NCBI GenBank assembly: GCA_027592745.1
Contig: JAQCLG010000022.1
Location: 1-33,979, forward strand
DNA: 33,979 nucleotides
DNA from: Pseudomonadota bacterium
GTDB taxonomy: Bacteria; Pseudomonadota; Alphaproteobacteria; SP197
Direction of reading: 5' to 3'
In this document: positions 1 to 33,979 of the stretch, piece by piece
Layout of the letters: each line of letters starts with the position of its first letter
Numbering within the stretch: position 1 is the first letter of the stretch
Notes under the pieces: model-generated
What the model was told of the DNA's origin: nothing
What the model saw: only the letters and a program-made list of their open reading frames with translations
Databases searched by the model: none
Program-made: the position numbers and the translations under genes

Positions 1-127
1 TGCCGCCCAGGGCTTGGCGCAGCCCCTGGGCCGGGGCCGCGCGCGCCGCTGGACGGCGGCGCCGCCCGCCGGGATCACGACAACCTTGTTACTCCCCGTG
101 TCGCCCCTGGGCGGCTAGGTTGCAGCG

Positions 128-760
128 ATGAAACATAGACCCGCGCAGATCCTTCGCGAATACGACCCCTTCGAGGGCATCGAGTCGGTGGCCGGCGTCA
201 GCTTCGACGGCAGCCATGTCTGGATCGCCGGCGGCGACAGCCTGACCGCGATCGACCCCGAAAGCGGCGCAGCGACCCGCGCGATCGCGGTCGCGGCCGA
301 TGCCGGCACCGCCTTCGACGGCCGCCACCTGTTCCAGATCGCCGGCGACCGCATCCAGAAGATCGATCCGGCAAGCGGCAGCGTGCTCGGCACCATCCCG
401 GTGCCCGGCGAGGGCGGCTGTTCGGGCATGGCCTGGGCCGAAGGCACCCTGTGGGTCGCCTGCTACCGCGGCCGGCGGATTCACGAGGTCGATCCCGAAA
501 GCGGCGCGGTGCTGCGCACCCTCGCCTCCGACCGCCATGTCACCGGCGTCACCTGGGTCGAGGGCGAGCTGTAACACGGCACGTGGGAGGACGAGCGCAG
601 CGAACTGCGCAAGGTCGACGCCGCCAGCGGCGAAGTCCGCGAGACGATCGCCATGCCGGAGGGCATCACGGTCTCAGGCCTGGAATCGGACGGCGCGGAC
701 CGCTTCTTCTGCGGCGGCGGCGACAGCGGCAAACTCCGCGCCGTGCGCCGCTCCGGCTGA
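128..760 (+). pseudogene. Five-blade beta-propeller (YncE/Vgb-like) protein, interrupted by TAA
   Basis: The frame from ATG 128 reads to a TGA at 758-760 but carries one in-frame TAA at 572-574 (codon 149 of 211). The protein is five repeats of about 42 residues, each ending in a variant of (V/I)DPxSGxVxxTI, the pattern of NHL/YncE-type propeller blades. No signal peptide is visible. The stop lies in blade 4 (VEGEL*HGTW) and aligns with Trp in blade 3 (EGTLWVACY) and blade 1 (GSHVWIAGG), so the ancestral codon was probably TGG. Reading continues normally through the rest of blade 4 and blade 5 (SGLESDGADRFFCGGG). Function is unknown; such propellers often bind ligands or act as lactonase- or cyclotransferase-like proteins. 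It ends 16 bp before the convergent decarboxylase. It may be a nonsense pseudogene, a sequencing error or a readthrough gene. Confidence 0.7.
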
Positions 761-776
761 AGGCCGGGCGAAGGGG

Positions 777-2213
777 TCAGACCTCTTCCGCCGCGATCAG
801 GTCGTCGAGCGTGTCGCGGCGGCGGATGGTGGTGACGGCCCCGTCCTGCCCGACCATGACGGCGGCGGGGCGCAGGCGGCCGCAGTAGTGGTTGGCCATC
901 TCGACCTGGTAGGCGCCGGTATCGAGGATGGCGATGACATCGCCCGGACCCGTGCCTGCCGGCAGTTCGCGGAACGGCGGCGTTTGGACCAGCTTGCGCC
1001 GCAGCAGGGCCTCGTGCGCACCAAGCGCCGGCTCGGCCGCCAGCAGGGCGGCGAGTTTGGACTCGCCCTCCATGTCGAAGTAGACATCGATGGAATCGCA
1101 GAGCGGGCCGACGACGCGCATCGCGGCGGTCTCGCTCTCGGCGGCACGGTTGGCCGTGACCATGTGGAAGTACCAGCCGAAGCCCGATTCCGGGAGCACG
1201 CTGTAGCCGGTGTCGAGGTAGAGCCATCGGATACCGTCGCGCTCCTTGATGCCCTCGACGCGGGCAAGGCAGACCGCTGCGTTGGAGGTCATCGCCCTGC
1301 CCGGCTCGGTCAGGATCTCGATGCCGGCGCCCAGCGCTGCGGTCAGGATCGGCGCGGCGGTGGCGGCGATGTCGCCGGCATCGACATGGCTGTGGAAGTA
1401 GCCGATCGCGGCCGACTGGTCGTCGTACTTGACGTAGTTGATCGGGAAGCCGCCACCGATGTTGACGTGGGCGAAGTCGGCGGGGAAACGGTCGCGGATC
1501 GTCGCGGCACGCTGCGCGACATAACGCGCGGCCTGCGCATAAAGGCCAAGGTCGGTCATCTGCGAGCCGATGTGGACGTGCAGGCCGACCACGGCAATGG
1601 CGTCGGGGCGGGCCGCCGCCATGTCGAGGCAGACCTCGATCTCGCCAGCCGTCATGCCGAACTTGGAGCGCGTCGAACCGGTCTCGATGCCGGCGGTGCT
1701 GCCGCCCTCGACGCCGGGCACGCCGCGCAGGGCGACCCTGGCGCGCACGCCGCGGGCGGATGCGACATCGGCGATGCGCGCAAGCTCGAAGGGCGAATCG
1801 ACGTTGATCGCCTTGATCGGCGGATCGAGGGCAAGTGCGATCTCGGCCTCGCTCTTGGCGACGCCGTTGAAGACCAGACGCGAGGGATCGAAGCCCGCAC
1901 GGCGTGCCTTCTGCAGCTCGCCACCGGAGTTGACCTCCAGGTCGACGCCCTCCTCCCCGACCAGGCGCAGCACCGAAAGGTTGGCGCAGGCCTTGCTGGC
2001 AAAACACACCGAGGATTTCGGGTGATGGCGGCGGAAGGCCTCCTGCAGGCCGCGCGCGTTCTCGCGCAGGCGGCGGGCGGAATAGACGAAAAGCGGCGTA
2101 CCGTGGCTGCCGGCAAGAGCGGTGAGATCGACGCCGTCGAGCAGCAGCCGGTCGCCCTCCACGCGCAGGAAATCGCCGTCCTCGAAGGGCCGCAGCCGGA
2201 ATGCCTCGGTCAT
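777..2213 (-). CDS. PLP-dependent fold-III decarboxylase, LysA-like
   Basis: 478 residues; family member of the diaminopimelate/ornithine/arginine decarboxylases (alanine-racemase fold). Visible features in order: Schiff-base lysine in FASKACAN (Lys74), HIGSQ at 214-218, the phosphate-binding GGGFP near 253, EPGR near 303, the cross-subunit catalytic Cys in GPLCDS (Cys372), and GAYQVEMANHYCGRLRP near the C terminus, where LysA usually has a GAY-SMAS-YN-RPRP pattern. Start chosen at 2213 because GGGGAG precedes it by 9 nt; an upstream ATG at 2255 would add 14 residues without a better site. It is longer than typical LysA (about 420) and shows CDS instead of CES, so the substrate may not be diaminopimelate. 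It is divergent from the hydantoinase operon across about 100 bp. A broader amino-acid decarboxylase or racemase role is possible. Confidence 0.85.
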   Translation of the reverse strand: MTEAFRLRPFEDGDFLRVEGDRLLLDGVDLTALAGSHGTPLFVYSARRLRENARGLQEAFRRHHPKSSVCFASKACANLSVLRLVGEEGVDLEVNSGGELQKARRAGFDPSRLVFNGVAKSEAEIALALDPPIKAINVDSPFELARIADVASARGVRARVALRGVPGVEGGSTAGIETGSTRSKFGMTAGEIEVCLDMAAARPDAIAVVGLHVHIGSQMTDLGLYAQAARYVAQRAATIRDRFPADFAHVNIGGGFPINYVKYDDQSAAIGYFHSHVDAGDIAATAAPILTAALGAGIEILTEPGRAMTSNAAVCLARVEGIKERDGIRWLYLDTGYSVLPESGFGWYFHMVTANRAAESETAAMRVVGPLCDSIDVYFDMEGESKLAALLAAEPALGAHEALLRRKLVQTPPFRELPAGTGPGDVIAILDTGAYQVEMANHYCGRLRPAAVMVGQDGAVTTIRRRDTLDDLIAAEEV

Positions 2214-2274
2214 GCTCTCGAACTCCCCGTCGTGCAGGCGGCAAACGCCAGACATTTGCGTCCGGCCCGATCTG

Positions 2275-2289
2275 CTCTATTCCATAGAG
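2275..2289. promoter_or_regulatory. Palindrome between the decarboxylase and hydantoinase genes
   Basis: CTCTAT-TCC-ATAGAG is a perfect 6-bp inverted repeat with a 3-bp spacer in the 103-bp divergent intergenic region. It lies about 28 bp before the hydantoinase start and downstream of a weak -35-like TTGCGT (2256-2261), so it would overlap the -10 region. The size and symmetry fit a dimeric repressor site; the cognate regulator is not in the window. Confidence 0.45.
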
Positions 2290-2316
2290 GAAGGCAAGAC
2301 TTCAACGGGAGTGCGC

Positions 2317-3741
2317 ATGGCCGAGTACGATCTGGTCGTCAAGAACGGAACGGTGGCGACGGCGGACGATACCTTCCACGCCGACATCGCGATCCGCGAC
2401 GGCCGCATCGTCGCGCTGCTCGACGACGTGCCGGCCGGCGCGGCCAGGGAGGTGCTGGACGCGACGGGCAAGCTGGTGCTGCCGGGCGGCATCGAGGGTC
2501 ATTGCCACATCGGCGAGCCGCCCTTCGGCGGCGCCGAGCTGGCCGACGACTTCGAGTCCGCCTCGATCGTGGCGGCCTGCGGCGGCACGACGACGATCAT
2601 CCCCTTCGCCGGCCAGCAGGAAGGCAAGACCCTGCGCGAGGCGGTCGACTGGTGCCACGAGCGGGCGCGCGGCAAGTCGGTGCTGGACTACGGCTTCCAC
2701 CTGATGATCGCCGATCCCACGCCCCAGGTGCTGGGCCAGGAACTGCCCGCCCTGATCGAGGACGGCTACACCAGCTTCAAGGTCTTCATGACCTACGAGG
2801 GCATGAAACTCGAGGACATGCAGATCCTCGACGTGGTGGAGACCGCCCAGGAACACGGCGGCTTCGTCATGATCCACTGCGAGAACGATCATTGCATCAC
2901 CTGGCTGGCCGAGCGCCTGGAGCGGGCCGGCGACACCAGCCCGGCGCGCTTCGGCATCGCCCATGGCGAGGTCGCCGAGCGCGAAGCCACGCACCGGGCG
3001 ATCTCGCTCTCGGAGGTGGCCCAAACCCCGGTCTTCATCGTCCATGTCTCCTCGCACCAGGCGATGGACCAGATCGCCTGGGCCAGGAGCCGCGGCCTGC
3101 CGATCTACGGCGAGACCTGTCCGCAGTACCTGTTCCTCTCCTCGGAGGATTTCGCGCGGCCGGGCTGGGAGGGCGCCAAGTACATCTGCTCGCCGCCGCC
3201 GCGCGATCCCGGCAATGCCGACCACCTGTGGCGCGGCATCCAGAACGGCGTCTTCCAGATGGTCTCCTCCGACCACTGCGCCTATCGCATGGAGGGACCG
3301 GGCGGGCGCAAGGAGGCCGCCGGCGAGCTGCACTTCCACAAGGTCAGCCCCGGCCTGCCGGGCATCGAGAACCGTCTGCCGCTGCTGTTTTCCGAAGGCG
3401 TGATGACGGGGCGCATCGACCTGCAGACCTTCGTTGCCATGACCGCGACCAACGCGGCCAAGCTCTACGGCCTGCACCCGCGCAAGGGCACGATCGCGGT
3501 CGGCTCGGACGCCGACCTGGTGCTGTGGGACCCCGAGAAGACCGTGACCCTCACCCACGCCATGCTGCACGACCGCTGCGACTACACGCCCTACGAGGGC
3601 CACACGTTCCGCGGCTGGCCGGTGACAACGGTCTCGCGCGGCGAGATCCTCTGGCACGAGGGCGAGGTGCGCGCCCGGCCCGGACGCGGCGCCTTCCTGC
3701 CGCGCGGCCTGTCCTCGGCGGTCCGCCGCCAGGCGGCCTGA
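2317..3741 (+). CDS. Dihydropyrimidinase / hydantoinase family amidohydrolase
   Basis: 474 residues; cyclic-amide hydrolase of the amidohydrolase superfamily that opens dihydropyrimidine or hydantoin rings in the cytoplasm. The binuclear metal ligands are all present: GHCHIG (His62, His64), the Lys that becomes carbamylated in SFKVFMTY (Lys155), MIHCEN (His187), IVHVSS (His243) and SSDHCAYR (Asp319). Their spacing is that of known D-hydantoinases. The ATG at 2317 has GGGAG about 5 nt upstream. The stop is followed after 2 nt by glpD, so the two are probably co-transcribed. Exact substrate (hydantoin, dihydropyrimidine or another cyclic ureide) cannot be told from sequence. The divergent neighbour is a PLP enzyme, which would fit amino-acid or N-carbamoyl compound metabolism. 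Confidence 0.9.
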   Translation: MAEYDLVVKNGTVATADDTFHADIAIRDGRIVALLDDVPAGAAREVLDATGKLVLPGGIEGHCHIGEPPFGGAELADDFESASIVAACGGTTTIIPFAGQQEGKTLREAVDWCHERARGKSVLDYGFHLMIADPTPQVLGQELPALIEDGYTSFKVFMTYEGMKLEDMQILDVVETAQEHGGFVMIHCENDHCITWLAERLERAGDTSPARFGIAHGEVAEREATHRAISLSEVAQTPVFIVHVSSHQAMDQIAWARSRGLPIYGETCPQYLFLSSEDFARPGWEGAKYICSPPPRDPGNADHLWRGIQNGVFQMVSSDHCAYRMEGPGGRKEAAGELHFHKVSPGLPGIENRLPLLFSEGVMTGRIDLQTFVAMTATNAAKLYGLHPRKGTIAVGSDADLVLWDPEKTVTLTHAMLHDRCDYTPYEGHTFRGWPVTTVSRGEILWHEGEVRARPGRGAFLPRGLSSAVRRQAA

Positions 3742-3743
3742 AC

Positions 3744-5219
3744 ATGACCCTTCCGGCAAGCTGCGATCTCCTCGTCATCGGCGGCGGCATCAACGGCGCG
3801 GCGATCGCGCGCGATGCCGCCGGACGCGGCCTGAAGGTGGTGCTGGCCGAACGCGGCGACCTTGCCTGCGGCACCTCCCAGGCGAGCAGCAAGCTGATCC
3901 ATGGCGGCCTGCGTTATCTCGAGCACTACTACTTCCGCCTGGTGCAGGAATCCCTGGCCGAACGCGAGGTGCTGCTGCGCACTGCGCCCCACCTGGTGCG
4001 CCCGCTGACCTTCCTGCTGCCCTGGAGCGAGGGGTTGCGCCCGATCTGGATGCTGCGCCTGGGCATGGCGCTCTACGACCGCCTGGGCGGGCGCTCCTCC
4101 CTGCCCCGCAGCAAGCGCATCCGCCTGCGCCGCTCCAACCTGGGGCGCGGCCTGCAGAACGACCTGACCTTCGGCTTCACCTATTCGGACTGCTGGGTCG
4201 ACGATGCCCGTTTCGTCGTGGCGATGGCACGCGATGCCGCGGCCCATGGCGCCACCATCCTGACCCGCACGACGGTCGACCATCTCGAACCCGAGGGCGG
4301 CGGCTGGAAGGCCGCCCTGCGCGGCCAGGACGGCAGCCGGACCCTGACCTGCCGCCTGGTGGTGAACGCCTGCGGCATCCGAGTCGGCGAGGTCGCCGCG
4401 GCCGCCGGGATCAACCGGCCGCCCCGCGTGCGCCTGGTCAAGGGCAGCCATATCGTGGTGCCCCGGGTCCACGCCGGCGAACACGCGCTGATCCTGCAGA
4501 ACCGCGACGAACGGATCGTCTTCGTCCTGCCCTTCGAGGAGAAGTTCAGCCTGATCGGCACGACCGAAACGCCGATCGACGATCCCGCACGCGAACACGA
4601 GGTCGACGACAGCGAGATCGACTATCTGCTCAGCGCCGTGCGGCCCTATCTCAAGCAGCCCCTGGGGCCCGACGACGTCGTCTGGTCCTTTGCCGGCACC
4701 CGCCCGCTCAAGGACGAGGGCGAGGACAACCCCTCGGCCGCCTCGCGCGACTATGCGCTGGACCTGGCGATCCGCGACGGTGCGGCGATGCTCAACATCG
4801 TGGGCGGCAAGATCACCACGGCGCGCAAGCTCGCCGAAGCGGCCATGACCCGGCTGGCGCCGCTGGCGGCCATGGGCGGCCCGTGGACCGCCACCTCGTC
4901 CCTGCCCGGCGGCACCTTCGAGAGCCTGGAGGGACTGGTCGGCGAGCTGCAGGAACGCCATGCGGGCATTTCGGCCCGCTGGATCGAACGCCTCGCCCTG
5001 CGCCACGGCAGCGACAGCCGGGAAATCCTGGGCGAGGCACGCGTACCCGAGGACCTCGGCGAACACTACGGCGCGGGCCTGACCGAACGGGAGGTCGCCT
5101 GGCTGATCGAGAAGGAATGGGCACGGACCGCCGAGGACGTGCTCTGGCGTCGCACGAAGTGCGGCCTGCAGATGTCGCCCGAACAGCACGAGGCCATCGC
5201 CCGGCGCCTGGCCTCCTGA
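3744..5219 (+). CDS. glpD: Glycerol-3-phosphate dehydrogenase (FAD), GlpD/GlpA family
   Basis: 491 residues, the usual length of aerobic GlpD, which oxidises sn-glycerol-3-phosphate to dihydroxyacetone phosphate and passes electrons to quinone at the inner membrane face. The N terminus has the FAD dinucleotide fold LLVIGGGINGAAIARDAA (Gly13/15/18). The family signature follows as GTSQASSKLIHGGLRYLE, then FTYSDCWVDDARFV. The C-terminal part contains the FAD-contacting NIVGGKITTARKLAE and a helical cap. ATG 3744 lies 2 nt after the hydantoinase stop with no separate promoter. That pairing is unusual, since glpD normally sits with glpK/glpF/glpR; none of these is present here. A related FAD-dependent dehydrogenase with another hydroxy-acid substrate cannot be excluded, but the signatures favour GlpD. 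Confidence 0.9.
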   Translation: MTLPASCDLLVIGGGINGAAIARDAAGRGLKVVLAERGDLACGTSQASSKLIHGGLRYLEHYYFRLVQESLAEREVLLRTAPHLVRPLTFLLPWSEGLRPIWMLRLGMALYDRLGGRSSLPRSKRIRLRRSNLGRGLQNDLTFGFTYSDCWVDDARFVVAMARDAAAHGATILTRTTVDHLEPEGGGWKAALRGQDGSRTLTCRLVVNACGIRVGEVAAAAGINRPPRVRLVKGSHIVVPRVHAGEHALILQNRDERIVFVLPFEEKFSLIGTTETPIDDPAREHEVDDSEIDYLLSAVRPYLKQPLGPDDVVWSFAGTRPLKDEGEDNPSAASRDYALDLAIRDGAAMLNIVGGKITTARKLAEAAMTRLAPLAAMGGPWTATSSLPGGTFESLEGLVGELQERHAGISARWIERLALRHGSDSREILGEARVPEDLGEHYGAGLTEREVAWLIEKEWARTAEDVLWRRTKCGLQMSPEQHEAIARRLAS

Positions 5220-5326
5220 ATCGGCACCAAGGTTCGCCCCCCGGGAAGTGACTGCCATCACAGGGTCAGGAGGCCCAATCGCTGCAACATGGTATTCTTC
5301 TCAACAACAAGAAAAGGGTCCAGACG

Positions 5327-6073
5327 ATGTCGCGCTCACGCATGGAGATTGCGGCGGTTGCGGCCGCGTTGACGGCCCTCCTGACCTCCTCGCTGCCCGC
5401 CACCGCAGAGACCATCGGCGAGGTCGATCTGGTGCGGGTCTGAGCCTACGGCACGGCCCCGGGCGGCCAACGCGAGGACCTGCGGCGCACCATGACGGTC
5501 GAGACAGACGAGGTGGTCGAGACGGTCAGGACCGGCGAACTGCGCATCGTCTTTGCCGACGGCACCACTCTGGGCCTGGGCAGCGAAAGCACCGTGGTGC
5601 TCGACGAACTGGTCTACAACGGCACCCAGGGCGACACCCTGTCGCTGGAGTTGACCAGCGGCTTCTTTCACTTCGTGACCGGCGACATCGCCAAGGAGGC
5701 GGTCACCATCACCACGCCCGCCATGGTGATCGGCGTGCGCGGTACCGACCTGGCGATCTCGGTCGATGCCGAGGGCAACACCGAAGTTGGCGTGCGCGAC
5801 GGCGTGGGAACGGGAACGCCTGTGGGCGGGGGCGATACTGTCGTGGCGACCGCGGGCAACACCCTCTCGGCCAGCCCGGGCGATCGCGATGTGGGCGTCT
5901 CGGACGGCCTCTCGGCCGCGGCAGGCGGCACCATGCCCGGCTCCAGCGGCGCCCTGGGCGGCGTTACCGAGGCGGCAAGTTCCCCGGGCGGCAGCGGCAG
6001 CGGCGGCAGCGAGATCGAGCGCGAGTCCAGCAGCCACGACAGCGAATCCAGCAGCAGCTCGTCGAGCAACTAG
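5327..6073 (+). pseudogene. FecR-domain exported protein, interrupted by TGA
   Basis: ATG 5327 (AAGGG upstream) opens a frame with a signal peptide (MSRSRMEIAAVAAALTALL, cleavage near ATA-ETIG). An in-frame TGA at codon 39 (5441-5443) is followed by open frame to TAG at 6071-6073; full product would be about 248 residues. Downstream sequence is a FecR domain: AYGTAPGGQREDL, then RTGELRIVFADGTTLGLGS, and the hallmark MVIGVRGTDLAISVD. In FecR-domain secreted proteins of alphaproteobacteria AYGTPPG is typically preceded by an aromatic residue, often Trp, so TGG to TGA is the simplest history. The C terminus is a low-complexity Gly/Ser/Glu tail. The best internal restart (ATG 5492) lacks a ribosome binding site and signal peptide. 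No FecI sigma or TonB receptor is adjacent, so it is not a classical iron anti-sigma factor. Confidence 0.75.
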
Positions 6074-6100
6074 AACGGGAGCCTTCCGGCTCGCCAGGCG

Positions 6101-6141
6101 CACCGCGCACCCCACGGGGTGCGCGGTGTTGCGTTTCTCTT
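6101..6141 (+). terminator. Rho-independent terminator after the FecR-domain gene
   Basis: A perfect 13-bp GC-rich inverted repeat (CACCGCGCACCCC / GGGGTGCGCGGTG, 6101-6128) with a 2-nt centre is followed by the T-rich stretch TTGCGTTTCTCTT. It begins 27 bp after the FecR-gene stop and ends just upstream of the creatininase operon, isolating the two units. Confidence 0.85.
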
Positions 6142-6168
6142 GCCCGTGAAATGTTCTAAGCATTGGCA

Positions 6169-6972
6169 ATGGCCGATGCACGAACCTGGATGGACCTGAC
6201 AGTCGACGACATCGCCGCCCTCGACACCGGGCGGTGCGTCGCCGTGCTCCCGGTCGGCGCCGTCGAACAGCACGGCCCCCACCTGCCCCTGGGCACCGAC
6301 ACCTACATCGCCGAGGGCATCGTCGCCCTGGCGCTGGCCCGTGTTGCCGACGATGTCCCCGTGCTGCTGCTGCCGACCCAGGCGATCGGCCACAGCCCGG
6401 AACACGGCAGTTTCCACGGCACCCTGAGCCACGAGGCCGAGACCCTGCTCGCCGCCTGGACGGAACTGGGCGCCGGCCTGCATCGCAGCGGCATCCGCAA
6501 ACTGGTGATCTTCAACGCCCACGGCGGCCAGCCCCAGGTCGTCGACCTGGTCGCCCAGCGCCTGCGCACACGCCTCGGCATGCTGGTGGTGCGCGCCAAC
6601 TACATGACCTGGCCCCTGCCCGAGGGGCTGGTCGATGCCGACGAGCAGGCGCACGGCCACCACGGCGGCATGGTCGAGACCTCGATCATGCTGGCCCTGT
6701 ACCCCGAACGCGTGCGTCTGGACCAGGCACGCGACTTTGCCTCCTCGGCGCGCGAGCTGGCGGCCCGGCACCGGCGTTTCGGCCACGGCGGACGCCTTGG
6801 GTTTGCCTGGCAGGCCCAGGACCTCAATCCGGCCGGTGTCGTGGGCAATGCCGCCGGTGCCAGCGCGGCCGTGGGGCAGGCCCTGCTCGACCACCATGCC
6901 GGACGGCTGGCGGACCTGATCGCCGATGCGGCAGCCTTCGACCTCGACCACCTACGCGACGGAGCGGGCTGA
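6169..6972 (+). CDS. Creatininase-family amidohydrolase
   Basis: 267 residues. The family includes creatinine amidohydrolase, MftE peptidase and FAPy deformylase, metal-dependent amide hydrolases. Metal ligands are visible: PVGAVEQHGPHLPLGTD (Glu33, His35, Asp44), FNAHGGQ (His118) and HHGGMVETSIML (Glu170). The GHSPEHGSFHGTLS segment is also characteristic. ATG 6169 is preferred; a TTG two codons upstream (6163) is possible, and no strong ribosome binding site is seen for either. It is the first gene of a three-gene operon: the flavin monooxygenase starts 2 nt after its stop. Since the partners are a monooxygenase and an alpha/beta hydrolase, it more likely opens an amide in a catabolic route than acts on creatinine itself. 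Confidence 0.88.
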   Translation: MADARTWMDLTVDDIAALDTGRCVAVLPVGAVEQHGPHLPLGTDTYIAEGIVALALARVADDVPVLLLPTQAIGHSPEHGSFHGTLSHEAETLLAAWTELGAGLHRSGIRKLVIFNAHGGQPQVVDLVAQRLRTRLGMLVVRANYMTWPLPEGLVDADEQAHGHHGGMVETSIMLALYPERVRLDQARDFASSARELAARHRRFGHGGRLGFAWQAQDLNPAGVVGNAAGASAAVGQALLDHHAGRLADLIADAAAFDLDHLRDGAG

Positions 6973-6974
6973 CC

Positions 6975-8231
6975 ATGGATATCGCGATTGTCGGCGGCGG
7001 CATCGGCGGCCTCGTTGCGGCCCTGGCCCTGCATGCCCGCGGCCTGGTACCCACGGTCTACGAAAGTGCCGCCGAGATGCGCCAGCTCGGCGTCGGCATC
7101 AACCTGCTGCCCCATGCCGTGCGCGTGCTCGACGACCTGGGGCTGCGCGCCCAGCTTCTCGAGAGCGGCATCGCCACCGCCGAACTGCTCTACTTCAACA
7201 AGTTCGGACAGCGCATCTGGCGCGAGCCGCGCGGCATCGAGGCGGGCTATGCCTGGCCCCAGATCTCGATCCATCGCGGCAGGCTGCACGGCCTGCTGCT
7301 GGCCGAGACACGCCGCCGCCTTGGCGCAGGGCGCATCCTGACCGGCCATCATCTAGCAGGCATCGAGGAGGGCGTGCGCCCCCTCCTCCACTTCACCGAC
7401 AGGACGAGCGGTGCCCATCGCGCCTCGGTTGCCTGCGACCTGGCGATCGGTGCCGACGGCATCCATTCCATGGTGCGGCGGCACTTCTATCCCGACGAGG
7501 GCGCGCCGGTGTGGAACGGCGCGATCCTGTGGCGCGCCACGACGGAAGGCATGCCGTTCCTTGGCGGGCGTTCGATGTTCATGGCGGGCCATGCCAGCCA
7601 GAAGTTCGTCTGCTACCCGATCTCGAAAGCCCATCACGACGCGGGCCGCTCCCTGATCAACTGGGTCGCCGAACTGCGCTTCGACCCGGACCGACCCTTC
7701 GCCCGCGAGGACTGGAACCGGAATGTCGACCGCGCGACCTTCCTGCCCGCCTTTGCCGACTGGCGCTTCGACTGGCTCGACATTCCCGCCGTCATCGAAG
7801 GCGCCGACGAGGTCTTCGAATACCCCATGGTCGACCGCGATCCCGTGGCGCGCTGGAGCTTCGGTGCCGTGACGCTGATGGGCGATGCCGCCCACCCGAT
7901 GTATCCGATCGGCTCGAACGGGGCTTCCCAGGCGATCCTCGATGCCGAAGCCCTGGCCCTGGCGCTGACCGGCCACGATACCATCGGCGGTGCCCTGGAG
8001 GCCTACCAGGAGGCCCGGCTCGGCCCGACCGCGGCGATCGTGCGCGCCAACCGCAACCAGGGGCCCGAGCAGGTCATGCAACTGGTCGAGGAACGCGCGC
8101 CGGGCGGCTTCGAGCGGCTGGAGGATGTCGTGACGAACGAGGAACTCGAGGGCATCGCGGCGCGCTACAAGCAGGTCGCGGGTTTCGACCGGGCGACGCT
8201 CGACAGCCTCGCGGCCGCGCCGCGTGGCTGA
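6975..8231 (+). CDS. FAD-dependent monooxygenase, PhzS-like group A hydroxylase
   Basis: 418 residues; single-component flavin hydroxylase of the PHBH/UbiH fold that uses NAD(P)H and O2. Landmarks are the N-terminal Rossmann motif DIAIVGGGIGGLVAA, a cluster resembling PhzS-type enzymes (LGVGINLLPHAVRVLDDLGL, then WREPRGIEAGY and QISIHRGRLHGLLL), CDLAIGADGIHSMVRR (the DG motif) and VTLMGDAAHPMYPIGSNGA (the GD motif binding FAD). The start ATG lies 2 nt after the creatininase stop, and the stop overlaps the next gene by 8 nt, so the three are translationally coupled. Phenazine synthesis genes are absent, so the substrate is more likely another aromatic or N-heterocyclic compound. Confidence 0.88.
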   Translation: MDIAIVGGGIGGLVAALALHARGLVPTVYESAAEMRQLGVGINLLPHAVRVLDDLGLRAQLLESGIATAELLYFNKFGQRIWREPRGIEAGYAWPQISIHRGRLHGLLLAETRRRLGAGRILTGHHLAGIEEGVRPLLHFTDRTSGAHRASVACDLAIGADGIHSMVRRHFYPDEGAPVWNGAILWRATTEGMPFLGGRSMFMAGHASQKFVCYPISKAHHDAGRSLINWVAELRFDPDRPFAREDWNRNVDRATFLPAFADWRFDWLDIPAVIEGADEVFEYPMVDRDPVARWSFGAVTLMGDAAHPMYPIGSNGASQAILDAEALALALTGHDTIGGALEAYQEARLGPTAAIVRANRNQGPEQVMQLVEERAPGGFERLEDVVTNEELEGIAARYKQVAGFDRATLDSLAAAPRG

Positions 8232-9105
8232 ACACCGCCTGCGCCTGTCGGACGGTGCCGATATCCTGCTGCGCCGTACCGGCAACCCCGAGGGTCCGCG
8301 GCTGCTGGTGAGCCACGGCACCGGTTTCGCCGTCGATGGCTTTGCCCGCATGTGGCAGCCGCTGGCGGCAACCTGCGACCTGGTGCTCTTCGACCTGCGC
8401 GGCCATGGGCGCAACGGCGCCGTGGCGCCGCAATCGGTCGACGCCGAGCGCCTGATGCGCGACATGGCCGAGATCGTCACCGCCTGCCACGAACATTTCG
8501 GGGCGCGGCCGTGTTTCGGCCTGTTCCACTCGATCTCCGCGCTCATGGCCCTGCGCCTGGAGAGCGTCTCGCCGGGCAGCTTCGCCGGCCTGGTACTGAT
8601 CGAACCGCCGGCCACGCCACCGGCCGGCGATCCCCGGTTCGATGCCTTCGAGGAAGGGCGCATGGCGCTGGCGAGTCGCTCGGCACGGCGCCAGGCGCGC
8701 TTCGGCGCCGTGGCCGAGCTGGCGGGCAAGTTCACCGCGCGCGGTCCGTTTCGTTTCTTCGAGCCGGGTGCTGCCGAGGAACTCGCCGCCGCCATGCTGG
8801 TGCCCGATGGCGAGGGCTGGAAACTCGCCTGCCCGCCGGAGGTCGAGGCTGCCTGTTTCGCCCGCAATCTCGACGACGGCCTGCGTCGGCGCCTGAAGGA
8901 CATCGGCTGTCCGGTGCTGATGCTGGTCGGGCGCGAGGACCTAGCGATCGACAGCACCCCCGCCTGCATCGCGCTCCACCTTGCCCGCCTGGGCGGCTTC
9001 GACCTGCTGGAGCTGGCCGATGCCACCCACATGCTGCCGCTGGAGCGCCCGCGCGCCATCGCCCGGGCCACACTCGGCTTCCTGGGGCTACACGCCGTCG
9101 CCTGA
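8224..9105 (+). CDS. Alpha/beta hydrolase
   Basis: 293 residues starting at GTG 8224, which overlaps the monooxygenase stop by 8 nt. The fold is clear from LLVSHGTGFAVDGF (oxyanion-hole region), LVLFDLRGHGRN, the nucleophile elbow, VLMLVGREDLAID (Asp239 as acid) and ADATHMLPLERP (His269 as base). The nucleophile elbow reads LFHSISA with Ser103 rather than the common GxSxG, so the site before Ser lacks the first Gly and the one after it is Ser. This is seen in some C-C hydrolase-like or thioesterase-like members. In context it may hydrolyse an ester, lactone or ring-cleavage product generated by the two upstream enzymes. Its 3' end overlaps the convergent TetR gene by 18 nt. Confidence 0.87.
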   Translation: MAEHRLRLSDGADILLRRTGNPEGPRLLVSHGTGFAVDGFARMWQPLAATCDLVLFDLRGHGRNGAVAPQSVDAERLMRDMAEIVTACHEHFGARPCFGLFHSISALMALRLESVSPGSFAGLVLIEPPATPPAGDPRFDAFEEGRMALASRSARRQARFGAVAELAGKFTARGPFRFFEPGAAEELAAAMLVPDGEGWKLACPPEVEAACFARNLDDGLRRRLKDIGCPVLMLVGREDLAIDSTPACIALHLARLGGFDLLELADATHMLPLERPRAIARATLGFLGLHAVA

Positions 9106-9690
9106 ACCGGCGCGCAGCAGATCGAGGTAACGCCGCAACTGGCCGACCTGGCGGCGGGCGGGCCACTCGCCGGGATCGAGCGAGGCGCGCAGACCGATGC
9201 CGTTGATCACGGCGCAGAGGCCTTCGGCCTGCTCCACGGGATCGTCGGCGGGCGCGATCTCGCCGCGTTCGGCCATGCCGGCCAGGCAGCGTCCGACCTG
9301 GGCGCGCCAGCGCTTGTGCATGCCGCGCTGGCGCCGCACCAGGGCGGGATCGCTGAGCGCCCTGGCCCAGAAGCTGTACCAGACGACGATCTCGGCGCGC
9401 CCCCTGCTCCCGATCGGCAGGGTTTCGCTGAGGAACCCCAGGACATCGCCCGGGGCACGGGCCAGGCGGCGTTCGATGCGGAGATTCATCGCGCCGATGG
9501 CGTGATCGAGCGCGGCAACCAGCACGGCGTTCTTGTCGGCGAAGTAATGGGTGATCGCGCCGGTGGTGCAGCCGGCGGCCGTGCCGACATCGGTCAGCTT
9601 CAGGCCGTCGATGCCGCGTTGCGCGATGACCCGGCAGGCGGCCGCCGCGATGGCGCTCCTGCGGCTGTCGTGATCGACGATGCGTGGCAT
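9088..9690 (-). CDS. TetR-family transcriptional regulator (BetI-like)
   Basis: 200 residues. The N-terminal helix-turn-helix is LTDVGTAAGCTTGAITHYF, ending in FADKNAVLVAALDHA as in BetI-type TetR repressors; the remaining all-helical part is the ligand-binding domain. ATG 9690 is chosen; a TTG two codons upstream is less likely. It is divergent from the acyl-CoA dehydrogenase operon across 84 bp, and its start codon overlaps the -35 element of that operon's likely promoter. That position suggests it represses the operon and is released by a substrate or acyl-CoA. Ends with TAG, convergent with the hydrolase gene. Confidence 0.88.
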   Translation of the reverse strand: MPRIVDHDSRRSAIAAAACRVIAQRGIDGLKLTDVGTAAGCTTGAITHYFADKNAVLVAALDHAIGAMNLRIERRLARAPGDVLGFLSETLPIGSRGRAEIVVWYSFWARALSDPALVRRQRGMHKRWRAQVGRCLAGMAERGEIAPADDPVEQAEGLCAVINGIGLRASLDPGEWPARRQVGQLRRYLDLLRAGSGDGV

Positions 9691-9720
9691 TGACAAAAAT
9701 CCGAAATCGACGGTTACATA
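9690..9720 (+). promoter_or_regulatory. Sigma-70-type promoter of the acyl-CoA operon
   Basis: A consensus TTGACA (9690-9695) is followed by TACATA (9715-9720, 19-bp spacer; TTACAT gives 18 bp) in a locally AT-rich patch unlike the surrounding high-GC sequence. It precedes the GTG start at 9775 and its ribosome binding site AGGGGAGA (9762-9769). The TetR start codon overlaps the -35. A clear palindromic operator is not visible. Confidence 0.6.
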
Positions 9721-9774
9721 ATAGCGATTACGTTAAACGCCCCCCGGGGCTGGGGCAAGCAGGGGAGACAGGCC

Positions 9775-10935
9775 GTGGACGCAGGATGGAGCAAGGACGA
9801 TCTCGACGTGCGTGCGCGAGCCCGGGAGTTCACCGCCCGCTTCCTCTACCCCTACGAGGAGGAACTCGACGAGGCCGAAGCGGTCAATCCCGAAACGGAA
9901 GCGGCGATCTGCCAGGCGGTGCGCGACTACGGCCTGAACGCGATCAACCATGCCCGCACGTTCGGCGGCCAGGAGATGACGATCCTGCAGCAATGCATCG
10001 TCAACGAGGAGGTCGGCAGCGCGACCAACGCCCTGTGGGGCCGCGTCTGGCAGCCGCCGATCTGCCTGAAGGACGGCACGCCCGAGCAGATCGAGAAGTA
10101 TCTGATCCCAGCCTGCCGCGGCGACATCACGACCTCGTTCTGCACCTCCGAACCGACGGCGGGCTCAGACGCCGGCGGCGTCAAGACCGCCGCGGTGGCC
10201 CAGGGCAACCAGTATGTCATCAACGGCGAGAAGTGTTTTGCCAGCAACGCGGAACGCGCCGACGTCAACCTGCTGACCACCGTGGTCGAGGGCAGGCCGA
10301 CCCTGTTCCTGATCGACAAGGGCACGCCCGGTTTCAACGTGCGCCGCCTGCCCCGATTCGCCCAGCGTTCCGGCCATGGTCATCCCGAACTCGACATCGT
10401 CGACATGAAGGTGCCCGCGACCCAGATGCTGGGCGGCGTCGGCATGGGCTACGAACTGACCAAGGACTGGTTCGTCGAGGCGCGCCTGGCGATCGCCGCA
10501 CGCAGCATCGGCATGGCCGTGCGGGCAAGCGAGCTGGCGCTGGCCTGGTCGCGCGAGCGGGTGCAGTTCGGCCAGGCGATCATCGGCTTCCAGGCCGTGG
10601 AGTTCATGCTGGCCGAGATGGCGACCGACATCATGGCCGGCAAGTCGATGCTCTACCGCGTCGCCAGCGAGATCGACCATGGGCTGGACCGCAAGGTCGC
10701 CCACGCCAAGGCCAGCGCGATCAAGCTGTTCTGCTCGGAAGCCGGGTTCCGGGTGGTCGACAAGGCGGTGCAGATCTTCGGCGGACGCGGCACGATGTGC
10801 GAGAACCCGGTCGAACGCCTGACCCGCGACATCCGCCTGGAACGCATCTGGGAAGGCACCTCGGAGATCCAGAAAATGGTGATCGGCGGCCAGATCCGCA
10901 AACGCGGCCTCGACATGTACACCGGCTGGGACTGA
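9775..10935 (+). CDS. Acyl-CoA dehydrogenase
   Basis: 386 residues, normal size for the FAD-dependent acyl-CoA dehydrogenase family, which makes 2,3-enoyl-CoA and passes electrons to ETF. Signatures: CTSEPTAGSDAGGVKTAA (flavin- and substrate-binding segment), INGEKCFASNAERAD, the QIFGGRGTM segment near the C terminus and the catalytic base in IWEGTSEIQKM (Glu360, matching the medium-chain enzyme position). Translation starts at GTG 9775 with AGGGGAGA upstream; no better ATG is in frame. It is the first gene of the operon controlled by the divergent TetR gene. Chain length or branching of the substrate cannot be inferred. No etfAB is adjacent; the next gene is an FrhB-like iron-sulfur flavoprotein that could have an electron-transfer role. 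Confidence 0.92.
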   Translation: MDAGWSKDDLDVRARAREFTARFLYPYEEELDEAEAVNPETEAAICQAVRDYGLNAINHARTFGGQEMTILQQCIVNEEVGSATNALWGRVWQPPICLKDGTPEQIEKYLIPACRGDITTSFCTSEPTAGSDAGGVKTAAVAQGNQYVINGEKCFASNAERADVNLLTTVVEGRPTLFLIDKGTPGFNVRRLPRFAQRSGHGHPELDIVDMKVPATQMLGGVGMGYELTKDWFVEARLAIAARSIGMAVRASELALAWSRERVQFGQAIIGFQAVEFMLAEMATDIMAGKSMLYRVASEIDHGLDRKVAHAKASAIKLFCSEAGFRVVDKAVQIFGGRGTMCENPVERLTRDIRLERIWEGTSEIQKMVIGGQIRKRGLDMYTGWD

Positions 10936-10965
10936 TCATCCGCCCCCATCCTGTTCGAGAGACTC

Positions 10966-12225
10966 ATGAGACATCCCCGATCCCTGCAGGAGATCGTCGA
11001 GAACGGCCTGTGCCTGGGCTGCGGCCTGTGCCAGTCGGTCGCCGGCCCCGACCGGGTCGTGATGGCCTGGGTCGATCCGCCCGGCATGCTGCGCCCGCGC
11101 ATCCTCACCCCGCTCGACCGCGTCACCGAGGATACGATCCTGGCGAGCTGCCCCGGCGTACGCCTGGACGAGCCGATGACGGCGGAACGCCACGGCCCCG
11201 ATGCGCGCGAGGACGCAACGTTCGGGCCCTGGATTCGCGCCTGGAAGGGTCATGCCGCCGATCCGGAGATCAACCACATGCCCTCCTCGGGCGGCGCGCT
11301 GACGGCGCTCGGCATCTACCTGCTCGAAAGCGGCAAGGTCGATTTCATCTGCCATGTCAGCGCCGACGAGAAACAACCCATGCGCACCCGCAGCCACGTC
11401 TCTACAAGCCGCGACGACGTGCTCAACGCGGCGGGTTCGCGCTACGGCCCGGCGGCACCGCTCGACCGCTTCCGGGAAATGCTCGACCGGGGCCGCCCCT
11501 TTGCCGTGATCGGCAAACCCTGCGACATCTCGGGCGTGCACAACATGCGCAGGCTCGACCCACGGGTCGATGCCCTGGTGCGCTACACCCTGGCGTTTTC
11601 CTGCGGCACCTTCGCCCCGCTCGACACCTCGCGCGCCCTGCTCGAACGCCAGGGGTTCCCCGGCGGAGCGCAGGGCGAGGACAATCTCTCGCTCTTCCGC
11701 TACCGCAGCTACGGCTGTCCCGGCCCGACCCGGGCGATCGACAAGGAAGGCAGGATCTACGATGAGAGCTACCAGGAGTTCTGCAACGGCCCGGCGGGCT
11801 GGCCGCACCAGTTCCGCTGCAAGCTCTGCGCCGATCCCACGGGCGAGGCGACCGACCTTTCCGTCGCCGATGCCTGGGAGGGCGGCGGTCCGACAGAGGA
11901 GGAATGGGGCGGCGAGAACATGTTCATCAGCCGCACGCCGCGGGGCGATGCCCTGATGGCCGAGGCGATTGCCGCGGGCGTGTTGGCGGTTGAACCCGAC
12001 GACATGGCAACCATGTACCGGGTCCAGCCGCACCAGGCGGTGAAGAAACAGGGGCTCAACGCACGTCTGGCGGCGACCGCCGATTCCGGCTATCCGGTGC
12101 CCGATTTCCGCAACGTCCGGCTCGAGGCTGCCCAGGTCCAGCGCGACGGGACGTTCTACGAGCAGAACTACGAAGGCACCAAGCTGCGCATCCAACGGGG
12201 CGTCAATCGTGAACGACTTGCCTGA
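10966..12225 (+). CDS. FrhB/FdhB-like iron-sulfur flavoprotein (coenzyme F420 hydrogenase/dehydrogenase beta-subunit family)
   Basis: 419 residues. The N terminus has a 4Fe-4S motif CLGCGLC (Cys16, 19, 22) completed by SCPG (Cys62). Next comes the FrhB_FdhB N domain with SSGGALTALGIYLLESGKVD. The C-terminal domain has GKPCDISG, SCGTF, YGCPGP and the late Cys pair in FRCKLCADP followed by DLSVADAWEGG, the pattern of this family. Characterised relatives bind FAD and F420 or reduce other partners (F420-reducing hydrogenase, formate dehydrogenase, phytochromobilin-type and chlorophyllide reductases). F420 use is not shown here. The gene sits 30 nt after the acyl-CoA dehydrogenase and overlaps the synthetase start by 17 nt, so a redox role in the same pathway is likely. 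Exact reaction unknown. Confidence 0.85.
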   Translation: MRHPRSLQEIVENGLCLGCGLCQSVAGPDRVVMAWVDPPGMLRPRILTPLDRVTEDTILASCPGVRLDEPMTAERHGPDAREDATFGPWIRAWKGHAADPEINHMPSSGGALTALGIYLLESGKVDFICHVSADEKQPMRTRSHVSTSRDDVLNAAGSRYGPAAPLDRFREMLDRGRPFAVIGKPCDISGVHNMRRLDPRVDALVRYTLAFSCGTFAPLDTSRALLERQGFPGGAQGEDNLSLFRYRSYGCPGPTRAIDKEGRIYDESYQEFCNGPAGWPHQFRCKLCADPTGEATDLSVADAWEGGGPTEEEWGGENMFISRTPRGDALMAEAIAAGVLAVEPDDMATMYRVQPHQAVKKQGLNARLAATADSGYPVPDFRNVRLEAAQVQRDGTFYEQNYEGTKLRIQRGVNRERLA

Positions 12226-14320
12226 AACTTCCGCCACCGACCGCCGCATCCGCCAGCGCCGCAACTTCCAGCACATGCTGCGTCCCCGTTCCATCGCCTA
12301 CATCGGCGGCAGGGGCCTGGCCGACGCCATGGACTATGCCCGCGAACTGGGGTTCACCGGCGAGATGTGGACGGTGCACCCGAGCTACGAGGAGATCGGC
12401 GGCGTGCGCTGCGTGCCCACGGTCGCCGACCTGCCGGGCGTGCCCGACACGGCCTGGATCGCGGTATCGACCGAACGCAGCGTCGACATCGTGCGCGAAC
12501 TCGCCGCGATCGGGGCGCCCTCGGCGGTGTGTTATGCGGCCGGCTTCTCGGAGATGGGCGACGGCGGCCTGGAGCGCGAGCTGATCGCGGCGGCCGGCGA
12601 CATGGCCCTGCTCGGGCCCAACTGCATGGGCATGATCAACTTCCTCGACGGCATCGCCGTCACGGTGGGCGACCATGGCGTGCTGCGCCCCGAGCGCGGC
12701 ATCGCCTGCATCGCCCAGAGCGGCACGATCGTCGGCAACATGGTGATGAGCGAACGCTCGCTGCCGGTCAGCCACATGCTCTCCATGGGCAACCAGTCGG
12801 TGCTCGACATCGCCGACGGCATCGATGCGGTGACCGACGATCCCCGCGTCACCGCCATCATGCTCTACATCGAGGGCCTGAAGGATGCCGAAGCCTTCGC
12901 GCGGGCCAGCGCCCGTGCCTTTGCCGCAGGCAAGCCGATCATCGTGCTCAAGGCCGGCGTCTCGGAGGCCGGACGCCAGATCGCCCTGTCCCACACCGGC
13001 TCCCTGGCCGGCACGCCGGAACTCTACGAGGCGCTGTTCGAGCGCCTGGGCATCATCAGCGTGGCGACCTTCCCCGAGCTTCTCGAGATGGCCAAGCTGC
13101 TCTCGGTGGGCGAGATCCCGCAGGGCAACCGGGTGATGATCGAGACCTGCTCGGGCACCGATTCGGGTTATTGCGCCGACCTGGCGGACCGTTTCGGGGT
13201 TGCCCTGCCCCAGCCCGACGAGGCGGTGAAGGCGGAACTGCGCAAGGTGCTGCCGGCAATCGCCACTGCGATGAACCCTCTCGACGTCACCATGGCACAA
13301 TGGGCCGACCGGGAGGCGCAGGCGACCTCGCTGATCACGCTGCTGCAACAGCCCGCCGATGCCGCCGCGCTGGTCATCAACTATCCGGCCAACGGCGGCG
13401 GCGAGACCTACGATCCGGCGATCGAGGCGATGCTCGACGTGCGCCAGGCCACGGGCCTGCCCTGCTACGTCATCACCAACCTGCCCGAGGGCGCCCCGCG
13501 TCCCATGCGCGAGCTGCTGCTGGCCCACGGCATCGTGCCGCTGCAGGGCATGGAAGATGCCTTCTCCTGCCTTGGCCGCGCGGCGCGTTACGTCGCCCGG
13601 CGGCGCGAACTGGAAGCCGCCGGTGGGCCGGAACAGCGCATCGTCGGGGCCGGCGAACTGCAGGGTGGCACCCTGCTCGACGAGTCGGCGAGCAAGGCCG
13701 CCCTCGCCGCCTTCGGCGTCGCCGTGCCCGCGGCACGACTGGTGCAGGGCGCCGAGGCAGCCGTGTCGGCCGCCGATACCCTGGGTTACCCGGTCGTGGT
13801 CAAGGGCCATGGCAGCACGCTGGCGCACAAGTCGGAACTTGGCGCGGTCGCGGTCAACCTGCGCGACGCGGCCGCCGTGCGGGCCGCAGCCACGACGATG
13901 GCCGCGATCCCCGGCGTCGAGGGCCTGCTGGTGGAGGCCATGGTGGGCGATGCCGTGGCCGAGATGATCGTGGGCATCAAGCGCGATCCGGCCCTGGGCC
14001 TGGCCCTGGTGATCGGCTCGGGCGGCATCCTGACCGAACTGCTGGCCGACAGCGTCAACCTGATCCTGCCGGCGAGCGAAGCCGACGTCCGCCGGGCGAT
14101 CGGACGCCTGCGCGGCCATGCCCTGCTTGCCGGCTTCCGCGGCCGTCCCGCCGGCGACATCGACGCGCTGGTCGCCACCGCGAGCGCCATCGCGGCCTAT
14201 GCCCAGGCCCATGCCGGGACGCTGATGGAACTCGACGTCAATCCCGTGCTGGTGCGCGAGGAGGGCAAGGGCGCGGTGGCGGTCGATGCGCTGATCCGCC
14301 TGGGCACACCCACACTATGA
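12209..14320 (+). CDS. NDP-forming acyl-CoA synthetase (acetate-CoA ligase family), fused alpha-beta
   Basis: 703 residues starting at GTG 12209, inside the end of the previous gene. It has the layout of ADP-forming acetyl/acyl-CoA synthetases. A CoA-binding domain (about 25-150) is followed by ligase-CoA domains containing the phospho-His loop LSHTGSLAG (His262) and then a C-terminal ATP-grasp domain (about 490-700) with the second transfer His in TLAHKSELGAV (His540). The CSGTDSG segment near 314 fits the second ligase-CoA subdomain. Such enzymes interconvert acid + CoA + ATP and acyl-CoA + ADP + Pi. No GNAT domain is attached, so it is not a Pat-type acetyltransferase. In this operon it probably activates the acid that the dehydrogenase then oxidises. 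Overlaps the SDR start by ATGA. Confidence 0.9.
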   Translation: MNDLPETSATDRRIRQRRNFQHMLRPRSIAYIGGRGLADAMDYARELGFTGEMWTVHPSYEEIGGVRCVPTVADLPGVPDTAWIAVSTERSVDIVRELAAIGAPSAVCYAAGFSEMGDGGLERELIAAAGDMALLGPNCMGMINFLDGIAVTVGDHGVLRPERGIACIAQSGTIVGNMVMSERSLPVSHMLSMGNQSVLDIADGIDAVTDDPRVTAIMLYIEGLKDAEAFARASARAFAAGKPIIVLKAGVSEAGRQIALSHTGSLAGTPELYEALFERLGIISVATFPELLEMAKLLSVGEIPQGNRVMIETCSGTDSGYCADLADRFGVALPQPDEAVKAELRKVLPAIATAMNPLDVTMAQWADREAQATSLITLLQQPADAAALVINYPANGGGETYDPAIEAMLDVRQATGLPCYVITNLPEGAPRPMRELLLAHGIVPLQGMEDAFSCLGRAARYVARRRELEAAGGPEQRIVGAGELQGGTLLDESASKAALAAFGVAVPAARLVQGAEAAVSAADTLGYPVVVKGHGSTLAHKSELGAVAVNLRDAAAVRAAATTMAAIPGVEGLLVEAMVGDAVAEMIVGIKRDPALGLALVIGSGGILTELLADSVNLILPASEADVRRAIGRLRGHALLAGFRGRPAGDIDALVATASAIAAYAQAHAGTLMELDVNPVLVREEGKGAVAVDALIRLGTPTL

Positions 14321-15108
14321 CCGCCTCCGCCATCTTCGCCGACGGCCTGCTCGACGGGCGTCATGTGCTGGTCACCGGCGGCGGCACGGGCATCGGGCTT
14401 GCCATTGCAAGGGAGTGCGGCCGGCTCGGCGCCCGCGTCACCCTTGCGGCCCGCCGCGAGAACATCCTCGCCGAGGCCTGTGCGGCGCTGAAGGGCGAAG
14501 GCATCGATGCGGCCTGGCGCGGGCTCAACATCCGCGACAACGATGCGGTGCTCGCGGCCTACGAGAGCATCGCCGCCGAACGCGGCCTGCCCGATTTCCT
14601 GGTCAACAACGCCGGCGGCCAGTTCGGTGCAAAGGCCGACGACATCTCGGCCAACGGCTTTCGCGCCGTCATGGACCTCAATGTCCAGGGCAACTGGCAG
14701 ATGAGCCACGCCTTTGCGCAGCGCCACCGTGCGGCCGGGACGCCGGGCCGGATCGTCAACATCGTCTTTGCCCACACCGACGCCATGGTGTTCTTTGCCC
14801 ATGCTGCGGCAGCCCGTGCGGCAGTCGTCAACCTGACTCGCACCCTGGCGCTGGAGTGGAGCGAACACGGCATCCTCGTCAACGCGGTGGGACCCGGCCC
14901 GGTGACCACCGAAGGGGTCGACCAGTACGACGAGGAGATGAGCGGCAGCCGCCTGATCGAGCGCATGCCGGTGGGACGCTGGGGACGCCCCGAAGAGGTC
15001 GCCTGGCTGGTCGCCTACCTGCTCGGACCGGCCGGCGACTGGATCACCGGAAGCTTCTTCCCGCTCGACGGCGGCGCCCAGCTCGCCGGCCGGCGCTTCG
15101 AACCCTGA
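14317..15108 (+). CDS. SDR-family oxidoreductase lacking the usual catalytic residues
   Basis: 263 residues, coupled to the synthetase by an ATGA overlap. The cofactor-binding TGGGTGIG (20-27), the NNAGG (97-101) and the C-terminal PLDGGAQLAGRR are normal for classical SDRs. The active-site region is not: where YxxxK is expected it reads FFAHAAAARAAVVNL, giving Ala163 (or His162) for Tyr and Arg167 for Lys, and the usual Ser is replaced in NIVFAH. Peroxisomal 2,4-dienoyl-CoA reductases also lack the Tyr, so an enoyl- or dienoyl-CoA reductase role would fit this acyl-CoA operon. Last gene of the operon; convergent with the DUF2165 gene 7 nt away. Confidence 0.85.
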   Translation: MTASAIFADGLLDGRHVLVTGGGTGIGLAIARECGRLGARVTLAARRENILAEACAALKGEGIDAAWRGLNIRDNDAVLAAYESIAAERGLPDFLVNNAGGQFGAKADDISANGFRAVMDLNVQGNWQMSHAFAQRHRAAGTPGRIVNIVFAHTDAMVFFAHAAAARAAVVNLTRTLALEWSEHGILVNAVGPGPVTTEGVDQYDEEMSGSRLIERMPVGRWGRPEEVAWLVAYLLGPAGDWITGSFFPLDGGAQLAGRRFEP

Positions 15109-15115
15109 CGAGCGA

Positions 15116-15598
15116 TCAGGCCGCCAGCACCGCCATGCTGGCGATGCCCCAGAGCGTTGCGAGCAGATGGGTCTGCTGGCCATGGGCGCCGTACCAGTAG
15201 TAGAACCACTGGCCGCCGATCAGGAAGGCCGACCAGACGCCGGTGAAGGCGAGCAGCCCGATCAGGCCCAGGGTCCGGGCGAGGTTGTCGTCGACGACGC
15301 CCCAGGCGGCGCCGGCCAGGGCCGCGGCTGCCAGCCAGAGCAGGAAGGTGGCGGCAAGCTCGCCGGCGACGATCAGGCGGAAGAGCCACAGGGTCACCGC
15401 CGCGTTTTCGATGCGCCGGTGCCCGACGCAGGCCTCGACCTCCGGATAGTCGGCCAGCGAGGCCATGGCGAGGACGCGGGCGACCTCGTCGCGGTTGATC
15501 GAGGGATGGAGGATGTTGTCGAGCACGCCCAGGCTGAGCCAGGCCGCCGGGAGGGCAACGAGGATGCAGCGCAGGACATCGAACACGAGGTCAGCCAT
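15116..15598 (-). CDS. DUF2165 small integral membrane protein
   Basis: 160 residues with four predicted membrane segments: VFDVLRCILVALPAAWLSLG near the N terminus, LFRLIVAGELAATFLLWLAA, the stretch around TLGLIGLLAFTGVWSAFLIG, and THLLATLWGIASMAVLAA at the end. The NILHP and GGQWFYYWYG motifs are typical of DUF2165. Function is not known. It starts 29 nt after the stop of the persulfide dioxygenase-rhodanese gene on the same strand, so both are probably on one transcript. A link to sulfur handling at the membrane is only suggested by this arrangement. Confidence 0.85.
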   Translation of the reverse strand: MADLVFDVLRCILVALPAAWLSLGVLDNILHPSINRDEVARVLAMASLADYPEVEACVGHRRIENAAVTLWLFRLIVAGELAATFLLWLAAAALAGAAWGVVDDNLARTLGLIGLLAFTGVWSAFLIGGQWFYYWYGAHGQQTHLLATLWGIASMAVLAA

Positions 15599-15627
15599 GC
15601 GGGCGCTCCGTCATCGCCGAAGGGAGA

Positions 15628-16719
15628 TCAGATCGACCGCGGCGCATCGTCCTGCGCGCAGTTGGTCTCCAGATTGAGGGCGCGCCAGCGCAGCATGCCG
15701 CCGGGAAGGTTGGCGACACGCTCGAAACCGGCCTTGGCCAGCAGCACGGTCGCCTGCGCCGAACGCCCGCCGGCCCGGCAGACGGCGACCACCGGCTTGT
15801 CCCGGGGGACCTCGCCGATGCGCTCGACGAGCGTACCGAGCGGGACCAGGAGCGCGCCGGGGATATGGCCCAGCGGCCCCTCGAACTCCGCGGGCTCGCG
15901 CACGTCAAGCACCGTGACCTCGCCCTGGTGTTCCTCGACCCATTGCGGCGGCACCTCCCAGATGCCGGCAAAGCTGAGCTGCAGCGGCCCCCAGTCCGGC
16001 GCCGCACTGGAGATGGCGCAGAATTCCGGACGGCCGCATTTCAGGTTGGCCGGGACGGCGATGTCGATCTGCTTGGGATGGGGCAATCCGAGGTTGGCCA
16101 TGTAGCCGGCGAAATCCGACTGGCTGAGTTCGCCGCCCAGGCGCGGGTTGCAGCGGCGCTCCTCAGCCACGCTGCTTGCCGTCAGGCCGCGGTAGTCGTG
16201 TGCCGGGTAGAGCAGGCAGTCGTCGGGCAGGGAAAACACCTGGTCGTGGACCGAACGGTAGAGCATGGCGGCATCGCCACCCTGGAAGTCGGTGCGGCCG
16301 CAGCCGCGGATCAGCAGGCAGTCGCCGGTGAAGGCCATCGAACGGTCGTCGAGCACGAAGGTGAGGCAGCCCGCGGTGTGCCCCGGCGTCGCGCGCACCG
16401 CCAGATGACGCGCGCCGAAGCGGACGTGGTCGTCGGGTTCGAGGTAGCGGTCGGCGCCCTCGGCCCCGCTTGCGGCGGCCAGCATGATGAGGCTGCCGCG
16501 TTCCTGCCTGTGCAGCCAGGCGCCGGTCACGTGGTCGGCATGGACATGGGTCTCCAGGGTGGCGCGCAGGGTCAGGCCCAGTTCGCCCAGCAGCGCGCCG
16601 TCGCGCCGGGCCTGCTCGAACACGGGGTCGATCAGGACCGCCTCGCGGCTGCCAGGATCGGCTAACAGATAGGTGTAGGTCGACGACTGGGGATCGAAGA
16701 GCTGGCGAAAGAGGATCAT
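15628..16719 (-). CDS. Persulfide dioxygenase-rhodanese fusion (MBL fold + rhodanese)
   Basis: 363 residues. Residues 1-235 form an ETHE1-type metallo-beta-lactamase domain: [12 protein letters not shown] (His58, His60, Asp62, His63), TPGHTAGC (His114), [18 protein letters not shown] (Asp133) and YPAHDY (His174). ETHE1-type enzymes use a mononuclear iron to oxidise glutathione persulfide to sulfite. Residues 255-350 are a rhodanese domain with [12 protein letters not shown] and the active loop CRAGGRS (Cys314), which can interconvert persulfide and thiosulfate. This order matches known bacterial PDO-rhodanese fusions. ATG 16719 is preferred because GGAAGG lies 10 nt upstream; an earlier ATG at 16737 has no such site. 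Role: sulfide/persulfide detoxification in the cytoplasm. Divergent from the SGNH hydrolase gene. Confidence 0.9.
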
Positions 16720-16807
16720 GCGGCGGCGACCTTCCATGCTGGAACCATCATAGCGCCGGGAGCGCCATAGCGGCTAGGCTCCCTACCCTGCGCCAGACGG
16801 AACCGCC

Positions 16808-17461
16808 ATGCCCCCGAAACAGATCTTCTTCTTCGGCGACAGCATCACGCTGGCCGACAACGACGGCGAACGCTGCGGCTGGCCGGGCAGGCTGTGCCGC
16901 GGGCTTGAGATCGCGGGCAACGCCGTGACGGCCTACAACCTGGGCATCAATGGCGATACCTCGCGCGACATCGCCGCGCGCTGGCAGGGCGAGGTCGCGG
17001 TGCGGCGGCTGCGGGGCAACGGCGGCGGCACCATGGCACTGGTCTTTGCCTATGGCTTCAACGATGCCTGCAGCGCCAACGGCGGCGGCCTGCAGGTCGA
17101 GCTGGCGGAGGCGCTGGCGTTGTCGCGCACCATGCTGACGAAGGCCGCCGCGCTGGGCCCGACCCTGTGGATCGGCCCGACGCCGCTCGACGAAAGCGTC
17201 AATCCCATGGTGTCGGGCGAGGTCACCTGGGACATGCGCAACGCCGACATCGCCCGCTACAGCGCGGCCTTCGCCGTGCTCGCCGGGGAGATCGCCGTCC
17301 CCTACCTCGACCTCTTCACGCCGTTCTCGCGCAGACCGCGTTATGCCGGCGCCCTTGCCGCCTACGACAGGGTCCATCCGGCCGATGACGGCTACGCGAT
17401 GATTGCAGAACACATCGCCGCATGGCAGGGATGGCAATCGTTGGTCACCGGCGCCGCGTGA
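16808..17461 (+). CDS. SGNH/GDSL-family hydrolase
   Basis: 217 residues. Block I is FFFGDSIT with nucleophile Ser12, block II contributes Gly in YNLGINGDTS, block III is GFND (83-86), and block V gives the Asp-His pair in YDRVHPADDGY (Asp187, His190). This is a compact esterase/lipase/thioesterase-type fold. No signal peptide is visible, so it is probably cytoplasmic. The substrate (acyl ester, acetyl-sugar or thioester) cannot be read from sequence. It stands alone between a divergent persulfide dioxygenase gene and the tRNA-Ser gene. Confidence 0.88.
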   Translation: MPPKQIFFFGDSITLADNDGERCGWPGRLCRGLEIAGNAVTAYNLGINGDTSRDIAARWQGEVAVRRLRGNGGGTMALVFAYGFNDACSANGGGLQVELAEALALSRTMLTKAAALGPTLWIGPTPLDESVNPMVSGEVTWDMRNADIARYSAAFAVLAGEIAVPYLDLFTPFSRRPRYAGALAAYDRVHPADDGYAMIAEHIAAWQGWQSLVTGAA

Positions 17462-17508
17462 GGCCTGCAAGCACTTGCCTCGACGGGGAACCGTGGCCGC
17501 CGGAACTG

Positions 17509-17598
17509 GGACGGGTGGCCGAGCGGTTGATGGCGCTGGTCTTGAAAACCAGAGGACGTGCAAGCGTCTCGTGGGTTCGAATCCCACCCCGTCCGCCA
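17509..17598 (+). tRNA. tRNA-Ser (anticodon UGA)
   Basis: A full class II cloverleaf is readable. The acceptor arm GGACGGG (17509-17515) pairs with CCCGTCC (17588-17594), followed by G and an encoded CCA (17596-17598). The anticodon stem CTGGT/ACCAG encloses loop CTTGAAA with anticodon TGA at 17543-17545. A long variable arm follows (around AGGACGTGCAAGCGTCT), as expected for Ser, then the T loop GTTCGAATCCC. It decodes UCA serine codons. It lies 47 nt after the hydrolase gene, with the toxin-antitoxin operon just downstream. Confidence 0.96.
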
Positions 17599-17667
17599 TT
17601 CCCTGTGACCTGCGACGCCCATCCCGGAGAGCAGGACGAGCGCACACGGCACCGCGCCCCCTTGATC

Positions 17668-17719
17668 TGGACCATGAAATGGTCCAAATATCCGAAACTA
17701 CTGGACCAGCGGGTGGTCC
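17668..17719 (+). promoter_or_regulatory. Two operator palindromes of the Phd/VapC operon
   Basis: TGGACCAT-GAA-ATGGTCCA (17668-17686) is a perfect 8-bp inverted repeat. A second one, GGACCA-GCGGG-TGGTCC (17703-17719), shares the same GGACCA half-site; the centres are 34 bp apart. A weak promoter (TTGATC 17662-17667, AAATAT 17686-17691) overlaps the first repeat. Both lie immediately before the antitoxin gene, as expected for autoregulation by an antitoxin-toxin complex. Confidence 0.75.
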
Positions 17720-17736
17720 GCAACGAGGCAATGACC

Positions 17737-17994
17737 ATGCACGTGTCCGTGACCGAGGCGAAGGGACAACTGACGGAACTGGTCCGGCGTGCCGAGGCAG
17801 GCGATGAGATCATCCTGACCCGGCACGGCCATGCCGCCGTGCGTCTCGTGCCAATCAAGACGGCACAGGACAGGAAGTCCAGACGCGCCCTGCTCGAAGC
17901 CGTGCGAGCGTCCGCCTCGGCAAAGGCCGCGAGCGGGCCGAGCGCGGCGCGCAGCCAGGATTTCCTCTATGGCGACGACGGTCTGCCCGAATGA
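17737..17994 (+). CDS. Type II antitoxin, Phd/YefM family
   Basis: 85 residues: MHVSVTEAKGQLTELVRRAE followed by GDEIILTRHGHAAVRLVPI is the typical Phd/YefM N-terminal DNA-binding fold. The C-terminal half (RASASAKAASGPSAARSQDF) looks disordered and would wrap the toxin. Start 17737 is favoured because GAGG lies 8 nt upstream; ATG 17731 would be too close to it. The stop overlaps the toxin start (ATGA), giving coupled translation. Two GGACCA palindromes sit just upstream, consistent with self-repression. The tRNA-Ser gene is 138 nt upstream. Confidence 0.92.
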   Translation: MHVSVTEAKGQLTELVRRAEAGDEIILTRHGHAAVRLVPIKTAQDRKSRRALLEAVRASASAKAASGPSAARSQDFLYGDDGLPE

Positions 17995-18374
17995 TGGCTG
18001 TCGATACCTCGGCCCTCATGGCGGTCGTGCTGAACGAGCCGGAGGCGGATGCCTGCATCGCAGCGCTGGAGGCCGAGGGCGACCTGCTGATCTCCGCAGC
18101 CACGGTTGCGGAAGCATGCATCGTCGCCGCACGGCGCAATGTCGGCGAAGAGATGGCACGCCTGATCGACGGTCTGGGCTTTGAAATCGTGAACGTGACA
18201 CCGGCTTCGGCGCGGCGCATCGCCCAGGCCTACGAACAATGGGGGAAAGGCGTCCACGCCGCGGCGCTGAACTTCGGAGACTGCTTTGCCTATGACGTGG
18301 CCAGGGAACATTCCTGCCGTCTGCTCTTTGTCGGCGACGACTTTTCGCAAACCGACATCGAGAGCGTACTCTGA
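17991..18374 (+). CDS. vapC: VapC-type PIN-domain toxin ribonuclease
   Basis: 127 residues. PIN-domain acidic residues that bind Mg2+ are all present: VDTSAL (Asp5), VAEACIVA (Glu41), NFGDCFAYDVA (Asp97) and VGDDFSQTDI (Asp116/117). VapC proteins are site-specific RNases that cleave tRNA or rRNA and are held inactive by the cognate antitoxin. The start overlaps the antitoxin stop by ATGA; a second ATG at 17994 is equally possible. The module is paired with a Phd/YefM rather than a classic AbrB- or RHH-type VapB antitoxin, a combination that is common. The module appears intact. Confidence 0.92.
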   Translation: MMAVDTSALMAVVLNEPEADACIAALEAEGDLLISAATVAEACIVAARRNVGEEMARLIDGLGFEIVNVTPASARRIAQAYEQWGKGVHAAALNFGDCFAYDVAREHSCRLLFVGDDFSQTDIESVL

Positions 18375-18550
18375 AGAGTTAAATAAACGTACGACACATG
18401 TCAGTTTCCGGCGCAAACCGGCATGACCGGCGGCCCGTGACCCTGTAGGTTCGGGTGCGCTTGTTCGAATCGCCGCGATGCGGCAGCGCCTATTGCCCGA
18501 CGGGGTACGCCAAACGCGATCCTGCGGGTGCAACACATCCTGGAGAATGC

Positions 18551-18976
18551 ATGAGTAACTACGAGGCCCCCAGTTTTCAACAGCGCCAGCATGGCGCGGC
18601 CGAAGCCAAGAAGGCCATGTTGGGGAAGTATCGCGCTACCGTCGAGGATCCCGAAGTCGCCCGGATCCGCGAGCGCAACGCAGCCGTCAGCCAGGCAAGC
18701 GCCGCCCGCCGTGCCGAACGCCAGGCCGAAAAGGCCAGGCTGGAAGCAGAACGCGCTGCAGCCGCCGAAGCCGAGGCCGAACGCCAGCGCATCCTGGCCG
18801 AGGAGGCCGAGCAGGCGCGCCTGGCCGAAGCGGCCGCCGAGGCCGAGCGCAAGGCTGCCATGCTGGTCGAGGAAGCCGAACGCGAAGCGGCCCTGATGCT
18901 GGAGCAGAAGGAAGCCCGCGACGCCCGCTACAAGGCGCGCAAGGCCGCCAAGAAGCAGCGCCGCAAGGGCATCTGA
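18551..18976 (+). CDS. DUF6481-type charged coiled-coil protein
   Basis: 141 residues. The start MSNYEAPSFQQRQ has GGAGA 4-8 nt upstream. Residues about 40-125 form an almost unbroken Ala/Glu/Arg-rich helix with heptad-like spacing, predicted to be a coiled coil. The C terminus is strongly basic (KARKAAKKQRRKGI). This matches the short DUF6481 family of alphaproteobacteria, of unknown function; the basic tail could contact RNA or ribosomes. It is monocistronic, followed by a hairpin at 18984-19014. The 176-nt leader after vapC shows no recognised riboswitch. Confidence 0.8.
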   Translation: MSNYEAPSFQQRQHGAAEAKKAMLGKYRATVEDPEVARIRERNAAVSQASAARRAERQAEKARLEAERAAAAEAEAERQRILAEEAEQARLAEAAAEAERKAAMLVEEAEREAALMLEQKEARDARYKARKAAKKQRRKGI

Positions 18977-18983
18977 TCCCGGA

Positions 18984-19014
18984 CCGGCTGCGGCGGTTCG
19001 CCCGCTGCGGCCGG
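18984..19014 (+). terminator. Hairpin after the coiled-coil gene
   Basis: A 13-bp stem with two G-U pairs and a 5-nt TTCGC loop begins 8 nt after the stop codon. No clear T tract follows, so it may be a weak intrinsic terminator or a 3'-end stabiliser. Confidence 0.5.
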
Positions 19015-19070
19015 AACCTTGCCATTGTGCAGGGCCGCAGCACCGCTACGGCGGCGCCGGTGTTTCGTGC

Positions 19071-19148
19071 TCTAACTTGTTGAGATAGATCGGATTCACG
19101 CCCTCGGATGGTGCTGTTCGTGGTTCCATCCGAGGGCGATCCGCTCTA
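19071..19148 (+). repeat. Palindromic element A of a three-part array
   Basis: A conserved leader TCTAACTTGTTGAGATAGA (19071-19089) runs into the outer arm TAGATCGGATTC. The core is a perfect 13-bp inverted repeat, CGCCCTCGGATGG / CCATCCGAGGGCG (19099-19111 and 19126-19138), with a 14-nt loop. The outer right arm GATCCGCTCTA closes the element at 19148. It shares leader and outer arms with element C but has an unrelated core. Confidence 0.85.
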
Positions 19149-19210
19149 GAGCAAATCATCTTTCTGCGGAATCGCTTCGCGATTGCGCAGAAGGATGTGA
19201 ATTTGCTCTA
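19147..19210 (+). repeat. Palindromic element B of the array
   Basis: Outer arms TAGAGCAAATCA (19147-19158) and TGAATTTGCTCTA (19198-19210) are inverted with one extra base. Between them is a long hairpin, TCTTTCTGCG-G-AATCGC then TTC then GCGATT-G-CGCAGAAGGA, with a single G/G mismatch. It shares the CTCTAGAGC junction with element A. A near-identical copy lies at the window end (33930-33979), differing by one base within the shared part. Confidence 0.9.
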
Positions 19211-19285
19211 TCTTGTTGAGGTAGAGCGGATTCACACGATTAGCCGGAACCGCTCGGCGGTTCCGGCTAATCGTGATCCGCTCTA
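19207..19285 (+). repeat. Palindromic element C of the array
   Basis: The leader CTTGTTGAGGTAGAGCGGAT repeats that of element A with two differences. Outer arms TAGAGCGGATTCAC (19222-19235) and GTGATCCGCTCTA (19273-19285) flank a perfect 18-bp inverted repeat (19236-19253 and 19257-19274; ACGATTAGCCGGAACCGC on the left) with a 3-nt loop. It ends 41 bp before the glycosyltransferase start, so it may affect that gene's expression. Confidence 0.88.
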
Positions 19286-19326
19286 GCGTTGCTCTTCCCG
19301 CTCCCCGCTCGCTCCAGGGCAGAATC

Positions 19327-20352
19327 ATGCGCATCATGCTCGTTGGCCCCGCCTTCGACATTGCCGGGGCGAGCCTGAACCTCCTGCGTATTGCCGACAT
19401 CCTCGCGGAAGCCGGCCACACGCTCAGCGTGGCCGCGATGGAACGCACTCAGGGCAGCCTGCGGCAGGCCTATCTGGATCGCGGCATCCCGGTTCTCGAT
19501 GTCTTTTCGGCGCGCGACTTCGACCTGGTCCTGTGCAACATGATCATGACCGGGACCTTCGTCGAGCGGATCGCGCGGCGCGTTCCCGTCATCTGGTGGA
19601 TCCGCGAGTGCCGCATCGGCACGGCGCTGATCGCGCAGCAACCGGTGCTGGGCGAGGCCTTCGGCCATGCCCGGCGGATCGTCTTCCAGTCGCGCTACAT
19701 CCGCGACCAGATCTATTCCAGGCAGCTTCGGCAGGTTCCGGCGGACCGCGTCCGCATCGTTCCCCAGGGCATCCTCGTTCCGCAGAGCTTCACGCGCCCG
19801 GTGCGTTCCTCCCGGAGCCTTGTCGTGTCGGCGGGCACGCTGACCCGGCGCAAGCGGCCGAGGGACGTCTTCGATGCCGTCGCGGCGCTCGACCGCGACG
19901 ACACGCAGCTCGTCGCCGTCGGCAAGATCCAGAGCGTGCATGCCAGCGTTCCCGCCATGGTCGAGCGCAGTCCACGGCGCTTCCGCCTTACGGGCGAACT
20001 GCCGCGCGAGGACTGCTACGGCTGGATCGCGGAGGCCGACGTCGTCGCCCATGCCGCCGCGGACGAAAGCCAGCCCAATGTGCTGATCGAGGCGGCCCTT
20101 GCGGGAACGCCGATCGCGGCCAGCCACCTGCCAGTGCTCGAGGAATGCGGCTGGGTCGACGGCGAGAACTGCCTGCTGCACGAGGTCGGCGACGTCAAGG
20201 CGCTGGCGACCAACATCGCCCGGCTGCTCGACGACCGCGAGTTTGCCCGGCAACTGGCCGTGCGGGCCGGGGAAACGGTCTGCCCGCGCTTCGCGATGCC
20301 GCTGTTCCGGCAGCGCCTGCTCGACCTGATCGAGGATGCGGCAGGCTCCTGA
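19327..20352 (+). CDS. GT4-type glycosyltransferase
   Basis: 341 residues with the GT-B layout of family 4 retaining glycosyltransferases. The N-terminal Rossmann domain begins MRIMLVGPAFDIAGASLNLL. The linker region has RIVFQSRYIRDQIY and RIVPQGI, where the chain typically crosses to the second domain. The C-terminal donor-binding domain has VVSAGTLTRRKRP, then ADVVAHAAADESQPNVLIEA, the E-x7-E-like loop that contacts the nucleotide sugar. No membrane segment is seen. ATG 19327 fits the fold start; no strong ribosome binding site is visible. Isolated from any polysaccharide cluster, so the acceptor is unknown. Convergent with modA 43 nt downstream. Confidence 0.85.
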   Translation: MRIMLVGPAFDIAGASLNLLRIADILAEAGHTLSVAAMERTQGSLRQAYLDRGIPVLDVFSARDFDLVLCNMIMTGTFVERIARRVPVIWWIRECRIGTALIAQQPVLGEAFGHARRIVFQSRYIRDQIYSRQLRQVPADRVRIVPQGILVPQSFTRPVRSSRSLVVSAGTLTRRKRPRDVFDAVAALDRDDTQLVAVGKIQSVHASVPAMVERSPRRFRLTGELPREDCYGWIAEADVVAHAAADESQPNVLIEAALAGTPIAASHLPVLEECGWVDGENCLLHEVGDVKALATNIARLLDDREFARQLAVRAGETVCPRFAMPLFRQRLLDLIEDAAGS

Positions 20353-20395
20353 GGCGCTTCGTGGCGTGGGTCCGCCGGGCGTTGCAGGAACGGGT

Positions 20396-21172
20396 TCAGT
20401 CGGTCGCGGTCGAGAAGCCGTGGCGTTCGAAGATTTCCAGGCCCGGAGCACCGGTAGCGTAGTCGAGAAAGGCCCGGGCCAGCGCTTCGCCCTGCCCTTT
20501 CACGATGGCAAAGGGATAGACGATAGGATCGTGGCTTTCTTCGGGAAAGGCGCCGACGACACGGATATCCCGGCCCACCGCGGCATCGGTGCCGTAGACG
20601 ATGCCGAGCGGGGTTTCGCCCAGTTGCACCAGGGCCAGTGCCGAGCGCACGTTTTCGGCGCGGGCAAGGCGCGGCTCGGCCTGGGGCCACAGCCCCAGGT
20701 ACTCCAAGGCCTGGCGGGCATATATGCCAACGGGCACATGGGCCGGATCGCCCACGGCGATACGGCCGTCCGGTCCCAGGAGCGCCATGAGATCGAGGCC
20801 CGGGACAAGTGCGACCGTCTCGATGGAACTGGCCGCCGGAACGATCAGGACCAGCCGATTGCCGATCGGATTGACGCGAGACGCGGCTGCGATGAGGTCA
20901 CGCTCCTCCAGGTAGTCCATCCACTTCACGTCGGCCGAGGCATAGACCTGGGCCGGCGCCCCGGATTCGATCTGGCGGGCCAGGGTAGAGGAGGAAGCAA
21001 AGGACAGGCGGACCACGACACCCGTCTGCGCCTCGTACTGCGCCGCGATCTCGCTGAGGGCATCGGTGAGGCTCGCCGCACCGAAGACGGTGATCTCATC
21101 TGCCGCGCGAGCCGCCTGCAGCGGAGGAAGGGCGAGGAGGGCCGCAAGGAGCGCGGCAAGGAAGCGGGTCAT
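20396..21172 (-). CDS. modA: Molybdate/tungstate ABC transporter substrate-binding protein (ModA)
   Basis: 258 residues with a Sec signal peptide (MTRFLAALLAALLALPPLQA, cleavage near ARA-ADE). The mature start ITVFGAASLTDALSEIAAQY is the ModA signature with the Ser/Ala oxyanion-contact loop. Next come SFASSSTLARQIESGAPAQV and ASADVKWMDYLEE, also diagnostic, and later GIVYGTDAAV. The start ATG has AGGAGA 9 nt upstream. ModA captures molybdate or tungstate in the periplasm for ModBC. No modB or modC is in the window. It is the last gene of a same-strand run that starts with an aldehyde ferredoxin oxidoreductase, so it may serve a Mo/W-pterin enzyme. Selectivity for Mo versus W cannot be read from sequence. 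Confidence 0.9.
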   Translation of the reverse strand: MTRFLAALLAALLALPPLQAARAADEITVFGAASLTDALSEIAAQYEAQTGVVVRLSFASSSTLARQIESGAPAQVYASADVKWMDYLEERDLIAAASRVNPIGNRLVLIVPAASSIETVALVPGLDLMALLGPDGRIAVGDPAHVPVGIYARQALEYLGLWPQAEPRLARAENVRSALALVQLGETPLGIVYGTDAAVGRDIRVVGAFPEESHDPIVYPFAIVKGQGEALARAFLDYATGAPGLEIFERHGFSTATD

Positions 21173-21257
21173 CGCGGTGGTTCTCCTGCCTGCCTGGCGC
21201 CCTGTTCCGTGAGATTCAACGCGAGGTCGTGGCCCTCGGCGGTCCGAACGCGGCGCC

Positions 21258-21776
21258 TCAACCGCCTGCATGCCACAGATCGACGACACCACCGGCGCCG
21301 CCCAGGATGGGATCGGCGTCGGGCACCGGCACACCGGCGACGCGCCGGCGCACCCCCTCGGGATCGGCCTCGCCCTGGCGGCACATGTCGGGGCTGAAAC
21401 CTGGCGGATAGGCCGCCACCACCGAGAGGTCGTCGTCGGCCTCGATGCAGCAATGGCCGACGCCCGCGGGAATCAACACGGCATCGCCGGCTGCCACGGC
21501 AAGGACCGGCCCGCCGGGACCACCGAACTGGACCCGCGCCCGGCCCCGGCCGATGCCGACGACCTCGTGGCTGGTGGAATGGTAGTGGTGGTAGTCGAAG
21601 ATGACGCCGCCGCGCCAGCCGTTGCCCCAGCCGTTGGCGGCAAAGACGGCCTCCAGCGCATCCTCGGCGTCGCCGCCTTTCGGCGCGGCCGCGCCCTGGT
21701 AGACCAGAAGCGGCAGGTGCGCGTTGTTGGGGATGTCGCCGTCGTCATGCAGCAGGACTTCCGTAACCTCGGTCAT
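21258..21776 (-). CDS. Cupin-domain protein
   Basis: 172 residues. A single cupin barrel is indicated by FDYHHYHSTSHEVVGIGRG (motif 1, His-rich with Glu) and AAGDAVLIPAGVGHCCIEA (motif 2). Together they hold the usual metal-binding His/Glu/His set. It resembles the YjlB-type cupins of unknown function. ATG 21776 is preceded by AGGAGG. It lies 30 nt after the enolase-superfamily gene and 85 nt before modA on the same strand, so it is probably in that transcript. It could be an isomerase, dioxygenase or sensor. Confidence 0.85.
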   Translation of the reverse strand: MTEVTEVLLHDDGDIPNNAHLPLLVYQGAAAPKGGDAEDALEAVFAANGWGNGWRGGVIFDYHHYHSTSHEVVGIGRGRARVQFGGPGGPVLAVAAGDAVLIPAGVGHCCIEADDDLSVVAAYPPGFSPDMCRQGEADPEGVRRRVAGVPVPDADPILGGAGGVVDLWHAGG

Positions 21777-21806
21777 GGTTCCTCCTCGTGACGGCTCCCC
21801 GGCACT

Positions 21807-22922
21807 TCAGGCCTCGATGCGCGAGGCGGCAAGGCGGTCGTGGTCGAGGTCCAGCCCCAGGCCCGGGGCATCGCCGACATGGACCAGACCCTGCGCATCG
21901 GCCTCGATCGGTGCAACCAGCATGAAGTCGCGATCACGAACCGACCAGCTGGGCGGATCCCAGGGAAACTCGATGAAGGGCGCCCCGACGCTGCCGGCGG
22001 TGAGGTGCATGGCCGCGGCCAGCATGATGCCGTTGCCCCAGGTGTGCGGTGTGAAGACGACACCCCTCTGGGCGCAGAGATGGGCGAGCGGCAGCAGGCC
22101 GGAGATGCCGCCGGCCAGCGCGACGTCGGTCTGCAGCACGTCGAAACAGCCGGCCTCGACCATGTGGCGCGCCTCGTGCAGCTCGCGCGTCAGTTCGCCG
22201 CCGGCGATGCGGATGCCGGTGGCGTCGCGCAGCCGGCGCAGGCCGTCCCAGTCGCCGCGGAAGAGTGGTTCCTCGATCCAGTAGAGATCGAGGGGCTCGA
22301 GCGCACGGATGATCTTCAGGGCTTCCTTGACGTCGCGTGCGGGCGCGGTGTCCCACTGCATGCGCCAGGCCTGGTTGCAGTCGACCATGATCTCCAGGCG
22401 GTCGCCCACGGCCTTGCGCACGGCCTCGACGATGGCGATCTCGGCGCGCCAGTCCTCGCGGAAGAAGCGCAGCTTGATCGCCCGGAAGCCGGCCTCCAGC
22501 GCGCGCACCGCCTGCTCGGCGGTCTCGGCGGCCTCGCGCCGCTGGCCGAAGGAGGCATAGGCGGCCAGGCTCCTGCCCCTGCCCCCGACCATGCGCCAGA
22601 CCGGGCGGTTCTCGATTCTGCCGGCGAGGTCCCAGAGCGCGAGGTCGAGCGGCCAGCACTTGCCGTAGTGGAAGCTGATGTTCTCGATGATGCGGAAATG
22701 GCGCGCCAGGTCGAGCGGGTCCTGGCCGACAAAGAGCTCCTCGTGCCCGGCAAAGCCCGGCATGGCATCGCCCGAGCCGTAGCCGGTACGCCCCTCGTCA
22801 TCGGTCACCGCAACCAGGGAGGCCGTGAAGGTCGGGCGCGGCCGGCTGTCCCAGGTCGGGTGGAACGGCGGATCGAGCGCGATGCGATGATGGGTGACTT
22901 CGATGCGGGCGATGCGGGCCAT
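21807..22922 (-). CDS. Enolase-superfamily enzyme (mandelate racemase/muconate cycloisomerase group)
   Basis: 371 residues. An N-terminal capping domain (about 1-125) precedes the beta-barrel. Catalytic residues are visible: KLR (Lys150/Arg152, the KxK/R position), Mg2+ ligands in MVDCNQAW (Asp181), WIEEPL (Glu217) and GGELT (Glu243), then the Asp-His dyad in QTDVA (Asp266) and FTPHTWGNG (His293). This set is typical of mandelate-racemase-like acid-sugar dehydratases and epimerases. Overall length is normal. It starts 7 nt after the deacetylase stop. The substrate is probably a hydroxy or sugar acid, but assigning one is not supported. Confidence 0.9.
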   Translation of the reverse strand: MARIARIEVTHHRIALDPPFHPTWDSRPRPTFTASLVAVTDDEGRTGYGSGDAMPGFAGHEELFVGQDPLDLARHFRIIENISFHYGKCWPLDLALWDLAGRIENRPVWRMVGGRGRSLAAYASFGQRREAAETAEQAVRALEAGFRAIKLRFFREDWRAEIAIVEAVRKAVGDRLEIMVDCNQAWRMQWDTAPARDVKEALKIIRALEPLDLYWIEEPLFRGDWDGLRRLRDATGIRIAGGELTRELHEARHMVEAGCFDVLQTDVALAGGISGLLPLAHLCAQRGVVFTPHTWGNGIMLAAAMHLTAGSVGAPFIEFPWDPPSWSVRDRDFMLVAPIEADAQGLVHVGDAPGLGLDLDHDRLAASRIEA

Positions 22923-22929
22923 GGCCTGC

Positions 22930-23802
22930 TCAGCCGCGGACGTGGATGGAGCCGGACTTCAGCCACGTCTCCAGCGGATTGGCCTTGCGCCAGCGCTCGA
23001 CGTAACCGCCCAGGGTGTCGAACTTGACGGCGGGGTGCTGGGCGAAAAAGGCGACCAGGCGGTCGAGCATCATCAGGCGGTGGCCGCGGCCGATCACCTG
23101 GGGGTGCATGGTCAGGTTGAAGAGTCCGCCGGGGACGTGCTGGTAGGCGAAGGTGAACTCGTCGCGCCAGATCTCCTCGACCAGGGAGGCGGGCTTGAGA
23201 CCGCTGCCGGTGCTGTCGAGCTCGAAATAGGGGAAGTCGTCCAGCGTCCAGGTGATGGGCAGTTCCAGCACGTCGATGTGCTTGCCGAAGACGTAGGGCG
23301 CATCGGCCGGCGCGCGGTCGCCCGAACGCATGTAGTAGGGCGTGTAGTCGTCGCCCATGAGGCTGGAATCGTAGGAGAAGCCGAATTCCTTGAGAATCTC
23401 CGGCGTGCGTTCGCTGAAGTCCCAGGCGGGCGAGCGGTAGCCCACCGGGCGCACGCCGCAGGCCTTGTGCAGGGCCTCGAAGCCCTTCTCCATGTTGGCG
23501 CGTTCGCCCGCCTCGTCGAAATCGGCCGGGTTCTCGTGGACCCAGCCGTGATGGGCGATCTCGTGGCCGGCATCGTGGATCGCCTTGACCAGGTCGGGAT
23601 AGCCGTGGGCCGTGTGGCCGGGGATGCAGAAGGTGCCGGGCACGCCGTGGCGATCGAGCAGCGCCAGGATGCGCGGGATGGTGACGGCGCCGAACTCGCC
23701 GCGGCTGATCTCGCTCGGGTTCTTCGACTTGTAGGAGCCGATCCAGACGGACTGGGCATCGAAGTCGAAGGTCAAGGCACAGGTCAGGCGCGGTTCGGAC
23801 AT
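22930..23802 (-). CDS. Polysaccharide deacetylase-family protein (NodB/PuuE type)
   Basis: 290 residues; the start at 23802 is set by GGGAAAG 6 nt upstream. Carbohydrate-esterase-4 landmarks: LTFDFDA (Asp13/Asp15), HEIAHHGWVHENP (His85 and His89 as the HxxxH metal motif) and VGYRSPAWDFSERTPEIL. Length and these motifs match the cytoplasmic PuuE/peptidoglycan-deacetylase-like branch; some members are cofactor-independent allantoinases or imide hydrolases rather than sugar deacetylases. No signal peptide is seen, which favours a small cytoplasmic substrate. It lies between the GNAT and enolase-family genes, gaps 53 and 7 nt. Confidence 0.87.
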   Translation of the reverse strand: MSEPRLTCALTFDFDAQSVWIGSYKSKNPSEISRGEFGAVTIPRILALLDRHGVPGTFCIPGHTAHGYPDLVKAIHDAGHEIAHHGWVHENPADFDEAGERANMEKGFEALHKACGVRPVGYRSPAWDFSERTPEILKEFGFSYDSSLMGDDYTPYYMRSGDRAPADAPYVFGKHIDVLELPITWTLDDFPYFELDSTGSGLKPASLVEEIWRDEFTFAYQHVPGGLFNLTMHPQVIGRGHRLMMLDRLVAFFAQHPAVKFDTLGGYVERWRKANPLETWLKSGSIHVRG

Positions 23803-23855
23803 CGGGTTCTTTCCCTTGTGGTGTGGCAACCGGTCGACGGCCATTCTAGACCGGA

Positions 23856-24659
23856 TCAGGGGGCGACACGGTAGTGGTAGCCGTAGAACGTGGCAAAGCC
23901 GAGATCGCGGTAGAGCGCACGCGCCGGGTCGTTGGCCGCGACGACCTGGATCCACATGGAGCTTGCCCCGGCCTCGTCGCGCGACCAGGCGATGAGGCTC
24001 GCCATGATGCGCCGGGCGATGCCCCGGCGGCGGGCATGTGGCAGCGTGAGGACGTCGAAGAAGCCGACCCGGCCGCCATGGGTGACGGCCAGCGCGAATC
24101 CCAGCGGGCCCTCCTCGCCATGCAGCATGGCATAGACCGGCCGCCCGTCGATGCGCGCCAGCATGGCCTGCAGCGTGACGCAGGCGGCCTCGTCCATGGC
24201 CGCGGCCGCGACGTAGCCCTGCAGCCAGCCCTCGCCCGGCCGTTCCGAAAGGTGGACGGCGGGATCGCCGGCCAGACCGGCGATCATCGGCGCGGTCTTC
24301 ACCAGGGAGGGTTCGACGATGGCATAGCCGCGGGCGGCAAGGGCATCGTCGAGTCCGGCTTCGGCAAGCGGCGTCAGGCGGAAGACCGGGCGCAGGCCTG
24401 CACCGCGATAGCGCTGCTCGGCCTTCCCGATGCGGCGCTCGAGTTCCCGATCATCGGCATGCAGCACGTTGACCGAGTTGGCCCGCTTGGTGTGGCCGGC
24501 GGCAAACCGCAGCAGCCAGCCGTCGAGGCGTTCGTGGGCCAGATCGGGCCAGGAGGCGAAGGTGGTTTCCTCCAGGGCTCGGATCGCTGCGAGGCCGGCC
24601 GGCAACATCGTCAGGTCCGCCCATGGGCTACCTGCCGCCCGGATGTCGCCGGGCTGCAT
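23856..24659 (-). CDS. GNAT-family N-acetyltransferase
   Basis: 267 residues. The C-terminal half (about 130-260) is a GNAT domain with FFDVLTLPHARRRGIARRIM, the acetyl-CoA pyrophosphate-binding loop, and AANDPARALYRDLGFATFYG at the end. The N-terminal half resembles a degenerate second GNAT copy, a known two-domain arrangement. ATG 24659 has AAGGA about 10 nt upstream; a later ATG at 24608 is possible. Substrate unknown. It is 75 nt downstream of the MoaD-like gene, same strand. Confidence 0.87.
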   Translation of the reverse strand: MQPGDIRAAGSPWADLTMLPAGLAAIRALEETTFASWPDLAHERLDGWLLRFAAGHTKRANSVNVLHADDRELERRIGKAEQRYRGAGLRPVFRLTPLAEAGLDDALAARGYAIVEPSLVKTAPMIAGLAGDPAVHLSERPGEGWLQGYVAAAAMDEAACVTLQAMLARIDGRPVYAMLHGEEGPLGFALAVTHGGRVGFFDVLTLPHARRRGIARRIMASLIAWSRDEAGASSMWIQVVAANDPARALYRDLGFATFYGYHYRVAP

Positions 24660-24734
24660 GAGGTCAGATCCTTCAGGCCGATGTCGCAGGCGCTCACCAT
24701 GGGATCACATACGATTTCACGGGCCGGCCCGGGT

Positions 24735-24986
24735 TCAGCCGCCCTTGATCGGCGGGAACACCGTGACCCGTTCGCCATCCTGCAACACGCGGCTCGCCTG
24801 GTCACGTTCGCGCACGGCGACATCGTCGACCAGCGTCAGGCTGAGTTCGGCGCCGGCGACATCGAGGCGTTCGAGCAGGCCCGCAAGGGTGGTGCCTTCG
24901 GAGACCTCGATCTCGCCGTTGCCCTGGTCATCGATGCCGGGAACCGGATCGCCCAGATAGGCCACCAGCTTGACGGCGATCCTCAC
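24735..24986 (-). CDS. MoaD/ThiS-family sulfur-carrier-like protein
   Basis: 83 residues, beta-grasp fold. It starts at GTG 24986, which overlaps the aldehyde oxidoreductase stop (GTGA). The start is fixed by VRIAVKLVAYL, the usual first strand. The C terminus reads VTVFPPIKGG, with the terminal Gly-Gly that is adenylated and thiocarboxylated in MoaD or ThiS. No MoeB/ThiF, MoaE or thiamine genes are adjacent. Small MoaD-like proteins commonly accompany AOR-family genes, where they are thought to help form the bis-pterin cofactor; this is the likely role here. Confidence 0.9.
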   Translation of the reverse strand: MRIAVKLVAYLGDPVPGIDDQGNGEIEVSEGTTLAGLLERLDVAGAELSLTLVDDVAVRERDQASRVLQDGERVTVFPPIKGG

Positions 24987-26812
24987 GTCAGGCCGAGGCG
25001 CGTCAGCGTCTGGCCGCGCGGCACGCCCTCCTCGTCCCAGCCGCGCAGTGCGTAGTATTCCGGCAGCAGCTCGTCGAGGCGGGCGACCTGCCCCTTGGCC
25101 GTACCGGTCTTCACCGGCTCGTGCAGCATGCGTGAGGGCAGGCTGTCGTCCTTGCGGGTCAGCCCGGCCTTCAGGTTGAAGAGCTTCTCCAGGTTCCAGA
25201 TGCGCTCGCCGGTCAGCCGGATGCGGTCGGCGTCCCAGTGGCTTTCGAGCGCACCGTCGAGCATGCCCGCGATCTGGTCGATGTTCACCGCCGCGGCGAT
25301 GAAGGCGCAGATGCCCGCGGAATCGAACATGGCCGCACGTTCGTCCTGGCTCGCGCGCACGATCTCCGCCTTGCCCTCCAGCTCTGCAGTCTGGAAGTCC
25401 GAGGCAAAAGGGCTGGCGCGCAGGTGGCAGGCACCCCGGTTGGAGGTGGCATAGGCCAGCGCCATGCCCTGCATCGCGCGGGGGTCGTAACCGGCGAACT
25501 CCTGGCCCTTGGAAACCATGGCGAGTTCGGGCCGGCCGTACTTCTCGGTCAGACGCCTTGCCCCGAGGCCGACCATGGCGCCGAAACCCTCGCCCCTGGC
25601 GGTGAGTTCGGTCATGGCGACCAGGCCCTCGGCCGAACCGAACGAAAGATCGATGCCGCCGGTGTCCTCCAGGGTGATGGCGCCCTCCTCGAACAGCTCC
25701 ATGGCGGCGGCCAGGGAGCCGCCGTAGGAAATCGTGTCCATGCCGTCCTCGTTGCACACGAAGTTGGCGAAGGTCACGGCGTCGATGTCGTCGACGCCGA
25801 CCATGGCGCCGAGGGCAAAGACGTTCTCGTATTCCAGGCCGCCCGAGGCGGTGTGGTACTGCGGCTTGCCCTTGATCGAGAAATGTTCGGGATCGATCTG
25901 GGCGATGCGGCCGCAGGCGATGGTGCAGGCAAAACAGGCCTTGTTGGTGACAAGGTTGGTGACGCCGTTGGGGCCGTGGGGTTTCTGGGAGGCCGCGGCG
26001 TTGAGCTTGTCGGTGCCCTCGAACTGCACATCGCGCTCGTTGCGCGTGGGCAGGCTGCCATGGGCGTTGGTTACGTCCATCATGGCATGGGTGCCGAGTT
26101 TCATCAGGCGCTGGCGCGAGGCATGGGGCTGCAGCGTGCCCTTGGCGTTGGCGACCGCGGCCATGAAGGCCCGGGGGTCGTGCACGGTGACGCCGCCGGT
26201 GCCGCGCGCGGCCACGGCCTTGAGGTTCTTGGAACCCATGACCGCGCCCACGCCGGAACGTCCGGCGGCGCGGTGGAGTTCGTTGACGACGCAGGCAAAA
26301 CGCACCAGGCGTTCGCCCGCCCGCCCGATCGAGGCGACCTTGACCGCGGGATCGCCCAGTTCCGTCTTGATCGCCGGCTCGACCTCCCAGACCGAACGGC
26401 CCCAGAGATGGCCGGCGTCGCGCAGCTCGGCGCGGTCGTCGCAGATCCAGAGATAGACCGGACGTTCCGAGCGGCCATGGATGACGACCATGTCCCAGCC
26501 GGCAAGCTTGATCTCGGCCCCCACCTTGCCGCCGGAATTGGAGCAGGCGATGGCGCCGGTCAGCGCCCCCTTGGTGATGACGGCGTAGCGCCCCGCGGTG
26601 GGCGCCATGGTGCCGGTGAGCGGGCCGGTCGCAAAAATCAGGACGTTGCCGGGATAGAGCGCATCGACGGCCGGGTCCATCGATTCCATCAGGTACTTGG
26701 TCGCCAGACCGCGCTGGCCCATGTACTGCTCGGCCCATTCTCGGTTGAGCGGTTCGCTGACGCAGGTCCCTGCCGTCAGGTCCACGCGCAAAATCTTTCC
26801 CGTCCAGCCCAT
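24983..26812 (-). CDS. Aldehyde ferredoxin oxidoreductase family (tungstopterin) protein
   Basis: 609 residues, normal AOR size. The N-terminal pterin domain begins MGWTGKILRVDLT and has RGLATKYL, FATGPLTGT and ACSNSGGKVGAEIKLAGWD. The motif RFACVVNELHRAAGRSGVGA is typical of AORs. The 4Fe-4S ligands CFACTIAC (Cys293, Cys296, Cys300) and GICAF (Cys502) have the same spacing as Pyrococcus furiosus AOR Cys288/291/295/494. These enzymes oxidise aldehydes to acids with ferredoxin, or the reverse. The start has GAGGGG 8 nt upstream. It heads a same-strand run that continues with the MoaD-like protein and ends with modA. In aerobic alphaproteobacteria it would need a low-potential partner that is not in the window. 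Confidence 0.92.
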   Translation of the reverse strand: MGWTGKILRVDLTAGTCVSEPLNREWAEQYMGQRGLATKYLMESMDPAVDALYPGNVLIFATGPLTGTMAPTAGRYAVITKGALTGAIACSNSGGKVGAEIKLAGWDMVVIHGRSERPVYLWICDDRAELRDAGHLWGRSVWEVEPAIKTELGDPAVKVASIGRAGERLVRFACVVNELHRAAGRSGVGAVMGSKNLKAVAARGTGGVTVHDPRAFMAAVANAKGTLQPHASRQRLMKLGTHAMMDVTNAHGSLPTRNERDVQFEGTDKLNAAASQKPHGPNGVTNLVTNKACFACTIACGRIAQIDPEHFSIKGKPQYHTASGGLEYENVFALGAMVGVDDIDAVTFANFVCNEDGMDTISYGGSLAAAMELFEEGAITLEDTGGIDLSFGSAEGLVAMTELTARGEGFGAMVGLGARRLTEKYGRPELAMVSKGQEFAGYDPRAMQGMALAYATSNRGACHLRASPFASDFQTAELEGKAEIVRASQDERAAMFDSAGICAFIAAAVNIDQIAGMLDGALESHWDADRIRLTGERIWNLEKLFNLKAGLTRKDDSLPSRMLHEPVKTGTAKGQVARLDELLPEYYALRGWDEEGVPRGQTLTRLGLT

Positions 26813-26942
26813 GCGATGCCCCTCGTTGCTGTCGTGCGCCCGGATGTCGTGCCGCCGGGCGGTGCCGTTGCGGAGCCTAGCCGAAGGCACCGGCCGTCGC
26901 TATCGTTGCGACACCCCGTCCCTGCCCTGACCGGCCCTCGTC

Positions 26943-28787
26943 ATGCCCCACCTGCCCTTGCTGTTGCTCCTGCTTGCCGTGCTGGCCGCGCCGACGGGCG
27001 CGGGCGCCGACGACGCAGCGCTGGTCGCACGCGCCGAGGCGGCCGCCAGCCAGGCCCGCGAGGCCGCCGAACGGGGCTACGAGGCCGAACGGCTCGCCGA
27101 GAACACCGCGGCACGGGCCATCGCGGCCGCCGAGAAGGCGCGCAACCTGCCCGGCGACCGCATCGAGCACATCGCCTACGACACCGGCGACTACTACGGC
27201 GAGGTCCGCCGCGGCGATGCCGACGGCCTGGGCGTCTTCACCTTCCACACCGGCACGCGCTACGAGGGCGAATTCCACAACGGCAGGTACCACGGCTACG
27301 GCGTGGTCCATTTTCTCGACCAGGACGCCTGGCACGGCGACCGTTTCGAGGGCCAGTTCGTCGACGACACGGCCCAGGGCCATGGCATCTATCACTATCT
27401 TTCCACGGCACAGGGCGAGGGCCAGGGCGACCGTTACGCCGGCGAGATCGACGACTGGATCCTGCAGGGTTACGGCGTCTACCACTATCTGGGCGGTGAC
27501 GACTGGCACGGCACGGTGGCCGCGGGAACCTTCGTGTCGGGGCTCAACGATGGGTACGCCGTGTTCGACTATGCCGGCGCGAACGCACTGGCCGGCGACC
27601 GCTACGAAGGCGCCGTCTCCAACGACCTTGCCGAAGGTTACGGCGTCTACTACGACGACGACGGTTCGCGTCTCTACGGCCTTTGGCACGAGAACCTGCC
27701 AGACGAGGACCAGACCGTCTTCGTGGCCGCCGGCGATTCTCCTGCGGCTTCCGCCGACGCAAGCGGCGGAGTGGTCGGGAGCTCCGGGTCCTCTTCCAGC
27801 AGTGCGGGTTCCGGCGCGGTCACCTATGACTGGGTCGAGGATGACGGCGGCACGACTTACGGTGGCACGACTTACGGCGGTTCGGGCGGCGATTCCGGCG
27901 GCGGCGATGCCAGCCAGAGCATGGTGCGCACAGCCCAGGAACTGCTCGATGCACTGGGGTATCCGGTCGGCTCGGTCGACGGCTTCTTCGGACCCCAGAC
28001 CGAACGCGCCATCCTTGCCTTCCAGAACGACATGGGGCTGGCGGCGACCGGCACGGTCGACGACTCCCTCCTGATCGCCCTGCGCACCGCCTCGACCATG
28101 GCCGCCCGGCTCGGCCGCGACGCAGGCATCGGCAGCGGCACGACACCCGATCCCGGCCTGGAACTGATGGCCACGGGCACGGCATTCCAGATCGCCCAGG
28201 GCGGCGGTTTCGTCACCAACCAGCATGTCGTGGAGGGCTGCGTCGAGGTACGCATCCGCGATGTCGGCACCGCCAGTGTGGTCGCCGCCAACAGCGCCAA
28301 CGACCTTGCCTATCTGCACGCCGAAAGCGGGGCCGAACTGCCGGTCGCGGTGTTCCGCTCGCAGCCCAAGCTGGCGCGCGGCGAGACCGTCGTCGCCATG
28401 GGCTTTCCGCTGCACGGCACGCTGGCCAGCCAGGGCAATGTCACCGTCGGCACGGTGAGCGCGCTGGCCGGCTACAACGACGACTTCCGCGAACTGCAGT
28501 TTTCCGCGCCGATCCAGCCCGGCAACAGCGGCGGGCCGCTGATCGACCACAGCGGCCATGTCGTCGGCATCGTTTCCTCCGAGCTGGTCTCGGAGATCGC
28601 CGAGGAAGTGCCCCAGAACGTCAACTTCGCGATCAAGGCCGAGATCGTCGTGGCCTTCCTTGGCGCCCACGGCATCGATCCGCTGGTTGCGGCATCGGAC
28701 GAACGCATGGCCGTCGAGGACGTCGCCACCCTGGCCGAGAGTTACACACGCCTCGTCGAATGCTGGGCCGATCCCCGCACCTACTGA
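26943..28787 (+). CDS. Secreted MORN-repeat / peptidoglycan-binding / trypsin-like protein
   Basis: 614 residues. Order: signal peptide (1-22, LPLLLLLLAVLAAPTGAGA), Ala/Glu-rich coiled coil (about 25-70), five to six MORN-like repeats (about 75-250: YYGEVRRGDADGLGVFTF, RYEGEFHNGRYHGYGVVHF and so on), a Ser/Gly-rich linker (about 265-325), a peptidoglycan-binding domain (about 328-385: AQELLDALGYPVGSVDGFFG, then FQNDMGLAATGTVDDSL), then a trypsin-like S1 domain (about 405-590) with His428 (TNQHVVEG), Asp454 (NDLAYLHA) and Ser529 (QPGNSGGPL). The triad is complete. It is likely periplasmic or cell-wall attached and possibly stress-responsive. No chaperone partner is adjacent. Divergent from the AOR gene (130 bp) and convergent with creD (7-nt overlap). 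Confidence 0.88.
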   Translation: MPHLPLLLLLLAVLAAPTGAGADDAALVARAEAAASQAREAAERGYEAERLAENTAARAIAAAEKARNLPGDRIEHIAYDTGDYYGEVRRGDADGLGVFTFHTGTRYEGEFHNGRYHGYGVVHFLDQDAWHGDRFEGQFVDDTAQGHGIYHYLSTAQGEGQGDRYAGEIDDWILQGYGVYHYLGGDDWHGTVAAGTFVSGLNDGYAVFDYAGANALAGDRYEGAVSNDLAEGYGVYYDDDGSRLYGLWHENLPDEDQTVFVAAGDSPAASADASGGVVGSSGSSSSSAGSGAVTYDWVEDDGGTTYGGTTYGGSGGDSGGGDASQSMVRTAQELLDALGYPVGSVDGFFGPQTERAILAFQNDMGLAATGTVDDSLLIALRTASTMAARLGRDAGIGSGTTPDPGLELMATGTAFQIAQGGGFVTNQHVVEGCVEVRIRDVGTASVVAANSANDLAYLHAESGAELPVAVFRSQPKLARGETVVAMGFPLHGTLASQGNVTVGTVSALAGYNDDFRELQFSAPIQPGNSGGPLIDHSGHVVGIVSSELVSEIAEEVPQNVNFAIKAEIVVAFLGAHGIDPLVAASDERMAVEDVATLAESYTRLVECWADPRTY

Positions 28788-30199
28788 GCGGCGACCGGCA
28801 CGGCACCGGGGCTTCCGAGCCGGCGCGGGACGTACATCGCGACCGACAGCAGGACGAAGAGGCCGAGCGAGCCGCCCAGCAGGGCGAAGTCCTGCATGTC
28901 GAGCAGCACGTAGAGCCAGGCGTAGGCTGCCCCCAGTACGGCAACAAAGGTCGCCATGCGCCGCCAGCCGCCGGCGATGGCGCGGGTGAACAACCCGGTC
29001 TGGGCAAGCACGGCAATGCAGCTTGCCAGATAGGCCGGGCCGAACCCCCAGACCTCGGCCAGCGAGAGCAGCAGCAGGTAGAAGAGGCAGAGCGCCAGAG
29101 CGACAAGGCCGTAGTGGACGATGTGCACCGCCACACCCCCGGTCGCCTCGAACATGACATAGACGAAGAAGGTCGTGACGACGAAGAGCATGCCGTATTT
29201 CACGGCGCGTTCGACCATGCGGTAGGTGTCGACCGGCTGGAGCAGGCGCAGGCCGAAGGCGGCGTCGCGCGCCGCGGCCGTAGCGGTGGGCGAGGACAGC
29301 ACCGACCATGCCGCCACCGCCAGGTTGCTGCCGGCCTGGCTCCAGAGCGCCTCGAAGCCCTCCGGCGTGATGTCGCGCTGGACCGGCAGGCGGGCCCCCA
29401 GGAAACAGGGCGAGGCCCAGGGCGAGGACATCGCCACCTCGATCTGGCGGGCACCCGGCACGATCATGATGTCCTGGCTGCCGCGCGCCACCATGGCGAG
29501 GGTGACACGCGCCAGGGCGCCGGGCTCTACCGCGACGGGCGCGACAAGGCGCACGGTGCCGCCGGGGCCGCTCAGCCCGGAAGGATCGCGCTCGACCGTC
29601 ATGACCTGCGTGTGCTCGCCCTGGGCGACCATGACGTCGCCTTCCAGGGATTGCGGGGCCGCGACGTCGAGAACCAGGCGCGCAGCGGCCCAGTCGACGA
29701 CGATGTCGCCGACGGGCACACCGAAGGCACGGGCGATCTCAGCGGCGGCGGGCACGGCAAAGCCGCCGTCGAGGTCGAAGCCGCTGCGGTAGAGCACGAT
29801 GTCGAACAGGCCGCGGCGGCGCAGCTCGGGTTCCATGTGCAGGTCGAGCCCGGCGCGTTCGGCGACCAGGCCGAAGTGGCGCGGGCTGGCCCGCCGCTTG
29901 CCGTCGCGCGTGGTCTCGAAGACCGTCACGGGAATGTCGAGATAGGGCAGATAGAAGGTGCGAGCACCGCCCCAGCCGCGTTCGACATCGGCGGTCGCCT
30001 GTTCCCGCCCGGCCATGCGCTCCTACACCAGGCCGCCGACCGACCACAGCGGGATCTGTGCCAGCGCGCAGAGCAGCGCGATGAGGCAGAGCCGGGTGCC
30101 GAAGCCGCCGCGCCCGATGCGTTCGAGACAACCGCCGCGCCTGGGCGGCGGCGTCTGGCCATTCCCGTCGTCCCGCGCCTGTGGATCGTTGCCGCTCAT
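28781..30199 (-). pseudogene. creD: CreD-family inner-membrane protein, interrupted by TAG
   Basis: From ATG 30199 the frame encodes CreD (about 472 codons including one stop) but has TAG at codon 59 (30023-30025). The N-terminal part ends in a membrane segment (LIALLCALAQIPLWSVGGLV), then the stop, then ERMAGREQATADVERGWGG, which begins the periplasmic CreD domain. CreD proteins commonly have an aromatic or polar residue at this point followed by ER. The rest is intact: a large periplasmic region (about 60-320) and six C-terminal membrane segments. An internal ATG (30016) sits just after the TAG, with TAGGAG only 3 nt upstream, so reinitiation is conceivable; the product would lack the first membrane segment. 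CreD is an envelope protein of the CreBC regulon in other bacteria; creBC is not here. Its own final stop is also TAG. Confidence 0.82.
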
Positions 30200-30200
30200 T

Positions 30201-30226
30201 GCCTGCTCCGCCTCGATGGAGCAGGC
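30201..30226 (-). promoter_or_regulatory. Hairpin sequestering the creD ribosome binding site
   Basis: GCCTGCTCC (30201-30209) and GGAGCAGGC (30218-30226) form a perfect 9-bp inverted repeat with an 8-nt loop, ending 1 nt before the creD ATG. On the minus-strand transcript the 3' arm reads GGAGCAGGC-A-ATG, so the GGAG Shine-Dalgarno core (6 nt from ATG) is base-paired. This would lower translation initiation unless the helix is opened. Confidence 0.6.
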
Positions 30227-30297
30227 AGGCTGCAGCCGCCTCTTGGCCCCCGCGGGGCCGATCCGCGGTCATTTCAAGGCAATCAGCCCGATCCGAT

Positions 30298-31485
30298 CTA
30301 ACTGCCCGAGACGAGCCGGACCTTCATGGCGTCGAAGCTCTGCTCGACCCGGGTGCGGTCGGCGGGGTCGCGCACGACGGCGTGGAGCGCCACGACCTCG
30401 CCGCGGGAGAACACACCCAAGGTCTCCAGGGCGTATTCGCCGGCGGCATCGGCGCAGAGCAGCGAGGAACGCCCGAAGGCATCGCCTGTCCCGTCGTTGC
30501 CGTTCAGGGGTTCGATGCGGATCAGCCGCGCGGCGACCTCGCCCCGGCACATGTGCGCGGCATCGTCGACGAGTTCCGCGAGACCCTTCCTGGCGCCGGG
30601 CCGCGCGCCGAAGACCGTGACGAAGACGTCCGTGCGTCCCTGCCAGGCGGTGCCCGACAGCAGCGCGTTCCGCCCGTAGCGGTCCTGCGTCGCCTGGGGG
30701 CTGGCAACCACGAGATCGGCAAAGCCGCGCTCGCGGACCAGGCTCATGACGTTGTCGTTGAGCCGGGCGCGCGCCGCCTCGTCGAGTTCCAGGCCGTAGA
30801 TCGCGAAGGCGCCGTCGCCGGCCTCGTCGCCGGTTTCGCGATCCAGGCATGCGTACAATGCGGGAATGGCGATGCGGGCGTCATCGAGCGGATAGACCAG
30901 GATGTCGCTGCCCGAGGTGATGCTGAGTTCCTCGCCCTCGGCAATGATCTCGGCCAGGGCCAGCCCGGTGCCCAGATTGGCCCACAGGACATTGCCGCTG
31001 GGCGCCAGGGTGACCGAGAGTTCGGCCGCGGAATCGACGCGGATGACAGCGGTACTGCCCGGCTGGAGGGACTGGGCGTCCCAGCCGGGCGCCGAGAACT
31101 GCAGGAACAGCCTGCCCTGCCAGCCCACGGAAAAGGCCAGGCGCGCCTCCCTGGGCCCCCAGGCGACCAGGCATTGCAGGAAAGCGCCTTCGGTCGCCTG
31201 GGCGTAGCCGTCCCAGGTACCGGCAGGTATGCGCAGGGCGTTGAACTCGTAGGCATCGGCCTTGCCGGCCTCGCGGTCGAGCGCGGCGCGCAGCCCGGCC
31301 GCCGGCGCCTCGTCGATGGCGACCGCCTCGACCTCGGGCAGGGCCTCGTTGAACTCCGCCACGCCGGAGGACTTTACCGCGGCCTCGGTCATGTCGGTTT
31401 CGCAGGCCGCCAGGACGAAGGCCAGGGGCAGAAGGGCGCGGACAAGGCCGCGCCAGTGTCGGGTCAGGGTAAAGGCTGGCCTCAA
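30298..31485 (-). CDS. Putative outer-membrane lipoprotein of unknown function
   Basis: About 395 residues if TTG 31485 is the start. AGGG lies 9 nt upstream, and the signal peptide then has a normal length with lipobox VLAAC (Cys28) and Glu at +2, which favours outer-membrane retention. ATG 31542 is an alternative that would add 19 residues before the signal sequence and place the start over the palindrome at 31516-31533. The mature protein (EALPEVEAVAIDEAPAAGLR, later FAIYGLELDEAARARL, and GRSSLLCADAAGEYALETLG) is not one I recognise. It has four Cys after the lipid Cys and no membrane segment. It ends in TAG, 98 nt before creD on the same strand. Confidence 0.75.
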   Translation of the reverse strand: MRPAFTLTRHWRGLVRALLPLAFVLAACETDMTEAAVKSSGVAEFNEALPEVEAVAIDEAPAAGLRAALDREAGKADAYEFNALRIPAGTWDGYAQATEGAFLQCLVAWGPREARLAFSVGWQGRLFLQFSAPGWDAQSLQPGSTAVIRVDSAAELSVTLAPSGNVLWANLGTGLALAEIIAEGEELSITSGSDILVYPLDDARIAIPALYACLDRETGDEAGDGAFAIYGLELDEAARARLNDNVMSLVRERGFADLVVASPQATQDRYGRNALLSGTAWQGRTDVFVTVFGARPGARKGLAELVDDAAHMCRGEVAARLIRIEPLNGNDGTGDAFGRSSLLCADAAGEYALETLGVFSRGEVVALHAVVRDPADRTRVEQSFDAMKVRLVSGS

Positions 31486-31515
31486 GTGTTCGGTCCCTGT
31501 TGCATCGGAAAGGAA

Positions 31516-31533
31516 ATTGAACGAACGTTCAAT
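31516..31533. promoter_or_regulatory. Palindrome between the lipoprotein and SDR genes
   Basis: ATTGAAC-GAAC-GTTCAAT is a perfect 7-bp inverted repeat with a 4-nt spacer; the central GAACGTTC is itself palindromic. It lies in the divergent region, 31 bp beyond the lipoprotein TTG start and 71 bp before the SDR ATG. The size suits a TetR-family dimer. No regulator is adjacent. Confidence 0.5.
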
Positions 31534-31604
31534 GCTGATCATCCGCGTGGGCCCTACGATGCACCAACAGCCTTCGCGATGGAAACGCAGAAGGGAACAC
31601 GGCG

Positions 31605-32366
31605 ATGAAAGGACGGCTGGAAGGCAAGCGCTGCATCGTCAGCGGCGGCACCAAGGGGATCGGGCGCGCCATTGTCACGCGTTTCCTGGAAGAAGGCGCA
31701 CGCGTCGTCGCAACGGCCCGCTCGGCGCACCGCGAGATGCCCGCACAGGGCGACAACCTCGCCTTCCTTGCCGGCGACACGGCCGACCCGACCCATGCCC
31801 GGGCGCTCGTCGCGCTGGCCCAGACACGCTTCGGCGGGCTGGACGTGGTCGTCAACAACGCCGGCATGCAGATCGAGAAGACCATCGCCGACACCACCGA
31901 CGCGGAATGGGACCGCATCTTCGACGTCAACGTGAAGGGCGTCTTCCTGCTCTGCCGCGCCGCCCTGCCCGCGCTGGAAGCCTCCGGCGGCGGCGCCATC
32001 GTCAACATCGGCTCCTACGACGGCTTCGTCGCCGACCCCGGCCTTGCCGCCTACTGCGCGACCAAGGGGGCGGTCCATGCCCTGAGCCGCGCCATCGCGG
32101 TCGACCACGGCCACCAGAACATCCGCTGCAACGTGATCTGCCCCGGATGGATCAAGACGGAGATGATGGATGCCTATCTCCAGAGCGTTCCCGATCCGCA
32201 GGCCGCCGCGGGCAGGCTCGATGCCAACCAGCCGATCGGACGCGTGGGACAACCCCGCGACATCGCCAACATGGCGCTGTGGCTGGCTTCCGACGAGGCG
32301 GCCTTCACCACCGGCCAGCTCTTCGTCTGCGACGGCGGCCTGACGGCGCGCGCGCCGCAGCCCTGA
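31605..32366 (+). CDS. SDR-family oxidoreductase
   Basis: 253 residues, classical short-chain dehydrogenase/reductase. Cofactor motif VSGGTKGIG (12-20), Asp at DTAD (58-61) and NNAG (84-87). The catalytic residues are Ser137 (NIGSYDG), Tyr150 and Lys154 (AAYCATKGA), so unlike the SDR at 14317 the active site is complete. C-terminal CDGGLTAR is typical of these tetrameric enzymes. Arg39 in ATARS suggests NADP(H) preference, though this is weak. Substrate unknown. Divergent from the lipoprotein gene; convergent with the hydroxylase gene 7 nt away. Confidence 0.92.
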   Translation: MKGRLEGKRCIVSGGTKGIGRAIVTRFLEEGARVVATARSAHREMPAQGDNLAFLAGDTADPTHARALVALAQTRFGGLDVVVNNAGMQIEKTIADTTDAEWDRIFDVNVKGVFLLCRAALPALEASGGGAIVNIGSYDGFVADPGLAAYCATKGAVHALSRAIAVDHGHQNIRCNVICPGWIKTEMMDAYLQSVPDPQAAAGRLDANQPIGRVGQPRDIANMALWLASDEAAFTTGQLFVCDGGLTARAPQP

Positions 32367-32373
32367 AGGCCGC

Positions 32374-33045
32374 TCAGGTATCGGCCCACATGCGCAGCAG
32401 GTTGAAGCGCGCCTTCTCCAGGATCATGAAGGTCTCCGAGCCCGGCGCCAGACGGTGGACGTGTTCGGCGGCGATGGCGAGGTCGAGCAGGACCTCGCGC
32501 CGGGCGGGATCGCGGATCAGGCTTTCCATCCAGGTGACCACGGCCAGGCGCTCGCCGCGGGTCACCTCCTCGACGCGATGGAGGAAGTGGGTGGGATAGA
32601 CCACGGCATCGCCGGGATCGAGCTTGATGCGCTGTTCGCCCGGCGCCGTGTCGATGACCAGTTCGCCGCCGTCGTAGCTGGCGGGATCGTTGAGGAAGAT
32701 CGTGATCGAGCAGTCCACGCGGAACGGGTTGGAACCGCCCATGATGACGTTGTCCATGTGGTCGCCGTAGCGCATGCCCGGTTTGTAGCGGCTGAGGATG
32801 GGCGGCATGATGCGGCGCGGGCGCACGAAGACGGCGAGTTGCTTGTTCTGCCACAGGCGCCCCAGCACCATGCGCACGACCTCCTCGCGCTGGTCCTGGC
32901 CGAGCGCCAGTTCCTCGTTGACCTTGCGGTCGGCGACCAGGAAACCGGCCGATTTCATGCCATCGGCGAAGGTGCCCGACCGGGCGGCCTGATGCACCGC
33001 GGCGACGTCCTGGGGCGAGAGAATCTGGCGAATGACCTTGAGCAT
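32374..33045 (-). CDS. PiuC/YbiX-type Fe(II)/2-oxoglutarate dioxygenase (PKHD-type hydroxylase)
   Basis: 223 residues, the normal length of PiuC/YbiX. Fe(II) ligands form the HxD...H facial triad in YGDHMDN (His96, Asp98) and FLHRVEEV (His156), with Arg166 in GERLAVVTWMES binding 2-oxoglutarate. The segment PILSRYKPGMRYGDHMDN is diagnostic of the PKHD family. In other bacteria piuC lies next to TonB-dependent siderophore receptors (PiuA); no receptor is present in this window, so the iron link is unproven. Cytoplasmic. Gene starts at ATG 33045. Confidence 0.9.
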   Translation of the reverse strand: MLKVIRQILSPQDVAAVHQAARSGTFADGMKSAGFLVADRKVNEELALGQDQREEVVRMVLGRLWQNKQLAVFVRPRRIMPPILSRYKPGMRYGDHMDNVIMGGSNPFRVDCSITIFLNDPASYDGGELVIDTAPGEQRIKLDPGDAVVYPTHFLHRVEEVTRGERLAVVTWMESLIRDPARREVLLDLAIAAEHVHRLAPGSETFMILEKARFNLLRMWADT

Positions 33046-33130
33046 GGCGTTACCCTCGAAACCTGCCCCGTTCTAGCCGATGACGGCGGCGCTGGCACCC
33101 CGGGTTCTCGCCGGCCGCTTCTGCGCTAGA

Positions 33131-33778
33131 ATGGCGCCCATGATCATGGACATCTTCTCCGACCCGATCTGCCCGTGGTGCTACATCGGCAAGCGCCGCC
33201 TGCAGAGGACGCTGGACGACCTGCCGCTCCAGGACCGGCCGCAGGTGCGCTGGCGCGCCTTCATGCTGAACCCGGACATGCCGAGCGACGGCATGGAGCG
33301 CAACGCCTACCTGGCGCGCAAGTTCGGCAGTTCGCAGCGCGCCATGGAACTCTACGGCACGATCGCCCAGGCCGGTTTCGAGGAAGGCATCCTGTTTGCC
33401 TTCGGCGATATCGCGCGCACGCCCTCGACGATGAACGCCCACCGCCTGATCCGCCTGGCCGGCGAAGGCGCCAACCAGACCGAGATCGTCGACGAGATGT
33501 TCTTCCGCTACTTCACCCAGGGCGTCGACATCGGCGACACCCAGGCCCTGGTCACCATCGCGGCCGATTGCGGCATGGAGGCCGGGGCGGTGCGCGCCTA
33601 CCTCGAAGGCGGCGAGGACTGCGACGCGGTGCTCGCCGAGCACAACCTTGCCCAGCGCATCGGCATCAACGGCGTGCCGTGTTTCATCCTGGACGGCCGC
33701 TATGCGGTCTCCGGCGCGCAATCGCCCGAGGTCCTGCGCCGCATGATCGACACCGCACGGACGACTGCGGCGGCCTGA
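33131..33778 (+). CDS. DsbA-family oxidoreductase (FrnE/2-hydroxychromene-2-carboxylate isomerase-like)
   Basis: 215 residues from ATG 33131; ATG 33140 or 33146 would fit equally well because no clear ribosome binding site separates them. Thioredoxin-like fold with the redox motif CPWC (Cys14/Cys17) in DPICPWCYIGKRRL, and the cis-Pro loop GINGVPCFILDGRYAVSGAQ near the C terminus. This is the FrnE-like branch, which lacks a signal peptide and is thought to act in the cytoplasm in disulfide or polyketide chemistry. Function in this organism is unknown. Confidence 0.88.
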   Translation: MAPMIMDIFSDPICPWCYIGKRRLQRTLDDLPLQDRPQVRWRAFMLNPDMPSDGMERNAYLARKFGSSQRAMELYGTIAQAGFEEGILFAFGDIARTPSTMNAHRLIRLAGEGANQTEIVDEMFFRYFTQGVDIGDTQALVTIAADCGMEAGAVRAYLEGGEDCDAVLAEHNLAQRIGINGVPCFILDGRYAVSGAQSPEVLRRMIDTARTTAAA

Positions 33779-33815
33779 GGCGGGGGGCGTCAGAGCCTTT
33801 CAGCCCGAGGAGCGA

Positions 33816-33920
33816 ACCCTCCCCTCTCCCCTTGTGGGAGAGGGGAGGGTGAGGGGTCTTACGCGCGGTAGCGCGGACAAGAGATCCCTGGTTCAGCGTC
33901 GACGACTCCACCCCTCACCC
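33816..33920 (+). repeat. Intergenic C/G-rich palindromic repeat with long-range arms
   Basis: A perfect 15-bp inverted repeat (left arm 33816-33830 ACCCTCCCCTCTCCC, loop CTTGT, right arm 33836-33850) lies 38 bp after the DsbA-family stop. Its right side continues as GGGTGAGGGGT (33847-33857), which pairs with ACCCCTCACCC at 33910-33920, 52 bp downstream. This CCCTCTCC...GGAGAGGG motif is a widespread proteobacterial intergenic repeat. The stretch between contains CGCGC-GGTA-GCGCG. Confidence 0.8.
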
Positions 33921-33929
33921 AGCTTCGCC

Positions 33930-33979
33930 TAGAGCAAATCATCCTTCTGCGGAATCGCTTCGCGATTGCGCAGAAGGAT
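33930..33979 (+). repeat. Second copy of palindromic element B, cut by the window end
   Basis: TAGAGCAAATCA followed by the hairpin TCCTTCTGCG-G-AATCGC, TTC, GCGATT-G-CGCAGAAGGA matches 19147-19195 at all but one base. The single change restores a pair that is G-U in the first copy. The outer right arm lies beyond the window, so element boundaries cannot be confirmed here. Confidence 0.88.

Follow-up and report, generated by a model that had tools for sequence, protein, structure and literature searches.

What an FrhB/FdhB-like iron-sulfur flavoprotein does inside an acyl-CoA operon is the question raised by a 33,979-nt contig from an alphaproteobacterium of lineage SP197 (GenBank JAQCLG010000022.1; hereafter the window, meaning the whole stretch analysed). 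Here a divergent tetR gene borders a series of genes encoding, in order, an acyl-CoA dehydrogenase (ACAD), the FrhB-like protein, an NDP-forming acyl-CoA ligase, and an SDR, with Pfam domains detected in all five. The features of the locus are as follows:

6190–6972, + strand: creatininase-family amidohydrolase (PF02633; Pfam 3e-69)
6975–8231, + strand: FAD-dependent monooxygenase, PRK07538 subfamily, accessory (NF005720, 595 bits; cut-off 400)
8224–9105, + strand: alpha/beta hydrolase, accessory (Abhydrolase_6, 3.5e-15)
9088–9690 (ORF to 9696), − strand: TetR-family regulator with a BetI-type C-terminal domain (TetR_C_6 PF13977, 2.2e-24; TetR_N PF00440, 5e-10)
9714–9736, no strand assigned: putative TetR operator, inverted repeat TTACATAAT-AGCG-ATTACGTTAA
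9775–10935, + strand: ACAD, GTG start (Acyl-CoA_dh_N/M/1; PF00441, 5.3e-42)
10966–12225, + strand: FrhB/FdhB-like iron-sulfur flavoprotein (FrhB_FdhB_N PF04422, 8.8e-19; FrhB_FdhB_C PF04432, 6.2e-17)
12209–14320, + strand: NDP-forming acyl-CoA ligase, fused alpha-beta, GTG start (CoA_binding_2 PF13380, Succ_CoA_lig PF13607, ATP-grasp_5 PF13549)
14317–15108, + strand: SDR (adh_short_C2 PF13561, 4.4e-43)
15116–15598, − strand: DUF2165 membrane protein (PF09933, 8.8e-24)

Organization and control of the operon

The annotated frames are favoured over overlapping antisense ORFs by codon-position GC content (86–90% at the third position). A 30-nt gap separates ACAD from FrhB, the FrhB and ligase genes overlap by 17 nt, and the ligase and SDR genes meet in an ATGA overlap; the coupling by overlapping starts that an earlier note on this DNA had described is therefore borne out by the ORF calls. 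Because the identical order recurs in related genomes, the arrangement is not a chance one. The interval first assigned to it (9690–15108) does contain a real operon, but omits the conserved upstream genes at 6190–6972, 6975–8231, and 8224–9105. An aldehyde ferredoxin oxidoreductase is encoded at 24983–26812; given its distance of 10 kb from the operon and its position on the other strand, we do not claim a link between the two.

Control by TetR, likewise claimed earlier, is corroborated by a conserved putative operator. Seven distinct orthologous loci have a tetR gene, divergent from ACAD, and each of them carries the sequence TTACATAATNNNNRTTA between the two genes; among the 145 loci scanned this sequence occurred elsewhere only in copies of those seven, and chance would supply 0.02 matches in the window with two mismatches allowed. 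The operator forms a clear inverted repeat in L007–L009, and TetR is predicted to bind it at 9714–9736.

A conserved core gene set in the host family

The operon has stayed together in no fewer than 12 uncultured relatives. FrhB orthologues (at least 66% identity) were found in 12 of the 16 host-family genomes surveyed, with neighbours counted only where the contig reaches the gene in question. ACAD lies immediately 5' of FrhB in all 12 orthologous loci, an SDR gene lies downstream in 11/11 testable loci, and a creatininase-family gene lies upstream in 11/11, abutting ACAD directly in five; creatininase–ACAD–FrhB–SDR is thus the core set of every testable locus. The ligase gene is present in eight of the 11 and missing in cis from strains G392, G393, and G388. 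The suggested co-occurrence of ACAD, FrhB, ligase, and SDR consequently held for ACAD and SDR and failed for the ligase; the creatininase-family amidohydrolase, previously missed, is constant. Among the accessory genes, the FAD monooxygenase is present in L006–L010 and absent from L039 and L085–L089, and the alpha/beta hydrolase is present in L006–L010 and L085. DUF2165 is a conserved convergent neighbour in six loci, including L006–L009 and L039.

The earlier note would have been contradicted had FrhB-like and ACAD genes never been linked, and the linkage proved constant among orthologues. No ACAD gene was found near FrhB-like genes at 31 more distant loci, indicating that the pairing is specific to the host family. 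In G388, the FrhB gene is broken by a prophage-like insert, at whose ends no exact repeats of at least 16 nt were found; such a break would suit a regulatory or vestigial passenger within an ordinary beta-oxidation branch. This reading is very improbable, given that FrhB is full-length and 66–86% identical in 11 genomes, retains all eight of its invariant cysteines in those aligned, and holds a fixed position in the operon. A "one stop inside" FrhB in G391–G393 is the normal terminal stop.

Electron supply to the FrhB-like protein

The protein belongs to the FrhB/FdhB superfamily (67.9 and 62.3 bits for PF04422 and PF04432; cut-offs 22 and 23.3) and misses the NCBIfam cut-offs for frhB (43.2 of 331.5 bits) and FpoF (29.6 of 475). 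Eight cysteines—C16, C19, C22, C62, C186, C213, C285, and C288—are invariant in 28 homologues and align with the four core ligand positions of 8riu and, of the two cluster sets in its ferredoxin part, with one. From these residues we predict two [4Fe-4S] clusters and an FAD, the layout of the ferredoxin-dependent enzymes BciB and HCAR, with one N-terminal and one core cluster set. A structure model from six orthologues (pLDDT 44) was too poor for use. The best PDB profile match is the F420-reducing subunit 8riu (9.4e-37), which counts against an F420-independent reading, and HCAR (6e-8) ranks behind twelve F420-type PDB chains, so that a close sequence relation to HCAR/BciB is lacking.

Whether F420 could serve as the carrier was examined through its biosynthetic genes, as the earlier note had advised. 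CofD is absent from the host's own genome (99% complete) and present in only one of the 16 host-family genomes, and no CofH exceeds the cut-off in any of the 16; the host therefore does not make the cofactor of F420-dependent FrhB/FpoF/Fsr-type enzymes, and F420 as a home-made carrier is excluded. Alphaproteobacteria bearing such proteins mostly lack CofD (21 of 26 other genomes sampled), and the name "coenzyme F420 hydrogenase beta subunit" is accordingly misleading. It is scarcely credible that the protein instead uses F420 from neighbouring organisms or another deazaflavin: profile comparison does place F420-reducing subunits (8riu, 8rja, and FrhB) nearest to it among solved structures, and five of the 26 sampled genomes do carry CofD, but within the family CofD is missing from 15/16 genomes and CofH over cut-off from 16/16, the two-cluster layout differs from those of FrhB (one cluster) and Fsr (three in its F420-oxidase part), and we know of no F420 uptake system.

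Since F420 is not made by the hosts, the FrhB-like protein is probably a ferredoxin-fed reductase, and its pathway probably degrades a small nitrogen-containing acid. BciB offers a precedent, being an FAD/Fe-S enzyme that takes electrons from reduced ferredoxin although annotated as frhB (PMC4836224). Against ferredoxin as donor, the operon contains no gene for a ferredoxin or ferredoxin reductase; in its favour, the genome does encode a 7Fe-type ferredoxin outside the operon. The dedicated electron carrier once envisaged is neither needed nor seen.

Proposed pathway and known systems

The ACAD has all three ACAD domains and keeps the catalytic Glu in alignment (IWEGTSEIQ); its best NCBIfam match is the acryloyl-CoA reductase AcrC (237 bits; cut-off 640). 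This match, together with the invariable ACAD–FrhB adjacency, would fit a direct electron partnership, in which FrhB either passes low-potential electrons of ferredoxin to an ACAD acting as an acyl-CoA reductase or accepts ACAD electrons in place of ETF. We consider this unlikely, however, as the AcrC match is far under its curated cut-off, etfAB are absent from the operon, the 31 distant FrhB-like loci lack a nearby ACAD, and, on established thermodynamic grounds, ferredoxin reduction by acyl-CoA oxidation needs bifurcation.

The ligase has the CoA-binding, ligase, and ATP-grasp domains and the phospho-His motif of an NDP-forming acyl-CoA synthetase, and its HTGS motif is conserved in eight loci. 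The SDR matches PRK07576 best, followed by PRK08213 and PRK07677, and is related to 2,4-dienoyl-CoA reductase models; the classical YxxxK is replaced by FAHxAAARAAV in all 11 aligned orthologues (Tyr to Ala, Lys to Arg), and the cofactor motif TGGGTGIG is kept. No hydratase or thiolase gene occurs in the operon, indicating that the pathway is incomplete in cis. In the ligase-less strains, an enzyme encoded in trans may provide the CoA step, or that step may lie outside the core chemistry; both gaps weigh against the scheme below.

Under the scheme we favour, to which we give slightly less than an even chance as a whole, a TetR-repressed catabolic operon would begin with the creatininase-family hydrolase opening or trimming a cyclic amide-type nitrogen compound—a substrate class suggested by family names alone—to a carboxylic acid, assisted in some strains by the FAD monooxygenase and alpha/beta hydrolase. 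Where present, the ligase would convert the acid to its CoA thioester, and the ACAD would introduce a C=C bond, its electrons leaving by the usual ETF route. The FrhB-like protein could then accept electrons one at a time from ferredoxin and use two of them to reduce a conjugated or C=N intermediate of the pathway, much as chlorophyll precursors are reduced by BciB and HCAR; the donor, direction, and reaction of this step are all proposals. The SDR would catalyse a further NAD(P)H-linked step via a non-standard acid/base residue.

The uncharacterised activation and oxidation pathway proposed earlier gains support, as no characterised match was found and a literature search on FrhB with acyl-CoA dehydrogenase, creatininase, or pyruvyl transferase returned nothing specific. 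More tentatively, we propose that in Alphaproteobacteria the FrhB family has a previously undescribed role in catabolism, reducing an acyl-CoA or heterocyclic intermediate with electrons from ferredoxin and without F420. It would act together with a ring-opening enzyme of the creatininase family, an ACAD, and an SDR that lacks the Tyr/Lys pair. If true, the operon's protein would represent a single branch of a wider group of such reductases that is still unexplored. The operon is regulated and conserved, its operator can be tested, and its partners are fixed, so that it offers a setting for finding the real reaction of one catabolic branch.

Alphaproteobacterial FrhB-like relatives comprise an exopolysaccharide clade, a clade of paralogues, and lineages with catabolic settings; the operon's FrhB forms its own clade (support 100/100). 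Exopolysaccharide-cluster proteins (e.g., on a Dinoroseobacter shibae plasmid) adjoin polysaccharide pyruvyl transferase and are full-length, about 30–38% identical, and built on the same cysteine plan in two aligned members (L057 and L058), but form a separate clade (99/99) in a glycosyltransferase context. Distant catabolic relatives also adjoin genes for hydrolases and lyases that act on amides and amino acids, which favours the scheme above; that of Pseudomonas sp. MPC6 plasmid pMPC6-328K (45% identical) adjoins M24 hydrolase and SDR genes but no ACAD, ligase, or creatininase gene.

Among solved systems, the F420-reducing zeta subunit of archaeal CODH (8RIU) and the FrhB-like subunit of the F420-reducing Fwd complex (8RJA; 1.6e-26) are the best profile matches over nearly full length and likewise place an N-terminal ferredoxin domain before the FrhB domain (PMC11493965). 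However, F420 is their acceptor, their CODH and Fwd partners are missing from this operon, and 8RIU has two N-terminal clusters against the one predicted here. FrhB of F420-reducing hydrogenase (3ZFS, 6QGR) shares the core flavin domain and core cysteine positions but lacks the N-terminal ferredoxin domain, and the operon and host lack hydrogenase subunits and F420 genes, respectively. HCAR (7-hydroxymethyl chlorophyll a reductase, 5DQR) has two clusters. Although HCAR and BciB (8-vinyl chlorophyllide reductase) act on chlorophyll substrates, stand in another operon setting, and, for HCAR, match only weakly by profile, they belong to the same FrhB_FdhB_N/C fold family and, as is predicted for the operon's FrhB, are stand-alone FAD and Fe-S proteins that work without F420 and carry cysteine sets for two [4Fe-4S] clusters.

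Layout, conservation and putative control of the operon

The account with the most support is that of a catabolic operon, repressed by TetR, whose substrate would be a cyclic amide-type compound. In most strains the pathway would include CoA activation and dehydrogenation, and FrhB would contribute a reduction that does not depend on F420; we infer the substrate, the electron donor to FrhB and the direction in which its step runs. The novelty would lie in the role and setting of FrhB, the fold itself not being new. The five genes named in the earlier note were all found, arranged as it had claimed:

9088-9690, minus strand: TetR regulator, divergent from the acyl-CoA dehydrogenase (ACAD) gene
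9775-10935: ACAD, directly 5' of FrhB
10966-12225: FrhB-like protein, starting 30 nt after ACAD
12209-14320: NDP-forming acyl-CoA ligase, with a 17-nt overlap with FrhB
14317-15108: SDR, with an ATGA overlap with the ligase

The window spans one entire contig of an alphaproteobacterial draft genome, an assembly of 263 contigs that is 99% complete and 2.2% contaminated; its public relatives were assembled from metagenomes and carry the label Rhodospirillaceae or Alphaproteobacteria. The host-family genomes are mostly fragmented assemblies (contamination 1-9%), and gene absence was judged at 90-100% completeness. Of 16 family genomes, 12 carry an FrhB orthologue (66% identity or more), and these loci were compared by tblastn. 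The SDR lies 3' of FrhB at all 11 loci where the contig continues (in genome G388 past an insertion), and a creatininase-family hydrolase lies upstream at all 11 with sufficient contig. The ligase is present in eight loci and missing from three (G392, G393 and G388), the G391 contig stopping before its position; TetR, an FAD monooxygenase and an alpha/beta hydrolase also vary. Because the former genes recur in every testable locus while the latter vary, the conserved core is creatininase-ACAD-FrhB-SDR and differs from the four-gene set first proposed, which had the ligase where the core has the creatininase-family hydrolase. Where ligase and TetR are missing (G388, G391-G393), M24 peptidase, EamA, MFS and FAH-hydrolase family genes precede the operon.

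The main rival makes FrhB the redox partner of ACAD. ACAD lies immediately 5' of FrhB at 12/12 orthologous loci, and was found near none of 31 distant FrhB-like loci. G386 and G387 have a second ACAD gene, 49-50% identical to that of the window, in the space separating ACAD from FrhB (L010 5638-6807; L085 8580-9749). In G388 (contig C66, about 16.5-30.7 kb; L089/L090), a ~14 kb insert splits the FrhB gene, with a 13-nt overlap between the two flanking alignments; it is probably a prophage within the operon, since it encodes a terminase large subunit.

TetR control, as the earlier note proposed, is supported by a conserved motif at 9714-9730 in the tetR-ACAD gap, a putative operator. The pattern TTACATAAT-N4-RTTA occurs in 7/7 distinct tetR-bearing loci and, in a set of 145 loci, only in copies of those seven; at a tolerance of two mismatches the expected number of matches in the window is 0.02, and this site gives the sole matches. 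In L007-L009 the motif forms a clear inverted repeat.

ACAD retains its catalytic glutamate (IWEGTSEIQ), the ligase HTGS and the SDR TGGGTGIG. All 11 aligned SDR orthologues carry FAHxAAARAAV in place of the expected YxxxK, and conserved histidines close to this site are candidate proton donors; among the models closest to the SDR are PRK07576 and a 2,4-dienoyl-CoA reductase. Upstream of the block (2317-3741, plus strand), and also in L009 and L085, a D-hydantoinase/dihydropyrimidinase is encoded (529.5 bits against a cut-off of 393), which may point to substrates of the cyclic ureide or imide kind.

Relatives of the FrhB protein and their neighbours

A tree of 52 FrhB-like proteins resolved three groups with good support: the operon type (11 sequences, support 100/100), an exopolysaccharide type with polysaccharide pyruvyl transferase or glycosyltransferases as neighbours (99/99), and a paralogue within the same host family (100/100). 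The host's paralogue (39% identical) lies on contig C32 in a cluster (L003 2355-13122) with genes for dimethylformamidase-like, M81 and SDR proteins, an M19 dipeptidase and a distant NDP-forming ligase; a sulfotransferase-like gene was also seen by eye, and the cluster is conserved in several family genomes. Other distant homologues adjoin amino-acid or amide-type enzymes (PALP, M20, M24, TPP enzyme, lyase, mandelate-racemase family). Twelve control windows held few marker genes. Most markers were picked from the loci scored, so the neighbour context of distant loci is descriptive and not a test; in the only held-out set (L121-L128), six of eight loci matched pyruvyl transferase or glycosyltransferase.

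Such genes accompany FrhB-like proteins in L100, L101 and L122-L127 (Rhodobacterales and others), and a literature search found no paper naming both FrhB-like protein and polysaccharide pyruvyl transferase. On a Rhizobium gallicum plasmid (L099), an FrhB-like gene lies amid ectoine transport (ehu) genes, M24 and M20 hydrolases and ectoine synthase, a setting resembling ectoine catabolism.

F420 and the likely chemistry of FrhB

Some Alphaproteobacteria make F420 (PMC8498797). The check for F420 biosynthesis proposed in the earlier note came back negative: CofD was not found in the host's own genome, and CofH gave no match over cut-off in any of 16 family genomes. CofD occurs in one of the 16 (G390), on a contig of an assembly that ranks among the more fragmented and contaminated, and is missing from 21 of 26 other Alphaproteobacteria carrying such FrhB proteins. 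On this evidence, the host's family does not make F420. The operon FrhB also scores far under the curated frhB and FpoF cut-offs.

Eight cysteines are invariant among 28 aligned homologues (N-terminal C16, C19, C22 and C62; core C186, C213, C285 and C288). In a profile alignment against 8RIU, the F420-reducing zeta subunit of archaeal CODH, the core four fall on its core cysteines, and in the N-terminal part the first three motif I ferredoxin cysteines are retained along with the motif II CP cysteine, so that one complete cluster set remains and the second is lost. The predicted layout of two clusters plus FAD is that of the chlorophyll-precursor reductases HCAR/BciB, HCAR having two clusters plus FAD. 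An F420-reductase domain by itself has one cluster, whereas Fsr (counting its F420-oxidase and N-terminal ferredoxin part) and 8RIU have three (PMC10229431; PMC11493965). By profile, F420-type subunits come closest among the solved chains, the HCAR match being weaker.

The host encodes a 7Fe-type ferredoxin elsewhere in its genome. In the window, an aldehyde ferredoxin oxidoreductase (24983-26812, minus strand; AFOR_C 2.6e-125) adjoins a ThiS/MoaD-like 83-aa protein (24735-24986, minus strand), with a ModA-type molybdate-binding protein nearby (20396-21172, minus strand); the oxidoreductase is a possible source of reduced ferredoxin. BciB, also annotated frhB, is an FAD/Fe-S enzyme supplied by reduced ferredoxin (PMC4836224). 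While we do not claim close membership in that family, the cluster layout suggests that the operon FrhB likely works like BciB/HCAR.

Follow-up and report, generated by a model that had tools for sequence, protein, structure and literature searches.

A probable CIR-type repeat inserted in the end of an older half-copy in an alphaproteobacterial genome

The palindromic array at positions 19086–19285 of the window, by which we mean the whole stretch of 33,979 nucleotides analyzed, very probably consists of a complete, non-autonomous, MITE-like copy of a CIR-type repeat (19147–19285) lying in the terminal TA of an older half-copy, A. CIR stands for CcrM-associated intergenic repeat (Chen and Shapiro 2003, as described in PMC2229807 and PMC10969869). 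We also propose, as a tentative reading to which we give somewhat less than even credence, that CIR-type repeats are transposons adapted to stop codons: every insertion into Y-TAG or Y-TAA would rebuild an in-frame stop, giving the repeats a safe gene-end niche through much of Alphaproteobacteria, in which the cores may drift freely while remaining paired. Two-hairpin repeats are abundant in alphaproteobacteria, and their movement was left open in the accessible part of a 2007 review (PMC2229807). Because insertion sites can be read here, it becomes possible to test the target and the end points, and to look for the transposase with a defined search image.

Composition of the array

Three hairpins (A, B and C), all on the + strand, make up the array. 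The initial annotation had described three palindromes with arms and cores at this place, and these are present, apart from the length given for the core of C. Hairpin A (19086–19148) has the arms TAGATCGGATTCAC and GATCCGCTCTA and, as annotated, a perfect core of 13 bp (19099–19111 paired with 19126–19138). Hairpin C (19222–19285) has a loop of 3 nt and a perfect core of 19 bp, instead of the 18 bp first reported. Hairpin B occupies 19147–19210, and both B and C carry a TCA bulge of 3 nt on the inner arm. The leader said to be shared by A and C is indeed shared, as a 32-nt direct repeat with 91% identity. It is, however, not a separate part, since it consists of the end of the preceding hairpin (GCTCTA) and the linker. 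Thus, the stretch before A (19069–19085) is a remnant comprising a lost hairpin's end (GCTCTA) and the linker ACTTGTTGAGA, and its position matches that of the hairpin 1 end and linker in whole elements. Of the junctions described earlier, A and B do adjoin, at a common TA (19147–19148), whereas B and C are not joined directly but through the 11-nt linker TCTTGTTGAGG (19211–19221), which is evident from the sequence, from other copies and from the alignment.

Each of the three hairpins, when folded as had been proposed, surpassed all of its 200 dinucleotide shuffles, with z values of −7.7 for A, −8.4 for B and −11.9 for C. Perfect inverted repeats of at least 12 bp with loops of 3–20 nt were absent from eight simulated windows, compared with four separate ones in the real window, two of which are A and C. 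Since the shuffled sequences fold worse and the simulated windows yield no such repeats, a chance origin of the three palindromes is excluded. The array lies between two + strand genes, encoding a DUF6481 protein (ORF 18455–18976) and a glycosyltransferase (read from 19327). No intrinsic terminator or sigma-70 promoter was found at the array, and the array has no Rfam match above the gathering score, the window giving a tRNA only. Further upstream, genes for a Phd/YefM-type antitoxin and a PIN-domain protein stand in tandem at 17722–18374, right after the tRNA (17509–17595).

The true repeating unit runs from hairpin 1 through the 11-nt linker to hairpin 2, and complete copies in this genome measure 139 bp. 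Because other copies in the genome carry these three parts together, B (hairpin 1) and C (hairpin 2) are one element and not separate units. The same full unit occurs at other loci, and the window copy matches the covariance model over its positions 1–139 with 151.9 bits. The arms and linker of A belong to a second, rarer subfamily (TAGATC). A is of the hairpin-2 type, and the members of its subfamily that were seen are all half-elements, with the same arms at three other loci (L015, L043 and L049). The array is therefore a whole two-hairpin element plus a half-element of an older subfamily, not three like units. Another element of the same family, cut off by the contig end, lies at 33930–33979 (+ strand; model positions 1–50, 37.8 bits). 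An inverted repeat at 33816–33850, soon after a gene end, has perfect arms of 15 bp and a loop of 5 nt and is not a member of the family.

Pairing and dispersal of the element

To describe the pairing, we used an alignment of the window element with 56 of 68 others. The 12 excluded elements have a longer hairpin 1 (L118, L151, L162, L163 and L209), are divergent (L097 and L130) or are near-duplicates (L140, L148, L167, L176 and L203). Across the 57 aligned elements the outer and inner arms are nearly constant, although the elements were chosen by arm patterns. This choice contributes to the conservation and pairing seen in the arms but has no bearing on the cores or the flanking bases. Paired cells make up 95.6% of the alignment, and double changes were counted in 475 cells, compared with 147.6 ± 12.4 after shuffling and 53–87 with slid partners. 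The two core helices lie outside the selecting pattern, and double changes occur in 11 of 12 pairs of one and 15 of 19 of the other. The covarying helices 1 and 2 lie in hairpin 1, and helices 3 and 4 in hairpin 2. Folding a single element over its full length gives a cloverleaf as the optimum, but this alternative was rejected for lack of covariation. The two outer ends of one element differ at one or two of 11 bases in most elements. Hairpin pairing is maintained by compensatory change, which may reflect either selection on the folded strand or hairpin-templated correction. G-T cells outnumber A-C mismatch cells by 61 to 30 when the systematically mismatched pair 102–119 is left out and by 61 to 41 when it is included; the excess leans toward pairing in RNA, the cells not being independent of one another.

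The element is widely dispersed. The arm TAGAKCGGATTCA has 41 exact occurrences in this genome and a further 16 that differ at one base, compared with three occurrences of the backwards control, and the outer end YTAGAGCRRATC occurs 96 times (control, one). The genome search that the initial annotation had called for thus recovers many copies, and the MITE-like character it had suggested agrees with the length of 139 bp, the inverted ends and the number of outer ends. At least 106 stretches in genome contigs carry the two-inner-arm pattern, and among the matches listed most come from Pelagibius, Kiloniellaceae and other Rhodospirillales. BLAST with the window element gave matches in 11 of 61 genomes, including 9 of the 16 from the same family. 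Of the 289 alphaproteobacterial genomes sampled, 31 matched the covariance model built from the 57 elements, as did 26 of the 219 genera; both figures are lower bounds because the filters of large searches drop weak matches. No plasmid matches were found for the two elements searched. An element of the family, otherwise alphaproteobacterial, also stands in a contig labelled Anaerolineae (L128, JANQQD010000255.1); this is likely a case of mis-binning, as the contig's isolate name, IP29b, is also borne by a Pelagibius MAG. The repeats also explain part of the assembly fragmentation, since in 26 contigs of genome G000 (counted by eye) an outer end lies no more than 120 bases from base 1.

Insertion target and stop codons

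In 217 loci we found 66 complete elements, from which the insertion target was read: a pyrimidine (Y) precedes 64 of the 66, and a purine (R) follows 62. TA stands at both ends in all 57 aligned elements. Two orthologous empty sites were found in the same-genus genome G001: one reads CTAG where the filled site reads C-TA-[element]-TA-G, and the other CTAA, with the stop codon TAA, where the filled site reads C-TA-[element]-TA-A. All three loci queried in G001 lack the element. The third is the window locus, where both neighboring genes are kept, the array is absent and the spacer measures 143 bp compared with 355 bp; the two spacers are not alignable, so the exact empty junction cannot be read. 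In addition, a window-family element interrupts a different two-hairpin repeat at L115, in the Rhodospirillales MAG PL25a_bin.107. Five uninterrupted copies of this host repeat, in four loci (L144, L180 twice, L190 and L202), have TTAG at the junction in two cases (L144 and L190) and a sequence one base off YTAR in the other three. The host repeat represents a second two-hairpin family in this MAG, bearing GANTC and with ends TAGTGTG...; its copies lie at L115 4304–4571, L144 98–228, L180 122–252 and 1068–1198, L190 5221–5348 and L202 4431–4560.

From the two orthologous empty sites, the repeat-in-repeat insertion and the flank counts, all of them sequence comparisons, we read the rule that insertion occurs at YTAR, the filled site having TA at both element ends and the empty site a single TA. 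We infer that the TA is duplicated on insertion, although a TA borne by one element end would look the same. The preference shown by the flanking bases is symmetric, which is suggestive of a palindromic target and hence of a DDE-type enzyme. In the window, the presumed insertion target is the shared TA in which A ends and the element begins (19147–19148), and the presumed duplication is the TA at the element's right end (19284–19285), followed by G. As B–C begins in the final TA of A, in line with the target rule, it is most simply read as having inserted into A's right end. The tandem joining of units noted earlier would here be the result of an insertion into the terminus of an existing element.

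Both orthologous empty targets in G001 are the stop codons of the upstream genes, TAG and TAA (frames read by eye). To see how common this is, coding frames were called at 126 element ends with a home-made third-position G+C rule, which left 89 ends without a call; 35 coding frames are ended by the element's TAG, compared with one in each of the other two frames. Of the 66 elements, 32 have at least one end that coincides with the stop codon of a gene. Background CTAG sites in the same loci are also often at stop codons, in 52 of 305 cases (Fisher p ~4e-7; the test assumes independence, and related copies violate this assumption). A set of 26 further loci from the class, with each genome represented once, offered 40 testable ends; 8 are of the stop type, and the other frames gave 0 and 0. 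The excess may reflect either a preference for stops or the loss of insertions elsewhere. The window copy itself adjoins no stop of a gene. Since G stands after TA at both element ends, the stop would be restored in place: insertion into Y-TAG or Y-TAA would leave an in-frame TAG and an intact protein, and copies may persist at gene ends for this reason. The finding suggests a simple route to harmlessness for a mobile element, and a route by which hairpins turn into the 3' ends of genes.

Movement would require a transposase acting in trans that recognizes the constant ends TAGAKCRRATC and duplicates the TA, as IS630- or IS5/IS427-type DDE enzymes do. The search for an autonomous partner covered assembled stretches. 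No segment bounded by these ends 0.5–3 kb apart was present in the 217 loci, and reading by eye through the ends listed for genome G000, and through an incomplete list for G004, revealed no autonomous element. Two candidate partners were rejected. The single IS630-type match has no element-like ends, and the elements with PF13340, which we take to be of the IS5/IS427 type, have a similar CTAG target but other ends (15 loci inspected).

Alternative explanations and known systems

One of the readings offered by the initial annotation was a modular scaffold that accepts different hairpin cores, the swap presumably being made by recombination. The part of this picture concerning constant arms around variable cores is borne out by the 57-element alignment, and a few copies, such as L036 and L010, combine the left core arm of one variant with the right core arm of another, as exchange would predict. 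Such copies, however, differ by one or two bases, and no exchange is needed to produce them. Within this genome the hairpin-2 cores vary by small, mostly compensated changes and the hairpin-1 cores are nearly constant; between genomes the cores differ but co-vary base pair by base pair, both arms changing jointly. L004 and L035 pair an identical hairpin-1 variant with an identical hairpin-2 variant. We therefore regard core swapping as very improbable. Movement of the two inverted hairpins, in single-stranded form, by a RAYT or IS200-type (Y1) transposase is scarcely more attractive, and we consider it quite unlikely. REPINs are built of head-to-head hairpins with an inner-arm bulge and TAG at the outer foot, and the present element shares all of this, including conserved bulges and a conserved TAG at each outer foot. 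The Y1 transposase domain (PF01797), on the other hand, has no match in this genome, although 5 of 14 control genomes gave one, and the symmetry of the flanks, with Y before and R after the element and TA at each of its termini, agrees better with a palindromic target than with a one-sided target. The REPIN/RAYT part of the earlier suggestion is thus not upheld.

A rather better case can be made for elements kept as working RNA or DNA parts (terminator-like, mRNA-protecting or methylation-linked) whose mobility is incidental, although we still judge this unlikely. The strong covariation, the gene-end location of many copies and the excess of G-T over A-C cells noted above, as RNA pairing favors, speak for it. 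So do the GANTC sites at fixed positions. The site close to the tip of hairpin 1 (GAATC, 19169–19173, + strand) recurs at the same position in 50 of the 57 elements, the site in the inner arm of hairpin 2 (GATTC, 19229–19233, + strand) in all 57, and the density is 2.58 per element compared with 0.31 per 139 bp of fetched DNA. The RAMA domain is a feature of CcrM. It was found in one (G043) of the four genomes searched and not in G000, G001 or G004, all rich in elements, and a Caulobacter control was positive; because of these absences a tie between the elements and CcrM is doubtful here. The orientation of the element relative to the adjoining stop is random (the hairpin-1 end in 16, the hairpin-2 end in 13 and both in 3, of 63), which disfavors a strand-specific role downstream of genes. 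The window array has no terminator-like site, and both orthologous sites in G001 are empty. We thus prefer the reading of the array as a mobile CIR-type copy inserted in the end of half-element A.

REPINs and BIMEs are inverted pairs of imperfect hairpins, intergenic and associated with RAYT. The window element is likewise an inverted intergenic pair of hairpins, but its family occurs in a genome with no Y1 match and has the symmetric YTAR target. A parallel to this target is offered by IS711 of Brucella, which is presumably of the IS5/IS427 type. The PF13340-type elements of the present genomes also stand at CTAG. Such insertion sequences encode a transposase, unlike the window element, and the PF13340-type ends (GG...) differ from those of the window family (GAGCRRATC). 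For IS711, the accessible description reports TA duplication at YTAR (PMC2266754).

Small repeats offer further likenesses. By description, Bru-RS of Brucella, a palindromic repeat of 103–105 bp (PMC2267715), and the mosaic RIME of Rhizobium resemble the window element as intergenic repeats of alphaproteobacteria. As far as the accessible part of the 2007 review describes them, RUP of Streptococcus pneumoniae and Correia/NEMIS of Neisseria are small, non-autonomous and TA-ended like the window element but have no structure of two arms and a linker (PMC2229807). For RUP the same source names an IS630 partner with matching ends, whereas no autonomous partner was seen for the window family.

The window element fits the CIR type best, judged by descriptions of CIRs and not by the Caulobacter CIR1–4 sequences. 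In the accessible descriptions, CIRs are intergenic alphaproteobacterial repeats of ~110 bp, with two inverted repeats and a linker, TA termini and GANTC near one tip (PMC2229807, PMC10969869). The window element likewise has two long inverted repeats, a linker, TA termini and GANTC, and is intergenic and alphaproteobacterial. It differs in its length of 139 bp, some relatives measuring 97–118 bp, and in that the RAMA domain was not found in three genomes rich in its family. According to the accessible part of the 2007 review, the target duplication of CIRs was unknown and their mobility needed more information (PMC2229807); no paper reporting such a duplication was found among the open-licence literature searched. 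Here, by contrast with that account, a YTAR target and empty sites are shown for a repeat of the CIR type.
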